Source: Burkholderia sp. GAS332 (GTDB lineage: Bacteria > Pseudomonadota > Gammaproteobacteria > Burkholderiales > Burkholderiaceae). From it: a stretch of 64,000 nt of DNA. How positions within the stretch are numbered: position 1 is the stretch's first letter; every line of letters starts with the position of its first letter. Shown piece by piece: positions 1 through 64,000 of this stretch. The notes under the pieces are model-generated. The model saw only the letters and a program-made list of their open reading frames with translations, was not told where the DNA came from and did not search any database. The translations under genes were made by a program, and so were the position numbers. The stretch is from the NCBI GenBank assembly GCA_900142905.1, contig FSRV01000001.1, positions 4,836,001 to 4,900,000 on the forward strand, read 5' to 3'.

Positions 1-657
1 GTCGAGCGCGCGGTCGGACAGATCCTGCAGCGCATCCCAGCCGAACGTCCAGCCCATGCGCGCCACCATGAAACCGACAATCGCCGCGGCGATCGGATCG
101 AGCAGGCGCACGCCTGCGAGGCTGCCGATAATGCCGAGCGCGACCACCAATGATGAAGCGGCGTCCGAGCGTGCGTGCCATGCGTTCGCAATCAACATCG
201 CTGAACGCACGCGTTGCGCTTCGCGCAACATGTAGCGAAACAGGCTCTCTTTGGAAATCAGCACCAGCACCGCGACCGCGAGTGCGCTCATATGCACGGC
301 GGGGATGCTTTGCAAATCGGCGAGACGTGTCCCGGCGCGCCACAACATACCGACGCCGACCGCGATCAGCAGCGCACCCAAAAATAGCGAAGCAACCGTT
401 TCATAACGGTTGTGTCCGTAATTGTGATCCGCATCGGGCTCGGCGCCGCTGTGCCGATTGGCGATCAGCACGACAAAATCGGAAATCAGATCAGCTAGCG
501 AATGGATACCGTCGGCAACCAGCGCCTGCGAATGGGCAAACACGCCGATGACAATTTGCAGCGCCATCAGCACCGTATTGAGCACAATACTGACAAAGGT
601 GCTTTTTCGCGCGACGCGATGTTTCTCGGTGGACTGGACAGCGGTGGCGGAGGGCAT
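1..657 (-). CDS. Cation diffusion facilitator (CDF) metal exporter, C-terminus cut off by window edge
   Basis: Reading the minus strand from the ATG at 657 gives an open frame of 219 codons that runs off the window at base 1, so the C-terminal cytoplasmic domain is missing here. The protein begins MPSATAVQSTEKHRVARKS and has several hydrophobic segments. ADGIHSLADLISD holds the paired Asp residues typical of CDF helix II, and HARSDAASS gives the HxxxD metal site of helix V. CDF proteins export divalent cations (Zn, Fe, Co, Mn or Cd) from the cytoplasm in exchange for protons; the metal cannot be named from this part alone. It faces the same way as the H-NS gene to its right but is separated from it by a terminator. 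Confidence 0.9.
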   Translation of the reverse strand, partial: MPSATAVQSTEKHRVARKSTFVSIVLNTVLMALQIVIGVFAHSQALVADGIHSLADLISDFVVLIANRHSGAEPDADHNYGHNRYETVASLFLGALLIAVGVGMLWRAGTRLADLQSIPAVHMSALAVAVLVLISKESLFRYMLREAQRVRSAMLIANAWHARSDAASSLVVALGIIGSLAGVRLLDPIAAAIVGFMVARMGWTFGWDALQDLSDRALD

Positions 658-833
658 CTTAGAAACTAAGTGAGAAGTTCAATGCCTGCATTCTACCCGG
701 CGCATCTCGAAATGCGCTGAAGATACTACAAAAAAACCTTTTAAATCAGACGCTTATCTAAACGAAAAGCATTCGTGTTCCGGTTTCATGGAGCGCGTGC
801 GACAAAGAGTCACAACGATTTGCGGCGGCAATA

Positions 834-867
834 AAAAAACCGCGCCCTGGTCGGTACGCGGTTTTTT
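834..867 (-). terminator. Rho-independent terminator after the H-NS gene
   Basis: Complementary arms AAAAAACCGCG and CGCGGTTTTTT enclose a short loop. Read on the minus strand, the hairpin ends in a T run about 50 bases past the H-NS stop. Confidence 0.85.
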
Positions 868-915
868 CTGGCAGCAGCGGCGCGCTATAAGCGCCACCCA
901 TTGACCATATAAATA

Positions 916-1218
916 TTACTTCTGGATCAGAAACTTCTCGCGATCCAGACCTGCGATCCAGCGCGGCGGCTTGCCACGACCCGACCACGTGCTGCCGCTA
1001 TCCGGGTCACGATACTTCGGCGCGACGCCTGCGCGCGGGCGACCGGCTTTAGCAGCCTTGGCACCACGACCACCGCCGAGTTCAGTCAGCGTAATGCCGT
1101 AATCGGCCATTTTCTGCTTGATCTCATTCAACACTTCTGCGTACTCACGCGACTTGGCTTCTTCGATCTGCTTTTCGAGCTTCTCGCGCTGAGCGAGTAG
1201 TTCCTTGTAGGACGACAT
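916..1218 (-). CDS. H-NS family nucleoid-associated protein
   Basis: A 100-residue protein with the two-part H-NS layout. Residues 1-45 are charged, heptad-like helix (MSSYKELLAQREKLEKQIEE) for oligomerisation. A linker rich in Gly, Ala and Arg follows, and the C-terminal DNA-binding motif YRDPDSGSTWSGRGKPPRWI matches the H-NS/BpH3 consensus. Such proteins bind the minor groove of AT-rich DNA and silence foreign genes. The minus-strand leader at about 1240-1560 is unusually AT-rich for this chromosome, which fits autoregulation by an AT-binding protein; that is an inference. Burkholderia genomes carry many paralogues, so no gene symbol is assigned. Confidence 0.93.
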   Translation of the reverse strand: MSSYKELLAQREKLEKQIEEAKSREYAEVLNEIKQKMADYGITLTELGGGRGAKAAKAGRPRAGVAPKYRDPDSGSTWSGRGKPPRWIAGLDREKFLIQK

Positions 1219-1614
1219 AGGTTCCCTTGTGGTTTGGATAAATGACTGCCAGTCTTAAGCCAGCTTGCCCTTTGAAGGTGATCATGCCTCGGAATTTGAT
1301 GGCGAGATTAACACAAAATAGAAAGACTACAAATGCGCCGTCGTAAAAATTAATCCAAACTCGTTTCAATAAATTTCACTCGAACGCGATGTTACGCAGA
1401 GTCTTTCAAATAGATAATTTCGCATTTTGCTGAAAAACGCGGCCGCCCATCCGTAATGATTGGATTAACTATCAAAAAATGAAATTTAAGATGAGAAATT
1501 AGCGCCAACATTTCATGCCATGAGAGCTTTTACATGAAATGTCGGAGCATATTGCGGCACACGGTCTACTCCGTTATTACGGCATGAGTGTTTTCCCGAA
1601 ACAGCAATCAAAAC
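1219..1614. promoter_or_regulatory. AT-rich leader/intergenic region with a 10-bp inverted repeat
   Basis: A 396-base gap without a credible gene. It is clearly richer in A and T than its neighbours and lies upstream of the H-NS gene. ACATTTCATG at 1508-1517 and its exact reverse complement CATGAAATGT at 1533-1542 form an inverted repeat with a 15-base spacer. The repeat has no T run, so it looks more like a protein-binding site than a terminator. Its centre is about 310 bases upstream of the H-NS start. Confidence 0.5.
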
Positions 1615-2277
1615 CTAATTGGCATGGCGCTGGATGCAATCTTCGAGCGCCGCATGCAAGGTTTCAGTATTGAGTTTGGCGTCGTCAAAGACGAAACGGA
1701 TGCGCGCGCCTTCCTGCTTCAGATCGGCGCCATATCGATCAACGCCGAGCCATTGAAGTCCCCCTGCGCCCGAGGAATGACAGGCGAAGTGCGTGATCAG
1801 CGCGTTTTCTTCATGGCAGTCGAGTGGCGGCAGTGGATCGAGTTCGGCGCCGCCGAGCCAGCCCATCGCGCCGAAGCCGCCAATGTAGCGCAGCCGTTCG
1901 AGCCTCATTGCCCAGAACGTGAAATCGCCGAGCACCAGGTAGCGTTCCGCGTCCGGGTGATAGCGCACATAGCGCTGCACGACTTCGGGCGTCGGGTCGA
2001 CCGGTTCGAACGTGCCGAGCAAGGTCACGCGCTGGCCGCGGAGCACGTCACCGTCGGGGGCGTCGACGACCAGAAAGCCGGCGCGCGGGTCGGCGTGCAG
2101 GTTATGCGTATGCTCGGCGAGCCGGCTCACGAGGATCGTCGGGCGATGCTGCGGGTCCGGTGCGAACGGCAGCACCGATGGATAAGGAAAACCTTCCGGC
2201 TGACGCGCGTGGGTAGCGAGGGTACCGATAGCGGCGCTATGCAGCAGATTCAGGGGGGCATGAGCGGGAATGTTCAA
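1615..2277 (-). CDS. Pyridoxamine 5'-phosphate oxidase-like FMN-binding protein, HugZ-like
   Basis: 220 residues. The N-terminal half reads as a split-barrel flavin fold: IGTLATHARQPEGFPYPSVLPF, then ILVSRLAEHTHNLHADPRAGFLV, then RVTLLGTFEPV. The C-terminal part, from about residue 140, resembles the small DUF2470-type domain of HugZ/heme-utilisation proteins. Members bind FMN or heme, and some cleave heme. No iron-uptake genes lie beside it, so the substrate is open. It lies convergent to nothing and divergent from the MFS gene at 2401, with only about 120 bases between the two starts. Confidence 0.75.
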   Translation of the reverse strand: MNIPAHAPLNLLHSAAIGTLATHARQPEGFPYPSVLPFAPDPQHRPTILVSRLAEHTHNLHADPRAGFLVVDAPDGDVLRGQRVTLLGTFEPVDPTPEVVQRYVRYHPDAERYLVLGDFTFWAMRLERLRYIGGFGAMGWLGGAELDPLPPLDCHEENALITHFACHSSGAGGLQWLGVDRYGADLKQEGARIRFVFDDAKLNTETLHAALEDCIQRHAN

Positions 2278-2400
2278 GTGCGCGTTCCTCGATGAATAAG
2301 CATTAGATCAATCCGCTCCAAGCATAAGACAGCGCGCTTCGTTAGAATCGGAAATTCGCTTTCAACGCGCTTTCTTGCGCGGCCCCTCCACGAGATTTCA

Positions 2401-3612
2401 GTGTCCGACCACTCCTCCGAATTCGCCCCCCTCCCCGCTGCCCATCGCGATCTCTCCGACACCGCACGGCAACGCGCCCGTATCGCCACGATGGCGGTGT
2501 TCTTCATCGCCGGCATGATGTACGCATCCTGGGGGGTGCACGTGCCGACCGTGCGCGACCGCTTCCATCTGAATGCGGCGATGCTCTCGTTCGCGCTGCT
2601 GGCCGTGGCCGGCGGCTCGATCGGCGCAATGGCGGCGAATGCTTCGTGGATCGCACGGGTCGGCACGCGCCGCGCCTGCCTGACGGGCGGTCTTGTGATG
2701 ACGGCGTGTGCGGCGCTGATCCTGATCGTGCCGGCTTACTGGATGTTGCTGCTCGTGCTGGCGATCTTCGGCGCGGGCATGGCCACGCTCGATGTCGCGA
2801 TGAACGCGGAAGCCAGCGCTGTCGAGAAGGCGCTCGGCAAGCCGATCATGTCGTCGCTGCACGGCATGTTCAGCGTCGGCGGGATGTTCGGCGCGGCAGT
2901 GGGCGGCGCCTTGTTGGCGCGCGGCATGGCGCCGGCGGTGCATCTCGCGCTGGCTGCGGCAGCCAGCGCGCTGGTGCTGATCGCAGCCTGCCCGTCGGTG
3001 CTGCCGCACGTGCCGCACGCCGACCATCCCGATGCCGCCACACCGCGCGCCAACCGCTGGCGCTCGCCGGCCTTGTGGGCGCTCGGCGCGATGGCACTGG
3101 TCGCGCTGATCGCCGAAGGCGCGATGTACGACTGGGCCACCGTCTATATGCGCGACGTCGTGCTGTCCACGCCGGCCCTCGCGAGCGCGGCCTACGCGGC
3201 GTTTTCGGGCGGCATGGCAGCGGCGCGTTTCGCCGGCGACGCCGTGCGCGCCCGCTTCGGCGCACCCCAACTGGTGATGGCGAGCGCGTCGCTCGCCTGC
3301 GCGGGAATGGTCGGTGCGCTGCTGCTGCCGAACCCGGTCGCCGCCCTCATCGGCTTCACGCTGATGGGTCTCGGACTCGCGAACATGATGCCCGTGCTGT
3401 TCGCGGCGGCGGCGAGCGTCAAAGGCATACACGCGGCCGAAGGACTCGCGCACGTGGCCGGGCTGGCTTACTTCGGGCTGCTGCTCGGGCCGGTGATCAT
3501 CGGCGCGGTGACGCAGGCGACCAATTTGCCGATCGGGTTGTCCGTGGTGGCCGTGTGTTCGGCGCTGATCGCGATGGCGGGTCCGAAGGTGCTGCGGCGT
3601 TTGAAGATCTGA
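2401..3612 (+). CDS. MFS transporter, YbjJ/FucP-like
   Basis: 403 residues if the GTG at 2401 is used; the next in-frame ATG lies about 30 codons later (2491), just before the first membrane helix, so the start is uncertain. About 12 hydrophobic segments are visible. GMMYASWGVHVPTVRDRF in the first helix and the loop ARVGTRRACLTGG between helices 2 and 3 are typical of the major facilitator superfamily, closest in flavour to E. coli YbjJ. It would be a proton-driven inner-membrane carrier; the substrate cannot be read. It is divergent from the HugZ-like gene. Confidence 0.82.
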   Translation: MSDHSSEFAPLPAAHRDLSDTARQRARIATMAVFFIAGMMYASWGVHVPTVRDRFHLNAAMLSFALLAVAGGSIGAMAANASWIARVGTRRACLTGGLVMTACAALILIVPAYWMLLLVLAIFGAGMATLDVAMNAEASAVEKALGKPIMSSLHGMFSVGGMFGAAVGGALLARGMAPAVHLALAAAASALVLIAACPSVLPHVPHADHPDAATPRANRWRSPALWALGAMALVALIAEGAMYDWATVYMRDVVLSTPALASAAYAAFSGGMAAARFAGDAVRARFGAPQLVMASASLACAGMVGALLLPNPVAALIGFTLMGLGLANMMPVLFAAAASVKGIHAAEGLAHVAGLAYFGLLLGPVIIGAVTQATNLPIGLSVVAVCSALIAMAGPKVLRRLKI

Positions 3613-3768
3613 CGCAGACGCACGCTGCTGTTGCATCGGCGAATGTCACGCCATATGAAAACCCACAACCTTACGTTACGTTACACGAAGCCTGCACGCT
3701 GATGTGTTCCTCGCCACATCGGAAACATCAACACTTTCCCTGCTTCAGGCCAAAACCCGCAACCTCTT

Positions 3769-3787
3769 GATTAATATGAATTTAATC
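3769..3787. promoter_or_regulatory. AT-rich dyad upstream of the sigma54-type promoter
   Basis: GATTAA at 3769-3774 and TTAATC at 3782-3787 are perfect inverted arms with a 7-base spacer, in an AT-rich patch about 26 bases upstream of the -24 element. It could bind a regulator; none is encoded next to it. Confidence 0.35.
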
Positions 3788-3812
3788 GGCGAATTGATCA
3801 TTAAAACAGAAA

Positions 3813-3828
3813 TGGCATAGGCCTTGCA
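3813..3828 (+). promoter_or_regulatory. Sigma54 (RpoN) -24/-12 promoter
   Basis: TGGCATAGGCCTTGCA matches the RpoN consensus TGGCACG-N4-TTGCA at all but two positions. The GG (3814-3815) and GC (3826-3827) are exactly 10 bases apart. Initiation would fall near 3838-3840, about 30 bases before the lipoprotein ATG at 3870. The required enhancer-binding activator is not encoded nearby. Confidence 0.72.
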
Positions 3829-3869
3829 GTTAGCTCCCCAGCAGTGTCCAAATTACGGGGGAGCAGACC

Positions 3870-5579
<1,710 letters not shown>

Positions 5580-5635
5580 CGAATACGAATAACGACGGCA
5601 AATAACGGCGCGGCAAAACAAGCGTCGAAGGGGGG

Positions 5636-5669
5636 CGGCGAGCCGGGTCAACCGGCTCGCCGTTTTTTT
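5636..5669 (+). terminator. Rho-independent terminator after the lipoprotein gene
   Basis: CGGCGAGCCGG pairs with CCGGCTCGCCG around a 5-base loop and is followed by seven T residues. Confidence 0.9.
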
Positions 5670-5708
5670 ATCGCCGCAATCCAGAACGCCCGCGCATCCA
5701 CCGGCACA

Positions 5709-6725
5709 TCACAATTCGTGATACGTCACGTAATCACGCGAGAAGTCATTACGCTGCAGAAAATTGGTGAACGTCATGGTCACCGATGCATCGAGTCCTT
5801 CCACGTAATGCCACCAGCCGATCGGCAGAAACAGCAATTCGCCGGGTTCGAGCGTGCATTCCATCAAATACGCATGACGCATCGACGGGAAGCGTTCGTA
5901 ATCGATCGCACTACCGTCCACCTCCGAATAGCAATGCAGCGTGTTCGCCATATGCGGCGTATCGGACAACGGAACCAGCTTGATCTGTTTGCGGCCTATC
6001 ACCTGCGCCATGAAGTTATTGGTCAGATCATGGTGAAACGGCGTCTTCGTTCCGGCCGGTCCCATCCAGAAAAAACCGGTATCGGGCGAGCCGGCATCGA
6101 GATATTCGCCGATAGCCGGCACATCGGACCATAACGCCGCGAGTGCCGCGCGATTGTGTGAGGTGTTATTGGCCGTCATGTAGAAGTCGTTAGTCGGGCC
6201 GCTGCGCTCGACGAGATCGACATAATCGGCAAAGCGCATCATGCGCTTGAGCTTCGGCTGATTGACCTCATAATTCGCATCCGACTCGCGGCCGAACTGC
6301 ACTTCGACTTCGCAATCGCCGCAACGCTCGCGAAAGTAGTCGAAATTCCACTGCGTGCGCGCCGGCCAGAAATCGAAAGCGCCGGTAATGATGACCGGCC
6401 GGTTCTGAAAGTAGTACTGCTCAAAGAATTCGTCGCGCGACAAACGCTCGCGCCTTTCAATCACACCGCTTCCAGCGCGCAAGCGATTGAGCGTGCCGTA
6501 CACCGACAAGATCCATTCGCGCTTTCGCAAACGATTGCGCAAGCGCACCGCCCCCTCAAAGTAAGGACTCGCGAGCGCGGCCTCGATTTCGCGCACCGCT
6601 TCGGCAGGGTCGAAACCATGTCCGACCAGCGCACCATGCACGGCGGGCGGCGGTGCGTCGAGCAGCAGATTCTCGGCGATCCAGCGGCGCCAGCCGTTAT
6701 CGATCGAACGGATCTCAGGGGTCAC
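5709..6725 (-). CDS. JmjC/cupin-like Fe(II)/2-oxoglutarate-dependent protein
   Basis: 338 residues. An N-terminal helical region (1-95) precedes a cupin_8/JmjC fold. Typical features are RPVIITGAFDFWPA at about 109, the iron ligands His231 and Asp233 in PFHHDLTNNF, and the distal His306 in PIGWWHYVEG. Bacterial relatives include protein and tRNA hydroxylases, but the substrate here cannot be told. The gene faces the lipoprotein gene tail to tail and lies downstream of the LivK-type binding protein on the same strand, with a terminator between them. Confidence 0.82.
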   Translation of the reverse strand: MTPEIRSIDNGWRRWIAENLLLDAPPPAVHGALVGHGFDPAEAVREIEAALASPYFEGAVRLRNRLRKREWILSVYGTLNRLRAGSGVIERRERLSRDEFFEQYYFQNRPVIITGAFDFWPARTQWNFDYFRERCGDCEVEVQFGRESDANYEVNQPKLKRMMRFADYVDLVERSGPTNDFYMTANNTSHNRAALAALWSDVPAIGEYLDAGSPDTGFFWMGPAGTKTPFHHDLTNNFMAQVIGRKQIKLVPLSDTPHMANTLHCYSEVDGSAIDYERFPSMRHAYLMECTLEPGELLFLPIGWWHYVEGLDASVTMTFTNFLQRNDFSRDYVTYHEL

Positions 6726-6785
6726 GGCATTCTCCCAAACAATGTTCTCAAACCCGCCAGCCTCGCACGCAGGCGCTCAAAAGAA

Positions 6786-6817
6786 AAGGCACGCGAGCCA
6801 TACGGCTCGCGTGCCTT
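6786..6817 (-). terminator. Rho-independent terminator after the LivK-type gene
   Basis: AAGGCACGCGAGCC and GGCTCGCGTGCCTT form a perfect 14-bp stem with a 4-base loop. On the minus strand it is followed by TTCTTTT. Confidence 0.88.
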
Positions 6818-6866
6818 TCAACGACTTGATCGAAGACAAACAAAGCTGTCTTCGGTCAGGCAGCTC

Positions 6867-8012
6867 TTACATCTTCACTACGTCGAGCAGCGTCTTCTTG
6901 CCTGCCTTGTAGTCGTACAGCGAGATCACGCCGTGTTGAAGGTCGCCCTTCGAGTCGAACGTGGTTTCGCCGATCACACCCTTGTAATCCGTGCTCGGCA
7001 TCGCTGCCAGGATCTTCGCCGGATCGGTCGAGTTCGCACGCTTCATAGCGTCGACGATGATGTACACAGCGTCATACGTGAACGGAGCGTAGATCTGGAT
7101 CGGCTGACCGAAACGCTTTTGATACTTGGCAAGGAACGCTGCACCGCCAGCCATCTTCTCGAGCGCCATACCGGCTTCCGAGCAGACGATGTTGTCGGTT
7201 GCGTCGCCAGCCAGGTCCGACAGCTTGTCGGTACACACGCCGTCGCCTGCCAGCACCTTGGCGCGCAGGCCGAGTTGCTTGGCTTGCTTGGCGAACGGGC
7301 CGCCGGTGGCGTCCATGCCGCCGTACATGATCGCGTCCGGGTTTTCGCCCTTGATCTTCGTCAGAATTGCGCGGAAGTCGACAGCCTTGTCGTTGGTCGC
7401 ATCATGCGACATCACGTTCATGCCGAGCGACTTGGCGGTCTTCTCGAATTCGTTGGCGAGACCTTGGCCATAAGCGGTGGAGTCGTCGACGATTGCGACG
7501 CTCTTCATCTTCATGGTCTTGGATGCGTAGTTAGCCAGTGCCGGACCTTGCTGCGCATCGGTTGCCACGACGCGGTACGTCGTCTTGAAGCCTTGTTGCG
7601 TGTAGGCCGGGTTCGTTGCCGACGGCGAGATCTGCACGATGCCTGCATCGCTATAGATCTTCGAAGCCGGGATCGACGTACCCGAGTTCAAGTGACCCAC
7701 CACTGCAACGACCTTGTCGTCGACCAGCTTCTGCGCGACTTGCGTCGCCGTACGCGGGTCAGCTGCGTCGTCTTGTGCGTCGAGTTGCAGCGTGATCTTC
7801 TGGCCGCCGATCGTCAGGCCCTTGGCATTGATTTCTTCAACTGCCAGGCGCGCGCCGTTTTCGTTGTCTTTACCCAGGTGAGCGATACCGCCGGTCAACG
7901 GTGCAACGTGGCCGATCTTGACGACCTCGTCCGCCACCGCGCCCGTTGCCAACGACGCAAACAACATGGCCGCAGCGCTGATCGGCAAAAGCTTTTGAAT
8001 CTTGATGTTCAT
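6867..8012 (-). CDS. Branched-chain amino acid-type ABC transporter periplasmic binding protein
   Basis: 381 residues from the ATG preceded by GGAGA; an upstream TTG would add ten residues but has no ribosome site. MNIKIQKLLPISAAAMLFA with cleavage near GAVA is a Sec signal. The mature start VVKIGHVAPLTGG and the motifs GVIGETTFDSKGD and FTYDAVYIIVDAMK are those of the LivK/LivJ family. It captures leucine-type amino acids or amides in the periplasm. No permease or ATPase lies beside it, so it is an orphan binding protein that must share LivHMGF components encoded elsewhere. It has its own terminator and so is monocistronic. Confidence 0.92.
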   Translation of the reverse strand: MNIKIQKLLPISAAAMLFASLATGAVADEVVKIGHVAPLTGGIAHLGKDNENGARLAVEEINAKGLTIGGQKITLQLDAQDDAADPRTATQVAQKLVDDKVVAVVGHLNSGTSIPASKIYSDAGIVQISPSATNPAYTQQGFKTTYRVVATDAQQGPALANYASKTMKMKSVAIVDDSTAYGQGLANEFEKTAKSLGMNVMSHDATNDKAVDFRAILTKIKGENPDAIMYGGMDATGGPFAKQAKQLGLRAKVLAGDGVCTDKLSDLAGDATDNIVCSEAGMALEKMAGGAAFLAKYQKRFGQPIQIYAPFTYDAVYIIVDAMKRANSTDPAKILAAMPSTDYKGVIGETTFDSKGDLQHGVISLYDYKAGKKTLLDVVKM

Positions 8013-8445
8013 GTAAGTCTCCAGTTTCGGTCCCAAAAACAACGTAATCGCCCTGTGCCCCCGCTTCCCTACACGTGTCGCTCAGTCCCGTGGACGACCA
8101 CGCCGGTTGCATCGTTCATGCACTTGGCCAGCACGTTCACCGGACTGTTTGTGGCAGACGGCAAACCGTACTTGCGCGCAAGTGTAGGCCATCAAATTAA
8201 ATTGTGGGACTTTTTTGAGGAAGTGGGATGAACACTAATAGCGTTTATCCAACAGAGGCCGATTCCGTCTGGAGAGACAGGCTGGAAAGCACCAGCCCAT
8301 GCGGGTTTCCGCCAGGTGAGCATTTCGTCTAACAGCACCGGCTAAAGCTTTTAGCGTGTTAAACCGTTAATGGTTCAAATAGGCTTTGTGCTAAAAAACA
8401 AGGCGCGCCGCAAGTCACTGCGAGGCGCGCCTGAGTCTGGCTGAA
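8013..8445. other. Intergenic region with LivK promoter side and small hairpins
   Basis: No gene is supported in this gap of about 430 bases. It holds the perfect palindrome CTTGCGCGCAAG at 8171-8182, an AT-rich patch beside it (about 8190-8220) that is the likely promoter zone of the LivK-type gene, the small hairpin GCTAAAGCTTTTAGC near 8341-8356 and the nitronate monooxygenase terminator. Confidence 0.45.
8401..8432 (-). terminator. Rho-independent terminator after nitronate monooxygenase
   Basis: AGGCGCGCC at 8401-8409 pairs with GGCGCGCCT at 8424-8432. On the minus strand it runs into a T-rich tail (complement of GCTAAAAAACA). Confidence 0.82.
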
Positions 8446-9549
8446 TCAACGTTTGAGCGCAGCGATCTGTGCTGCCGCAGCCTGCCATTCCTGCTCGAGT
8501 TGCCCGACCAGTTCCGCCGCGCCGAGGCCTTCTTGACGCTTGCGGCCAAGCGGCGCGCCCTGGCCAGACCATAGAGACAGATAGTCGCTGTTCCCCGCGC
8601 GGCTCGCGGTTTGACGCAGTTCCTGAGTCAAGGCGTTTTGCACCGGATACGGCGCGACCTTCTGCGCCGACTCGCTCAAACGTTGCATCAACGGATTGCG
8701 TATGCCGCGCGCATGACGGCCGGTGATCGCGCGCGTCACGGAGGTCGACGTGTCCGACATCGACCGCACTCGGGTTTTCCATGCCTGCGGTATCCCGCTT
8801 TCCAGACAGGTGAGGAACGCGGTGCCCATCACCGCGGCTTGCGCGCCGAGCGCGAGCGCCGCGACGATGCCGCGTCCGTCCATGATGCCGCCCGCGGCCA
8901 GCACCGGCAGGCCGGTCGCATCGACGAGTTGTGGCACGAGCGCCATCGTACCGACCAGCGCGTCCTCGAATGCACCGATGAAAGTGCCGCGATGCGCGCC
9001 CGCCTCCGCGCCTTGCGCAGCGATGGCATCGGCACCCGCATCGCGCCAGGCGACACCCTCGGCAACATGCGTCGCGGTGCCTATTACATAGAGGCCATTT
9101 GCATGCAGACGGTCGACGTCGGCGGCGGAGAGCAGTCCGAATGTGAAGCTCGCCACCGGCACGCGCAATTCAATCAGCGTTTCCAGTTGCGCGCGGAAAT
9201 CCGGCGCATAGCGTGCGAGCGGCTGACCCGGCGGCAACCCAAGGTCGGCGCGCAAGGGGTCGATCGCTTCGAGCGCCTGGCGCACGGTGGCTTCGTCCGG
9301 CGCAGCCGGCTCCAGGACAAACAGATTCACGCCAAAGGGGCGATCCGTCAGCGCGCGAATCGCCGCGACTTCGCTCGCGATCTTCTCGGGCGACAGCGCT
9401 GCCGCCGCCAGAAAGCCAAGGCCGCCGGCATTCGATACCGCGGCGACCAGCGCCGGCGTCGTTGCGCCGCCGGCCATCGGCGCCTGCACAACCGGCACCC
9501 GCAACTCGAAACGCGCCGCAAACGGCGTCACAAAAGTGCTTTCGTTCAT
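8446..9549 (-). CDS. Nitronate monooxygenase (2-nitropropane dioxygenase family)
   Basis: 367 residues from the ATG at 9549, which has GGAAGGG just upstream; a TTG seven codons earlier is less likely. The FMN TIM-barrel family marks are VVQAPMAGGATTPALVAAVSN, PFGVNLFV, AQGAEAGAHRGTF (the His-containing nitronate site) and VLAAGGIMDGRGI. These enzymes oxidise alkyl nitronates such as propionate-3-nitronate and protect against plant and fungal nitro toxins. The gene is divergent from the dienelactone hydrolase gene across about 275 bases. Confidence 0.9.
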   Translation of the reverse strand: MNESTFVTPFAARFELRVPVVQAPMAGGATTPALVAAVSNAGGLGFLAAAALSPEKIASEVAAIRALTDRPFGVNLFVLEPAAPDEATVRQALEAIDPLRADLGLPPGQPLARYAPDFRAQLETLIELRVPVASFTFGLLSAADVDRLHANGLYVIGTATHVAEGVAWRDAGADAIAAQGAEAGAHRGTFIGAFEDALVGTMALVPQLVDATGLPVLAAGGIMDGRGIVAALALGAQAAVMGTAFLTCLESGIPQAWKTRVRSMSDTSTSVTRAITGRHARGIRNPLMQRLSESAQKVAPYPVQNALTQELRQTASRAGNSDYLSLWSGQGAPLGRKRQEGLGAAELVGQLEQEWQAAAAQIAALKR

Positions 9550-9824
9550 GATCGATTTCCCTTCCGACAATACGGTTGCAGCATCGACGATGCCAATACT
9601 TTGGACTGTACCGAGCCCTGTGCGTGCGGAAAAATGAATTATCGAGAATGTTTCAATCGCCTTACGAGATTATCGCCGTGCGGCGAGCGTTCTCCGCCCG
9701 TGCGTGGCCTCGCTGCAAGGCGTTTCTTTTGATGGCAAACTGACCGCCCGCTTCAGGTATTCAGGCCTCGGGCATTCATTCGGACCGACCCCGCGCATCA
9801 ACACACGGGTCAATGGAGAGCAAC

Positions 9825-10523
9825 ATGAGCACGACTTCCCGCTGGATCGACATTCCCGCCGGCAGCGACAGTTTCGGCGGCTATCTGGCGCTGCCCAAAG
9901 GCGGCAAGGGACCGGCCGTCATCATCATTCAGGAAATCTTCGGCGTGAACAGCCATATCCGCTCGATCGCGGATCAGTACGCGCAAGACGGCTACGTCGC
10001 GCTCGCACCGGACGTGTTCTGGCGCGTGCAGCCGCGCGTCGAATTGACCTATGACGGCGCGGATCGCGAGAAAGGTATCGAGTTGATGCAAAAGACCAAT
10101 GTCGACCAGGCGGTGGCCGATATCGGCGCAGCCGCCGCGGCACTGCGCGCGAGGCCGGAAGTGACCGGCAAGATCGCGGCGATCGGCTTCTGCTTCGGCG
10201 GTCAGCTCGCGTATCTGGCTGCCGCGCAAGGCACGCTCGACGTCGCGGTTGCGTACTATGGCGGCGGCATTCAAAACAAGCTCGATCAGGCCGCGAAAAT
10301 CAAAGTGCCGATGCAATTCCACTACGGCGAACTCGACGCGCATATCCCGCTGTCGGCTGTCGGCCAGATTCAGGAACGCTTCGCCGGCCGCGACGATGCG
10401 GAATTCCACATCTATCCGAACGCCGATCACGGCTTCAACTGCTCGGACCGCGCGTCGTATAACCAGCACGCCTCGGCGCTGGCGCATGGCCGCACGCTGA
10501 CCTTCCTCGGTGAGCGGCTGTAA
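9825..10523 (+). CDS. Dienelactone hydrolase (carboxymethylenebutenolidase) family protein
   Basis: 232 residues from the ATG at 9825, with GGAGAGC just upstream; an ATG four codons earlier overlaps that ribosome site. An alpha/beta hydrolase with the textbook DLH triad in register: Cys123 in GFCFGG, Asp171 in GELDAHIP and His202 in ADHGFNC, plus Glu36 in QEIFG. The family hydrolyses dienelactones in chlorocatechol and catechol-like pathways, but no ring-cleavage genes are adjacent, so it may act on other esters. Its last codons merge into a 13-bp tandem repeat that continues past the stop. Confidence 0.92.
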
Positions 10524-10618
10524 CTCGCGGCTGTAACTCGCGGCTGCAACGCGTGGCTGTAACGCGCGGCTGTAACGCGCGGCTTCAATCGCCGCCTGTA
10601 ACTCGCACCTGTACCTGG
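10515..10618 (+). repeat. 13-bp tandem repeat, 8 units, starting at the end of the DLH gene
   Basis: Units follow CGGCTGTAACTCG: the first two are identical, and later ones differ at a few positions (for example CGGCTGCAACGCG, TGGCTGTAACGCG, CACCTGTACCTGG). The first unit contains the last two sense codons and the TAA stop of the hydrolase gene, so the array seems to have grown from the 3' end of the gene. Confidence 0.85.
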
Positions 10619-10629
10619 GTTACTCTCTC

Positions 10630-10660
10630 GAAGACGGCGCGCCATCGGCGCGTCGTCTTC
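10630..10660 (+). terminator. Hairpin terminator downstream of the DLH gene
   Basis: GAAGACGGCGCGCC pairs with GGCGCGTCGTCTTC (one wobble) around a 3-base loop, followed by TTCC. The stem is strong but the T tail is weak. Confidence 0.55.
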
Positions 10661-10768
10661 TTCCATGCGTATCGATGAACCGGGGACGACGAGACGTTTG
10701 GCCAAGCCGCTCATCATGCGCATAGGCAACCGGCAGACTCAACACTCGATAGCGAGGGCCCCTCCGTC

Positions 10769-12289
10769 GTGCAATCAGACTATCTCGCCCATGACGCCAT
10801 CGGCCTCGCCGAACTGGTTCGAAGCCGCGAAGTAAGTGCGCGCGAGTTGCTGGACATCGCGATCTCCCGCACCGAGGCGGTCAATCCCGCGATCAATGCG
10901 ATTGTCCTGAAGGACTACGATGCAGCGCGTCAGCGTGCCTCGCGTGACGATGCGAGCAGAGCAAATGGCGCGAACCGAACGGATGACGGAAGCGCGCAAG
11001 CAGCGCTCGCGGGCGTGCCCTATCTGATCAAGGATCTGGGCGCCGCGATCGCCGGGCTGCGCATGGCGATGGGCAGCCGCCACTACCGGCACTTCATTCC
11101 TACCCAGGACGCACCGGTCGTCACGCTCGCGAAAGCGGCCGGCCTCAACATCTTCGCCAAGACCAGCACCTCCGAACTCGGCCAGATGCCTTATACGGAG
11201 CCCGAATTGTTCGGCGCGTGCCGCAATCCGTGGAATCTAGACCACACACCCGGCGGCTCAAGCGGCGGGGCGGCCGCGGCGGTCGCCGCAGGCATTGTGC
11301 CGCTCGCGCATGCGTCGGACGGCGGCGGCTCGATCCGCATTCCCGCTTCATGTTGCGGGCTGTTCGGCCTCAAGCCTTCCCGTGGACGTGTGCCGCGCGC
11401 GACGCCGACCGCCGCGGCCGGTGAACTCGGCATCGATCACGCGGTATCGCGCAGCGTGCGCGACAGTGCGCTGCTGCTCGACCTGCTGGCGGGCAACGCG
11501 GACCGGCCGACCGGCGCGCCGGGCACGTTTCTCGGCGCAAGCCGCGAGCCCTGCAAGCCGTTGAACATCGCCTACGTCACCGATTCGATGCTGTCGCCCT
11601 CGCTCTCGGCTGACTCGCGCGCCGCACTCGAAGACGCCGCGCAACTCGCCAGTTCGCTAGGCCATAACATCGAACCGGTTTCGCTCGACATCGATTTCGC
11701 GGCAGTTCGCCATGCGTTCCTGATGCTCTGGTCGGTGACGGCGGAAGAAATGGTGTTGCACGCCGATCGCGTGACCGGCCGCAAACCGCTGCGCGACGAA
11801 TTCGAAATCTCGACGTGGGCCATGGCGCATGTCGGCCGCAAACTCGGCGAGCGCGGCCTGCCCGCCGCGCTCGAAGAACAGCGCCGCATTACCGAACGCC
11901 TCACCGATTTGCTGAGCCGCTATGACGTGCTCCTGTGCGCGACGCTCGCCGGCGCGCCGATCAAGATCGGCGAAATGCACCCCACCTCCGCGGAGCGCAT
12001 GCAGATGCGCGCCGTCACGGCGATGCCGCTCGAAGCGCTGGTGAAGAAAATGCTGACCGAAGCGTCGAACAAGGCGTTCGCATGGGCGGGGTGCACCGAG
12101 TTGTTCAATCTGAGCGGACAACCGGCGATGTCGGTGCCGCTGTTTTGGAACGCGCGCGGGCTGCCTGTCGGCGTGCAGTTCGCCACGCGTATCGGCGGTG
12201 AAGCGACGCTGTTGCGACTAGCCACGCAACTCGAAGCGGCGCGGCCGTGGTTCGACAAACGGCCACCGTTGATCCCGGCGCGCAGCTAG
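10769..12289 (+). CDS. Amidase (amidase-signature family)
   Basis: 506 residues with a GTG start. The amidase-signature triad is in place: Lys88 in YLIKDLG, the cis-Ser in [15 protein letters not shown] (about 161-175) and the nucleophile Ser188 in [14 protein letters not shown]. The family hydrolyses carboxamides to acid and ammonia, and includes 6-aminohexanoate-cyclic-dimer hydrolase and GatA-like enzymes. The absence of gatB/gatC nearby argues for a catabolic amidase rather than a tRNA amidotransferase. It converges on the MHS symporter gene, and their stops are only about 70 bases apart. Confidence 0.9.
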
Positions 12290-12362
12290 ACGAAGGGGCG
12301 CCCCGGCGTGCCGACTCACGTATCTATTCAGGCAACGACCGACGAATCAACCCTGGCAGACC

Positions 12363-13655
12363 TCAAGCCGGCTTGCGCTGCGCATCGAGATCCGCATGGC
12401 GCTTGCCGGGGATGCAGGCCACCGCAACGATCGACAGTGCCAGTCCGCCCATCACGTAGTAAGTCGGCGCGAGCGGCGAACCTGTGGTGTTGATCAGCCA
12501 CGTCACGACGAAAGGCCCGAAGCCGCCGAACAGCATCACCGCGACGTTGTACGCGAGCGATAAACCAATCGAGCGCACGTTCGCCGGGAACAGTTCGGCG
12601 ATCAAGGCGCCGAACGGTCCGTAGTATCCAGACAGCGTAATCGACAGAAGCGCCTGCACGAGAATCAGTTTCGATACGCTCGGCTCCGCCGCGAGCCACG
12701 CGAACAGCGGGTAGATGATCACGAGCGTCAGGATCAGCGACCACAGCGACAGCCCCTTGCGTCCGATCCGGTCCGACCATGCGCCCGTCAGCGGCGAGAG
12801 CACGGTCAATAGTAGATTGCCGACAATCACGGCGTAAAACGATTGCGCATAAGGCAGCTTCAGCTGCTTGACCGCGAAGGTCGGCAGATAGCTGATCAGC
12901 ACGTAGATCGTCACGGTGAGCGCGATCACCGCGCCGAGTCCGCACAGCACGTCGCGGCTATGGCTCGTGAACACTTCGCCGAGCGTCGCGCGTCGCGCCG
13001 TTTTTTGCGCAAGCAGAAAGACTTCCGAATCAGAGAGATGCCGGCGGATATAAAAACCGATCGGCCCGATGATCAAGCCCAGAATAAACGGTACGCGCCA
13101 GCCCCATGACTTCAACGCCTCAGGCGAGAGGCCGCGCGTGATCAACGCGCCAACCACAGCGCCGAGCAGCAGCGCCGCCGCCTGGCTCGCCATCTGCCAG
13201 CTGCCGTAGAAGCCGCGCTTCGAGAACGGCGCCGCTTCGATCAGCAAAGCCGTGGAGCTGCCGAATTCACCGCCGGCGGAAAAGCCCTGCAGCAAACGCC
13301 CGAGCACGATCATCAAAGGCGCGCCGATACCGATCGCCGAATACGGTGGGGCAATCGCCAGCAGCAGAATGCCGAGCGTCATCAGGGCGATGACGAGCGA
13401 CAGCGCCGCCTTGCGTCCCGCACGATCCGCGTAAAGTCCCAGTACGATGCCGCCGATCGGCCGCATGACAAATGCGACACCGAAAGTTGCGGTGGTCAGC
13501 AGCATCGACGCATAGTCGTTGCCGGCCGGAAAGAACAATTGTGCAATCACCACCGTGAGGAAACCGAACACGGTGAAGTCGTACCATTCGAGCGCATTAC
13601 CGATCACAGCCGCCACGACTGCGCGCGTGTTGAGGCTCCTTGACGCTGGTGCCAT
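12363..13655 (-). CDS. MHS-family MFS symporter (citrate/alpha-ketoglutarate/shikimate type)
   Basis: 430 residues with about 12 membrane helices. GNALEWYDFTVFGF at the first helix, MRPIGGIVLGLYADRAGRKAAL in loop 2-3 and LGRLLQGFSAGGEFGSS identify the metabolite:H+ symporter family (CitA, KgtP, ShiA, ProP). It imports an organic acid or related solute with protons; the substrate cannot be fixed by sequence alone. It is on the minus strand, upstream of nothing obvious, and converges with the amidase gene. Confidence 0.88.
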   Translation of the reverse strand: MAPASRSLNTRAVVAAVIGNALEWYDFTVFGFLTVVIAQLFFPAGNDYASMLLTTATFGVAFVMRPIGGIVLGLYADRAGRKAALSLVIALMTLGILLLAIAPPYSAIGIGAPLMIVLGRLLQGFSAGGEFGSSTALLIEAAPFSKRGFYGSWQMASQAAALLLGAVVGALITRGLSPEALKSWGWRVPFILGLIIGPIGFYIRRHLSDSEVFLLAQKTARRATLGEVFTSHSRDVLCGLGAVIALTVTIYVLISYLPTFAVKQLKLPYAQSFYAVIVGNLLLTVLSPLTGAWSDRIGRKGLSLWSLILTLVIIYPLFAWLAAEPSVSKLILVQALLSITLSGYYGPFGALIAELFPANVRSIGLSLAYNVAVMLFGGFGPFVVTWLINTTGSPLAPTYYVMGGLALSIVAVACIPGKRHADLDAQRKPA

Positions 13656-13801
13656 TCGAGTCTCCAGCCTGCGAAAAATGTCGCGTGGTAAGGCGTCTCA
13701 GCGTAGATGTGCGTTAGCGGCTCAGGGTGAATGAGAAAAATCAGCGGCGGCCGCAGCAATCGGATGGAGTGTAAAGAGCGCGCAAGCTGTTTTCAAGCGG
13801 C

Positions 13802-13836
13802 AAAAAGGCGTCTGTCGCGCAGGGCGGCAGACGCCT
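13802..13836 (-). terminator. Rho-independent terminator after the HiPIP gene
   Basis: AGGCGTCTG pairs with CAGACGCCT across a 13-base loop. On the minus strand it is followed by TTTTTG. Confidence 0.78.
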
Positions 13837-13917
13837 CGATGATCGGACCGCAGTCCGGCGCCGCGATGTTGCGGCGCATTGGCCGCGACACTGAGCGTGT
13901 GCGCGGCCGGAACACAA

Positions 13918-14229
13918 TCAGGCCTTCTTGTTATATGCGCTGCACCAACCCTTGCTCGCGACCTGCTTGCCCGCGAACATCGGGCAGCCGGCGTAGGCGT
14001 CGGTCGGCTTGCCTTGATAGAAACTGCAGTTGCCGCAGTCCTGGCCCGCTACGTACTTCGCGAACTTGGCCTTGTCGACTTTGGTCGCGTCGGCTTTGTA
14101 ACCGAGCGCTTGTGCGGTCGGATCGGTCTCGGCGACCTTCGGTGCGTCGGCAAAAGCCTGGCGCGACAGGGCAAAGGTGGATGCCACACCAATGCTGGTG
14201 ATCAAAAACGTACGACGGGAAGATTTCAT
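13918..14229 (-). CDS. High-potential iron-sulfur protein (HiPIP)
   Basis: 103 residues with an N-terminal twin-arginine-like signal (SRRTFLITSIG, cleavage near QAFA). Four cysteines at 65, 68, 82 and 96 in the pattern CGNC...GCPMF...GWC bind one [4Fe-4S] cluster. HiPIPs are periplasmic one-electron carriers between the cytochrome bc1 complex and terminal oxidases or other acceptors. The gene is monocistronic, with its own terminator and a plain promoter gap of about 200 bases on its left flank in transcription terms. Confidence 0.95.
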   Translation of the reverse strand: MKSSRRTFLITSIGVASTFALSRQAFADAPKVAETDPTAQALGYKADATKVDKAKFAKYVAGQDCGNCSFYQGKPTDAYAGCPMFAGKQVASKGWCSAYNKKA

Positions 14230-14428
14230 GGGGACTCACTCCATTTATATTGAACTGATCGCCGTTCTCGTGACAGCGGTCCCCAAGGATAGCAACGAAG
14301 CCGTCGTGCGTGACGGCTCAAATGATAGAGATAAGCGAATTGGTACGACGCCGCGCCCGAATCTCGAGCGCGGCATGCCGGTTAAACGCGTGGCGTAAGA
14401 ACCCGGGTGAAAACCCGGGGTGCGACGA

Positions 14429-15535
14429 TTAGGCGCGCCCGCTCAATTCGCACACGCGCTGCGCGATCGCCAGCGAGGCCGTCAATCCCGGCGACTCGAT
14501 ACCGAACAGATTGACGAGCCCGCGCACACCATGCGCGGCCGGCCCCTGGATCACAAAGTCGGCGGCGGGCTCGCCTGGGCCGGAAAGCTTCGGACGAATC
14601 CCTGCATAGGCGGGCTGCAAGGCATCGTCGGGAAGCGCGGGCCAGTACGCGCGAATCGCCGCGTAAAAGGAATCCGCACGATGCGGGTCGACGTCGTAAT
14701 TGATCACGTCGACCCATTCGACGTCGGGACCGAAGCGCGCCTGGCCGCCGAGATCGATCGTCAGATGCACGCCGAGACCGGCTTCGTTCGGCATCGGATA
14801 GATCAGGCGGCTGAACGGCGCCCGCCCCGAGATGCTGAAGTAGTTGCCGCGCGCGAGGTAGAGCGGTGGCACATGGCGCGCGTCGAGGCCGCGAATCGTG
14901 CGCGCCAGCGCGTTCGCCTGCAAGCCGGCGCTGTTGATCACACAGGCGGCGCTGATCGTGGTCGGCGCGCCGCCACCCACCTTGATGATGAAGCGGCCGT
15001 TGCTCGCTTCGATCGCCTCGACCGGCGCATGGAACGCACACACCGCGCCGTCGCGCTCGGCGTCGCCCTGAATCGCCAGCATCAGCTGGTGACTATCGAC
15101 GATGCCCGTCTGCGGCGAGAACACGGCCTCCACACATTCGAGCGCGGGCTCGAGCGCTTGCGCCTGGTCGCCGTTGATCCGCATCAGGTCGAGTACGCCG
15201 TTCTCGCGCCCCTTCGCCATGATGCTTTCGAGCTGAGGAATCTGGTTGCGCGAGGTGGCCACCAGTAGTTTGCCGCAGCGCGAATGCGGCACGTTGTGCT
15301 CGACGCAGTAGTCGTAGAGCATCTCGCGGCCGCGCACACAGAGCGCCGCTTTCAGTGAGCCACGCGGATAGTAGATCCCCGCGTGAATCACCTCGCTATT
15401 GCGCGAGCTGGTGCCCACGCCGATCGCTTCCGCCGCTTCCAGCACGATCACCTCGCGCCCGCGCGCCGCCAGTGCCCGCGCCACCGCGAGACCGATCACG
15501 CCTGCGCCGATCACTACACATTCGATTTGATCCAT
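14429..15535 (-). CDS. FAD-dependent oxidoreductase, L-2-hydroxyglutarate oxidase (LhgO)-like
   Basis: 368 residues in the DAO fold. The FAD dinucleotide motif [17 protein letters not shown] is followed by [21 protein letters not shown], which is characteristic of the LhgO/YgaF group, and the C-terminal segment [20 protein letters not shown]. LhgO oxidises L-2-hydroxyglutarate to 2-oxoglutarate and passes electrons to the quinone pool; this assignment rests on family resemblance. It lies alone on the minus strand downstream of the AAA gene, separated by two hairpins. Confidence 0.85.
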
Positions 15536-15971
15536 GTCCCTTGACGCGGCTAACCTCGCCGCGCGCTGCCTCGTTCACCCGATATCCATGAAGACAGAGT
15601 GCGGCTATCGAGGACCGCACACCGCTCGCTGTCGAACATACCTGGCCTGACGCAACCGCTTTTGCAAAATTGTACGACGCTGCACAGACAGAAATGCCCG
15701 CAGTCGGACGACTGCGGGCATTCGGTCTTGAGCAGGTCTGAAACGTATGGGCCGGACAGGATTAGTGTACGCCGTCGACGGTCGCCACGCTCGATCTTCG
15801 CGGGCACGGCGCGGTCTGGTGCCGTGCGGTGACGCGTGGTGACGTGCAATCACATCTCATAATTAGCAACAATTGTCGCAGCATTCATCGTGTTTCCTGC
15901 GTAGACGCCCGATTTGGGGCCATAAAAAAGCCGCCAGAAGGCGGCTTTCAAGCAAAAAAGGGCAAAAAACC
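15536..15971. other. Intergenic region with two strong hairpins
   Basis: No gene is supported. It contains an isolated perfect hairpin (13-bp stem AATGCCCGCAGTC, loop GGAC, 15693-15722) without a clear T run on either strand, and the terminator of the AAA gene at 15924-15948. Confidence 0.5.
15924..15948 (-). terminator. Rho-independent terminator after the AAA gene
   Basis: AAAGCCGCC (15927-15935) pairs with GGCGGCTTT (15940-15948) around AGAA. On the minus strand the 3' arm ends in six T residues. Confidence 0.88.
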
Positions 15972-16949
15972 TCAAAAACCGATCGGTTTCCGGCGATTTC
16001 CGTGATCCAGACGGATGTCGTCGGCTTCGATCCGATCCCGTCCGGCGATACGCGCCGCGCCGAAGCCATTCAGAATCGCGCGCCGCATTTCACGGGGCGA
16101 TGCCAGCTTCAGCGCATCGAGCGCGGCGTCGCCGAGCGTTTCGGGAAAGCGCAGCCCCCAGTTATGCGCCGAGCGAATCTCGTCGTAGATCGATTGCGCG
16201 ATACGGCGTGCGCCGTCACGATCCGGCGGCGGAATCTCGTACACGTTCATCCGATTCAGGATGGGCTCCGGGATCGAGCGCTCGTCGTTCGCCGTCGCGA
16301 TCCAGATCACGTGGCCGGCATTGATCGGAATCTCGGCGAATTCGTCGATGAAGGTCTGCGCCGTGTCGTGCTCCAGCAGCGCGTAAAGCGCGCCGAGCGG
16401 ATCGTATTGCGAATCGCCGGTGGCCTTGTCAATTTCGTCGACAGCGATCACAGGATTCGCGTAGCTGCCGTTCACCAGCGCATCGAACACCTTGCCCGGC
16501 TTCGCGTTCTTCCACTGCGACGAGGCGCCCGACAAAATCCACCCCGCCGTCAGCGAACTCATCGCCACGTATTGATAGGCGGTACCGAGCAGGCGCGCCA
16601 ACTGCTTGGCAAAGTGCGTCTTGCCGATACCGGGGTCGCCGAGCAGCAGGATCGGCATCAGTTCGAGCCGGTCTTCAGTCTCGAGACACAAGGCGACCTG
16701 CTTGCGGATGTCGTCGAGCGGTGCTGAAAAGTTGGGCAGCGCATCGATCAGATCGTCGATCGAGGGCATCCGGTTCGGCTTGACGCAGAAGCGCAGATTG
16801 CCGGTTTTCAACATCTTTTCGTAAGTGGCGCGCAGCGCCTCGTTCGCGCCTTCGCCGAGATCGTTCAGCGCGTGCTCGACCTGATCGAGGTCGTACACCC
16901 GGCTGAAAGACGCTACGGCAATTTCCTGTTTGACCATTGCTGTTGTCAT
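15972..16949 (-). CDS. Lon-like AAA+ ATPase without protease domain
   Basis: 325 residues. Walker A is GDPGIGKT at about 104-111 and Walker B is VIAVDEIDKA. The sensor-1 region reads HVIWIATANDERSIPEPILNRMNV, as in the Lon AAA module, followed by a helical lid (ASPREMRRAILNGFGAAR). The protein ends where the Lon peptidase domain would begin, so it is a stand-alone ATPase. It is probably an unfoldase or remodelling factor with an unknown client. It is monocistronic, with its own terminator. Confidence 0.8.
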   Translation of the reverse strand: MTTAMVKQEIAVASFSRVYDLDQVEHALNDLGEGANEALRATYEKMLKTGNLRFCVKPNRMPSIDDLIDALPNFSAPLDDIRKQVALCLETEDRLELMPILLLGDPGIGKTHFAKQLARLLGTAYQYVAMSSLTAGWILSGASSQWKNAKPGKVFDALVNGSYANPVIAVDEIDKATGDSQYDPLGALYALLEHDTAQTFIDEFAEIPINAGHVIWIATANDERSIPEPILNRMNVYEIPPPDRDGARRIAQSIYDEIRSAHNWGLRFPETLGDAALDALKLASPREMRRAILNGFGAARIAGRDRIEADDIRLDHGNRRKPIGF

Positions 16950-17216
16950 GATTCACCCCGTCTCACTGGCCCTGCTGCTGCGGCGCCTGGTGGGCGCCGT
17001 TTCAAGTCCAGTGTAGCGAGGCCATATTCGTGTGCAAGCCAGCAGTCGTACGGCTCTGCTGCTAACAACGGCTTGTTTTCAGCAACGGCCGCCCCATCTG
17101 AAATGCAGGTTTGCTGAACCCGGCCCCGGTTGAAATGTCAGAAAGGCGTTCCGCCCATCAGGCGTAAGATGGCCTTCTGACTACTCCGCCGGACGCAGTG
17201 ACCGGAAAATCCTTCT

Positions 17217-17720
17217 ATGTGGAAAACCAGTATCGCGGCCGTGCTCGCCGCCGCGCTGTTCGGCACTTCGCTGCTTGCGAACGCGCAAGGATCGACCCAG
17301 CAGGTGGTGCAATGGCAGTTGCAGGTCGTGCGCGACGGCCAGCAGATCGATTCCTTCGACGGCACCACCACCGTCGGCCAGGCGCGCACCGACACGCATC
17401 ACAAGATGGTGCAGCATAACGTCGGCTGTAAAGACCAGCCCGGCGGCAGCATCGATCTGGCGCGCACGCTGACGATCTCGCCGCTGCAGGCGGATGCGAA
17501 TTCGGTCACGCTGTCGGTCGATGCCCAGGAAACATTCGAGGAAGACACCGCGCAGCAAACCGATACCGGCTGCAAGCTGCCGCCGCAACCGCGTCAGGTG
17601 AGCGCGAGCCATCCCGGCCTGAAGGTGCCGGCCGGCCAGTGGACCAGTTGGACAATCGTCGACAAGGATCCGAACCTGGTCTATCGGGTGCGTGCGAGTC
17701 TTGCGAACAGCCCGAGTTAA
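17217..17720 (+). CDS. Exported protein of unknown function
   Basis: 167 residues with a Sec signal peptide (MWKTSIAAVLAAALFGTSLLANAQ). The mature part is beta-rich and polar, with two cysteines (HNVGC and DTGC) that could form a disulfide. No family is recognised. The imperfect inverted repeat TCAGAAAGGC...GCCTTCTGA just upstream (about 17137-17180) may be a regulatory or transcript structure. The next gene starts 74 bases after its stop on the same strand and may be co-transcribed. Confidence 0.72.
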   Translation: MWKTSIAAVLAAALFGTSLLANAQGSTQQVVQWQLQVVRDGQQIDSFDGTTTVGQARTDTHHKMVQHNVGCKDQPGGSIDLARTLTISPLQADANSVTLSVDAQETFEEDTAQQTDTGCKLPPQPRQVSASHPGLKVPAGQWTSWTIVDKDPNLVYRVRASLANSPS

Positions 17721-17793
17721 GGCACACCCGCGCGAACCAACGCGAACTCAGGCGAATAACCAAAGCCTCAACAGAACACGTGGACAACGCGGT

Positions 17794-18591
17794 ATGCGAA
17801 ACCCAGAAGAATTGATCCGCGAGAGCGTCGCGCCCAAGGATTTCATTGCGGTGAGCTGGAATCTGCACAAAGGCCGCACACCGCTCGGTTTTCAGGCGTG
17901 GCAGGCGATGCAGCGCTGGGTTCAGTCGACCCATGCGGACGCGTATTTTTTACAGGAAGCGATGGCGCGGCGCATGCCCTCGCCGATCCTGGCAAGTAGT
18001 TTCGGCTCACCGCTCGCCGATCCGTTGAGCGATGTCTGGCACTGCCAGGCCACCGAAATCGCACGCGCGGCCGAACTCGAAATCGCGCTGGGGCCGAACG
18101 TGTTCAAGCCTTCGTGGCGGCATGGCAATGCGATTTTGTCGCCGCATCCACTCGATCTCGGCGGACGCTGGGATATCTCCGCGCATCGCTTCGAAAAGCG
18201 CGGCTTGCTGGTGGCGCGGGCCACCTTCGGCGGTCATTCGGTCACGTTGCTGTGTGCGCATCTCGCGCTCACGCGCGCGGCGCGCTTGCGACAGATGAAC
18301 TGGATCGCGCACTGGATCGCGAAGGAAGCGCCGGAAGGTCCGCTGGTGCTGGCTGGCGACTTCAACGACTGGCGCAACGACTCGGTGCCGCTCTTCGCCG
18401 AACACGGCTTGCAGGAAGTGGCGACGCTGCTCGGCGAATCGGGCCGCACGTTCCCCGCCTTCTCGCCGGCGCTCGCGCTCGACAAGATGTTCGTGCGCGG
18501 CATGCAGCCGATCGAATGGATCCAGCCGACGCAGGAAACCGCGTGGCTGTCAGATCACTTGCCGTATATGGCGCGTTTGCGAGTGGATTGA
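17794..18591 (+). CDS. Endonuclease/exonuclease/phosphatase (EEP) family protein
   Basis: 265 residues from the ATG at 17794; an upstream in-frame start overlaps the previous gene and lacks a ribosome site. Family motifs are VSWNLHKG at the start, YFLQEAM with the metal-binding Glu, LAGDFNDW with the Asp-Asn pair, and LSDHLPY at the end with the catalytic Asp-His. It is a Mg-dependent hydrolase of phosphodiesters in nucleic acid or lipid. Its stop and that of the converging epimerase gene are two bases apart. Confidence 0.88.
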   Translation: MRNPEELIRESVAPKDFIAVSWNLHKGRTPLGFQAWQAMQRWVQSTHADAYFLQEAMARRMPSPILASSFGSPLADPLSDVWHCQATEIARAAELEIALGPNVFKPSWRHGNAILSPHPLDLGGRWDISAHRFEKRGLLVARATFGGHSVTLLCAHLALTRAARLRQMNWIAHWIAKEAPEGPLVLAGDFNDWRNDSVPLFAEHGLQEVATLLGESGRTFPAFSPALALDKMFVRGMQPIEWIQPTQETAWLSDHLPYMARLRVD

Positions 18592-18592
18592 A

Positions 18593-19573
18593 CTAGCCTC
18601 TTCGCGGCGTCCATTCCAGCGTCGCGGCGATCTCCTCGCCCGGCTGCAACACGCAGCCGCCCACCTGCTCCTGCATGCCGGCCGCGTTGAAGCAATCGGT
18701 GGTATTCGTCACCGGTTCCACGCACAGTTGCGCGTCGTTGGCCGGCGCGAATACCACCATATGATCGAAGGGCGCGTCGGCGGTCATCGTCAGTTGGCGG
18801 TGTTCGTCGGGCCATGCAATCGTCGCCTCGCGCGACCAGTTAGCGAAGTTGTTGTCGAGCGCGAACGCGTCCGGCGATAGGCCGTCTCGCAGCGCCTCGA
18901 TCGCGGGGTGGGGACCGAGATGCGTGGGCAGCACGTCGGCGTCGGCATGCCACATGGCTTGCACATGCGCGTAGACGCGGGTCTGCGCGGTGCGCGGATA
19001 GTACGGGTGATGGCCCATGCCGAAGGGCATCGGCCGGTCGCCGAGGTTCTGGGCAGACAACGTGATGCGCAGCGCGCCGCCGATCAGCTCGATGCGTTGC
19101 TGCGCGCGATAGCGAAACGGCCAATCGCCGGGCTGCTGCGAATCCGGTTCGTGTTCGAAGTGCAATTCCACTGAGCTTTCCGTGCGCGCCCCCACCTGCC
19201 AGGGATGCCGCCACGCATTGCCGTGCAGCGCATGCGCAAAACGTAAGTCATTGCCGTTCAGATCGACGATGCCGCCGTCGAACTGGAAGCGCGCGTCGCG
19301 AATCCGGTTGCAGTAGGGAAAAAGCGGGAAGCTCGCCATGCGCAGCGGATCGCATTCATCGAACGCCGCTTGCGTGGCCGGCCGCAGCCAATGCAGCGGG
19401 CCTTCGGGCGTCGACTCGTAGTAAGCCGCCAGCGCGCCGCCGACTTCAGGCGCGATCACCACGCGCATGGCGCCTGCCACCAGCGCGACAAGCGCCGGCG
19501 CGATCACGGGGTCGTCGAGCCACGTGAGCTCGGTTGCGAACGGCCGGACCGGATTCAAGGAAACGTCGCGCAT
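18593..19573 (-). CDS. Aldose 1-epimerase (galactose mutarotase family)
   Basis: 326 residues from the ATG at 19573; a longer frame starting at 19738 would run across the LacI operator and is rejected. Typical marks are MASFPLFPYCNRIRDARF, the His-containing FAHALHGNAWRHPW, and MPFGMGHHPYYP. It interconverts alpha and beta anomers of aldohexoses in the cytoplasm. It is divergent from the LacI-type regulator and the galactofuranose-type importer and shares an operator-bearing gap with them, so it probably belongs to the same sugar regulon. Confidence 0.88.
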   Translation of the reverse strand: MRDVSLNPVRPFATELTWLDDPVIAPALVALVAGAMRVVIAPEVGGALAAYYESTPEGPLHWLRPATQAAFDECDPLRMASFPLFPYCNRIRDARFQFDGGIVDLNGNDLRFAHALHGNAWRHPWQVGARTESSVELHFEHEPDSQQPGDWPFRYRAQQRIELIGGALRITLSAQNLGDRPMPFGMGHHPYYPRTAQTRVYAHVQAMWHADADVLPTHLGPHPAIEALRDGLSPDAFALDNNFANWSREATIAWPDEHRQLTMTADAPFDHMVVFAPANDAQLCVEPVTNTTDCFNAAGMQEQVGGCVLQPGEEIAATLEWTPRRG

Positions 19574-19712
19574 GGTCAGAAAAGGCGGGGGCTCAGGCGG
19601 ACGGCGGCATGAACGCGCATCGATGTCTCCTATGACGTGCCGCGCACAGCGCGCGACCGGCGAACCGTCAGGGTCCGCGCGACCGAGAATCGCACGCCAA
19701 AGCGGATCGGTC

Positions 19713-19734
19713 AATATTATTAGTAATAAATTGC
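19713..19734. promoter_or_regulatory. LacI-type operator 1
   Basis: TTATTA-G-TAATAA (19717-19729) is a perfect inverted repeat around a central G, flanked by CAAT and ATTG. It sits between the divergent epimerase and regulator genes. Confidence 0.65.
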
Positions 19735-19801
19735 TCATAATACGGCCGCCAACGCCTTAACAAACTCCCAAAATGGCGGGTTAGCGCGCGTTGCCGCGCG
19801 C

Positions 19802-19818
19802 ATATTATTAGTGGTACC
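19802..19818. promoter_or_regulatory. LacI-type operator 2 (half-conserved)
   Basis: TATTATTAGTGGTACC repeats the left half of operator 1. Its central G at 19811 lies 88 bases from that of operator 1, a spacing that would allow DNA looping. Confidence 0.5.
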
Positions 19819-19881
19819 GTCAGCACCACAAATGCCACCGGCATGCCCCTGCTTTCGCGCCACTGCAACGCGGCCCGCACA

Positions 19882-20964
19882 ATGAAAAAATCGACTCAAC
19901 GCCGCCCGACCATGACCGACATCGCCAAGCTCACCGGCGTGTCGCAATCCACGGTCTCGCTCGTTCTAAACAACGCGACCGGCGCAAAATTCTCCGAGAC
20001 CACCCGCAACAAGGTGCTGAAGGCCGCGCACGACCTCGGCTACCGGCTTTCGCTGCGCGAACCGGTATCGGTTTCGGATGACGAACGCAATCTGATCGTC
20101 TATCTAGCCGACGAGATTTCCACCAGCCCGCACCCGGTCGTCAACATCGATGGCGCGCGCGACGCGGCCTACGCAAGCGGCAAGATGCTCGCCGTCTACT
20201 CAACGCACGGCAACGCCGACATCGAAAAGCAGGTGCTCGACGCCACGCTGTCGAACCCGCATGTATTCGGCGTGATCTACGCGACCGTCTACACGCGCAA
20301 GGTCACCCTGCCGGCCGCGCTGGCGAAGGTGCCCACCGTGCTGCTGAACTGCTACACGAGCGAAGGCGGGCAGTCTTCGGTGGTGCCGGCGGAAGTCGCG
20401 GGCGGCCATCTGGCGACCGACTATCTGCTGCGCTCCGGCCATCGGCGGATCGGCTATATCAACGGCGAACCGTGGCAGGACGCCTCGAAAGACCGCCTCA
20501 AGGGCTATCGCACCGCGCTCGCCACCGCCGACCTGCCGTACGCGCCAGAAATGGTGCGCGACGGTGACTGGAGCTCGGGGGTCGGCTTCGAAATGACGCT
20601 GTCCCTGATGCGCGAGCCCCATCCGCCGACCGCCATCTTCTGCGCCAACGACCTGGCCGCACTGGGCGCGATCGAAGCGTTGAAGCAACTCGGCCTGCGC
20701 GTGCCCGAAGACGTTTCCGTGCTCGGCTACGACGACCAGGAAATTGCCCGCCACACGCATCCGCCCCTGTCGACGGTGGTGCTGCCGAACTACGAACTGG
20801 GACGCTGGGCCGTCGAAACCTTGCTGCAGGAAGAACACAACCGCGCGGCCGGCGCACCGGTTCGGCATCGGCTGGTGAAGCTCGACGGACCACTCGTCGA
20901 ACGCGCTTCGGTCAGGGTAATTACCGAGGCAGAAAAGCCAATAATTAATATTATTAGTGATTGA
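19882..20964 (+). CDS. LacI-family transcriptional regulator of the sugar importer
   Basis: 360 residues from the ATG at 19882. The N-terminal helix-turn-helix is TMTDIAKLTGVSQSTVSLVLNN, followed by the hinge VLKAAHDLGYR and a periplasmic-binding-protein-like sensor domain (VFGVIYATVY, ATDYLLRSGHRRIGYING, VSVLGYDDQEIARHTHPPLSTV). It should repress the epimerase and ytf-type genes and release them when sugar binds. Copies of an AT-rich operator lie before its start and across its own stop codon, upstream of the transporter, which points to autoregulation. Confidence 0.93.
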   Translation: MKKSTQRRPTMTDIAKLTGVSQSTVSLVLNNATGAKFSETTRNKVLKAAHDLGYRLSLREPVSVSDDERNLIVYLADEISTSPHPVVNIDGARDAAYASGKMLAVYSTHGNADIEKQVLDATLSNPHVFGVIYATVYTRKVTLPAALAKVPTVLLNCYTSEGGQSSVVPAEVAGGHLATDYLLRSGHRRIGYINGEPWQDASKDRLKGYRTALATADLPYAPEMVRDGDWSSGVGFEMTLSLMREPHPPTAIFCANDLAALGAIEALKQLGLRVPEDVSVLGYDDQEIARHTHPPLSTVVLPNYELGRWAVETLLQEEHNRAAGAPVRHRLVKLDGPLVERASVRVITEAEKPIINIISD

Positions 20965-20966
20965 CC
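20946..20966. promoter_or_regulatory. LacI-type operator 3 overlapping the regulator stop codon
   Basis: TATTATTAGTGATTGAC repeats the operator 1 half-site and overlaps the TGA of the regulator. A further imperfect dyad (CCGATAAT...ATAATCGG) follows at about 20964-20992, upstream of ytfQ. Confidence 0.55.
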
Positions 20967-21077
20967 GATAATAATTCGCAGTGGAATAATCGGCACGTCC
21001 GGTCCGCGTGAAAGCGCTCGACCGACAGGAGAAACACTAAAAAGCAAATACACCTCACCAGGTACTGGAGGAAGACA

Positions 21078-22097
21078 ATGGCGTCGCTCAATACGCAGTC
21101 GCGCAGGCACGCGCGCAAGCAACAGATTCGTCCGCTGGCAGGTTCACTGCTGGCTCTGGCAATCGGGTTCGGCGTCGCCACGGCGCACGCCGACGACGCG
21201 CTGCCGAAGTTGCCCAACAAGACACCGCTGAAGGTCGGCTTCGCGCAGACCGAAAGCAACAATCCGTGGCGCCTCGCGGAAACCAAGAGCTTCAAGGACA
21301 TCGCCGCAAAGTGCGGCTGGCAGTTGGTCATGACCGACGCCAACAGTTCAAACGCGAAACAGGTGTCGGACATCCAGAACATGATCGCGCAGCACGTCGA
21401 TCTGCTGGTGTTCCCGCCGCGCGAAGAAAAGCCGCTTGCGCCGGTCGTGCTGCAAGCTAAAAAGGCTGGCATTCCGGTGATCCTGGTCGACCGCGACGTC
21501 GATCAGTCGGTGGCCAAGGCGGGCCGCGACTACATCACCTTCATCGGCTCGGACTTCATCGATCAGGGGCATCGCGCCGCTGACTGGCTGGTCAAGGCGA
21601 CCGGCGGCAAGGCGAAGATCATCGAACTCGAAGGCACCACCGGCGCGTCCGCGGCGAACGACCGCAAGAAGGGTTTCGACGAAATCATTGCGAAGAATCC
21701 GGGCATGACGATCATTGCGTCGCAAAGCGGCGACTTCGCGCGCGACAAGGGCCGTCAGGTGATGGAAACGCTGTTGCAGGCGCATCCGGAAGTGACCGCC
21801 GTCTACGCGCATAACGACGAGATGGCGCTTGGCGCGATCGCCGCGATCAAGGCGGCCGGCAAGCAACCGGGCAAGGACATCCAGATCGTCACGATCGACG
21901 GCACCAAGGGCGGCATGGATGCGATCGCTGCCGGCGAACTCGGCGCAAGCGTGCAATCGAGCCCGTTCTTTGGCCCGCTCGCTTGCGATGTTGCACAGCG
22001 TTACGCCAAGGGCGAAAAGATCCCGACGTGGGTCAAGGTATCGGACCGCTTCTACGACAAGAGCAACGTGCAGCAGAGCATGCAGTACGGCTATTGA
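21078..22097 (+). CDS. ytfQ: Galactofuranose-type ABC transporter periplasmic binding protein
   Basis: 339 residues, starting at an ATG preceded by GGAGGAAG. It has a long signal peptide (cleavage near ATAHA). The mature sequence resembles E. coli YtfQ throughout: LKVGFAQTESNNPWR, VPVILVDRDVD-type strand IPVILVDRDVD, LEGTTGASAANDRKKGF, IASQSGDFARDKG and VYAHNDEMALGAI. YtfQ binds galactofuranose or galactopyranose. It is the first gene of the importer, downstream of operator 3, and a set of hairpins separates it from the ATPase gene. Confidence 0.88.
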   Translation: MASLNTQSRRHARKQQIRPLAGSLLALAIGFGVATAHADDALPKLPNKTPLKVGFAQTESNNPWRLAETKSFKDIAAKCGWQLVMTDANSSNAKQVSDIQNMIAQHVDLLVFPPREEKPLAPVVLQAKKAGIPVILVDRDVDQSVAKAGRDYITFIGSDFIDQGHRAADWLVKATGGKAKIIELEGTTGASAANDRKKGFDEIIAKNPGMTIIASQSGDFARDKGRQVMETLLQAHPEVTAVYAHNDEMALGAIAAIKAAGKQPGKDIQIVTIDGTKGGMDAIAAGELGASVQSSPFFGPLACDVAQRYAKGEKIPTWVKVSDRFYDKSNVQQSMQYGY

Positions 22098-22150
22098 TAT
22101 CGAGCCAAGGCTGTACGCGCGGTTTTGAAGCTTTAGGGCAGTGCGGTAGC

Positions 22151-22276
22151 GGAATGTCCACGCATTCCGCGCCTCGAAGGCTGTCTCTCGATCACCAAGG
22201 CAGTCCTCTTGGTGATCGGGGTTCGGGGGCAGCCTGAAGGAAGTCCCCGCCCCGAATCAATCTCCTCGGGGGGCGG
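22151..22276 (+). promoter_or_regulatory. Three consecutive stem-loops between ytfQ and ytfR
   Basis: Loop 1 is GGAATG/CATTCC (about 22151-22168). Loop 2 is a perfect 11-bp stem CGATCACCAAG/CTTGGTGATCG (22189-22218). Loop 3 is CCCCGCC paired with a GGCGGG run (about 22242-22276). None ends in a long T run. Within the 365-base gap they probably stabilise the binding-protein mRNA and reduce downstream expression. Confidence 0.6.
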
Positions 22277-22462
22277 GTGACGGGAAGCGTTCGAAGCGAC
22301 GCGTTCGTGGCAGCACGGACCGTCGCTTCGCTTTTATGCGGCGTAACATGGTTCGGCGACACGGCTTGCATAGCGCCCGAACGCAAGGCCACAGCCGCTC
22401 GCACGTGCAACGCTTGCAGCGTACGCAGCACATGAAGCAGCACACGCATCAGGAGGATACCC

Positions 22463-24088
22463 GTGACGGAATCCGGCAAAGAAACGCCACACGCGCCCCT
22501 TACCCCTTCGCCACTGCTGGAGATGCAGGACATCGGCATCAGCTTCGGCGGCGTACCCGCGTTGCGCAGCGCCAATCTGAGCGTGGCAGCCGGCGAAGTG
22601 CACGCGCTGATCGGCCAGAACGGCGCCGGCAAATCGACCATGATCAAGATCCTGACCGGCGCCTATCGGCGCGGCTCGGGCAGCGTGCGCTTCGAAGGCC
22701 GCGAAGTCGATTTCCGCACGCCGAAGCAGGCGCGCGAAGCCGGCATCAGCACGATCTATCAGGAGATCAACCTGGTGCCGTTCCGCTCGGTGGCGGAGAA
22801 CATTTTCCTCGGCCGCGAGCCACGCCGCTTCGGCCTGATCGACTGGCGCGCGGTGCAGCAACGCGCCGCCGCCCTGCTCGACTCGTTCGGCTTGCAGATC
22901 GATGTGAAGAAACCGGTCAGCCGCTATTCGACCGCGATCCAGCAGATGGTGGCGCTGGCGCGCGCGGTGTCGTCGGATGCGAAGATGGTCATCATGGACG
23001 AGTCCACCTCGTCGCTCGATGAACGCGAAGTGGAGCTGCTTTTCACCGTAGTGCGCAAATTGCGCGACGACGGCCGCGCGGTGATCTTCGTCTCGCACCG
23101 CCTCGACGAACTCTATGCGCTATGCGACCGCGTCACGGTGATGCGCGACGGCCAGACGGTCGCGCAAAGCACGATGGCGGAGATGGACAAACTGCAACTC
23201 GTCACGACGATGCTCGGCCGCACGCTTGCCGCCGTCGTGCAGGAAGACGCCACGACCCGCGAAGCGAACCTCGCGCGGCGCGGCAAGCAGGCGATCGCCG
23301 CGACGCATCTGAGCGCCCACCCGAAAGTGAGCGACGTATCGCTCGAAGTGCATGCGGGCGAAGCGGTCGGTCTCGCGGGGCTGCTCGGCTCGGGCCGAAC
23401 CGAAACCATGCGTCTGATGTTCGGCGCCGATCCGCTCGAACAAGGCGCGTTGTCGATTGGCGGCGAGGCGGTGGCGCTGAAGTCGCCGCAGGACGCGATC
23501 GCGCGCGGCCTCGCCTACCTCACTGAGGACCGCAAAGCCGAAGGCATCGTCCCCGAACTCTCGGTACGCGACAACCTCACGCTCGTCTGCTTGCGCACGC
23601 TGGCGAAGCACGGCGTGGTCGACGTGAAGAAACAGCAGGTGATCGTCGACCGGTTCATTGCGTCACTCGGTATCAAGCTGCGCTCGCCCGACCAGCCGAT
23701 TCGCGAACTCTCGGGCGGCAATCAGCAGAAAGTCCTGCTCGCGCGCTGGCTCGCGGCCGAACCGTCACTGCTGCTGCTCGACGAACCGACGCGCGGGATC
23801 GACGTCGGCGCCAAAGCCGACGTGGCGAAGATCGTGCGCGAACTGCGCGATGCGGGCCTCGCCGTGCTGCTATCCGCATCCGAACTCGAGGAACTGACGG
23901 CGGTGGCCGACCGCGCGGTGGTGATCCGCGATGGCCGGACTGTCGCCGAACTGAACGGCGCGGACATGAGCGAGACCGCGATCATGGACGCCATCGCCTA
24001 CGGCAGCGAAGGCCAGTCGCAACTGGCCGAAGCCGCCCAGACCGCACATATCGAAGACGCGTTGGAGGGCGACCGTCATGGCGCTTAA
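22463..24088 (+). CDS. ytfR: Galactofuranose-type ABC transporter ATP-binding protein
   Basis: 541 residues with a GTG start preceded by AGGAGG. Two fused ABC modules are present. Module 1 has Walker A GQNGAGKST and Walker B VIMDESTSSLD. Module 2 has a degenerate P-loop (GLLGSGRTE), signature LSGGNQQKVLLARWL and Walker B LLLDEPTRGID. This doubled layout is that of the carbohydrate-uptake-2 ATPases (RbsA, MglA, YtfR). The 3' end overlaps ytfT by 11 bases, so translation is probably coupled. Confidence 0.93.
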   Translation: MTESGKETPHAPLTPSPLLEMQDIGISFGGVPALRSANLSVAAGEVHALIGQNGAGKSTMIKILTGAYRRGSGSVRFEGREVDFRTPKQAREAGISTIYQEINLVPFRSVAENIFLGREPRRFGLIDWRAVQQRAAALLDSFGLQIDVKKPVSRYSTAIQQMVALARAVSSDAKMVIMDESTSSLDEREVELLFTVVRKLRDDGRAVIFVSHRLDELYALCDRVTVMRDGQTVAQSTMAEMDKLQLVTTMLGRTLAAVVQEDATTREANLARRGKQAIAATHLSAHPKVSDVSLEVHAGEAVGLAGLLGSGRTETMRLMFGADPLEQGALSIGGEAVALKSPQDAIARGLAYLTEDRKAEGIVPELSVRDNLTLVCLRTLAKHGVVDVKKQQVIVDRFIASLGIKLRSPDQPIRELSGGNQQKVLLARWLAAEPSLLLLDEPTRGIDVGAKADVAKIVRELRDAGLAVLLSASELEELTAVADRAVVIRDGRTVAELNGADMSETAIMDAIAYGSEGQSQLAEAAQTAHIEDALEGDRHGA

Positions 24089-25121
24089 GTTGCACACCGA
24101 GTCGTTGCACACCGAGCCGCGGCAACCCAACACCACGCCGCCGATGCCGGACACCGCCTCGCCGCGCGCCACGGCCGCATCGACGATGAAGAAATGGCGG
24201 CACCTCGCCATGCAACGCGAAGTGATCGTGTTACTCGCGATGGTGCTCTTCAACCTGATCTTCACCCCCCACTTCTGGTCGCTGCAAACCTTCAACGTCA
24301 ACATGACGCAGGTGGTGACGATCGTGATCGTCGGCATCGGCATGACGCTGGTGGTGGCGACGGGCGGCATCGATCTGTCGGTGGGCGCGTCGATGGCGAT
24401 CTCGGGCGCGCTCGCGCCGATGCTGTTCCTGAACATTCCGGGGCCGGGCGGCATTGCGCTCGCGTTCGTGCTGCCGGTGCTGGCGGCCGCCGCGTGCGGC
24501 GTCTTCAACGGCTTACTGGTGACGCGGCTATCCGTCCAGCCGATTGTCGCCACGCTGGTGCTGTTCATCGCCGGGCGCGGCATCGCCCAGGTCGTCACCG
24601 ACGGCAGCCTGCAGGCGTTCAACACGCCCGCGTTCCAGTGGATCGCTTTGGGCAAGGTCGCCGGCGTACCGTTCCAGGTGCTGCTGATGCTTGCGCTGGT
24701 CGCCGTGTTCGCGTGGGTCGTGCGCAAGACCTTGTTCGGCCAGTATCTGCTCATCACCGGCGGCAACGAAAAGGCCGCCTATCTGTGCGGTGTGCCGACG
24801 GCCACCGTGAAGCTGATCGCTTACACGCTATGCGCCGCGCTCGCGGGGTTGGCGGGGCTGATCTCGATCTCGGTGAATTCGTCGTCGGATGCGAATGTGG
24901 TGGGGCTCGGCGTCGAACTCGATGCGATCGCCGCGGTGGCGGTCGGCGGCACGGCCCTGACGGGCGGCAAGGCGTATATCGGCGGCACGCTGATCGGCGC
25001 GCTGATCATCCAGTTGCTGCGCTATACGTTGCTCGCGCACGGCATTCCCGACGCGGCGGCGCTGGTGGTGAAGGCCGGCATTATCGTCGCCGCGGTTTAT
25101 GTGCAGCGCCGCTCACGGTAA
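24078..25121 (+). CDS. ytfT: Galactofuranose-type ABC transporter permease
   Basis: 347 residues. A cytoplasmic N-terminus of about 45 residues is followed by eight to ten membrane helices. Family motifs are VVATGGIDLSVGA, CGVFNGLLVTRLSVQPIVATL and GELDAIAAVAVGGTALTGGK-like LDAIAAVAVGGTALTGGKAYIGG. With YjfF it forms a heterodimeric channel for the YtfQ ligand. The start overlaps the ytfR stop. Confidence 0.9.
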   Translation: MALKLHTESLHTEPRQPNTTPPMPDTASPRATAASTMKKWRHLAMQREVIVLLAMVLFNLIFTPHFWSLQTFNVNMTQVVTIVIVGIGMTLVVATGGIDLSVGASMAISGALAPMLFLNIPGPGGIALAFVLPVLAAAACGVFNGLLVTRLSVQPIVATLVLFIAGRGIAQVVTDGSLQAFNTPAFQWIALGKVAGVPFQVLLMLALVAVFAWVVRKTLFGQYLLITGGNEKAAYLCGVPTATVKLIAYTLCAALAGLAGLISISVNSSSDANVVGLGVELDAIAAVAVGGTALTGGKAYIGGTLIGALIIQLLRYTLLAHGIPDAAALVVKAGIIVAAVYVQRRSR

Positions 25122-25160
25122 TCGTAACGCTTCAGGGACACGTACGTCGGACTCGATGCG

Positions 25161-26120
25161 ATGAAAAAGAACCTTCCTATCCTGCTTGCACTGGTCGCGC
25201 TAGTCGTGCTCGGCCTCGTGCGCTACGACCACTTCGGCTCGGCCTACAACATCACCTCGTTCTGGCGCTACAACTCGACGTTCGCGCTGATCTCGATCGG
25301 CATGGCCTTCGTGATTATCACGGGCGGGATCGACTTGTCGGTCGGCACGGTGGCCGCTTTGGCAAGCGTCGTGGCCGCGTTGACCAGCGCGTACGGCGGC
25401 TGGGTCGCCGTCGTGGCCGGCTGCGCGGCGGGGATGGCCGTCGGCGTGCTCAACGGCCTGATCATCACGCGGCTGAAAATCCTGCCCTTCATCGTGACGC
25501 TCGCGACCAGCCTCGGCGCGCACGGCGTCGCGCTGCTGCTCGGCAAGAACGATGCGGTGTCGATTGCCGCCGACTCGAACTTCGGCAACTTCGGTCAAGG
25601 CGATCTGTTCGGACTGCCGATTCCAGGCATCGTCGCGGTCGTCGCGGCGGTCGCCGGCTGGCTCGCGCTGCGCAGCACGCGCTTCGGACGGCATTCGCTG
25701 GCCATCGGCGGCAGCGAGGAAGCGGCGCGGCTGATGGGCCTGAACGTCGACCGCACACTGGTGATGGCTTACGCGGTAAGTGGCCTGCTCGCCGGCATGG
25801 CGGGGGTGATCCTCGCCGCGCAGTTCGGCGCGGGACAGCCGAACGAAGGCGTCGGCTGGGAGCTGTTCGCGATCTCGGCGGTGGTGCTTGGCGGCACCTT
25901 GCTGACCGGCGGCGAAGGCTCGATTGCGATGACGATTGCCGGCGTGCTGCTGCTCGGGTTGGTGTTCAATCTTCTGAACTTCGAAAACGGCTTGGGGTTC
26001 ATCAGCCTCTCGGCGTACTGGCAATCGGTGATTCGTGGAGTGTTTCTGCTGCTGGTGATCGTGTTACAGGCGAGAGTGTTGAAGCAGCGCGGCAAGAAGC
26101 GCGTCGCTGCTGCAGCGTAA
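25161..26120 (+). CDS. yjfF: Galactofuranose-type ABC transporter second permease
   Basis: 319 residues. It belongs to the same permease family as the preceding gene (IITGGIDLSVGTVAAL, VGVLNGLIITRLKILPFIVTL, AISAVVLGGTLLTGGEGS). The N-terminus, with RYDHFGSAYNITSFWRYNS, resembles YjfF specifically. A two-permease, one-double-ATPase, one-binding-protein set in this order is the hallmark of the ytfQRT-yjfF system. Confidence 0.9.
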   Translation: MKKNLPILLALVALVVLGLVRYDHFGSAYNITSFWRYNSTFALISIGMAFVIITGGIDLSVGTVAALASVVAALTSAYGGWVAVVAGCAAGMAVGVLNGLIITRLKILPFIVTLATSLGAHGVALLLGKNDAVSIAADSNFGNFGQGDLFGLPIPGIVAVVAAVAGWLALRSTRFGRHSLAIGGSEEAARLMGLNVDRTLVMAYAVSGLLAGMAGVILAAQFGAGQPNEGVGWELFAISAVVLGGTLLTGGEGSIAMTIAGVLLLGLVFNLLNFENGLGFISLSAYWQSVIRGVFLLLVIVLQARVLKQRGKKRVAAAA

Positions 26121-26877
26121 TCCGCAATGAGGCTGCGAGCCGGCGAGCCGACTACGGCACGGCATGCCGACGATCGGCCAATCGCCGCCTTTTGCTGATT
26201 GCGCCGGTGTTCTCAAAATGCAACGCGCGACCCGCTTTGCGTAGCAGGACATTCCGGCGGACAGCGTGATAGCCGCCCGATCCCGGCGTCACCAAAAGTA
26301 ATTACGATGCGATACGCCCCTTCCCCCACGCAGATTTAGGATTCCAGCGATTCAAAGGGCCGCCAATCGCTGTTTGTGTACCAACCCAGTACGACACACA
26401 AGCGCTGATAATGGCGGCAGCACATCCCTTTCCACTACTGCGCGTCCCTCACCTTTCGCGCCGCTCGCGCTGCTTTTGCCAGTTTTATCAGCAGGGTCAA
26501 TGCTGCGGTGCACGGCGGGTTTCGGTATGATCTTGAAAATGTTGCCCGTGCGGCGCGCCTATCCGGCGCATGCCGGACAACCGATGGCAGCCGCCCTGCG
26601 CGGTTTTCGCCCATCGCCGTACCCTTGCTGAAGCGCGGCTGCATCCACGCCAACGTACTTCGCGGCGCCGATCGTCACAACCGCCGGCGCCGACGCTTCC
26701 TGGTCCGGTAACCCGCTTCACCACGCTCAACCGCCGCGCCGCAGCCCTCAGGCAGCGGGCGCGGTAAAATAGCGGATTGCGCGTGATCCCCGATCTCGGG
26801 TTAGCGCAGCATCGCCCTTGCCGTGCCGGCCGGCTCAAACGACTGGCCGCCTTTGTTTTCGCACTATCCAAGAAGCC
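26121..26877. other. Long intergenic region, no gene recognised
   Basis: About 750 bases between the importer and ferredoxin reductase. Short open frames on both strands show no start context, family resemblance or consistent codon use. No tRNA or strong terminator is seen. The last part presumably contains the reductase promoter. Confidence 0.5.
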
Positions 26878-27648
26878 ATGAGCAACCTGAATTCACAAAC
26901 CGTCCTGAGCGTCCATCACTGGACCGATACGCTTTTCAGCTTCACCTGCACGCGCGATCCGTCGTTCCGTTTCGAAAACGGCCAGTTCACGATGGTGGGC
27001 CTCGAAGTCGACGGCAAGCCGCTGATCCGCGCCTACAGCCTCGCGAGTGCGAACTACGAAGAGCACCTCGAATTCCTGAGCATCAAGGTGCAGGACGGCC
27101 CGCTCACGTCGCGCTTGCAGCATTTGAAGGTCGGCGACGAAGTCCTGATCGGCAAGAAGCCGGTCGGCACGCTGATGGCCGATAACCTGCTGCCGGGCAA
27201 GACGCTGTGGCTGCTGTCCACCGGCACGGGGCTCGCACCGTTCATGTCGATCATCAAAGATCCGGACATTTACGACCGCTACGAGCGCGTGGTCCTGACG
27301 CACACCTGCCGTTTCGTCGACGAACTGGCGTACAAGGAATACATCACGGATCACCTGCCGGCGCACGAGCATCTGGGCGAGCTGGTGCAGGAAAAGCTGC
27401 TGTACTACCCGACGGTGACGCGTGAAGCGTTCCAGAACCGCGGCCGCATCACCGAACTGATCGAAACCGAAAAGCTGTTCGCCGACCTCGGCGTGCCGGG
27501 CTTCTCGCTCGAAGACGACCGCGTCATGCTGTGCGGCAGCCCGCACATGCTGCGCGACACGCGCAAGCTGCTCGACGATCTGGGCTTCCAGGAAGGCAGC
27601 AACAATGCGCCGGGTCACTACGTGGTCGAAAAGGCGTTCGTGGGCTAA
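26878..27648 (+). CDS. fpr: Ferredoxin--NADP(+) reductase
   Basis: 257 residues from the ATG at 26878. The FAD-binding barrel holds RAYSLAS (FAD site) with FENGQFTMVGL before it. The NADP part holds GTGLAPFMSIIKDP and VMLCGSPHMLRDTRKLLDDLGF, and the end YVVEKAFVG is typical of bacterial subclass-I Fpr. It moves electrons between NADPH and ferredoxin or flavodoxin, for oxidative-stress and iron-sulfur metabolism. A UUCG-capped terminator follows directly. Confidence 0.95.
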   Translation: MSNLNSQTVLSVHHWTDTLFSFTCTRDPSFRFENGQFTMVGLEVDGKPLIRAYSLASANYEEHLEFLSIKVQDGPLTSRLQHLKVGDEVLIGKKPVGTLMADNLLPGKTLWLLSTGTGLAPFMSIIKDPDIYDRYERVVLTHTCRFVDELAYKEYITDHLPAHEHLGELVQEKLLYYPTVTREAFQNRGRITELIETEKLFADLGVPGFSLEDDRVMLCGSPHMLRDTRKLLDDLGFQEGSNNAPGHYVVEKAFVG

Positions 27649-27690
27649 GCGGACGCCCCGATTCAGCGGCTAACGCCGCGTACTCAGCAA

Positions 27691-27716
27691 AAAGGAGCCT
27701 TCGGGCTCCTTTTTTG
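27691..27716 (+). terminator. Rho-independent terminator after fpr
   Basis: AAGGAGCC and GGCTCCTT pair around a TTCG tetraloop and run into TTTTTTG. Confidence 0.92.
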
Positions 27717-27717
27717 T

Positions 27718-28080
27718 TGCTCAGTTACAAATCGCTGCCATCGTCCTGACATTTGACGTCAGCATTCTTCCTACAAAATCAGCATTGCAAAACATCAACC
27801 ATTGCGTGAAATGTACGCGCTAACCCTTGGTGTGCCTGCATTTTTTCTTTTTTTAAGATATCATCGCGGCGCACGAACGGTCGGTTTACATGCCCGCCGT
27901 GGTACGACCGTCATGTTACTGAATGTAAATTTCGTTACGTCGTACCGTAGCAATTTGTCTGTCGCGCACCCCGCGTAAAGAACACCCCTGGAGGCCAGAG
28001 ACTCGCATGCGTTCTTTTGTCTTCGCGCCGCCGATGCGCACCCGCTTCGCTGTCCACACGGCTTCCTGAGAGGGAAAGTT
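27718..28080 (+). promoter_or_regulatory. AT-rich leader of the two-component operon with an 8-bp dyad
   Basis: No gene is present. A T-rich stretch lies near 27840-27856. GGTACGAC (27901-27908) and GTCGTACC (27939-27946) form a perfect dyad with a 30-base spacer, 135-180 bases before the kinase start. It is a possible binding site for the response regulator encoded downstream. Confidence 0.4.
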
Positions 28081-28917
28081 ATGGATACGTCGACTGTCGT
28101 CCCGTTTAGCGCCCACATTCCGCCTTCGCTTGCCCACGCCGCGCCGCAAACCGCCGCTGAGCGTGAGCTTGAGCAACTGCGCGCTCGCGTGCGTGAGCTG
28201 TCGGCTGAACTGGTTCAGGCGCGGGAAGCGGCCTGCCGCCATGTGGCGCGCGAGCTGCACGACGGCGTGGGCGCCGAGTTGACCGCGACGCGTTTCGCCC
28301 TTGCCGGCGTCGAAACCTGGCTGCCCGCCGACGCGCCGCCGCAGTGCGCCGCCGCGCTCGCCGTCGCGAATCAGTCGCTCGACGCCGCGTGCGCCGCCAG
28401 CCACCAAGCCGTCGCTGAATTGCATGCGCCGTCGCTCGAGGCGGGCATTGTCGGCGCGCTGGCGCATTGGACCGGCGACTTCGCCACGCGCACGCAACTG
28501 CGCACGAGTTTCGTCTGCACAGCCGATGTGCGGCTCACCCGCCTGCCCGCCGACGCCGCGCTGGCCGTGTTCCGGGTCGCCCAGGAAGCGCTGAACAATA
28601 TTGCCAAGCACGCACGCGCCGAATCCGCCGACGTGCGGATCGAAACCGGCCGCCGTCACCTGACGCTGATCGTCAGCGACGACGGCATCGGCATGACGCG
28701 CAACGCGCGCAGCCGTCGCGGCCATTTCGGCCTGAGCGGCATGCAGGCGCGCTGCGCCGCCTTCGAGGGCACGCTGCACGTCAGCGCCCGGCGAGTCGTC
28801 TCACGTCGCGGCGAGAGCGACAAAGCGTCGCGCGGCACGCTGGTGCGTGCCCGCTTTGCGTGGGATGCGATGCTGGCGAGCGCACGGGGCGCCGAGCGTC
28901 GCGCGCTGCAATCGTGA
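28081..28917 (+). CDS. Soluble sensor histidine kinase, HisKA_3 (NarX/DegS-like)
   Basis: 278 residues with no membrane segment or recognised sensor domain. The short helical N-terminus (about 25-52, heptad-like) leads into CRHVARELHDGVGAELTATR with phospho-acceptor His60. The ATPase part has FRVAQEALNNIAKHARA (N box), VSDDGIGM (G1) and GHFGLSGMQAR (G2). It should phosphorylate the LuxR-type regulator that follows. A cytosolic input, or a partner sensor protein, is implied by the lack of a sensor domain. Confidence 0.88.
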   Translation: MDTSTVVPFSAHIPPSLAHAAPQTAAERELEQLRARVRELSAELVQAREAACRHVARELHDGVGAELTATRFALAGVETWLPADAPPQCAAALAVANQSLDAACAASHQAVAELHAPSLEAGIVGALAHWTGDFATRTQLRTSFVCTADVRLTRLPADAALAVFRVAQEALNNIAKHARAESADVRIETGRRHLTLIVSDDGIGMTRNARSRRGHFGLSGMQARCAAFEGTLHVSARRVVSRRGESDKASRGTLVRARFAWDAMLASARGAERRALQS

Positions 28918-28927
28918 GCACGCCATC

Positions 28928-29584
28928 ATGAGCCTGCGCATCCTGCTCGCCGACGACCATGCGGTGGTTCGCCAAGGCGTCCGCCAGTTGCTGCTCGACC
29001 GCGGCGTCGCGCGCGAAGTCACCGAGGCGCAAAGCGGCGCCGAAGCGCTCGAGGCCGTCGCCCAACACAGCTACGACGTGGTGCTGCTCGACATTTCGCT
29101 GCCCGACATGAATGGCGTCGAAGTGCTCAAGCGCCTGAAGCGCAAAGCGCCGCGCGTGGCCGTACTGATGTTCTCGATGTACCGCGAGGACCAGTACGCC
29201 GTGCGCGCGCTAAAGGCAGGCGCGGCCGGCTATCTGTCGAAAACCGTCGACGCCGCGCAGATGATCGGCGCGATCCAGCAGGTCGCGGCGGGCCGTAAAT
29301 ACGTCAGCCCGGCCATGGCTGAAGCGCTGGCGGACTACGTCTCGTTCGACGGCGAACAGTTGCCGCACGAAAAGCTCTCGGACCGTGAATATCAGACGCT
29401 ATGCATGCTGGCGTCCGGCAAGCGGCTGACGGATATCGCCATGGCGTTATCGCTCTCGGTAAAGACGGTCAGTGTGTACCGCACCCGGCTGCTCGAAAAA
29501 ATGAAGCTGCGCAATAACGCCGAGCTGACCTTCTATGTGATGAGCAACCGTCTCGTCGATCTGAATCCGGCGATGGCCGGCTGA
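28928..29584 (+). CDS. NarL/LuxR-family response regulator
   Basis: 218 residues from the ATG at 28928, 10 bases after the kinase stop. The receiver has the acidic pocket ADDH, phospho-acceptor Asp55 in LLDISLPD and Lys105 in LSKTVDA. The C-terminal LuxR helix-turn-helix reads LSDREYQTLCMLASGKRL and MALSLSVKTVSVYRTRLLEK. It would act as the transcriptional output of the adjoining kinase. The target genes are not evident; the dyad upstream of the operon is a candidate site. Confidence 0.93.
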   Translation: MSLRILLADDHAVVRQGVRQLLLDRGVAREVTEAQSGAEALEAVAQHSYDVVLLDISLPDMNGVEVLKRLKRKAPRVAVLMFSMYREDQYAVRALKAGAAGYLSKTVDAAQMIGAIQQVAAGRKYVSPAMAEALADYVSFDGEQLPHEKLSDREYQTLCMLASGKRLTDIAMALSLSVKTVSVYRTRLLEKMKLRNNAELTFYVMSNRLVDLNPAMAG

Positions 29585-29870
29585 AGCCATTTCTCTGCGC
29601 TCACTGAATAGCGTGCGATCGTCGCCGAGGCGATCGCAAGAGAGCGATTCCCACCCAGATTGAGGATGCCGCGGGCGAAAGCTTTGCTGCGCGCTGGAAA
29701 TCCGCAGACAAACGTTACGCCCGAATTGCCTCCGCCTGGCATTTTCCGCCCTCCCGACAGACCGCACAGACATCGTCCCAAAATGGTGCAGAGGCGTGCA
29801 TCCGTTAAAATCGAGGGTTTCCCCGACATTCGGCGCGCAAGATGCGTGCACAACTGGAGACCCACCGCCA

Positions 29871-31271
29871 ATGTCCCTGTTTCGCAAGAAGAGCGTCGAG
29901 CACATGATCGCCGCGAGCGCCCAGAACGCCGGGCTGAAGAAAGCGCTTGGCGCGCTCGATCTGACTTTCCTCGGCGTCGGCGCCATTATCGGCACCGGCA
30001 TTTTCGTGCTCACCGGCACGGGCGCGGTTCAGGCCGGCCCGGCGCTGATGGTCTCGTTCCTGATCGCGGCGGTTGCCTGTGGGTTCGCCGCGCTCGCCTA
30101 TGCCGAGTTTGCGTCGACGATTCCGGTCGCGGGCTCCATCTATACGTATTCGTACGCGACGCTTGGCGAACTGGCCGCGTGGATCATCGGCTGGGACTTG
30201 ATGCTCGAGTATGGGTTGGCCACTTCAGCCGTGTCGGTCGGCTGGTCGGGCTATCTGCAATCGCTGTTGTCGGGTTTCGGCGTGAGCTTGCCGGTTGCGC
30301 TGTCGGCGGCGCCTGGCGCCTTGCCGGGGCACGAAACGTGGTTCAACCTGCCCGCTTTCCTTGTGATGATGGCGATTACGGCACTGTTGTCGCTTGGCGT
30401 GCGTGAATCCGCGCGGATCAACAACATCATGGTGGCGATCAAGGTGATCGTGGTGCTGCTGGTGATTGGCGTGGGCGTTTTCCACGTGACGCCGGCGAAC
30501 TGGCATCCGTTCATGCCGAACGGCTGGAACGGCGTGTTCGGCGCGGCGGCGGTGATGTTCTTCGCGTTCATCGGGTTCGATTCGGTGTCTTCCGCTGCGG
30601 AAGAAGTGAAGGATCCGAAGCGTGATCTGCCGATTGGGATCATTGCGTCGCTGGGCGTGTGCGCGGTGCTGTACGTTGCTGTGGCGGCTGTGGTCACCGG
30701 TATCGTGCCGTCGGCGCAGTTCGCGAATATCTCGCACCCGGTGTCGTATGCGTTGCAGGTAGCGGGACAGAAGTGGGTTGCGGGCTTTATCGACCTTGGC
30801 GCTGTGCTGGGCATGCTGACGGTGATTCTGGTGATGGCTTATGGCCAGACGCGCGTGATTTTTGCGATGTCGCGGGATGGGTTGTTGCCGGCGAAGCTTT
30901 CGAAGGTGCATCCGAAGTTTGCTACGCCGTTTTTTACGACGTGGCTTGTGGGGATTTTCTTCGGGTTGATTGGCGCGCTGGTGCCGTTGAATGTGCTGGC
31001 TGAGCTGATCAATATTGGCACGTTGGCCGCGTTTTCGATGGTGTCGATTGCGGTTCTGGTTTTGCGGAAGACGCATCCGGACTTGCCGCGGGCGTTTCGG
31101 TGTCCTGGTGTGCCGGTGGTGCCGGTGTTGGCTGTCGCCTCGTGTTTGTTTTTGATGGCTAATCTTCAGGCGGTGACCTGGGTGGCGTTTGTGGTTTGGT
31201 TACTGATTGGGATGGTCATTTATTTTGGGTATTCGCGGCGGCATTCCAAATTGGCTCAAATGAAAATTTGA
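29871..31271 (+). CDS. Amino acid permease (APC family, cationic amino acid transporter-like)
   Basis: 466 residues from the ATG at 29871. The family start KALGALDLTFLGVGAIIGTGIFVLTGTGAV is seen, then about 12 helices with FFAFIGFDSVSSAAEEVKDPKRDLP, which is typical of YfnA/CAT-type amino acid/polyamine/organocation carriers. The coding composition shifts along the gene. The first half is C-rich at third positions, whereas from about 30.6 kb to the stop the coding strand becomes strongly G/T-rich (Leu as TTG, Gly as GGG or GGT). It ends at repeat island A. Confidence 0.9.
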   Translation: MSLFRKKSVEHMIAASAQNAGLKKALGALDLTFLGVGAIIGTGIFVLTGTGAVQAGPALMVSFLIAAVACGFAALAYAEFASTIPVAGSIYTYSYATLGELAAWIIGWDLMLEYGLATSAVSVGWSGYLQSLLSGFGVSLPVALSAAPGALPGHETWFNLPAFLVMMAITALLSLGVRESARINNIMVAIKVIVVLLVIGVGVFHVTPANWHPFMPNGWNGVFGAAAVMFFAFIGFDSVSSAAEEVKDPKRDLPIGIIASLGVCAVLYVAVAAVVTGIVPSAQFANISHPVSYALQVAGQKWVAGFIDLGAVLGMLTVILVMAYGQTRVIFAMSRDGLLPAKLSKVHPKFATPFFTTWLVGIFFGLIGALVPLNVLAELINIGTLAAFSMVSIAVLVLRKTHPDLPRAFRCPGVPVVPVLAVASCLFLMANLQAVTWVAFVVWLLIGMVIYFGYSRRHSKLAQMKI

Positions 31272-32140
31272 GGGTTTTTGCCTGCGCGGCGCTTGTACTT
31301 TTGTGCGCCTGCGGCGTTGGATCTTGCTTGATTTTTTTGCCTGCGCGGCGCTTTTTGGTTGTGGCCTTACGGCGTTGGCCTTTCCTTGATTTCTTGTCGG
31401 TCTATTAGCGTTGCCCCTGTGCGGGGCGGCACCTACTTTTCTTTGCCTGCTGCAAAGAAAAGTAGGCAAAAGAAAGCAGCTCGAACCCCCTGCTAAGCGG
31501 GTCCCCCGCACAGCTACGGTAGTGGTGCATCTGGAATCTGTGCTCTCGCACATTCGGCCCTGGTGACAAAGCCGTCATACTTCCGGCGGCGCTGCGCGCG
31601 CCGAACGGTACTTCATAAAACCGCCTGCTGCGGTTTTGTTCTCTCATTTTGACCGGCACCACGGCCGCGTGTGGACCTCACCGTCTAATTGCTTGGGCGC
31701 CTCGCCGAGGCGAAGCCGACGGCCTCCACCGCGCTAAACGAAGCCCCCGGTTTCCCATGCAGACCCGTCCGCGACGCACGCAGTGCGGAGTGGGAGCTGA
31801 TGAGTCCTTTGTCACTGACGCTGAAGGTGCGAGGGCACGGATTCCAGATGCACCACTACCGTGGCTGCGCGGGGGACCCGCTTAGCAGGGGCTTCTAGCC
31901 GCTTTCTTTGCTTATCTTTCTTTGCGGCGGCAAAGAAAGTAAGTGCCGCCCCGCACAGGGGCAACGCTAATAAACCACTAACAAAGCAAGGAAAGGCCAA
32001 CGCCGCAGGCGCACAGACCAACAAGCGCCGCGAAGGCAAACAAACCAGGCAAAACCCACCGCCGTAGGCAAACAACCAAAACCAAGCGCCGCAGGCACAC
32101 AACCCAATAGCGCGCCCAAGCAATTTGTGCTTTACTTTTC
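31272..32140. repeat. Composite repeat island A
   Basis: A non-coding island made of two arms in opposite orientation. Arm A1 is about 31378-31612 and arm A2 about 31707-32016; both carry the core GGGTCCCCCGCACAG and TGGTGCATCTGGAAT. Degenerate units of about 60 bases (TTTGCCTGCGCGGCGCTT) lie on the outer sides. Within the arms are hairpins such as CTTTTCTTTGC/GCAAAGAAAAG and GCCCC/GGGGC. A1 is near-identical to the reverse complement of 40691-40925, and A2 to that of 40196-40504. Short open frames in it are not considered genes. Confidence 0.88.
31615..31640. terminator. Hairpin in the centre of island A
   Basis: AAAACCGC and GCGGTTTT pair around CTGCT and are followed by GTT on the plus strand. 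It is terminator-like on both strands and lies between the arms. Confidence 0.5.
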
Positions 32141-32264
32141 GGCAGACCCATAAAAAAGATCCACACAAGCAGCGAACCCGCAGGACCCTCATCGGACCCC
32201 ACGAACAGGTAGCTGAAAGCAGGAAAAACAAAGGTCCGGTTTCACCCCATAAGGAGACAACTTC

Positions 32265-32783
32265 ATGGCGATCAGCATCAGTCTGACGGTGAACGGCGCG
32301 CCCATCAGCGCCTCAATCGACCCTAACACCCTGCTTGTTCAGTTCCTTCGCGATCAGCTCCGCCTCACCGGCACGCACGTCGGCTGCGATACCGCCCAGT
32401 GCGGCGCATGCACCGTCCATCTGAACGGCCGCGCGATCAAGTCCTGCAACATCCTCGCAGTCCAGGCCGAAGGCGCAAACATCACCACCATCGAAGGGAT
32501 CGCCCAAAACGGCACCCTCCACCCGATGCAAGCCGCCTTCAAACACTGTCACGGCCTGCAGTGCGGTTTCTGTACGCCCGGCATGGTGATGAGCGCGATC
32601 TCGCTCGTCGAGCGTCAGCCCAACCTCACCGGCGACGACGTGCGCGCCCAGCTCGACGGCAATCTGTGCCGCTGTACGGGATATCACAACATCGTCAAAG
32701 CAGTCCTCGAAGGCGCCGAAGGCATGAAATCCTCCGGCACGGCCCAAGCCAATGCGCCGGCCACCGCCCAAGCCACCGCCTGA
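32265..32783 (+). CDS. Molybdenum hydroxylase small subunit, 2 x [2Fe-2S] (CoxS-like)
   Basis: 172 residues, start preceded by AAGGAGACAAC. The plant-type cluster Cys are 41, 46, 49 and 61 ([16 protein letters not shown]). The second cluster Cys are 100, 103, 135 and 137 (QCGFCTPGM and LCRCTGY). The subunit carries electrons from the molybdenum site to FAD in xanthine oxidase/CO dehydrogenase-type enzymes. It is the first gene of the cluster; large and FAD subunits follow. Its 5' part has normal codon use although it adjoins island A. Confidence 0.95.
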
Positions 32784-32793
32784 GGAGACGACG

Positions 32794-35175
32794 ATGAACG
32801 CACCCGACACCCACCTCATCGGCGCCTCCGTCGAACGTAAGGAAGACTATCGGTTCCTCACGGGCAACGGTCAGTACACCGACGACATCGTCCTGCCGCA
32901 GCAAACCTACGCGGTATTCCTGCGCTCGCCGCACGCGCACGCAAAAATCAACAGCATCGATATCGCCGCGGCCAAACAGTCGCCCGGCGTCGTCGCGATC
33001 TTCACCGGCGCAGACATGGCCGCGGAAAACGTCGGCGGACTGCCGTGCGGCTGGCTGATCCACAGCACCGACGGCAAGCCCATGAACGAGCCGCCCCATC
33101 CGATCATCGCGCACACGAAAGCGCGCCACGTCGGCGATCAGGTCGCACTGGTGATCGCCGATTCGATCAAGGCCGCGAAAGACGCCGCCGAGCTGATCGA
33201 GGTCGATTACGACGTGCTGCCGGCCGTGGTCGACACCGCGCACGCGGCCGATCCGGGCCAGGCCGCCGTTCACGACGAAGTGCCGGACAACGTCTGCTAC
33301 AACTGGGGCCATGGCGACAAAGCCGCGACCGACGCCGCCTTCGCCAAAGCCGCGCACGTCACCACGCTCGACATCGTCAATAACCGGCTGATCCCGAATG
33401 CGATCGAGCCACGCGCAGTCAACGCGAGCTATTCGACGCAGGACGACAGCTACACGCTCTACGTCGCCAACCAGAATCCGCATGTAGAACGCTTGCTGAT
33501 GGCCGCGTTCGTGCTGTCGCTGCCGGAATCGAAACTGCGCGTCATTGCGCCGGACGTCGGCGGCGGCTTCGGATCGAAGATTTTCCTGTATGCCGAAGAC
33601 GTCGCGCTGACGTGGGCATCGAAGAAAATTCGCCGTCCGATCAAATGGACCGCCGAGCGTTCGGAAGCGTTCGTCTCCGACGCGCACGGCCGCGATCACG
33701 TCACCAAAGCCGAACTGGCGATGGACGCCGACGGCAAGTTCCTCGCGATGCGCGTTCATACGATCGCCAACATGGGTGCGTATCTGTCGACCTTCGCGTC
33801 GAGCGTGCCGACCATCCTGTATGCGACGCTGCTCGCCGGCCAGTACGCAACGCCCGCCATCTACGCCGAGGTGAAAGCGGTCTTCACCAACACCGTCCCG
33901 GTCGACGCCTATCGCGGCGCAGGCCGTCCGGAAGCGACGTATGTCGTCGAGCGTCTGGTTGAAACCGCCGCGCGCGAGATGAAACTCGATCCGGCGGAAA
34001 TCCGTCGCCGCAATTTCATCCGCACGTTTCCGTATGCAACGCCAGTCGGCCTCACCTACGATACCGGCGACTACGACACCACCCTGAACCGCGCGCTCGA
34101 ACTCGCGGACGTGAAGGGTTTCGCCGCGCGCAGGCAGGAGTCAGAAAAGAACGGTAAGCTGCGCGGCCTCGGTTACTCGTGCTACATCGAAGCCTGCGGC
34201 CTCGCGCCGTCAAACATCGCCGGCGCACTCGGTGCACGCGCCGGGCTCTTCGAAGTCGGCCAGATTCGCGTGCATCCGACGGGTTCCGTCACCGTGTTCA
34301 CCGGCTCGCACAGTCACGGCCAGGGGCATGAGACAACCTTCGCACAAGTGGTCGCGGACCGGCTCGGGATTGCGCTGGAAAGCGTCGAGATCGTTCACGG
34401 CGACACCGGCCGCATTCCGTTCGGCATGGGCACGTATGGCTCGCGCTCGATCGCGGTCGGCGGTTCGGCGATCATGAAAGCGCTCGACAAGATCGAAACC
34501 AAGGCGAAGAAAATCGCCGCGCATCTGCTTGAAGCCGCGGCGGAAGACATCGAGTTCAAGGACGGCATGTTCCGCGTCGCAGGCACGGATCGCACCAAGG
34601 CATTCGCCGACATCTCGCTTGCTGCGTATGTGCCGCACAACTATCCGCTCGACGTGCTCGAACCGGGTCTCGAAGAATGCGCGTTCTACGACCCGAGTAA
34701 CTTCACGTATCCGGCAGGTTCGTACGTCTGCGAAATCGAGGTCGATCCGGAAACGGGCGTCAGCCGTATCCAGCAGTTCACCGCGGTCGACGATTTCGGC
34801 AACGTGATCAATCCGATGATTGTCGAAGGCCAGGTGCATGGCGGGCTCGGTCAGGGTATCGGCCAGGCGATGCTGGAGCGCTGCGTGTACGACAACGAAA
34901 GCGGCCAGTTGCTATCCGGCTCCTACATGGACTACGCGATGCCGCATGCGTCCGATCTGCCGAACTTCACCGTCGAAACCGTGAAGGGCACGCCTTGCAC
35001 GCACAATCCGCTCGGTGTGAAAGGCTGCGGCGAGGCGGGCGCGATTGGCTCGCCACCGGCGGTGATCAACGCGATCCTCGACGCGCTCGCGCCGCTCGGC
35101 GTGACCGACCTGCAAATGCCGGCGACGCCGCATCGCGTGTGGTCCGCGATCCACGCTGCCAAGCAACCCCACTGA
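32794..35175 (+). CDS. Molybdenum hydroxylase large subunit, form II CoxL type
   Basis: 793 residues from the ATG at 32794, 10 bases after the small-subunit stop. The active-site loop is AYRGAGR (372-378), as in form II CoxL enzymes. True aerobic CO dehydrogenase (form I) has AYxCSFR there, so CO oxidation is unlikely. The base-catalyst Glu747 lies in GCGEAGAIG, and VGGGFGSK supplies the molybdopterin contact. Relatives oxidise aldehydes or N-heterocycles; the substrate cannot be told from sequence. The gene order small-large-FAD differs from the classic coxMSL. Confidence 0.93.
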
Positions 35176-35197
35176 GATCCTGAGCGGAGCATTCGAC

Positions 35198-35995
35198 ATG
35201 TATTCATTCGAGTATCAACGCGCGACGGATCCGAAAGCGGCCGCCGCAGCCGTTACCGCCGACAGCAACGCGAAGTTTCTCGCCGGTGGGCAAAGCCTGT
35301 TGCCGACCATGCGTCTGCGTCTCGCGCAGCCCTCGCAATTGATCGACGTCACGAGGATTCCGGCGCTTAAATCGATCACGGTCGATGCCGGCAAGGTGAC
35401 CGTCGGCGCCGCGGTCTGTCACGCGGACGTCGCCGATCATGCCGACGTTCGGCGCGTGTTGCCGGCTCTCGCGGACCTCGCCGGGCACATCGGCGATCGC
35501 CAGGTGCGTGCGCTCGGCACCATTGGCGGTTCCCTCGCGAACAACGATCCGGCCGCCTGCTATCCGGCGGCGGCGATGGCATTGGATGCGACCATCGTCA
35601 CCGATCGGCGACGAATCTCGTCGAGCGATTTCTTCGTCGGCATGTATGAGACCGCATTGGCGCCCGACGAGTTGATCGTGGCCGTCGAGTTTCCGGTACC
35701 CGAACGCGCGGCCTACGAGAAATTCCGCAATCCGGCTTCGCATTTTGCGCTGGTCGGCGTGTTCGTCGCGAAGTTCGCGAGCGGCGTTCGGGTCGCGGTG
35801 ACGGGCGCGGCGGCTTCGGTATTTCGACTGCCGGAACTGGAAAGCGCGCTATCGGCGAATTTCACGCCCGAGGCCGCGCGAGCGGTGACCGTATCCGATG
35901 CCGACCTGAACACCGATATGCACGCGAGCGCCGAATATCGCGCGCATCTGATTCCGGTGCTGGCCGCGCGTGCGGTGACGAAGGCGAACGGTTAG
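35198..35995 (+). CDS. Molybdenum hydroxylase FAD subunit (CoxM-like)
   Basis: 265 residues. FAD-contact motifs are AGGQSLLPTMRLRLA (near residue 30) and TIGGSLANNDPAACYPAAAMAL (near 110, only part quoted of the fold). The C-terminal CO-dehydrogenase flavoprotein domain follows. It accepts electrons from the iron-sulfur subunit and passes them to the respiratory chain or another acceptor. It lies 22 bases after the large-subunit gene and completes the catalytic heterotrimer. Confidence 0.93.
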   Translation: MYSFEYQRATDPKAAAAAVTADSNAKFLAGGQSLLPTMRLRLAQPSQLIDVTRIPALKSITVDAGKVTVGAAVCHADVADHADVRRVLPALADLAGHIGDRQVRALGTIGGSLANNDPAACYPAAAMALDATIVTDRRRISSSDFFVGMYETALAPDELIVAVEFPVPERAAYEKFRNPASHFALVGVFVAKFASGVRVAVTGAAASVFRLPELESALSANFTPEAARAVTVSDADLNTDMHASAEYRAHLIPVLAARAVTKANG

Positions 35996-36078
35996 CAATC
36001 CTTGTAGTTGGCGGCTGACGTCGCGCGCCTCGGCATGGCGCGTCAGCCTCGTTCCCGCCCTACGCTGTCCGTCACCGT

Positions 36079-36210
36079 TGGGACTGGGACTGGGACTGGG
36101 GCTGGGGCTGGGACTGGGACTGGGGCTGGGGCTGGGGCTGGGGCTGGGGCTGCGGCTGCGGCTGCGGCTGCGGCTGCGGCTGCGGCTGCGGCTGCGGCTG
36201 CGGCTGCGGT
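36079..36210 (+). repeat. G-rich hexanucleotide arrays between FAD subunit and CoxD genes
   Basis: About ten units of GGGACT/GGGGCT are followed by about eleven of GCGGCT. They fill nearly half of the 293-base gap 35996-36288. The plus strand has many GGG/GGGG runs at regular spacing and could form G-quadruplexes. No gene is supported here; the low-complexity frame through it runs out of frame into the next gene. Confidence 0.9.
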
Positions 36211-36288
36211 CATGATCTTCTTACCTGTCGCGCCGCGGCCGCGCCGCCCGGCGCCTCACCCGTTTCATCGTGCGGATTCAGGAACACC

Positions 36289-37176
36289 ATGCAGCCTGCT
36301 TCAATCGACGACACCCTTACGCAACTCGCCGCCCAAAAATACTTCGCCAGCCGCGAACTCGCGACCGCGTTGTATCTCGCCCTGCGCATGGAGCGGCCGT
36401 TGTTTGTCGAAGGCGAGCCGGGTGTCGGCAAGACCGAGCTCGCCAAAGCCGCGGCGGGGATGCTCGGCACCTCGATGCTGCGGCTGCAATGCTACGAAGG
36501 ACTCGACACGGCCAGCGCGCTTTACGAATGGGACTACCCGCGCCAGATCATGGCGCTGCGTCTGGCTGAAGCCGCCGGCGAGCGGCCCGGCAACGACACG
36601 CTCTATCGCAGCGAATTCCTGCTGAAGCGTCCGCTACTGCAAGCGCTGATGCCCGACGAAAATCATCCGGGTGCACAGCGCGTGCTGCTGATCGACGAGA
36701 TCGACCGCGCCGACGAACCGTTCGAAGCCTTCCTGCTCGAGCTGCTTTCAGACTTCCAGGTATCGATTCCCGAGTACGGCACGGTTCGCGCGGCGCAGCC
36801 GCCGCTGGTTGTAATGACGTCGAACCGGACGCGCGAAGTCCACGACGCGTTGAAACGCCGTTGCCTGTATCAATGGATCGGCTATCCCGAGCGCGATCGT
36901 GAACTGGAGATCGTCGCCGCGCGTGCGCCGCAGACATCGGCTGAACTGCAACGGCGCGCGGTCGATTTCGTGCATCGCCTGCGCGGCATGGATCTGTTCA
37001 AGGCGCCCGGCATCGCCGAAACGATCGACTGGTGCCGCGCGTTGGAAGCGCTATCCGTGACGGAGCTCGATCCGCAATCGGTGCAGAACACCCTGGGTGT
37101 GCTGCTCAAGTATCAGGACGATCTGGCGCGCGTCGATGCCGCGCAGATCGCGCAATGTCTCGCGGTGCGGGAGTAA
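36289..37176 (+). CDS. MoxR-type AAA+ ATPase, CoxD-like
   Basis: 295 residues. Walker A is GEPGVGKT (42-49), Walker B LLIDEIDRAD, and the sensor region VVMTSNRTREVHDALKRRC. CoxD-type chaperones act with CoxE to mature the copper/molybdenum or sulfurated molybdenum centre of the large subunit. It is the first gene of the accessory block coxD-E-G-F, which follows the catalytic subunits after the G-rich repeat. Confidence 0.93.
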   Translation: MQPASIDDTLTQLAAQKYFASRELATALYLALRMERPLFVEGEPGVGKTELAKAAAGMLGTSMLRLQCYEGLDTASALYEWDYPRQIMALRLAEAAGERPGNDTLYRSEFLLKRPLLQALMPDENHPGAQRVLLIDEIDRADEPFEAFLLELLSDFQVSIPEYGTVRAAQPPLVVMTSNRTREVHDALKRRCLYQWIGYPERDRELEIVAARAPQTSAELQRRAVDFVHRLRGMDLFKAPGIAETIDWCRALEALSVTELDPQSVQNTLGVLLKYQDDLARVDAAQIAQCLAVRE

Positions 37177-37181
37177 CGGCG

Positions 37182-38513
37182 ATGACACTGGCAACGGACG
37201 GAGACCACGATGCCTCGGCTGGCAGCGGAGCATCCGCAGGCGAGGCCCGCGCGCGGCCGATGAATGCCGCAATCGACACGTCAGCCGCACCGCTCGATAC
37301 GCCCATCTTGGCCCGCAACGTCGTGCACTTTGTGCGTGTGCTGCGCGGGGCGGGCTTGCCGATGTCGCCGGCACAAGCCGTCGATGCGCTCGCCGCGCTG
37401 CACTGGATCGACCTCGGCCGCCGCGACGACGTGCGCGCCGCGCTCGCCACGCTATTAGTCTGCGCGCCGGACGAACGCGACCTCTTCAACGCCGCCTTCG
37501 ATCTGTTCTGGCGCGACCCGGATTGGGAAGGCAAGCTACGCGCGCTGCTGTTGCCGAAAGTCCGCGATGGTCTGCCGCCGCCCAAACGCAACAACCGTCT
37601 CGCTGACGCGCTTGCCGTACGCACGCAGCCTTCGCCGCACCGCAAAGCGCCACAAGAAACTGAACAACACGAACTGCACGCGCACGTCACCTTCAGTGCT
37701 GAAGAGCGGTTGCGTCATCGCGATTTCGACACGCTTTCCGCTGATGAATGGCGCACGTTGCGGCATCTGATCCGCGGCCAGCGTCTACCGCTTGCCACCG
37801 AACCGACGCGCCGCCTGAAGGCCGCCTCGCACGGCACGCATGCTGATTTGCGCGCCAGCGCGCGGCACGCGGTGCGCGCGGGCGGCGACTGGACGGTGTG
37901 GAAGTATCGCGCGGCAGTCGAACGCAAACCACCGCTGGTATTGCTGCTCGATATTTCCGGCTCGATGAGCAACTATTCGCGCGCCGTGCTGTACTTCTGC
38001 CATGCGCTTCTGCAATCGCGCGAGCGCCTGCAGGTGTTCCTGTTCGGCACGCGCCTGACCAACGCGACGCGCGCGCTGCGCGAGCGCGATCCCGACGTGG
38101 CAATCGCGACGCTCACTGATCAGGTGGTCGACTGGTCGGGTGGCACACGCATCGGCGCGGCGCTCGCCGAATTCAACCGACGCTGGGCACGCCGAGTGCT
38201 GACTGGCCGGGCCACGGTGCTGCTCGTGACCGACGGCCTGGATCACGAAGCGATCGACGTGCTCGACACCGAAATGGCCCGCCTGCGCCGCTTCGCCCAC
38301 CGTATCGTGTGGCTCAACCCGCTGCTGCGTTTCAGCGGTTTTTCACCGAAAGCGCGCGGCGTGCAGGCGATCCTGCCGTATGTCGACGCGCATCGTCCGG
38401 CACACAATCTAGACAGTCTGGCAGCGTTCGGCCACGATCTCGCGCAACTCACGCGCGCACCTCGTCTCACCGTATCCGCCACGACAACCGCGGGAGCAAC
38501 ATCATGGAATTGA
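37182..38513 (+). CDS. CoxE-like VWA domain protein
   Basis: 443 residues from the ATG five bases after the CoxD stop. The C-terminal half is a von Willebrand A domain with metal-site residues Asp257, Ser259 and Ser261 in LLLDISGSMSNYS, and DGLDHEAIDVLDTEM further on. The N-terminal half is helical and Arg/Ala-rich. CoxE partners the MoxR ATPase in maturation of molybdenum hydroxylases. The last 10 bases overlap coxG, so translation is likely coupled. Confidence 0.93.
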   Translation: MTLATDGDHDASAGSGASAGEARARPMNAAIDTSAAPLDTPILARNVVHFVRVLRGAGLPMSPAQAVDALAALHWIDLGRRDDVRAALATLLVCAPDERDLFNAAFDLFWRDPDWEGKLRALLLPKVRDGLPPPKRNNRLADALAVRTQPSPHRKAPQETEQHELHAHVTFSAEERLRHRDFDTLSADEWRTLRHLIRGQRLPLATEPTRRLKAASHGTHADLRASARHAVRAGGDWTVWKYRAAVERKPPLVLLLDISGSMSNYSRAVLYFCHALLQSRERLQVFLFGTRLTNATRALRERDPDVAIATLTDQVVDWSGGTRIGAALAEFNRRWARRVLTGRATVLLVTDGLDHEAIDVLDTEMARLRRFAHRIVWLNPLLRFSGFSPKARGVQAILPYVDAHRPAHNLDSLAAFGHDLAQLTRAPRLTVSATTTAGATSWN

Positions 38514-39100
38514 GTGAAACCCATACGCTGCCGGTGTCTCAGCAGCGCGCCTGGGACGCGCTGAACGATACCGAAATCCTGCGCGCGTGCATTCCCGGCT
38601 GCGAAAGCATCGACCCGGACGGCGAAAATGCGTACGCGGTGGTGCTGAGCGCGTCGGTCGGTCCGGTGAAGGCGCGCTTCAAAGGGCGTATGCTGCTGAC
38701 CGACATCGAGGCGCCGAACACCTACACCATCGTTTTCGAAGGTCAGGGTGGTGCGGCGGGCTTCGGCAAGGGCACTACGCACGTCACGCTCGAACCCGAG
38801 GGCGACGCCGCGACGAAGCTCACGTACACGGCGACGGCACAGGTCGGCGGCAAGCTCGCCCAGATCGGTTCGCGGCTGGTCGACGGCGCGGCGCGTAAAC
38901 TCGCGGGCGAATTTTTCAAGCGCTTCGGCGCGCAGGTCGGCGGCGACGCTGAGGGCGAAACGCCCCCGGATCGCAGCGAAACTGCAGCCGCCGACGCGCC
39001 GGTGCAGAATACGGAATCGAATGAGGCCACGGACACGGAGTCCGACGGCGACGGAACGAAGAGGAAGAAATCATGGACAGCGTGGATCTCGAGGTCCTGA
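38504..39100 (+). CDS. CoxG-like SRPBCC protein
   Basis: 198 residues from the ATG at 38504 inside the end of coxE. An SRPBCC/START-type fold is suggested by LPVSQQRAWDALNDTEILRACIPGC and the later YTATAQVGGKLAQIGSRLV. A Glu/Asp/Thr-rich tail of about 50 residues follows. CoxG proteins anchor CO-dehydrogenase-type enzymes at the membrane. The tail overlaps the start of the xdhC-like gene by 28 bases. Confidence 0.9.
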   Translation: MELSETHTLPVSQQRAWDALNDTEILRACIPGCESIDPDGENAYAVVLSASVGPVKARFKGRMLLTDIEAPNTYTIVFEGQGGAAGFGKGTTHVTLEPEGDAATKLTYTATAQVGGKLAQIGSRLVDGAARKLAGEFFKRFGAQVGGDAEGETPPDRSETAAADAPVQNTESNEATDTESDGDGTKRKKSWTAWISRS

Positions 39101-40095
39101 AGTCCAGCGCACGCTGGCTTGACGAGGGGCATCGCGCGCTACTGGTGACGGTGGTGAAGACGTGGGGCTCGTCGCCGCGTCCCGAGGGCGCGATGCTCGC
39201 GGTGCGCGACGATGGACTCGTGGTGGGATCGGTATCGGGTGGCTGCATCGAAGACGACCTGATCGACCGCGTGCGGCAAAAGGGTATTGAGCAGACGCGC
39301 CCGGAGGCGGTGAAGTACGGCATTACGGCTGAAGAAGCGCATCGCTTCGGCCTGCCTTGCGGCGGCACGATCCAACTCGTGCTGGAGCCTTTAACGCCGC
39401 AAAGCGGCGTTGGCGAACTGTGTCATGCGGTAGAGGACGGCCGTCTGATGGCACGCGAAGTCGACATGGTGACGGGCGCGGTGCGGCTCGATGCGGCGCA
39501 GGCGACAGACGGCGTGCATTTCGATGGCGAGCGTCTGCTGACGATTCATGGTCCGCGTTACCGGATGCTGGTGATCGGTGCGGGGCAGTTGTCGCGCTAT
39601 TTGTGCAACATTGCGGTTGGGCTCGATTATCAGGTCACGGTATGCGATCCGCGCGAGGAGTACACCGAGGAGTGGAGCATTCCCGGCACGAAGATTGTGC
39701 GGACGATGCCGGACGATACGGTGATCGAGATGAAGCTCGACGAACGGTGTGCGGTGATTGCGTTGACGCATGATCCCAAGCTGGATGATCTCGCGTTGAT
39801 GGAGGCGTTGAAGACGCCGGCTTTTTATGTGGGTGCTTTGGGGTCGAGAAGGAATAATCAGGCGCGGCGCGAGCGGTTGAAGGAGTTCGATCTGAACGAT
39901 ACTGAGTTGGCCCGGTTGCATGGGCCGGTTGGGATTTATATTGGGAGTCGGACGCCGCCTGAAATTGCGGTTTCGATTCTTGCCGAGGTGACGGCGGCTA
40001 AGAATGGGGTTTCGTTGCCGACTTTGTTACAGGTTGAAGGCGCTAAGGCCGCGCGGGAGATTGCGGCGAGTGGGGGTGCTGCTTGTAGTGTCTAG
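39073..40095 (+). CDS. XdhC/CoxF family molybdenum-cofactor maturation protein
   Basis: 340 residues. The N-terminal XdhC domain has TWGSSPRPEGAMLAV and VGSVSGGCIEDDL. The C-terminal Rossmann part has MLVIGAGQLSRYL and FYVGALGSRRNNQARRERL. XdhC binds molybdenum cofactor and loads its sulfurated form into the hydroxylase. This is the last gene of the cluster. Its final 350 bases shift to G/T-rich codons (TTG, GGG, GTT) unlike its 5' half, and it ends at repeat island B. Confidence 0.92.
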   Translation: MDSVDLEVLKSSARWLDEGHRALLVTVVKTWGSSPRPEGAMLAVRDDGLVVGSVSGGCIEDDLIDRVRQKGIEQTRPEAVKYGITAEEAHRFGLPCGGTIQLVLEPLTPQSGVGELCHAVEDGRLMAREVDMVTGAVRLDAAQATDGVHFDGERLLTIHGPRYRMLVIGAGQLSRYLCNIAVGLDYQVTVCDPREEYTEEWSIPGTKIVRTMPDDTVIEMKLDERCAVIALTHDPKLDDLALMEALKTPAFYVGALGSRRNNQARRERLKEFDLNDTELARLHGPVGIYIGSRTPPEIAVSILAEVTAAKNGVSLPTLLQVEGAKAAREIAASGGAACSV

Positions 40096-41005
40096 GCGCT
40101 TTTTTTGCCTGCTCGGCGGTTTTGTCTGTATGCATGCGGCGTTGGGCTTTGGCTGATTTGTTTGCCTGCGCGGCGCTTGTTTCTGTGTGCCTGCGGCGGT
40201 GGCCTTTCCTTGATTTCTTGGTGGTCTATTAGCGTTGCCCCTGTGCGGGGCGGCACTTACTTTCTTTGCCGCCGCAAAGAAAGATAAGCAAAGAAAGCGG
40301 CTAGAAGCCCCTGCTAAGCGGGTCCCCCGCACAGTCGCGGTAGTGGTGCATCTGGAATCCGTGCCCTCGCACCTTCAGCCGTAGTGACAAAGCGCTCATC
40401 AGCTCCCACTCCGCACTACGTGCGTCGCGGATGGGTCTGCCAGGGAAACCAAGGGCTTCGTTTGGGCGCGGTGGGAGCCATCGGCTTCGCCTCGGCGAAG
40501 TACCCAAAGATCGCTGTTTCGGGAAGTGCCGCCTAGCGCGTCGAGCGACTGACAAGTCGCGACAGCGCTTGCCGGTTTGAATTCGCACTTCGAATGAAGC
40601 GCCGGCGCATAGCAGGAACGTTGGAGATGCAACGGTGAGCCACGTCGTCGAGTGAGGCTCGCGCGCGAAACGCACAGTTGGTTCTGTGAAATACCCTTCG
40701 GCGCGCGCAGCGCCGCCGGAAGTATGACGGCTTTGTCACCAGGGCCGAATGTGCGAGGGCACAGATTCCAGATGCACCACTACCGTGGCTGTGCGGGGGA
40801 CCCGCTTAGCAGGGGCTTCGAGCTGCTTTCTTTTGCCTACTTTTCTTTGCAGCAGGCAAAGAAAAGTAGGTGCCGCCCCGCACAGGGGCAACGCTAATAG
40901 ACCGACAAGAAATCAAGGAAAGGCCAACGCCATAGGCGCACAGACAAAAGCGCCGCGCAGGCAAACAAACCAGGCAAAATCCAACGCCGCAGGCAAAAAG
41001 ACCAC
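40096..41005. repeat. Composite repeat island B, inverted copy of island A
   Basis: Arm B1 (about 40196-40504) and arm B2 (about 40691-40925), read as reverse complement, reproduce arms A2 and A1 of island A with few changes. The outer TTTGCCTGCGCGGCGCTT-type units of about 57 bases are at 40105-40200 on the left and in complement at 40920-41000 on the right. The centre (40505-40690) differs from that of island A. No gene is supported; short frames ending in MHHYRGCAGDPLSRGF recur in the arms. Confidence 0.88.
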
Positions 41006-41743
41006 TTACATTAACCCACAAACCACCGCGGCAACCACCGATCCACCAACCAACACAACACCGACAACACGCCGCTTATTCAACTCGGTCCACAACAGGA
41101 CGCCAGTCAAAGAAAGCAAAATCATCCCACCAGCAATCGTATCGATCAACAAAACCCACCCAACACTCAACCCCACCCCACGGTGCAGATTATTCATCGT
41201 AGTAAGAAACGAGTTCTGCGTACGCTTCACCGCAACAAACCCATTCCCCACCCAATACTCCGCCTGCACATTCTGAGTAGGCCCAAAAATCCCGACCTGC
41301 CAGAACTCCGGCTGCATCGTGCTGCGATCCCCCCAAGCCACCGCATGCGCCGGCTCGCGCTTCACCCGCCCCGGCTTGCCGTCGATCTTCAACTCACCCT
41401 TGAGCCATTTCGCCATATCCATCGGCGACTTCAGCTTCCCCTCCGGCACGGAAATCTGCATCTCCTCGACCTGCGGCTCGCCAGACGACACCTTCAACGG
41501 ACCACCCCGATGGTTCAGCAAAAAACCCGTCGCGCCGAACAACAGCCCAAGCACCGCGCCCCACAGCCCAACCCAGCCGTGCACCTTGCGCAACCACTTG
41601 ATGAAATTCGCCCGCCGCGAACGCCGGCGCCGCGCCGCCTGCTCGGCATCGTCCATCAAATGATGGCCACGCTCCGGCGTATGGGCGGTGTACTGCGTGC
41701 CGCCAGCAGCAGGCTTCATATCGATCGAATCAGGCGCGTTCAC
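41006..41743 (-). CDS. PepSY-associated transmembrane protein
   Basis: 245 residues from a GTG at 41743 that has GGAG at good distance; an ATG eight codons later is an alternative. An Arg-rich cytoplasmic N-terminus leads to helix 1 (VHGWVGLWGAVLGLLFGATGFLLNH), a periplasmic PepSY-like segment, then helices near WVLLIDTIAGGMILLSLTGVLLW and at the C-terminus. Such proteins often sit with iron-siderophore uptake genes, perhaps in periplasmic reduction. A Fur-like box lies upstream. The 3' third is G/T-rich on the coding strand and abuts island B. Confidence 0.82.
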   Translation of the reverse strand: MNAPDSIDMKPAAGGTQYTAHTPERGHHLMDDAEQAARRRRSRRANFIKWLRKVHGWVGLWGAVLGLLFGATGFLLNHRGGPLKVSSGEPQVEEMQISVPEGKLKSPMDMAKWLKGELKIDGKPGRVKREPAHAVAWGDRSTMQPEFWQVGIFGPTQNVQAEYWVGNGFVAVKRTQNSFLTTMNNLHRGVGLSVGWVLLIDTIAGGMILLSLTGVLLWTELNKRRVVGVVLVGGSVVAAVVCGLM

Positions 41744-41940
41744 TTCAAAGCTCCAGGCGCAGCAAGTTAAGCCATCGCCGGCGTGCAGCGACAAAGCGCA
41801 CGCTCACACCAGCGGTAAAAGAGGTAGCGAAAGGAAGAACCGGACAACCCGGCTTGCGGTCCAGGTCGTCCGGCTGAAAGGCTGGCTGGCAGTCACAGAG
41901 GAGGAGAAATGTGACAAAAAGCTGGCGATGCCTTTCAATT

Positions 41941-41959
41941 GAGAATGGCTATCATTACA
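41941..41959. promoter_or_regulatory. Fur-like box
   Basis: GAGAATGGCTATCATTACA matches about 14 of 19 positions of the Fur consensus GATAATGATAATCATTATC. It lies in the divergent gap, about 200 bases from the PepSY-TM start and 115 bases from the DUF3857 start. Confidence 0.5.
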
Positions 41960-42073
41960 TAATTGAGGCATTTGCTCAATCGCAATGCGCGGCGCCCGCT
42001 TGACATCCAGGCGGCGCAAAGGGACTCTAGCTGGCGATCCCGTCAACGTTGCCGTTCCGGATACCTGCCTGCC

Positions 42074-43975
42074 ATGCGCCTCGCCTCTTGGGTCTGTCTT
42101 GCCTCTCTCGGCTGGCTTGCCGACATCCACGCCGCGAGCGCGAGCATTGCGGCCAAACTGGATGATCCCTACACCAACGAAGGCGAAACGCAGACCTTCA
42201 CAGTCAACGCCGACGGCTCCTTCTCGAAGCTCGATTCGATGACGCTGCTCGTGAATAACGAAGCAGGCGTCGCGCGGGTCGCGCAGCAATACGTCTGGTT
42301 CAATCGCAATATGGCGGACGTGCAGATCCTGGAGGCGTACACGACCACCGCCGATGGCGCGCGTCACGACGTGCAGCCCGACCAGATCCGCGACGTGCAG
42401 GAAGCCCGCTCGTTCGAAGCGCCGATGTTTCAGGACATCCTGGAAAAGGTCATCGTGTTCCCCGCCGTCGAGCCCGGCGCGCGCGTGCACCTCACCTATC
42501 GCAAGACGCAAAAGCAGCCCATCGTGCCGGGCGAGTTCAGCGACTTCACGCCACCCGATCTCGCGCCGACCCACAACTTCCGCCTGATCTACGATCTGCC
42601 CGCCGACAAGCCGCTCTATGCCGATGCGCGCGGCTTCACCGCGTTGCAACCCGTCACGCGCGACGGCCGCACACGCTACGAATATCGTTACGACAAGGCG
42701 CATTTCAGCCGGTTGGAGCGCGGCTCGATCGCCTACGTATCGTATGGCGACCGGCTGATGGTCTCGACCTTTCCCGACTACGCCGCTTTCGCCGCCAGCT
42801 ACAGGGCATCCGCCGCCGATCCGAACGCGCGCGATGCCACCGTCACGCAGCTCGCGCAAACCCTCACCGCACGTGACCACACCCAGCGCGACAAAGCCAA
42901 GACACTGTACGACTGGGTGCGCCGCAACGTCCGTTATGTCGCGATCTATGTCGGGCGCGGCTCAGTGGTGCCGCACAGCGCAAGCGCGATCCTCGCGAAC
43001 CGTTACGGCGACTGCAAGGATCACGTGGCGTTATATGGTGCGCTGCTCGACGCGGCCGGCATCCGCAACGAGCCGGTCTTGATCAGCAGCGGCTCGATCT
43101 ACACACTGCCCAGCGTGCCGGGCTACGGTGTCATCAATCACGCCATCACGTGGCTGCCGGATTTGCAGCAATACGCCGACTCGACAGCATCGAATGTCGA
43201 ATTCGGTTTTCTGCCGTCGTCCGATATGAACCGCCCCACCGTGCTGGTGAATCAGGGGGTGATCGCGCAAACACCGGCCACTGAGCCGATGACGCGCAGC
43301 ACCGACCTGTCGATCAAGGTCGAACCGGATGGCTCGGCAAGCTTCACCTATCGTCTGGAAGTCTCGGGCGCTTCGGCCGAACAGGGGCGCGCCATGCTGC
43401 GTACGCAGTCGCCCGCGCAACGTGAGGAATCGATCCAGGCGGAATTGCGCAGCGTCAACCTGCGCGGCACGGCCACGCTGACGACCAGCGACCTCGCCGT
43501 GGCCGACGGCCCGCTGACGATCACGATGAAAGGTACGCTCGAAAATCTCGTGGTGCCGGGCGCAGCGGCATCGATTCCGGCGCTGACGAGTCTGGCCGGC
43601 GGCTTCGCGGCGGACACCCGCTACTGGCTCGGTGAACGGCAGCGCACGCAGCCTTTCGTCTGCCATAACCTGACGTTGCATGAACGCGCGCGCGTTGAAT
43701 TGCCGGCGAACTTCCACGTGCTCGAGATGCCGGAAGCGAAACGAACCCAGGACCGCTTCGTCGATTTCCAGTCGCAGTACACGCTCGATCCGCTCAGCAA
43801 CGTCGTGACGATGACGCGTGATGGCACCACCCATTTCGATAGCGATGTCTGCACGCCCGACGACTTCGCGCAGATGCGTCCCGCGATTGAAGCAATCGGA
43901 CGCGACGTGCGCGCCGAAGTGATCGTCAAATCGACGCTGGTGCAATCGTCGAGCGTGGCGTCGCAAGCGCCGTAA
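42074..43975 (+). CDS. DUF3857 / transglutaminase-like exported protein
   Basis: 633 residues from the ATG at 42074, with a signal peptide (MRLASWVCLASLGWLADIHA). A DUF3857 domain (about 25-220) precedes a transglutaminase-like core whose Cys314 lies in NRYGDCKDHVALYGALLDAAG, followed by INHAITW with the His. The rest is beta-rich. Related proteins are periplasmic or surface peptide-processing or crosslinking enzymes of unknown substrate. The gene is divergent from the PepSY-TM gene and convergent with the SrkA-type kinase; a 9-bp hairpin lies between their ends. Confidence 0.83.
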   Translation: MRLASWVCLASLGWLADIHAASASIAAKLDDPYTNEGETQTFTVNADGSFSKLDSMTLLVNNEAGVARVAQQYVWFNRNMADVQILEAYTTTADGARHDVQPDQIRDVQEARSFEAPMFQDILEKVIVFPAVEPGARVHLTYRKTQKQPIVPGEFSDFTPPDLAPTHNFRLIYDLPADKPLYADARGFTALQPVTRDGRTRYEYRYDKAHFSRLERGSIAYVSYGDRLMVSTFPDYAAFAASYRASAADPNARDATVTQLAQTLTARDHTQRDKAKTLYDWVRRNVRYVAIYVGRGSVVPHSASAILANRYGDCKDHVALYGALLDAAGIRNEPVLISSGSIYTLPSVPGYGVINHAITWLPDLQQYADSTASNVEFGFLPSSDMNRPTVLVNQGVIAQTPATEPMTRSTDLSIKVEPDGSASFTYRLEVSGASAEQGRAMLRTQSPAQREESIQAELRSVNLRGTATLTTSDLAVADGPLTITMKGTLENLVVPGAAASIPALTSLAGGFAADTRYWLGERQRTQPFVCHNLTLHERARVELPANFHVLEMPEAKRTQDRFVDFQSQYTLDPLSNVVTMTRDGTTHFDSDVCTPDDFAQMRPAIEAIGRDVRAEVIVKSTLVQSSSVASQAP

Positions 43976-44035
43976 GACAGCGTCGATGTGCCGGGGCGGC
44001 ACCTTGGCGCCGACGCCCGATGCGCTGCCGCGGTA

Positions 44036-44064
44036 GCACCTGCCGCCACAGACCCGGCAGGTGC
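44036..44064. terminator. Hairpin between convergent genes
   Basis: GCACCTGCC and GGCAGGTGC pair perfectly around 11 bases between the DUF3857 and SrkA stops. It lacks a T run, so its terminator role is tentative. Confidence 0.45.
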
Positions 44065-44080
44065 AGGGAAACGCAAACGC

Positions 44081-45109
44081 TCAAACCGGCCAGAGCGGCC
44101 CTTCCTGCATCGCGCCGAGCTGCTCGCGCAGTTCAAGGATGCGGTCTTCCCAATAGCGCTGCGTGTTGAACCACGGAAACGCCGCCGGAAACGCCGGGTC
44201 GTCCCAGCGGCGCGCGAGCCACGCCTGATAGTGAATCAGCCGCAGCGTGCGCAACGCTTCGACGAGATACAGTTCGCGCGGCTCGAAGTCGCAGAAGTCT
44301 TCGTAACCGGCGAGCAGGTCGGCAAGCGCACGCGAAGCCTCGACGCGATCGCCCGGCAGCAGCAGCCACAAATCCTGCACCGCCGGACCCATGCGACTAT
44401 CGTCGAAGTCGACGAAATGCGGGCCCGCGTCGGTCCACAATACATTGCTCGGATGACAATCGCCGTGCATGCGCAGCATGCGAATATCGCCGGCGCGCTC
44501 GAAGGCGCGTTCGACGCCTTCGAGCGCGAGATTCACCACTGTCTGCCAGGCGGTGCGCACATCGTCAGGCACAAAGTTGTGCGACAGCAGGAAATCGCGC
44601 GGCTCGTAGCCGAACGTGTTGATGTCGAGCGTGGGACGCTCGGTGTAGTTCTGGGTCTGCCCGACCGCATGGATGCGGCCGATAAAACGCCCCAGCCATT
44701 CGAGCGTATCGCGCCGGTCCAGATCGGGCGCGCGGCCACCGCGGCGTTCGAAGATCGAGAAACGGAAACCGTCGAAGGTATGCAGCGTGCGGCCTTCAAA
44801 AACACGCGCGGGCACCACCGGAATTTCGCGCGCGGCGAGATCGGCGACAAAGGCGTGTTCTTCGAGAATGGCGGCGTCGGTCCAACGCTCGGGACGGTAG
44901 AACTTGACGACCACGGGCGGGCCGTCTTCCACGCCCACCTGGTACACGCGGTTCTCGTAGCTGTTGAGCGGCAGCATGCGGCCGTCGGTGTACACACCGA
45001 CGCTGCTGAGCACGCTGTCGAGCGCGTCGAGCACGATTTCCGGCTTGAGCCGGGCGAAAGGTACGGCGCTATTAGCGCCGTCCGGTGGGTCGAGATTGTC
45101 GTCGTTCAT
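44081..45109 (-). CDS. srkA: Stress response Ser/Thr protein kinase A (YihE/RdoA family)
   Basis: 342 residues, close to the family length. Kinase-like marks are NRVYQVG and VVKFYRPERW (Lys), the catalytic loop RMHGDCHPSNVLW and the metal-binding HFVDFDDSRMGPAVQDLW. SrkA counteracts MazEF-linked death and envelope stress, and in E. coli lies before dsbA; no dsbA is seen here. The start is the ATG at 45109. It is a single gene on the minus strand. Confidence 0.92.
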   Translation of the reverse strand: MNDDNLDPPDGANSAVPFARLKPEIVLDALDSVLSSVGVYTDGRMLPLNSYENRVYQVGVEDGPPVVVKFYRPERWTDAAILEEHAFVADLAAREIPVVPARVFEGRTLHTFDGFRFSIFERRGGRAPDLDRRDTLEWLGRFIGRIHAVGQTQNYTERPTLDINTFGYEPRDFLLSHNFVPDDVRTAWQTVVNLALEGVERAFERAGDIRMLRMHGDCHPSNVLWTDAGPHFVDFDDSRMGPAVQDLWLLLPGDRVEASRALADLLAGYEDFCDFEPRELYLVEALRTLRLIHYQAWLARRWDDPAFPAAFPWFNTQRYWEDRILELREQLGAMQEGPLWPV

Positions 45110-45209
45110 GCCCGCATTGTGCGCCGCGCCGCCGTCAAAGACGAGGGCGTCGGCTCACCTTGCGGCATCCAGCCACCTGCAACCACCATGAATCGGACTC
45201 AAACCAGCT

Positions 45210-45422
45210 TCAATGCACCTGCGCGCTCGCTGGGCGCACTTGCTCGCCCGTATCAATCAGATCTTCAAGGAAAAAGGGTTCAGTGTTCAGATGCTCCGAT
45301 GTGCCGGGTTCGCCGGCATACCAGGCCACCATCGCCATGTCGCCAAGAATGCGCATGACAATCCCACGTGCGTCTTTCGGCACAGCGATATGCACCGATC
45401 GGACAATGGAACCGATTTGCAT
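45210..45422 (-). CDS. Small conserved-looking hypothetical protein
   Basis: 70 residues. The ATG is preceded by AGGAGAAACGGGG, a strong ribosome site, and codon use is normal. The sequence starts MQIGSIVRSVHIAVPKDARG and mixes hydrophobic strands with an acidic C-terminus (FFLEDLIDTGEQVRP). No membrane segment or known motif is seen. The function is unknown. It ends 100 bases from the start of srkA on the same strand. Confidence 0.62.
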   Translation of the reverse strand: MQIGSIVRSVHIAVPKDARGIVMRILGDMAMVAWYAGEPGTSEHLNTEPFFLEDLIDTGEQVRPASAQVH

Positions 45423-45838
45423 GATGTTTCCCCGTTTCTCCTATAGCCGGCTTTATGGTTTCCGCGCCGGTCAAGGTGATGATAAAAGCGCCGCTTCGCC
45501 AATAACGTTGCGTACGCACCCAATCTGCTGCGCGTAACACGCGTGAGAGGTTCGAGTCATTGTTCCCGTTTTGCGGGGCCATGGAAAGCGCGAACTCAAG
45601 GCTGTTCACCCGTCGTTTCGCCCTATTCCGATTACAGCGCGCCGGGCCGATGATCTGGGCGTAAAGCGTCGTAACGAGATCATCATAAACCCAGCCGGGG
45701 TGATATATCAAAATCCTGTCGTCAGCGCGAAAGGCGATTATTCACGTCCGCGGACCTCGCATCGCGCGCACCCGTCCAGTCTATTCATCGTATCCTTAAC
45801 GCCTTTGAGTACTTTGCGCGCCCCAAGGAGTTTTTTTC
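45423..45838. other. Divergent intergenic region, no gene recognised
   Basis: 416 bases between the small protein and the MFS gene. It should hold both promoters. Overlapping short frames on both strands lack ribosome sites. A ribosome site AAGGAG lies at its right end for the MFS gene. Confidence 0.45.
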
Positions 45839-47128
45839 GTGACTGCATCGCCGGAATCCCACCGGACTGCTACTTCGGCTGTTCCTGCTTCATCCGCGTC
45901 TTCCAGCTCCGCTGCCGTGACTGACGTCCCCTTCGCTCCCTATCTCGAACGCGGCACGCGTGCCTATTGGCGCGCCAGCATCGCGCTACTGTTCGCCGGT
46001 TACGCCACCTTCTCGCTGCTGTATTGCGTGCAGCCCTTGCTGCCTGCATTCTCCACGGCGTTCAGCGTGACGCCGGCACAGAGCAGCCTGTCGCTCTCGC
46101 TGACGACAGCCGCGCTCGCGCTTGCCATATTCGTGGCCGGCTTCGTGTCGGAAGGCTGGAGCCGTCACAAGCTGATGACCGCGTCGCTCACGCTGTCCGC
46201 GCTATTGACGATCGGCGTGTCGATCGCGCCGCATTGGCATCAATTGCTCGTGTTGCGCACGCTCGAAGGCCTCGCGCTCGGTGGCGTGCCCGCCGTTGCG
46301 ATGGCGTACCTCGCGGAAGAAGTGCACCCCGATGGACTCGGTCTCGCGATGGGGTTGTACGTCGGCGGCACGGCGATCGGCGGGATGGCTGGGCGCGTGA
46401 TTACCGGCGTCGTTGCGGATCTGTTTTCGTGGCGCGTGGCAATCGGCACGATCGGCGTGCTCGGCATTCTCTCGATGCTCGCGTTTCGCGCGCTGCTGCC
46501 GCCGTCGCGCCATTTCGTGCCGCGCCGTGGACTCGGCTTTGTCCATCATCGCACTGCCCTGCTGAAGCAATTCACGCGGCCCGGCTTGCCTCTGCTGTTT
46601 CTGCTCGGCTTCGTGCTGATGGGTAGCTTCGTCACGCTGTACAACTACATCGGTTACCGACTGCTCGCGCCGCCTTACCTGTTGAGTCAGACGGAGATCG
46701 GTGCGATTTTCGTCGTGTATCTGACGGGCGTGGTTGCCTCGCCGTGGTCGGGCCGCATGGCTGACACCTTCGGCCGGGCGCGCGTGCTGACCGGCAGCTT
46801 GCTGCTGATGGCGCTTGGACTCGCCCTCACGATGCTTCATCCGATCGCAGCCATTGCAATCGGGATCGCCTGCGTGACGTTCGGCTTCTTCGCCGGACAC
46901 TCGGTGGCGAGCGGCTGGGTCGGGCGCCTTGCGAAAGAAGCCAAGGGGCAGGCGGCCGCGCTGTACCTGCTCGCGTATTACATCGGCTCGAGCGTGGTCG
47001 GCTCTTATGGCGGCCATGTCTGGGCCGGTTATGGCTGGAACGGTATAGCCGGTTTGGTAGGCGCGTTGCTCGTCATCGGCATCGTTGCGACCACGCGCTT
47101 GCGTCAGCACGAACGCGCCGCCGTATGA
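45839..47128 (+). CDS. MFS transporter, YnfM-like
   Basis: 429 residues with a GTG start behind CAAGGAGTT. The N-terminus is Ala/Ser-rich and cytoplasmic (about 45 residues), and then 12 helices follow: LLFAGYATFSLLYCVQPLLPAFS in helix 1 and MAYLAEEVHPDGLGLAMGLYVGGTAIGGMAGR in the 4-5 region, which resembles E. coli YnfM and other DHA1 drug/arabinose-type exporters. The substrate is unknown. It is monocistronic. Confidence 0.87.
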   Translation: MTASPESHRTATSAVPASSASSSSAAVTDVPFAPYLERGTRAYWRASIALLFAGYATFSLLYCVQPLLPAFSTAFSVTPAQSSLSLSLTTAALALAIFVAGFVSEGWSRHKLMTASLTLSALLTIGVSIAPHWHQLLVLRTLEGLALGGVPAVAMAYLAEEVHPDGLGLAMGLYVGGTAIGGMAGRVITGVVADLFSWRVAIGTIGVLGILSMLAFRALLPPSRHFVPRRGLGFVHHRTALLKQFTRPGLPLLFLLGFVLMGSFVTLYNYIGYRLLAPPYLLSQTEIGAIFVVYLTGVVASPWSGRMADTFGRARVLTGSLLLMALGLALTMLHPIAAIAIGIACVTFGFFAGHSVASGWVGRLAKEAKGQAAALYLLAYYIGSSVVGSYGGHVWAGYGWNGIAGLVGALLVIGIVATTRLRQHERAAV

Positions 47129-47489
47129 AGGAACGCTGCTGATCGGTTTCGGGAATAGCGGGTTTGGGCGCAACTTGGCGGCCATGCTTAACGAGCTTAC
47201 GTGGCGTAGATCCCAGCCACGCGCAGACCATCCGCTGCGCATCGATCCGGCGCAAAAAGTAAGGACCGTGTAAGCAAACACTTCATTTTTCGCGGTCTTT
47301 TTGCTGCGACGCGCCAATCGTGCCGGCCCTTACCGCACTGGGTTCAGCAGCCTGCGAAGACAGCGCTGCAGCGCCGCAAAGCGTTGTTATGTTGATCTAA
47401 CCGTCGCCTATACTCGAAACGAGCGTTGGCAGTGCATGACTCCAGAAATAGAGCCACTGCCCGCGCCAGTACGATAAAAGGAGACGGGT
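47129..47489. other. Intergenic region with weak terminator
   Basis: 361 bases with no supported gene. GACCG at about 47262 and CGGTCTTTTTG at about 47296 could form a weak terminator for the MFS gene; the remainder is the promoter side of the small membrane protein. Confidence 0.4.
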
Positions 47490-47675
47490 ATGACGACCTA
47501 CTTCACGATTAGCGATTTCATCCTGGTGATTCCGATGGCACTGGCCGGCGCTTTATTTGTCGGCGCGCTTCCCTGCAAGACAGAGTTGCGTCACAACGCG
47601 CTGCGGGTGCTAGGCGCGCTGCTCGGCGTAGTATTCGCGGTCGTGCTGGTCGAGGGCTTGCCTGCGCTGGTTTAG
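47490..47675 (+). CDS. Small two-helix membrane protein
   Basis: 61 residues, start behind AAAAGGAGACGGGT, an excellent ribosome site. Two hydrophobic helices (FILVIPMALAGALFVGAL and VLGALLGVVFAVVLVEGL) are joined by a short positive loop KTELRHNALR. No family is recognised. The strong start, clean helices and following terminator support a real gene. Confidence 0.72.
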   Translation: MTTYFTISDFILVIPMALAGALFVGALPCKTELRHNALRVLGALLGVVFAVVLVEGLPALV

Positions 47676-47780
47676 TGCGGTCCGGCGAAGACGGCCTCTA
47701 CGCTTCGCCGATAGTTCGGTCGACTGAACGCAGTCGCTTCGGCCACTGTGCTGGAAACGCGTGCGCTTGAAAGCATCGAT

Positions 47781-47807
47781 AAAAAAGCCGCCTCACGGGC
47801 GGCTTTT
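47781..47807. terminator. Bidirectional rho-independent terminator
   Basis: AAAAGCCGCC (47783-47792) pairs with GGCGGCTTTT (47798-47807). T runs on both sides serve the small membrane protein and the converging aldo/keto reductase. Confidence 0.88.
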
Positions 47808-47836
47808 CTGTTCCTACGACATCAAACGCTGTGCGA

Positions 47837-48880
47837 TCAGATCGCCTGATCCGTCGACGGCTTTTCCCACAGGTTAATGCCGCCCTCAGTCGCGTAGCGG
47901 TCGATCTCCGCCAGTTCTTCCTTCGAGAACGCGAAATTCTTCAACGCACCGACGTTCTCGCGCACCTGTTCCGCACGGCTCGCGCCGATCAACACCGACG
48001 TGACGCGCGGATCGCGCAGTGCCCAGGCGAGCGCCATCTGCGCGAGGCTTTGTCCACGACGCTGCGCGATGTCGTTGAGCTTGCGCACGTGTTCGATGTT
48101 TTGCGGGCTCAGATGCTCCTGCTTCAACGAACCGCCGCCCGGCTTGTTGACGCGCGCGTCTTCCGGCACGCCGTTCAGATATTTGCCGGTGAGCAAACCC
48201 TGTGCAAGCGGCGTGAACGCGATAGCGCCCGCACCGACCTTCTCGAGCGTGTCCAGCAGTTCGTGTTCGATCCAGCGGTTGAGCATGTTGTACGCCGGCT
48301 GATGGATCAGCAACGGCACCTTGTACTCGGCGAGCAGCCTGGCCATTTCGAGCGTCTTGGTTGCCGAGTATGAAGAAATACCGATGTACAGCGCCTTGCC
48401 CTGCTGCACGGCGCTCGCCAATGCACCCGCGGTTTCTTCGAGCGGCGTGTCGGCATCGAAACGATGCGAATAGAAAATATCGACGTAGTCGAGGCCCATG
48501 CGCTGCAGGCTCTGATCGAGACTAGCGAGTACGTATTTGCGCGAGCCGCCGCCCTGGCCGTACGGACCCGGCCACATGTCCCAACCCGCTTTCGACGAGA
48601 TCAGGAGTTCGTCGCGATACGGCTTGAAGTCGTCTTTGAAGAGCCGGCCGAAATTGGTTTCGGCGCTGCCGTACGGGGGGCCGTAGTTATTGGCGAGGTC
48701 GAAGTGCGTGATGCCCAGATCGAAGGCCGTGCGCAGGATATCGCGCTGCGTGGAGATCGGCGTGGTATCGCCGAAGTTGTGCCACAGGCCCAGTGACAGC
48801 GCCGGCAGTTTGAGACCCGACTTGCCGCAGACGCGGTATTGCATGTCCGAATAGCGTTCTGAAGCTGCTTCGTAAGCCAT
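47837..48880 (-). CDS. Aldo/keto reductase, YghZ (L-glyceraldehyde 3-phosphate reductase)-like
   Basis: 347 residues. AKR marks are HFDLANNYGPPYGSAE (catalytic Asp/Tyr), ISSKAGWDMWPGPYG (Lys) and YSHRFD (His). The long N-terminus YRVCGKSGLKLPALSLGLWHNFGD and the AGWDMWPGPYG stretch are typical of YghZ/Kv-beta-like AKR14 enzymes. It reduces toxic aldehydes such as L-glyceraldehyde 3-phosphate or methylglyoxal with NADPH. It is a single gene. Confidence 0.92.
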   Translation of the reverse strand: MAYEAASERYSDMQYRVCGKSGLKLPALSLGLWHNFGDTTPISTQRDILRTAFDLGITHFDLANNYGPPYGSAETNFGRLFKDDFKPYRDELLISSKAGWDMWPGPYGQGGGSRKYVLASLDQSLQRMGLDYVDIFYSHRFDADTPLEETAGALASAVQQGKALYIGISSYSATKTLEMARLLAEYKVPLLIHQPAYNMLNRWIEHELLDTLEKVGAGAIAFTPLAQGLLTGKYLNGVPEDARVNKPGGGSLKQEHLSPQNIEHVRKLNDIAQRRGQSLAQMALAWALRDPRVTSVLIGASRAEQVRENVGALKNFAFSKEELAEIDRYATEGGINLWEKPSTDQAI

Positions 48881-49100
48881 TGCTAGTGTCCTTGATGTTG
48901 AAGTCGCCCGGCGATCACGGGCGAGAGGAAATCACATGCTGCGGGAGGCGTGCAGGTTTTTATGTTTATGGTTGGGTGAGGCTAGACCGCTATGGTAGCC
49001 AATCGCCGTGCTGCCTGCAGACGCCCACTATGCGGGATAGACGACTGCTTGCGGCTCCCCTACACTTTGGCCGATCAAAGCTTATCGAAGAGGCGGATTC

Positions 49101-49307
49101 ATGACGAAGGCGATTTCACTCGCACTGATTGTCGGCGGTATCGTGTTGTTGTATTTCGGCGGACAGGCGTTCAACTCGGTCAGCAGCGAGGTATCACGCG
49201 TGTTCACCGGATCGCCGACCAACAAGGCGATCATGCTGATCGTGGGCGGCGTGATCGCCACCATCGCCGGCCTGACCGGGGTGGCGCTTTCCGGGCGCAA
49301 GCGGTAG
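49101..49307 (+). CDS. DUF3185 family small membrane protein
   Basis: 68 residues with two membrane helices (ISLALIVGGIVLLYFGGQAF and AIMLIVGGVIATIAGLTGVAL) joined by SVSSEVSRVFTGSPTNK, which is the DUF3185 pattern. The function is unknown. The ribosome site is modest (GAAGAGG). It lies alone between the aldo/keto reductase and the dioxygenase gene, converging on the latter. Confidence 0.82.
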   Translation: MTKAISLALIVGGIVLLYFGGQAFNSVSSEVSRVFTGSPTNKAIMLIVGGVIATIAGLTGVALSGRKR

Positions 49308-49368
49308 CGCGTCGAGTGCCTACGCGGCGCGAGACCAACGGATATCCGCGCCGCGCGAGACAACAAAG

Positions 49369-50130
49369 CTAAAAGGCGATTTCAGGCTTGGCCGCCGAGC
49401 GGGATCCCGGCAGGGGCACATTGCTCGCCCCGTGATAGGTAAACACCAAAGAGAATTTCACCTGATCGCTGAGGTTCTTGCCAGCCGAATGCAGCGTGTT
49501 GCAATGAAAGAACACCACGTCCCCGGCGTTGAGTTCGGGCGAAACCGCGGTGCGAATCAAGGCCTGATTCTCCTCCAGATCGGAGCGGAAAAATTTGGCC
49601 TCGTCGAACCGGTCGGACGTGAAGGCAGCACTGTGCGACCCCGGCACCAACCACAATGCGCCGTTATCAACCGTCTCCTGCCCGACCGCGAGCCACACCG
49701 ACACCAGGTCGTCACGCTCGAACGACCAATACCGCACGTCACGATGCCAGCCGGTCAAGCTGCCATAAGCAGGGTGCTTGGTCATCATGCAATTGTGATG
49801 CGCCCGCGATAAGCGCGGCTCCTCACCGAAGTACAACTCCATCCAACCGCGAATTTCTGGCGCGGTCGCCCATTGCGCAAAATGCGGATGGCGTCCGTAC
49901 GCATCCAGCAACCGGCGAACGGTATGGCCACCCGGCGCATGTTTGGATTCCGGCGCCCCCGGATACCGCAAATCCGCCTCGAACTCGATCGGCGCCGCCG
50001 CTTCCTGCAACTGACGCTCCGCAATCTGCTTCAGTTCGCCGCAACGCTCGGGCGACACCAAACCAGGCACAACGACAAATCCTTGCTCCCGCAACGTTTG
50101 AATCTGTTCTTTCTTCGAGTGAAGTGACAT
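49369..50130 (-). CDS. Phytanoyl-CoA dioxygenase (PhyH) family protein
   Basis: 253 residues. A double-stranded beta-helix Fe(II)/2-oxoglutarate oxygenase with His129 and Asp131 in TGWHRDVRYW and distal His214 in CNTLHSAGKN. VWLAVGQETVDNGALWLVPGSH is typical of PhyH and ectoine hydroxylase relatives. The substrate is unknown. No ectoine genes lie nearby. Confidence 0.88.
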   Translation of the reverse strand: MSLHSKKEQIQTLREQGFVVVPGLVSPERCGELKQIAERQLQEAAAPIEFEADLRYPGAPESKHAPGGHTVRRLLDAYGRHPHFAQWATAPEIRGWMELYFGEEPRLSRAHHNCMMTKHPAYGSLTGWHRDVRYWSFERDDLVSVWLAVGQETVDNGALWLVPGSHSAAFTSDRFDEAKFFRSDLEENQALIRTAVSPELNAGDVVFFHCNTLHSAGKNLSDQVKFSLVFTYHGASNVPLPGSRSAAKPEIAF

Positions 50131-50592
50131 GGTGTTCCGTTACTTTCGACTGGCTGATGCTCGATTGTAAAACGGGCGCGATCGGACTGTGCGCTGTTTC
50201 GCCTTTCGAGAAGCCCGGGCCTTACGCACTACTTTCACGCGAAACGGCGGCTTGCACGGCACGCTGCCAGGGCAAGCACGCACGAAAATCGACCGCAAAG
50301 GGCGCGACCCCACAAGCAGGCATATCGCGCTTACCCCGTAAAAACCCGTATTCGCAGGGTAAAAACGGACTTTCTGACGTCACGAATCGCGTGTAGCCTG
50401 CACACATGTTGATCGCTACTCCCGCACTTTCGCGGCGCGCAAGCGCCGCTGTGACTGGCCCCGCCGTCCTCCGTGCCCTTTTCCCTCGAATTCCGGGCTT
50501 TCGCGCCGTCCATCGCGACACCGTCATTGGCACATTTGGTGCTCTTTCTGACGCATACGCCGTCGCGCGACACGTTGCCCACTTGTGAAGCC
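50131..50592. other. Intergenic region, no gene recognised
   Basis: About 460 bases between divergent genes. Overlapping frames on both strands look like GC-rich shadows. No repeat, RNA or strong hairpin was identified. Confidence 0.4.
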
Positions 50593-50961
50593 ATGCATAC
50601 TCTTCTGAGCACCCGTCTTACCCGCGCCGCATTGAAAGCGGCGCGTCCGGCGCGCCGTCATGTTGTGCGCGCGCTGCGTCACCATGCCACCCGCACTCGC
50701 GCATTAGGCGAGCAATGGCGCGAAGCCAAAGCGGTCGACGGCATTCGCACGTGGTTCCACACCTTCTTCTCCGCGCTGCGCCTGCAAGGCAGTTCGCGCC
50801 GCTTTTCGCTGCGTACGCTGCTGCGCAAACCCACGCCGCTGCGCCTCACCACTACGCGCAACGCCCCGGTCGCCACGCCGCAAAGCACGAGCCGCCGCCC
50901 GCGCCGGATGTCGACGAGCGGCAGCTCCGGCTGGTTTGCGTTCGCGTTTGCTAGCCGCTGA
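50593..50961 (+). CDS. Arg-rich hypothetical protein
   Basis: 122 residues from the ATG at 50593. The sequence is very rich in Arg, Thr, Ser and Ala (MHTLLSTRLTRAALKAARPA at the start; TSRRPRRMSTSGSSGWFAF near the end). There is no known domain. It ends just before a bidirectional terminator shared with metK, which supports transcription, but the composition could also be a GC-rich chance frame. Confidence is low. Confidence 0.35.
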   Translation: MHTLLSTRLTRAALKAARPARRHVVRALRHHATRTRALGEQWREAKAVDGIRTWFHTFFSALRLQGSSRRFSLRTLLRKPTPLRLTTTRNAPVATPQSTSRRPRRMSTSGSSGWFAFAFASR

Positions 50962-50990
50962 GTGAGTCGCAGCACAACGCAAAGACCATA

Positions 50991-51029
50991 AAAAAACCCC
51001 GCCCGGCTTGGCGCCCGGCGGGGTTTTTT
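50991..51029. terminator. Bidirectional terminator beside metK
   Basis: AAAAAACCCCGCC and GGCGGGGTTTTTT are complementary arms around a 13-base loop that itself is GC-rich. It serves metK (minus) and the Arg-rich frame (plus). Confidence 0.9.
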
Positions 51030-51050
51030 GCTGAAGCGGACTGCGCGCGC

Positions 51051-52241
51051 TTATTCTACGAGCGCGGCGACCGGTTCGGTGCCGGCTGCTTCGGCGAGCA
51101 CCAGCGCCTTGTCCGTGGCTTCCCACGTGAATTCCGGCTCTTCACGGCCGAAGTGACCGTAGGCCGCGCTCTTCTCGTAGATCGGGCGCAGCAGGTCGAG
51201 CATCTGGATGATGCCCTTCGGACGCAGGTCGAAATGCTCCCGCACCAGACGCGTGATCGTCGCGTCCGACACGCGGCCCGTGCCAAACGTGTTGACCATG
51301 ACCGACGTCGGCTCAGCCACGCCGATCGCGTACGACACCTGAATCAGGCAGCGCGACGCCAAACCCGCCGCCACGATGTTCTTCGCGACATAACGGCCGG
51401 CATACGCTGCCGAACGGTCGACCTTCGACGGATCCTTGCCCGAAAACGCGCCGCCGCCGTGCGGTGCTGCGCCGCCGTACGTATCGACGATGATCTTACG
51501 GCCCGTCAGACCGCAATCGCCTTGCGGGCCGCCAATCACGAACCGGCCGGTCGGGTTCACCAGGAACTTGATATCACCCTTAATCAGGTCAGCCGGCAGC
51601 GTCGGCTTGATGACTTCTTCGATCACGGCTTCGCGCAGCGTGGCCAGATCGATGTCCGGCGAATGCTGCGTGGACAGCACCACGGTATCGATCGCATGCG
51701 GCTTGCCGTCGACATAACGCACGGTGACCTGCGACTTCGCATCCGGACGCAGCCAGGGCAGACGGCCGTCGCGGCGCAGATTCGCCTGGCGCTCGACCAG
51801 ACGATGCGACAGGTGGATCGGCAGCGGCATCAATTCCGGGGTTTCTTCGCACGCGTAACCGAACATCAGGCCCTGGTCGCCGGCGCCTTGATCGAGGTTG
51901 TTGTCGTGCGCACGGTCCACGCCCTGGGCGATGTCCGGCGATTGCTTGTCGTACGCCACCAGCACCGCGCAACCGCGATAGTCGATACCGTATTCGGTGT
52001 TGTCGTAGCCGATGCGCTTGATCGTGTTGCGCGCGACCTGGATGTAATCCACGTTGGCGGTGGTGGTAATTTCACCGGCCAGCACGACGAGACCCGTGTT
52101 GCACAGCGTTTCGGCTGCGACACGCGAGTACTTGTCCTGGGTCAGGATGGCGTCGAGGATGGCGTCCGAGATTTGATCCGCGACTTTGTCGGGATGGCCT
52201 TCGGAAACGGATTCGGAAGTAAAGAAATAGTCGTTTGCCAC
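51051..52241 (-). CDS. metK: S-adenosylmethionine synthetase
   Basis: 396 residues from a GTG at 52241 with CAGGAG upstream; the family begins [19 protein letters not shown], matching this start rather than the longer frame. Signatures are GHPDKVADQ, the flexible loop [13 protein letters not shown] and [19 protein letters not shown]. It makes S-adenosylmethionine from ATP and methionine. The gene is divergent from lpxL, and the promoter appears to leave a leader of about 160 nucleotides. Confidence 0.97.
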
Positions 52242-52366
52242 GTTGAAGACTCCTGTTTTGTGGTTACGGTTGAGTTTCACGTAGCCAGCTTCGGGAGCCT
52301 TGAAGCGGCGACGCTTTAGCGGATTACCTTACCGGCAGGGGCCTATCCCGTGGATCGCACCCGCCA

Positions 52367-52434
52367 GCTTCGCCCCGCAAGTTGTCTATTAACTCGGCGA
52401 AGCCCTTATTATAGCGACTTCCTTTGATTGTCAC
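52367..52434 (-). promoter_or_regulatory. metK promoter and leader stem
   Basis: On the minus strand a perfect -10 TATAAT lies at 52413-52408, with GTGACA at 52434-52429 (15-base spacer). The start of the transcript contains GCTTCGCC and GGCGAAGC (52403-52396 and 52374-52367) as 8-bp complementary arms. The leader to the GTG is about 160 bases. Confidence 0.5.
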
Positions 52435-52518
52435 AGAGTGATCACCCGTGCTGTATTTCGACCCGTCTTCAGGTTTCTTGAGCAAAGCGTCGCTCGACGC
52501 CCAAAACGGAGGGGCGGC

Positions 52519-53403
52519 ATGCTGAGTCGTCTTGGCGCCCACCTGGCCATCGGACTGCTGAAATTTCTGGCGCTGTTGCCGTACGGTTTCGTTGCGCGAC
52601 TGGGCGACGGGCTAGGCTGGCTGCTCTATCAGATCCCCAGCAACCGTAAGCGCATCGTCCACATCAATCTGAGTTTGTGTTTCCCTGCGTGGAGCGCCGA
52701 GCACCGCGAGGAGATCGCGCAGAAACACTTCCGCCACGCGATCCGCAGTTATGTCGAGCGCAGCGTCCAGTGGTTCGGCTCTGCCGAGAAGCTGGAGAAG
52801 CTCGTGCAGGTGGACAGTGAGATCGACCTGAGCGATCCGGATATGCCCCCCACCCTGCTGCTTGGCGCGCATTTCGTCGGCATCGAAGCGGGCTCAGTAT
52901 TCATCAATTACGCGCTGCACCGCCAGTGCGGCGCGCTTTACCAGCCGATGTCCAACAAGGTGCTCGACGACGTGGCGATAGCCGCGCGTGGCCGCTTCGG
53001 CGCGGACATGGCAAGCCGCGCCGACAGCGCGCGCATCGTGCTGCGCTGGCTGCGAGACCGCAAGCCCGTCATGCTCGGCGCCGACATGGACTACGGCATG
53101 CGCAACTCGACGTTCGTGCCGTTCTTCGGCGTACCGACCTGCACGCTGACCGCCGTCGGGCGGCTCGCCGGGGTCGGCCATGCGCAAGTGGTGCCGTTCA
53201 TCGGCGAGGTGCTGCCGAACTACAAGGGCTACCGGCTGAAGGTCTTCAAACCGTGGGACAACTACCCCACTGGCGACGACGACGCCGACGCGCGGCGCAT
53301 GAACGCCTTCCTCGAAGAACAGATTCCGCACATCCCGGAGCAGTACTACTGGGTACACAAGCGCTTCAAGACCCGTCCGCCGGGCGAGCCGAGTGTGTAC
53401 TGA
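52519..53403 (+). CDS. lpxL: Lipid A biosynthesis lauroyl acyltransferase (LpxL/HtrB family)
   Basis: 294 residues from the ATG at 52519 behind GGAGGGG; an upstream GTG adds 27 doubtful residues. One N-terminal membrane anchor (LLKFLALLPYGFVARLGDGLG) is followed by the acyltransferase active-site pair His and Glu in GAHFVGIEAGS (the HX4E form) and VMLGADMDYG. It adds a secondary acyl chain to Kdo2-lipid IVA at the inner membrane. Together with dapF it begins the conserved block downstream. Confidence 0.92.
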   Translation: MLSRLGAHLAIGLLKFLALLPYGFVARLGDGLGWLLYQIPSNRKRIVHINLSLCFPAWSAEHREEIAQKHFRHAIRSYVERSVQWFGSAEKLEKLVQVDSEIDLSDPDMPPTLLLGAHFVGIEAGSVFINYALHRQCGALYQPMSNKVLDDVAIAARGRFGADMASRADSARIVLRWLRDRKPVMLGADMDYGMRNSTFVPFFGVPTCTLTAVGRLAGVGHAQVVPFIGEVLPNYKGYRLKVFKPWDNYPTGDDDADARRMNAFLEEQIPHIPEQYYWVHKRFKTRPPGEPSVY

Positions 53404-53485
53404 CCCGATCTTCTAAAAAAGTGCCTGAACACGGAAATAAAACCGCGTTCGGCCCACCTGCAGGCGTGTCACTTACAATAGCGTG

Positions 53486-54349
53486 ATGAAACTGAAATTC
53501 ACCAAAATGCACGGCGCGGGTAACGACTTCGTCGTGCTCGACGGCTACACCCAACCGGTCAACCTGACGCCGGCGCAGGTGCGCGCGCTCGCGGACCGGC
53601 ATTTCGGCGTCGGCGCCGACCAGTTGCTGCTGGTCGAGAAGCCCACCGTGGACGGCGTCGATTTCAGATATCGCATCTTCAATTGCGACGGCGGCGAGGT
53701 CGAGCACTGCGGCAACGGCGCGCGCTGCTTCGTCAAGTTCGTGCGCGACAACGGCCTGACCGACAAGCGCAGCGTGCGCGTGCAAGTGCAGAACGGCACG
53801 ATCCTGCTCACCATGCAGGAAAACGGCGAAGTGCTGGTCGACATGGGCGCGCCCGTGTTCGAACCGGAGCGCGTCCCGTTCGCCGCCAAAGGTCTCGAAG
53901 GCCGCCGCGAGGGTGCTGACACGCTCTGGCCGCTCGACGTGAACGGCGTGACGCGCTGGATTTCGGTGGTGTCGATGGGCAATCCGCACGCGGTGCAAGT
54001 GGTCGACAACGTCGAAGATTTTCCGGTGCTCGTCGAAGGTCCGGTGATCGAGCGGCATGCACGCTTCCCGCAGCGAGTGAATGCGGGCTTCATGCAAATC
54101 GTCGGCCGTAGCGAGATCAAACTGCGGGTCTATGAACGCGGCGCCGGCGAAACGCTGGCGTGCGGCACGGGCGCGTGCGCGGCAGTCGCTGCCGGCATTC
54201 GCCGCGGGCTGCTGGACGCGCCGGTGCTGGTGCACACGCATGGCGGCAAGCTGACCATCACGTGGGATAGCACGCAAGAAGGCGCGCCGCTGCTGATGGC
54301 CGGCCCCGCGGCAACTGTCTTCGAAGGCGAAATCGAACTGGCCGACTGA
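53486..54349 (+). CDS. dapF: Diaminopimelate epimerase
   Basis: 287 residues. The two catalytic cysteines are Cys75 in [10 protein letters not shown] and Cys226 in LACGTGACA, and [12 protein letters not shown] forms the family start. It converts LL- to meso-diaminopimelate for lysine and peptidoglycan. A GTG directly before the ATG is not needed. Order lpxL-dapF-DUF484-xerC is conserved in Burkholderiaceae. The gap to the next gene has a doubled 13-base unit (CGGCGCACTACCC) near 54358. Confidence 0.97.
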
Positions 54350-54549
54350 CCCGCGCCGGCGCACTACCCGGCGCACTACCCGATTTACCGGCCGAGCGAT
54401 CAGCCGAGGCAGTACCCGACACGTGGCCTCGAATAGGCCGACGAAGGGGCCGATGAAGCGCCGGACCAAGCGGTGCTTTCACCGGCCGACCGAACTCAAG
54501 ACCGATGCGCCGCCCGAAGGCGTCGCCCTGTAGTCCTTTAGCCGAAACC

Positions 54550-55269
54550 ATGAACGATCGCGAAGTCGCCGAATATCTGCTCGCCAACCCCGAATTCTTC
54601 GCCGAACACGCGGAAATGCTCGCGACGATCCGGCTTGCGAACCCGCACGGCAAAGCCGCGGTGTCGCTGCAGGAGCGGCAGATGGAAATGCTGCGCGACA
54701 AGAACAAGCATCTCGAACGGCGTCTGGCTGAGCTGCTGCGCTACGGTCACGAGAACGACAGCATCGCCTCGAAATTCAATCGCTGGACTATCCGCGTGAT
54801 GGCCGAGCGCGATCCGTACGCGCTGCCGCGCACGATCTCCAACGGCTTGCGCGATATTTTCGACGTGCCGCAAGCCGCGCTGCGCGTGTGGGACGTCTCC
54901 GAGCCGTATGCACAGGCTGAATTCGCGCGCCATGTCGGCGAGGAAGTGCGAATCTTCGCGAATAGCCTCACCACGCCGTACTGTGGCGCGAACACCGGCT
55001 TCGAAGCGGCGCAGTGGCTAGCGCCGGCGGTGTCGGCGGTGAGCGACGATGGGGCCGCAGGCAGCACAAGCGACTCCGCGCACGCCACGGAATCGATTGC
55101 GTTGCTTGCGCTGCGCGACCCAGAAGGCAAGGAAGAAGCGCCCACCTTCGGCCTGTTGGTGATGGGTTCGGCCGACGCACGCCGGTTCCATGACGGCATG
55201 GCCACCGATTTCCTGACGCAGATCGGCGCATTGGCGAGCGCGGCGCTGAGCCGTTTGCTGCCGCGCTGA
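54550..55269 (+). CDS. DUF484 family protein
   Basis: 239 residues from the ATG at 54550. DUF484 proteins start NDREVAEYLLANPEFFAEH as here, followed by a helical segment (LQERQMEMLRDKNKHLERRL) and a GAF-like domain (IALLALRDPEGKEEAPTFG and MGSADARRFHDGMATDFLTQIG). The function is unknown. The gene is nearly always between dapF and xerC, which hints at a link to cell-wall or recombination control. Confidence 0.92.
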   Translation: MNDREVAEYLLANPEFFAEHAEMLATIRLANPHGKAAVSLQERQMEMLRDKNKHLERRLAELLRYGHENDSIASKFNRWTIRVMAERDPYALPRTISNGLRDIFDVPQAALRVWDVSEPYAQAEFARHVGEEVRIFANSLTTPYCGANTGFEAAQWLAPAVSAVSDDGAAGSTSDSAHATESIALLALRDPEGKEEAPTFGLLVMGSADARRFHDGMATDFLTQIGALASAALSRLLPR

Positions 55270-55285
55270 GCCACGAAAAACCATC

Positions 55286-56209
55286 GTGACCGAAGCCGAC
55301 CCGATCGCCGCCTATCTGTCGAATCTCGAACATGAGCGGCGACTGTCGGCGCACACGTTGCGCGGCTATACCCACGAACTCGAGGAACTCAAGCTGCTGG
55401 CCAAAGGCCGGCCGCTCGAAAGCCTCACCGCTGTCGATATTCGCGGCGCGGTGTCGCGAGCGCACGCCGGCGGCCTGACGGCGCGCTCAATCAGCCATCG
55501 GCTGTCGTCCTGGCGGGCGTTCTACCGCTGGTTCGCGGGCCGCGTCGATCTGCCGGCCAATCCGGTCGCCACCGTGCGGGCACCGAAGCAGCCCAAGGCA
55601 TTGCCAAAAGCCCTTTCCGTCGACGACGCCACGCGCCTGATGGAAAGCCCGCCCGCCGCGACGCCCGAAGGCCTGCGCGACCACGCGATGCTCGAACTGT
55701 TCTACTCGTCGGGCCTGCGTCTGTCCGAACTGGTCGGCCTCGACGCCCGTTTTGCCGATGCGGGCGGCTACCGCTCGGCAGGCTGGCTCAAGCTCGACTC
55801 CGCCGAAGTCGAAGTGCTCGGCAAAGGCAACCGGCGCCGCATCGTGCCGGTCGGCAGCAAAGCGCTCGACGCCCTGAACACGTGGCTCGCGGTACGCGAC
55901 CAGATGGTCAAGCACGACCCGCATCCGCTGTTCCTCTCGGCGCGCGGCAATCGGCTGTCGCCGAATGTCGTACGTGATCGCGTGAAGCGCGCGGCGCTGG
56001 TCGCCGGCATTCCCGCCAATGTGCATCCGCACGTGCTGCGGCATTCGTTCGCCACGCATGTGCTGCAGTCGAGCGGCGATCTGCGGGCCGTGCAGGAACT
56101 GCTCGGGCATGCCAGCATCACCGCCACGCAGGTCTACACTGCGCTCGATTTCCAGCATCTCGCGCACGTCTACGATCAGGCGCATCCGCGCGCCAAAAAA
56201 CGCGACTGA
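55286..56209 (+). CDS. xerC: Site-specific tyrosine recombinase XerC
   Basis: 307 residues with a GTG start, 16 bases after DUF484. The N-terminal SAM-like domain spans about 1-90. Catalytic residues are Arg145, Lys180, His249, Arg252, His275 and nucleophile Tyr284 (LRLSELVGLD, HVLRHSFATH, LLGHASITATQVYT). With XerD it resolves chromosome dimers at dif. No dif site was identified in the window. Confidence 0.96.
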   Translation: MTEADPIAAYLSNLEHERRLSAHTLRGYTHELEELKLLAKGRPLESLTAVDIRGAVSRAHAGGLTARSISHRLSSWRAFYRWFAGRVDLPANPVATVRAPKQPKALPKALSVDDATRLMESPPAATPEGLRDHAMLELFYSSGLRLSELVGLDARFADAGGYRSAGWLKLDSAEVEVLGKGNRRRIVPVGSKALDALNTWLAVRDQMVKHDPHPLFLSARGNRLSPNVVRDRVKRAALVAGIPANVHPHVLRHSFATHVLQSSGDLRAVQELLGHASITATQVYTALDFQHLAHVYDQAHPRAKKRD

Positions 56210-56307
56210 TTCCGCTATTTGCTTTTTGCGGCGTGCGGTCTCCCCCTTCGCTTCACCTGCCGCGTGACGCTTTGTCCACGCGGCCTACTGTTCCTGCTGA
56301 CACCCTG

Positions 56308-57510
56308 ATGAATACCGTTACGCTCAAACCGTCGAAAGAAAAATCGCTGCTGCGCCGCCACCCGTGGGTCTATGCCAACGTGATCGATCGCGTCGACGGC
56401 AATCCCGCTCCCGGCGCAACCGTGCTGGTGCGCGCGCACGACGGCCGTTTCCTCGCGCGTGCGGCCTACAGCCCGCATTCGCAGATTCGCGCGCGCGTCT
56501 GGAGCTTCGACGAAGCCGAGCCGATCGATCACGCGTTCTTCAAGCGCCGCGTGCAGCGCGCGCTCGCGCATCGTCAAACGATGGTGCACAACACCGGTGC
56601 CGTGCGGCTGATTTTCGGCGAAGCGGACGGGCTGCCGGGTCTGATCGTCGACCATTACGTCGCCGAGGACGAAGGCCAGCGCAGCCAGTTGGTGTGTCAG
56701 TTCATGGCGACGGGCGTCGAAGCATGGAAGGACGCGATCGTCGCGGCGCTGACCGACGCGACCGGCTGCCCGAACGTCTACGAGCGCTCGGACGTGTCGA
56801 TCCGCCAGAAGGAAGGGCTTGAGCAGATCACCGGCGTGCTGGCGGGCGACGCGCCGTCGGAAGCGCTGATCGCGAGCGAAAACGGCGTGCGTTATCACGT
56901 CGACGTGCGCAACGGCCACAAAACCGGCTTCTACGTCGACCAGCGCGACAACCGCCTGCTGGTGCAGGAGCTGGCGAAAGATCGCGACGTGCTGAACTGC
57001 TTCTGCTACACCGGTGGCTTTTCGCTGGCGGCTTTAAAGGGCGGAGCGAAGCGCGTGGTGTCGATCGATTCGTCGGGTGACGCGCTCGCGATCGCGCAAC
57101 AGAACGTGGCCGCCAACGGTTTCGACGCCGAGCGTGCCACCTGGCTCGACGCCGACGCGTTCAAAACCCTGCGCCGCCTCTACGACGAAGGCGAACGCTT
57201 CGACCTGGTCGTGCTCGATCCGCCGAAATTCGCGCCGTCGCGCGAACACGTGGACCGCGCCTCGCGCGCCTATAAGGACATCAACCTGACCGGCCTGAAG
57301 CTGCTGCGCCCGGGCGGCCTGCTGTTCACCTATTCATGCTCCGGCGCGATCGACTCGGAGTTGTTCCAGAAGATCGTGTCCGGTGCGGCGGCCGATGCGC
57401 GCGTCGATGCGCGGATACTCAAGCGTCTCGGCGCCGGGGTCGACCACCCGTTGCTCACCGCATTCCCGGAAGGCGAATACCTGAAAGGCCTGCTGTTGCA
57501 AATTGCCTGA
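56308..57510 (+). CDS. rlmI: 23S rRNA (cytosine-1962-C5)-methyltransferase, RlmI-like
   Basis: 400 residues from the ATG at 56308. The N-terminal PUA domain (LKPSKEKSLLRRHPWVYANVI) is followed by an EEHEE-like middle region and a Rossmann methyltransferase: VLNCFCYTGGFSLAAL (AdoMet), VVSIDSSGDAL, LVVLDPPKFAPS, and FTYSCSGAI with the catalytic Cys. It methylates 23S rRNA in the large subunit. It lies about 100 bases after xerC on the same strand. Confidence 0.93.
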   Translation: MNTVTLKPSKEKSLLRRHPWVYANVIDRVDGNPAPGATVLVRAHDGRFLARAAYSPHSQIRARVWSFDEAEPIDHAFFKRRVQRALAHRQTMVHNTGAVRLIFGEADGLPGLIVDHYVAEDEGQRSQLVCQFMATGVEAWKDAIVAALTDATGCPNVYERSDVSIRQKEGLEQITGVLAGDAPSEALIASENGVRYHVDVRNGHKTGFYVDQRDNRLLVQELAKDRDVLNCFCYTGGFSLAALKGGAKRVVSIDSSGDALAIAQQNVAANGFDAERATWLDADAFKTLRRLYDEGERFDLVVLDPPKFAPSREHVDRASRAYKDINLTGLKLLRPGGLLFTYSCSGAIDSELFQKIVSGAAADARVDARILKRLGAGVDHPLLTAFPEGEYLKGLLLQIA

Positions 57511-57582
57511 TCGCCCATAGTTTCAGGGTTATTTCCCGCGCTGGCGGAGGGGTTCGCCCTGCCGCCAGCGCCGGCTTGACAG

Positions 57583-57707
57583 ATATGTTTCAATATCCGG
57601 CTAGATCGGGCCGCGCGCCGTCAGGCTGCCGCGCCCGGCAAACCGGATTCGCAGACGCATCCGCTGCACATTCGCGCTGCATATTTCGCGCTGTAAATTC
57701 TATTACG
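57583..57707 (+). promoter_or_regulatory. Dyads upstream of the COG0523 GTPase
   Basis: GATAT/ATATC (57583-57598) and GTAA-N6-TTAC (about 57693-57708) are small AT-rich dyads in the promoter gap. The second is somewhat Zur-like but short; the assignment is tentative. Confidence 0.25.
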
Positions 57708-57734
57708 CACAGACTCACGTACAAGGCGACCAAC

Positions 57735-58832
57735 ATGATTCCAGTCACCATCCTGACCGGCTTTCTCGGCAGCGGCAAAACCACCCTGCTCAAGCGCATC
57801 CTGAACGAAAAGCACGGCATGAAAATCGCCGTGATCGAGAACGAGTTCGGCGAAGAGAACATCGACAACGAAATCCTCGTGCAGGACACGAGCGAGCAGA
57901 TCATCCAGATGAGCAACGGCTGCATCTGCTGCACGATTCGCGGCGACCTGTCGCGCGTGCTGAGCGATCTGGCGGCGAAGAAGCAATCCGGCGAACTGGA
58001 TTTCGACCGTGTCGTGATCGAAACCACTGGTCTCGCCAATCCGGGCCCGGTCGCACAGACGTTCTTCATGGACGACCAGATCGCCAACGAATTCCTGCTC
58101 GACGCGATCATCACGCTGGTCGACGCGAAGCACGCGAATCATCAACTGGACGAGCATGAAGTGGTGCAGCGCCAGGTCGGCTTCGCCGATCGCCTGTTCA
58201 TCACCAAGTCCGACCTGGTCGATGAAAAACACGTGGACGATCTGCGCCACCGTCTGCTGCACATGAATCCGCGCGCGGCGATCAGGGTCGTCAATTTCGG
58301 CGAAGCGGACATCAAGGAAATCTTCGACCTGCGCGGCTTCAACCTGAATTCGAAGCTCGAGATCGACCCGGACTTCCTCGCCGAAGACGAACATGCGCAC
58401 AGCCACGCTCACGCGCATGACGAGCACGGCCACACCCATGCCGATCACGACGATCACGAAAACTGCGATCACGACCATGGCAAGTGCGACCACGAAGGCC
58501 ACGACCACGCGCATCACCATCACGCGCACCATGACGACAAGATCAAATCGTTCGTCTACCGCAGCGACCGTCCGTTCGATCCGAACAAACTCGAGGACTT
58601 CCTCGGTGGCATTCTGCAGATCTACGGCGAGCGCCTGCTGCGCTATAAGGGCGTGCTCTATATGAAGGGCGTCGACCGCAAGGTGGTGTTCCAGGGCGTG
58701 CATCAGATGATGGGCAGCGATCTGGCCGCGAAATGGCAGCCGATCGAGAAGAAAACCAACAAGATGGTGTTCATCGGCATCGAACTGCCGCAGGACCTGA
58801 TCACCGACGGCCTGGACGCCTGTCTGGCGTAA
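57735..58832 (+). CDS. COG0523 (CobW/ZNG-type) GTPase metallochaperone
   Basis: 365 residues from the ATG at 57735. Walker A is GFLGSGKT (9-16), switch VIENEFGEENID, the metal-binding GCICC (62-66) and the base motif TKSD (158-161). Residues 220-268 form a His/Asp-rich stretch with about 25 His. The C-terminal CobW_C domain follows. Such G3E GTPases deliver or buffer zinc (sometimes cobalt) under limitation. The next gene is a DksA lacking the zinc-finger cysteines, a pairing also known from zinc-limitation responses. Confidence 0.92.
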   Translation: MIPVTILTGFLGSGKTTLLKRILNEKHGMKIAVIENEFGEENIDNEILVQDTSEQIIQMSNGCICCTIRGDLSRVLSDLAAKKQSGELDFDRVVIETTGLANPGPVAQTFFMDDQIANEFLLDAIITLVDAKHANHQLDEHEVVQRQVGFADRLFITKSDLVDEKHVDDLRHRLLHMNPRAAIRVVNFGEADIKEIFDLRGFNLNSKLEIDPDFLAEDEHAHSHAHAHDEHGHTHADHDDHENCDHDHGKCDHEGHDHAHHHHAHHDDKIKSFVYRSDRPFDPNKLEDFLGGILQIYGERLLRYKGVLYMKGVDRKVVFQGVHQMMGSDLAAKWQPIEKKTNKMVFIGIELPQDLITDGLDACLA

Positions 58833-59479
58833 GCGTCACGCCTGCCGTGCCATGCAAGTGGCGCGGCACTCGGCGTGCTGTAGCACGCTAGCCACGAGCG
58901 TGCGTCCCGCGGGCACCGAGGTAATCATCTGCAGAATGCCCGGAGGAGCGGCCGAAAGCCCGCTGAAATGTCGGTCGTGTGAAAAACACGTGAAAACCCT
59001 GCTGTATTAATGCGTGCACGACCATCGCTTTTTGACCGTGCGCGCGTTATATTTTCGGGATATCAGTGCGCCGCCGGGGGATTTTCACGAGTTGCGGTGC
59101 TGGATTGTGATTCAGTTACAATACGTGCCCACTGGAGAATGACAACGAATTGCCCGGTCAGCGCGTATTCCGTGCCGGGCCTGAAACGGCGCCGGAAAAT
59201 CTTGTCCGGAACTCACGCCGACAATGCCGGCTGGCACAGCTGATCAGGCACGCTGCCGGCAAGCAATGCCTCAGGAGCAATCGAGAAACGGTTTCCAGAG
59301 GAGTTCGGCCCCGCATAGGCGTAGCGACGCCCGGCGCGTGGGCGCAAGGCGCTTCGGCGTCACGACAGTCCACCGTCCGTGCGCACCCAGCGCTCAGCGT
59401 CCTCGTGGCGCCTTTGCGGGCAATACGAAAGTGCGGGCACTATGTAAGAGTTTTGCCTCACATTGAAGAAGCAAGCCAG
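58833..59479 (+). promoter_or_regulatory. Long dksA upstream region
   Basis: About 650 bases without a credible gene. A -10-like TACAAT lies at 59117-59122, preceded by TTGTGATTCAG. If it is used, the dksA leader is about 350 bases long. No strong stem was found by eye. Confidence 0.35.
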
Positions 59480-59899
59480 ATGACGACGAAACGACTCTTG
59501 ACTGAAGCCGAAATCCTGAAGATGAGCGACAAGGATTACATGAATGAGGATCAGCTCGCTTTCTTCAAGAACAAGCTCGAACAGCTGCAGGCGGACATTC
59601 TCCGCAATGCCGGCCAGACGACCGAGAACCTGCGCGAAACAGTAATCGTGCCGGACCCGGCCGACCGCGCAACGATCGAGGAAGAGCATGCGCTCGAACT
59701 GCGCACGCGCGACCGCGAACGCAAGCTGCTGAAGAAGGTGCAGCAATCGATCGCGCGCATCGACTCGGGCGATTACGGCTGGTGCGAAGAAACCGGCGAG
59801 CCGATTGGCGTTCCGCGCCTGCTCGCACGGCCCACGGCTACCCTGTCGCTCGAAGCACAGGAACGCCGCGAACTGCGCCAGAAGCTGTTCGGCGACTGA
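59480..59899 (+). CDS. dksA: RNA polymerase-binding transcription factor DksA, zinc-free type
   Basis: 139 residues from the ATG at 59480. The coiled-coil tip DPADRA (59-64) keeps the two Asp and Ala needed for RNA polymerase action. The globular region, where E. coli has four zinc cysteines, reads WCEETGEPIG and ATLSLEAQ: only Cys102 remains and the others are Thr105, Ser123 and Ala126. It should act with ppGpp in the stringent response without structural zinc. The upstream gap is long. Two hairpins with T runs follow. Confidence 0.95.
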   Translation: MTTKRLLTEAEILKMSDKDYMNEDQLAFFKNKLEQLQADILRNAGQTTENLRETVIVPDPADRATIEEEHALELRTRDRERKLLKKVQQSIARIDSGDYGWCEETGEPIGVPRLLARPTATLSLEAQERRELRQKLFGD

Positions 59900-59907
59900 A
59901 CGCCTGC

Positions 59908-59934
59908 GGCGCGGCTTCGGCTCCGCGCCCTTTT
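59908..59934 (+). terminator. First hairpin after dksA
   Basis: GGCGCGG pairs with CCGCGCC around CTTCGGCT and is followed by CTTTTAA. Confidence 0.7.
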
Positions 59935-59950
59935 AAGCTGCTTCGTCGAG

Positions 59951-59983
59951 AGGCGCACGGTGATCTGTGCGCCTTTTTTCTTT
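59951..59983 (+). terminator. Rho-independent terminator after dksA
   Basis: AGGCGCAC pairs with GTGCGCCT around 8 bases and is followed by TTTTTTCTTTT. Confidence 0.88.
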
Positions 59984-60049
59984 TGTGTGGCCCTCCGCAC
60001 AATTCCCCGCTCCGAATCCCGTGTTTTTGTCTTATGCCGTTTGCCGGCT

Positions 60050-60077
60050 CTTGATATGACCGCGCACGCCCTAAAAT
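60050..60077 (+). promoter_or_regulatory. Sigma32-like heat-shock promoter for hslVU
   Basis: CTTGATA (60050-60056), 13 bases, then CCTAAAAT (60070-60077) resembles CTTGAAA-N13/14-CCCCATNT. hslVU is a heat-shock operon in other bacteria. The leader would be about 125 bases. Confidence 0.5.
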
Positions 60078-60208
60078 AAGTCGAACATGCGTTGCACGAG
60101 CGCGCGCCGGCCGGTTGATCGTTTCAGCGTTGCGCGCCGTCCGCTTTCAGGATTCATGCGGTGGTGCTGCACCACCGTGTCCTACCCGTTTTGCAAAGAG
60201 GAACGCAT

Positions 60209-60745
60209 ATGGAGCAATTTCACGGCACGACGATCGTTTCCGTGCGCCGCGGCGACAAGGTCGCGCTCGGCGGCGACGGCCAGGTGACGCTGGGCAACAT
60301 CGTCATGAAAGGCGGTGCAAAGAAAGTCCGGCGCATCTATAACGGCAAGGTGATGGTCGGCTTCGCCGGCGGCACGGCCGACGCCTTCTCGCTGCTCGAC
60401 CGCTTCGAAGCGAAGCTGGAAAAACATCAGGGCAATCTGACCCGCGCCGCCGTCGAACTCGCCAAAGACTGGCGCACCGACCGCATGCTGCGTCGCCTCG
60501 AAGCGATGCTGATCGCCGCGGATGCCACCACCACCCTCGTCATTACCGGTAACGGCGACGTGCTCGATCCGGAAGGCGGTATCTGCGCGATCGGTTCGGG
60601 CGGCGCTTACGCGCAAGCCGCGGCGAAGGCACTGGTTGACAACACCGAGCTGTCGCCGCGCGAGATCGTGGAGAAGTCGCTGGAGATTGCGGGCGACATG
60701 TGCATCTATACGAACCATAACCGCGTCATCGAGACGATCGAGTAA
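60209..60745 (+). CDS. hslV: ATP-dependent protease HslVU, peptidase subunit
   Basis: 178 residues from the ATG at 60209 behind AGAGGA. The catalytic Thr follows a six-residue extension: MEQFHG then [18 protein letters not shown]. In E. coli HslV the Thr directly follows the initiator Met, so this protein must be cut after Gly6, as proteasome beta subunits are. [14 protein letters not shown] and [10 protein letters not shown] are family marks. It forms a double hexamer capped by HslU. It lies nine bases before hslU. Confidence 0.96.
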
Positions 60746-60754
60746 GGACCTACG

Positions 60755-62101
60755 ATGAGCACCATGACCCCTGCCGAGATCGTCTCGGAACTCGACAAAC
60801 ACATCATCGGCCAAGGCCGCGCGAAAAAAGCGGTTGCCGTGGCGCTGCGCAACCGCTGGCGCCGTCAGCAGGTTGAAGACCCGCTGCGTCAGGAAATCAC
60901 GCCGAAGAACATTTTGATGATCGGACCGACCGGCGTCGGTAAAACCGAAATCGCGCGGCGTCTGGCGAAACTGGCCGACGCACCGTTCATCAAGATCGAA
61001 GCCACCAAATTCACCGAAGTCGGCTACGTCGGCCGCGACGTCGACAGCATCGTGCGCGATCTGATGGAGATCTCAATCAAGCAGACGCGCGAAACGGAAA
61101 TGCGCAAAGTGCGGACCAAGGCCGAAGATCAGGCCGAAGACCGCATCCTCGACATTCTGTTGCCGAGCGCCCGGCCGGTGGGTTTCGGCGCGAGCTCGAG
61201 CGCCGTCGACACGGCGGACGAAGGTAGCACCACGCGCCAGACCTTCCGCAAGCGTCTGCGCGAAGGCCTGCTCGACGACAAGGAAATCGAACTCGACGTC
61301 GAACAGCCGCAAGTGGGCATGGACATCATGGGGCCGCCGGGCATGGAAGACATGACCGAGCAGATCCGTTCGATGTTCGCGAACATCGGCGGCGGCAAGA
61401 AAACGCGCCGCAAGCTGAAGGTGAAGGAAGCGCTCAAGGTCCTCACCGACGAAGAAGCCGGCAAGATGCTCAACGACGAAGAGGTGAAAGCCAAGGCTGT
61501 GCAGAACGTCGAGCAGAACGGCATCGTGTTTCTCGACGAAATCGACAAGATCGCGTCGCGCAACGAAGCGGGCGGTGGCGAAGTGTCGCGTCAGGGCGTG
61601 CAGCGCGATCTGCTGCCGCTCGTCGAAGGCACCACGATCAACACCAAGTACGGCATGGTGAAGACCGACCACATTCTGTTCATCGCGAGCGGCGCGTTTC
61701 ATCTGGCCAAGCCGAGCGACCTGATTCCCGAACTGCAAGGCCGCTTCCCGATTCGGGTCGAACTGGATTCGCTGTCGGTGGGCGATTTCGAATCGATCCT
61801 GGTGTCGACCGACGCGAGCCTCGTCAAGCAATACCAGGCACTGCTGGCTACGGAAGACGTGCACCTGGAATTCGCCGACGACGGCATTCGCCGTATGGCG
61901 GAAATCGCGTTCTCGGTCAACGAGAAGACCGAAAACATCGGCGCACGCCGCCTGTACACGGTGATCGAAAAACTGCTCGAAGACGTTTCGTTCGCGGCCG
62001 GCAATCACTCGGGCAGCACGGTGCAGATCGACGCGGCGTATGTCGATCGCGCGCTGAACGAAGTGGCGGAAGACGAGGATCTGTCGCGCTACGTGCTGTG
62101 A
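60755..62101 (+). CDS. hslU: ATP-dependent protease HslVU, ATPase subunit
   Basis: 448 residues. Walker A is GPTGVGKT (57-64), Walker [12 protein letters not shown], and the I domain lies between about 110 and 240. The sensor/arginine region is [14 protein letters not shown]. The C-terminal tail DLSRYVL, which docks into HslV, is intact. HslU unfolds substrates and feeds them to HslV. The TGA stop merges directly into a hexanucleotide array, so the gene end is at risk of slippage. Confidence 0.97.
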
Positions 62102-62168
62102 TGTCGATGTCGATGTCGATGTCGATGTCGATGTCGATGTCGATGTCGATGTCGATGTCGATGTCGAC
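62101..62168 (+). repeat. (ATGTCG)n hexanucleotide array after the hslU stop
   Basis: Eleven perfect ATGTCG units (62101-62166) begin within the TGA stop (62099-62101) of hslU and end in ATGTCGACGATG. They lie between the stop and the terminator, in the 3' untranslated region. Confidence 0.97.
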
Positions 62169-62232
62169 GATGATGCCGCTGCCGCGTTAAAGTCGTGCGC
62201 CTCGCGCGCGGCCTTCATGCGTGACGCGTAAG

Positions 62233-62266
62233 AAAAAAGGCTGTCTTGTGAAAGACAGCCTTTTTC
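62233..62266. terminator. Bidirectional terminator between hslU and regA-like gene
   Basis: AAAAAAGGCTGTCTT pairs with AAGACAGCCTTTTT around a 4-base loop. It serves hslVU on the plus strand and the two-component genes on the minus strand. Confidence 0.92.
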
Positions 62267-62302
62267 GCTTTCCGGCCCGCAAGTGCGGGCAGGCCTCGGC
62301 GC

Positions 62303-62845
62303 TTACTGCTTGACCGGCCGCTTCGCCAGCTTGCGTTGCAGCGTTCGACGATGCATGTTCAACGCGCGTGCAGTGGCCGAAATATTGCCGCCGTGCTCCG
62401 CAAGCACGCGTTGAATATGCTCCCACTCCAGACGCGCAACCGACAACGGCGTGGGATGCTCAATCGCCTCTTCAGCTTGCAGCGCGCTCGCTTCGCTTTG
62501 CAGCGCCGACAAGATCGTCTCCACGTTGGCGGGCTTCGCCAGGTAGTTATCGGCACCGTCTTTCACAGCCTGCACGGCTGTAGCGATACTGGCATAACCG
62601 GTCAACACCAGCATGCGCGCGTCAGGCTGCAAATCACGCAAGGGGGCAACGAGCGTAAGACCGGAGTCGTTGCCGAGATGCAGATCCACCGTGATCTGGC
62701 TGAACTTCTGCTGGTTCGCCAACTTGATCGCCTCATCCGCGTTGTGCGCTTCGGCCACCGTATAACCGCGCCGCGTCAGACCGCGGGCGAGGATACCGGA
62801 GAACACCTCATCGTCGTCGATCACCAGAAAATTCATATCGCTCAT
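62303..62845 (-). CDS. RegA/PrrA/ActR-type response regulator
   Basis: 180 residues from the ATG at 62845. The receiver has DDDEVF, phospho-acceptor Asp54 in VDLHLGNDSG and Lys104 in YLAKPANVE. The C-terminus is a Fis-type helix-turn-helix (GGNISATARALNMHRRTLQR), as in RegA/PrrA/ActR redox regulators. Its ATG overlaps the kinase TGA (ATGA), so translation is coupled. It should control respiration or other redox genes; targets are not known. Confidence 0.93.
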   Translation of the reverse strand: MSDMNFLVIDDDEVFSGILARGLTRRGYTVAEAHNADEAIKLANQQKFSQITVDLHLGNDSGLTLVAPLRDLQPDARMLVLTGYASIATAVQAVKDGADNYLAKPANVETILSALQSEASALQAEEAIEHPTPLSVARLEWEHIQRVLAEHGGNISATARALNMHRRTLQRKLAKRPVKQ

Positions 62846-64000
62846 GCCTGTTTCTCCGTGTTGGATGGCGCAGTGCCCTGACGGCCCGCGCCTGATAATT
62901 TGCGCCCTGCAAGCGGCAGTCTCAACACTGCACGCGTACCACGCGGCTTGATTTCGCTGACATCGGCCAGTTCGATCGATCCCCTCAGACGGGCCGCCGC
63001 TGAACATGCCAGATACAGACCTACGCCGTGTCCGCCCTGTGTACTGTCAACCGGCATCGTGCCGAGCGAACCACGCAACGCGGCCGGAATACCGGGGCCC
63101 GAGTCGCATACTTCGAATACTATCTGGTCACCGCGCGGCGCGAGCTCGCACGACAGCGTCACATGATCGCGGCTCGCGCGCGCGGCGTTGTCGAGCAGAA
63201 TCGTCAGAATCTGACTGACGGCAACCGTATCGTCAAGGCTGACACCCGCAGGCGGCACACCGATCCGCTCGAACTTCACATGGGGATGACGCAAGCGCCA
63301 TTGCTCGCCGAACGACTCGAGCCATTCGCTGACCGTTTCCCGATTGGTTGTTGTCGATGCACGGCTGCGCAGCCGTGCAAGCGCAGACGTACAGAGCGTC
63401 ATTTGCTGTTCGAGCAGATCCAGATCGGCGCTGTACGGCGCAAGCCCCTTATCGGTTCGCGCGGCGTCGCGCAATTCTTCGGACAACATCGCAATAGTAG
63501 ACAACGGCGTGCCGATTTCGTGCGCGACAGTGGCCGCCTGTACGCCAAGCGCGACGGCCCGTTCATCGTGAAGCAAGCGCTGCTGCGCGTCTGCGAGCGC
63601 TGCGTCACGTAGTCGCAGAGCGCGTGACATGCGCGCGACGAACCATGCAATCAGGCCGACGCTCACCATGAAGTTCACCCACATGCCTGCGCGAAAGTAG
63701 TCGAACAGGTTCGCCGGGTTGTCGAGATTCAGCGGCACGGAATCGAAACCGAGCACGGCATAGCAAGCCACAGCAAACGCGGCGAGCCACGCCATCAGAA
63801 ACCACGGCAACACGGCTGCGGCAATCGCGAGCGATGGCAGGTACAGCGAAACGAATGGGTTGGTGGTGCCGCCGGAAAGAAACAGCAGCGCCGACAACGC
63901 GCCGAGATCGACCCAGATCTGGCCGAACAGTTCGAGATTGGACTCGGGCCGCTGCTGCGAGACACGCCACCACGTGAGTCCGTTGAAGATCACTTCTAGC
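62842..64000 (-). CDS. RegB/PrrB-type redox sensor histidine kinase, N-terminus cut off by window edge
   Basis: The minus-strand frame stays open past 63993 to the window edge (codons GAA and CTA precede the GTG), so the true start lies outside. Several membrane helices are followed by the ubiquinone-site motif GGTTNPF in LLFLSGGTTNPFVSLYLPS (part), the phospho-acceptor His in VAHEIGTPLSTIAML, and kinase boxes ILLDNAARAS, VCDSGPGIP and GGHGVGLYLA. A Cys in EQQMTLCTSALARL sits where RegB has its redox-active Cys. It senses quinone and redox state and phosphorylates the RegA-type partner. Confidence 0.9.
   Translation of the reverse strand, partial: LEVIFNGLTWWRVSQQRPESNLELFGQIWVDLGALSALLFLSGGTTNPFVSLYLPSLAIAAAVLPWFLMAWLAAFAVACYAVLGFDSVPLNLDNPANLFDYFRAGMWVNFMVSVGLIAWFVARMSRALRLRDAALADAQQRLLHDERAVALGVQAATVAHEIGTPLSTIAMLSEELRDAARTDKGLAPYSADLDLLEQQMTLCTSALARLRSRASTTTNRETVSEWLESFGEQWRLRHPHVKFERIGVPPAGVSLDDTVAVSQILTILLDNAARASRDHVTLSCELAPRGDQIVFEVCDSGPGIPAALRGSLGTMPVDSTQGGHGVGLYLACSAAARLRGSIELADVSEIKPRGTRAVLRLPLAGRKLSGAGRQGTAPSNTEKQA

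What the first reader, a model, noticed from the sequence alone, without database searches (positions are those of the whole stretch)
31272..41005. Molybdenum hydroxylase locus bracketed by two inverted copies of a composite repeat island
Island A (31.27-32.14 kb) and island B (40.1-41.0 kb) are each built of two arms in opposite orientation. Read in reverse complement, B gives the arms of A in the same order with few substitutions over about 235 and 300 bases, while the central spacers differ. The whole CoxSLM/DEGF-type block, 8 kb with no transposase, lies between them. Inverted pairs would let recombination flip the block. Arm pairs in direct orientation would let it be deleted or circularised. 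The modular arms with distinct spacers suggest an undescribed non-autonomous repeat family.
Basis: seen in the sequence. Interest (0 to 1): 0.75.

Follow-up and report, generated by a model that had tools for sequence, protein, structure and literature searches.

The report
Palindromic repeat islands that skew neighbours
The two repeats around this operon belong to a family of about 65 large palindromic DNA islands in this bacterium, and each repeat arm is flanked on its outer side by about a kilobase of strongly strand-biased DNA inside ordinary genes, as if the repeats leave a directional mutation footprint on their neighbours.

Summary
The repeat pair is real, but A and B are two of about 65 clusters of one genus-restricted, non-coding palindromic family, so they are not specific to the molybdenum hydroxylase locus. 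Where empty sites could be compared, islands lie inside short intergenic hairpins. Twenty interrupted arms carry five insertion-sequence classes, each at its own site.

The larger finding is outside the islands. The strand pointing at an arm's outer end is G/T-rich for about 1 kb, mainly at third codon positions, beside genes of either orientation and in both replichores. Single arms do this on the outer side only, in two genomes. A blind scan of 464 kb found exactly its 7 islands. In three genes, 90 orthologous loci, skew averages 0.62 with an arm (32) and 0.17 without (58). Divergence is raised near islands and arms evolve in concert.

Best reading: each arm starts one-sided DNA processing that exposes one strand, refilled with biased errors. 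The footprint is well supported; mechanism and enzyme are inferred or unknown.

The parts
31272..32105 (.). Island A: inverted pair of arms, type 1 left and type 2 right, directly after the stop codon of the upstream permease gene
   Evidence: right border approximate
31275..31403 (+). A, left arm: outer units of about 58 bp
   Evidence: repeat families D2, D8, module hits
31404..31429 (+). A, left arm: outer-box hairpin GCCCC-TGTGC-GGGGC
   Evidence: stem variants
31430..31478 (+). A, left arm: long hairpin
   Evidence: (D9); stem variants
31519..31537 (+). A, left arm: core GTAGTGGTGCATCTGGAAT
31560..31627 (+). A, left arm: type 1 inner end
31736..31818 (-). A, right arm: type 2 inner end (approximate)
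   Evidence: (I1)
31841..31859 (-). A, right arm: core
31946..31971 (-). A, right arm: outer-box hairpin
40096..41005 (.). Island B: inverted pair of arms, type 2 left and type 1 right, between two facing stop codons
40228..40253 (+). B, left arm: outer-box hairpin
40340..40358 (+). B, left arm: core, followed by a type 2 inner end
40675..40742 (-). B, right arm: type 1 inner end
   Evidence: (I2)
40765..40783 (-). B, right arm: core
40873..40898 (-). B, right arm: outer-box hairpin
40860..40956 (+). Match to Rfam RF02421 (Bp1_684 sRNA) in B's right arm, read outward; the other three arms match below the gathering score
   Evidence: 47.8 bits against 44; others 42.7, 39.6, 35.1
30271..31271 (+). 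Footprint left of A, in the permease gene 29871-31271: + strand G/T-rich, third positions of the last 200 codons 83% G or T
   Evidence: extent is the scale of the average decay, not a measured border
32140..33140 (-). Footprint right of A, across the start of the 2Fe-2S gene that faces away: + strand A/C-rich (1-kb bin 32001: -0.240)
   Evidence: extent as above
39095..40095 (+). Footprint left of B, in the XdhC gene 39073-40095: third positions 81% G or T
   Evidence: extent as above
41006..42005 (-). Footprint right of B, in the PepSY gene 41006-41743 (- strand) and beyond: third positions 83% G or T on the strand entering B
   Evidence: extent as above

Best explanation
The islands are a genus-restricted family of non-coding, nested palindromic repeats. 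The working unit is the single arm (outer units, outer-box hairpin, long hairpin, core, sharp inner end); most islands are two arms in inverted orientation round a variable spacer. SHOWN: each arm has on its outer side about 1 kb in which the strand running 5' to 3' into the arm is G/T-rich, mostly at synonymous sites, whatever the direction of the gene or of the chromosomal fork; the skew goes with presence of the arm at the same gene in different species; 4-fold sites differ more there between two species that both carry the island; arms are homogenised within each genome. INFERRED: an arm is a polar start point for DNA processing. A strand-specific nick or end in the arm or at its inner border lets the strand that runs outward be resected or displaced for some hundreds of bases, exposing the strand that runs into the arm; damage to that strand and error-prone refilling leave a G/T bias that fades with distance. 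The same events would let arms be copied from one another. The enzyme is not identified.
For: Polar skew at 65 clusters: left .231.166.093.041.026 and right -.254, -.187, -.108, -.063, -.032 in 300-bp bins; fitted decay length 548 bp. Third positions in genes facing a paired island: C .40 far to .11 near, T .13 to .35. Single arms: outer side .611.529.464.214, inner side .053.111.169.103 in genes that also face the arm; repeated in G096, outer .268.187.076 and inner .016.026.043 over 17 single-arm clusters. Equal on both sides in both halves of C1 (10 pairs .235/-.224; 24 pairs .235/-.257). Blind scan: 7 of 7 peaks above .18 are the 7 islands, reversed-polarity control 0. Skew goes with the arm at three genes, 32 of 90 loci with and 58 without, also where the gene faces away. 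Divergence at 4-fold sites .268 within 600 bp against about .20 beyond 900 bp, G/T differences .095 against .018 per site. Concerted evolution of arms. Ordinary hairpins have no comparable skew (44 examined, at most -.050).
Against: No nick, break or single-stranded DNA has been observed and no enzyme is known. The changes are not a plain deamination pattern: where arm-free orthologues conserve C, occupied ones have G .39-.41, T .17-.21, C .39; where they conserve G, T .16-.17 (9 ambiguous rows of 60 were dropped there). The raised divergence is in genes facing the island; in genes facing away it is seen only in the first 300 bp (.251, 227 sites) and not at 300-600 bp (.194 against .188 far). 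No loci empty in both species were available as a divergence control. Skew is weaker in genes facing away from pairs (.385.370.284) than facing them (.677.606.371). Exceptions: the left flanks of L023 (-.04) and L019 (.04). Seven arm-free loci have values of .36-.46.
Confidence: 0.45

Rival explanations
1. Selection rather than mutation: the flank is kept G/T-rich on the strand entering the arm because this helps the arm work, for example by keeping the flank free of structure so that the giant hairpin can form, or by offering Chi-like recombination or loading signals.
For: The bias is mostly at synonymous sites and includes G gain as well as T gain; Chi-like signals are G/T-rich and polar (recalled).
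Against: Divergence is raised near islands rather than lowered. It would need selection on hundreds of synonymous sites at each of about 65 dispersed repeats. The collapsed island at L087 keeps a skew of .72.
Confidence: 0.2
2. The skew is older than the island or travels with it: islands insert at existing strand switches, or gene ends with island and skew are exchanged between species by homologous recombination.
For: Presence of arm and skew are linked across species, which association alone does not order in time; gene-end exchange between species is possible.
Against: Arm-free orthologues of the same genes average .28.14 and .08, and the 464-kb scan found no strong switch without an island. 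Carry-over is not excluded for single loci; 5' and 3' gene trees were not made.
Confidence: 0.12
3. RNA route: a transcript ending in the arm is reverse transcribed from the arm's inner end outward, and the error-rich cDNA is recombined into the locus.
For: Would give one-sidedness, decay with length, a sharp inner end and copying between arms.
Against: G117 has 19 + 14 outer-motif copies and strong skew at two genes (L130 .72, L230 .70) but no RVT_1 match (a draft of about 130 contigs, 99% complete). Genes facing away would need antisense transcripts.
Confidence: 0.08
4. Ordinary replication or transcription asymmetry: arms stall forks, or the gene transcribed toward the arm forms R-loops.
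For: The sign is that of a leading strand or of a coding strand, and genes facing the island show the stronger skew.
Against: No dependence on replichore; genes facing away are skewed too.62/.54/.22 in the occupied oxidoreductase against .08/.16/.08 unoccupied; inner sides of single arms, also facing genes, are hardly skewed.
Confidence: 0.06

Closest known systems
REP / BIME / REPIN sequences with RAYT transposases (PMC3116915, passages seen; PMC2817692, search listing and start of abstract only)
   Same: Intergenic, palindromic, many copies per genome, single units and inverted pairs, no coding content; works as a dispersed population of repeats.
   Different: Arms of about 300 bp and islands of about 900 bp instead of short REPs; no partner RAYT found; one-sided strand-biased flanks of about 1 kb, which none of the passages I saw describe.
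REP elements as insertion-sequence targets (PMC1525189, abstract seen)
   Same: Hairpins of a dispersed repeat serve as specific insertion sites; here five classes at five fixed sites.
   Different: The target family is another one; here one repeat is shared by several transposase families.
MITEs and other non-autonomous transposable elements
   Same: Dispersed, non-coding, inverted terminal similarity.
   Different: No target-site duplication recognised by eye; the island lies inside a pre-existing hairpin; single arms occur; no parental transposon found.
Rfam RF02421 Bp1_684 sRNA (PMC3521395, passages seen)
   Same: Covers the outer box and outer unit of the arm, read outward; reported as detected by RT-PCR in B. 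pseudomallei.
   Different: That report treats it as an sRNA gene; the passages seen do not mention repeats or islands.
Directed or break-associated mutagenesis (diversity-generating retroelements; mutagenic break repair in E. coli; both recalled, the latter seen only in the listing)
   Same: Mutation concentrated within about a kilobase of a fixed element or break.
   Different: Here one-sided, set by the orientation of a dispersed non-coding arm, with changes at both C and G and no adenine-directed pattern.

Membership tests
REPIN/RAYT | Short palindromic units occurring singly and as inverted pairs in intergenic DNA | tested here: inconclusive
   Single arms and inverted pairs between genes, yes (19 and 46 of 65 clusters); but the unit is about 300 bp with several hairpins, not a short REP
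REPIN/RAYT | A RAYT (Y1_Tnp) in the genome | tested here: not met
   Host: one weak match (28.7 bits, cut-off 23), a match of like strength being present in all 34 other same-genus genomes examined, islands or not, and one sub-threshold fragment
MITE / transposon | Target-site duplication and clean empty site | tested here: inconclusive
   Empty and occupied cca and queF sites compared by eye: the island is inside the old hairpin, no duplication recognised; no systematic test
MITE / transposon | Transposase or parental autonomous element with the same ends | not tested
   Transposases seen are insertions into arms at fixed inner sites; no search for a parental element was made
Rfam RF02421 (Bp1_684) | Score at or above the gathering score (44) | tested here: inconclusive
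   One of the four arms in the window passes (47.8), three fall short (42.7, 39.6, 35.1); expression not tested
Retroelement-driven mutagenesis | Reverse transcriptase in every genome with islands and skew | tested here: not met
   G117: islands and skew, no RVT_1 match; draft genome
Replication terminus or fork barrier | Skew depends on replication direction | tested here: not met
   Both halves of C1 alike

The most novel reading that the evidence does not exclude
A dispersed non-coding repeat that works as a polar local mutator: each arm directs one-sided, strand-specific processing of its outer flank, rewriting the synonymous composition of the nearest kilobase of neighbouring genes at dozens of places per genome, while the arms copy one another. 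This would be a new class of genomic element, and its footprints a record of where DNA strands are repeatedly opened.
Probability: 0.5. Interest if true: 0.92.

Novelty: categorically new. Interest (0 to 1): 0.85.

Why it matters
Strand asymmetry in bacteria is normally explained by replication and transcription. Here a small repeat overrides both over about a kilobase at some 65 places in one genome, with a built-in control (single arms mark one side) and natural experiments (occupied and empty orthologous sites). If the mutational reading is right, it makes strand-specific mutagenesis testable at mapped sites, and it means that codon usage and substitution rates of many genes in these species are set by a neighbour rather than by the gene. 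The novelty label rests on the footprint, not on the existence of intergenic repeats. Ten searches of an open-access library listed nothing that describes it; subscription journals and preprints are not covered.

Tried and rejected
RAYT as partner: no candidate. Reverse transcriptase as required partner: disfavoured by G117. Fork barrier: both sides equal in both halves of C1, where background GC skew is mostly positive before and mostly negative after about 2.5 Mb; on C2 I split at 2.3 Mb, which is not where its background skew changes, so C2 is no test. Hairpins in general: 44 hairpins outside islands show no comparable flanks (largest mean -.050). Transcription toward gene ends: genes facing away are skewed and inner sides of single arms are hardly skewed. 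Homogenisation of the two arms of one locus: not seen in the arm body (.905 within.904 to other loci, 30 pairs), slight in the outer 58 bp (.809 against .780). Plain cytosine deamination: does not fit. Literature: nothing listed on these islands or on polar skew beside repeats.

Limits. One search scored 40 of 148 candidates. One search listed 100 of 114 core hits. I fetched the loci seen; one search lists outer-motif copies at C1:2300553 and C1:2977412 that I did not fetch. The 65 clusters include fragments (outer box only at L058 and L061), and L014 probably counts one island twice, because an insert of about 3 kb separates its parts. In G096, loci for all core hits except C3:5227523 and C3:5335111 were fetched. 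Genes were called by my own codon-usage script, not by a standard caller; the three orthologue tests do not depend on it. The 30 loci per gene are the best 30 of 97 genomes, so close species are over-represented, and the Mann-Whitney values (7e-5, 5e-6, 7e-6) ignore relatedness. The arm modules used were broadened after (so that L111, L119 and L134 count as occupied); scars such as L119 and L203, with outer units only, count as occupied there, L087 does not. In one search occupied and ambiguous rows were assigned by hand. One search failed from a script error and was rerun.
Full report
1. The observation. Islands A and B exist as described, with the matches and spacers given in the observation check. 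The seven genes between them have the domains of an ordinary CO-dehydrogenase-type molybdenum hydroxylase set.

2. A family, not a pair. In the host genome (10.4 Mb, 3 contigs) the arm core GTAGTGGTGCATCTGGAAT occurs 57 + 57 times with up to 3 mismatches (reversed-pattern control 5 + 4) and the outer box 50 + 48 times (control 0 + 0). Fetched and clustered, this gives 65 clusters: 46 inverted pairs and 19 single-arm or fragment loci. Of 109 arms, 68 have a type 1 and 41 a type 2 inner end; most pairs combine one of each. Inner ends of single arms are sharp, near a shared AAACC (read by eye). Outer ends vary: where a gene faces the island, its stop codon lies roughly 74, 135, 193 or 251 bp from the outer box, steps of about 58 bp (by eye). 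The exact outer motif is in 52 of 97 genus genomes including the host (94 + 86 copies in G114, none in 45) and in none of the other 199 genomes of the order sample.

3. Where islands sit. Pairs lie between genes arranged +- 18, ++ 12, -- 11, -+ 5. For cca and queF, species without an island have a short intergenic stretch, often with a simple hairpin; in occupied species the halves of such a hairpin form the island's borders, clearest in L110 and L120 (by eye). L119 and L087 look like collapsed islands in which only outer units are left.

4. Insertion-sequence landing pads. Twenty interrupted arms were examined. The inserts fall in five classes, each at one site: DDE_Tnp_1 (IS4-like) at the outer-box hairpin (10, in both orientations), a two-gene rve type (IS3-like) in the long hairpin (4), DEDD/IS110 in the long hairpin (3), HTH_38 + rve (IS30-like) after it (2) and another rve type (1). 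Domains are; the IS family names beyond the Pfam names are recalled.

5. The footprint. The + strand is G/T-rich left and A/C-rich right of islands, in both GC and TA skew, falling from about .24 to near background within 1.2-1.5 kb (fitted decay length 548 bp). At third codon positions of genes facing paired islands, C falls from .40 to .11 and T rises from .13 to .35. Genes facing away have the same sign but less (.385.370.284 against .677.606.371). Single arms show it on the outer side (.611.529.464.214) and hardly on the inner side (.053.111.169.103), although those inner-side genes also face the arm; outer-side genes facing away, 4-6 per bin, give .654.542.384. G096 repeats the pattern in total composition: 25 pairs .239.154.094; 17 single-arm clusters outer .268.187.076, inner .016.026.043. 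The two halves of C1 do not differ. A blind scan of 464 kb found 7 switches above .18, exactly its 7 islands, and none of reversed polarity; at .15 it was 7 against 1 and at .12 15 against 6. Twenty thousand random positions outside islands gave mean -.001, sd .081, maximum .353, against .43-.577 for the islands. Ordinary hairpins do not have it. Exceptions: the left flanks of L023 (-.04) and L019 (.04).

6. The footprint goes with the arm. For three genes, 30 orthologous loci each, third-position skew in the 100 codons nearest the island site was .66 (9 loci with an arm module within 450 bp) against .28 (21 without) for cca.59 (12) against .14 (18) for queF, and .62 (11) against .08 (19) for a GMC oxidoreductase whose start faces the island. 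The ranges do not overlap for queF and the oxidoreductase; for cca they overlap only through L087, the scar (.72). Single genomes are skewed at their occupied genes and not at their empty ones: G107 has .74 at cca (occupied).22 at queF and .06 at the oxidoreductase; G022 has .74 at queF (occupied).40 at cca and .06 at the oxidoreductase. Against this: L084, L086, L092, L094, L098 and L100 at cca and L115 at queF have .36-.46 without a recognised arm. At one locus, L058/L178, the host has only a right-hand fragment and no left skew (-.03), while the G096 locus is a pair with .21 and -.25; other loci, such as L031/L164, keep skew on a side where no second arm is recognised.

7. Tempo. Of 294 flank genes, 147 matched G096 island loci, all but 3 with an island within reach. 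At 4-fold sites the two genomes differ at .268 within 600 bp and about .20 beyond 900 bp; amino acids differ at .086 within 300 bp and .051 at 300-600 bp against about .04. Gene ends more than 1300 bp away show no rise (.197 against .206). G/T differences rise about fivefold. The rise is in genes facing islands; in genes facing away it is confined to the first 300 bp. No locus empty in both genomes was available as control.

8. Concerted evolution. Arms are .903 alike within the host.873 within G096 and .803 between them; at 30 shared loci the best match is .816, no better than a random best of two (.822), with many near-fixed species differences. Arms at conserved positions are therefore overwritten from within each genome. 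In the outer box and the long hairpin, stems change on both sides together (GCCCC/GGGGC to CCCCC/GGGGG; CTTTTCTTTGC to CTTCTCTTTGC with matching partners; lists); this was read from variants and not tested by a covariation program.

9. Mechanism. If the bias is mutational, the exposed strand is most simply the one entering the arm, since C and G on it are replaced mainly by G and T. A start point in the arm or at its inner border, with outward processing of the opposite strand, accounts for polarity, one-sidedness, decay and independence of forks and transcripts and, through copying between arms, for concerted evolution. A two-sided break does not account for single arms. The step from footprint to mechanism is inference and the activity is unknown. 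Selection, carry-over by recombination and an RNA route are ranked as rivals.

10. What is known. REP, BIME and REPIN families share palindromy and dispersal (PMC3116915, passages; PMC2817692, listing). REP elements are known insertion-sequence targets (PMC1525189, abstract). RF02421 covers the outer part of the arms read outward and was reported as an RT-PCR-detected sRNA (PMC3521395, passages). PMC2267715 on stem-loop families has no mention of Burkholderia or Ralstonia (passages). None of the text I saw describes kilobase strand-polar footprints beside repeats.

11. Verdict. The repeat pair is confirmed, its supposed link to the operon is not special, and the family carries a strong, replicated footprint on its neighbours. 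Confidence that the footprint is real and tied to arms: about 0.97. That it is caused mutationally by the arm: about 0.5-0.6. That the nick or strand-processing route is right: about 0.45.

Noticed in passing
window 36067-36210: A run of hexamers (TGGGAC, TGGGGC, then TGCGGC) between the FAD-subunit gene and the CoxD-type AAA gene, nine overlapping copies of a 48-nt reference.
   Followed up: no
L014, L013, L020, L025, L069 spacers: Spacers between the two arms of an island often hold simple tandem repeats, for example CACTGC, GAGTGC or CCATTG hexamers, and differ in length from 286 to 1580 bp core to core.
   Followed up: partly
window 62089-62267: Two overlapping Rfam matches far below gathering score (MIR4374, and ncS011 Burkholderia sRNA 11).
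   Followed up: no
G000:C1:2300553 and G000:C1:2977412: Further copies of the outer motif outside the loci fetched; perhaps remnants without a core.
   Followed up: no
G114: The genome with most outer-motif copies of the 97 examined, 94 + 86; a good place to repeat the analysis.
   Followed up: no
L084 and L086, downstream of cca: Intermediate skew (.44.46) beside a longer simple hairpin and no recognised arm: old scars, an early stage, or another arm family.
   Followed up: partly
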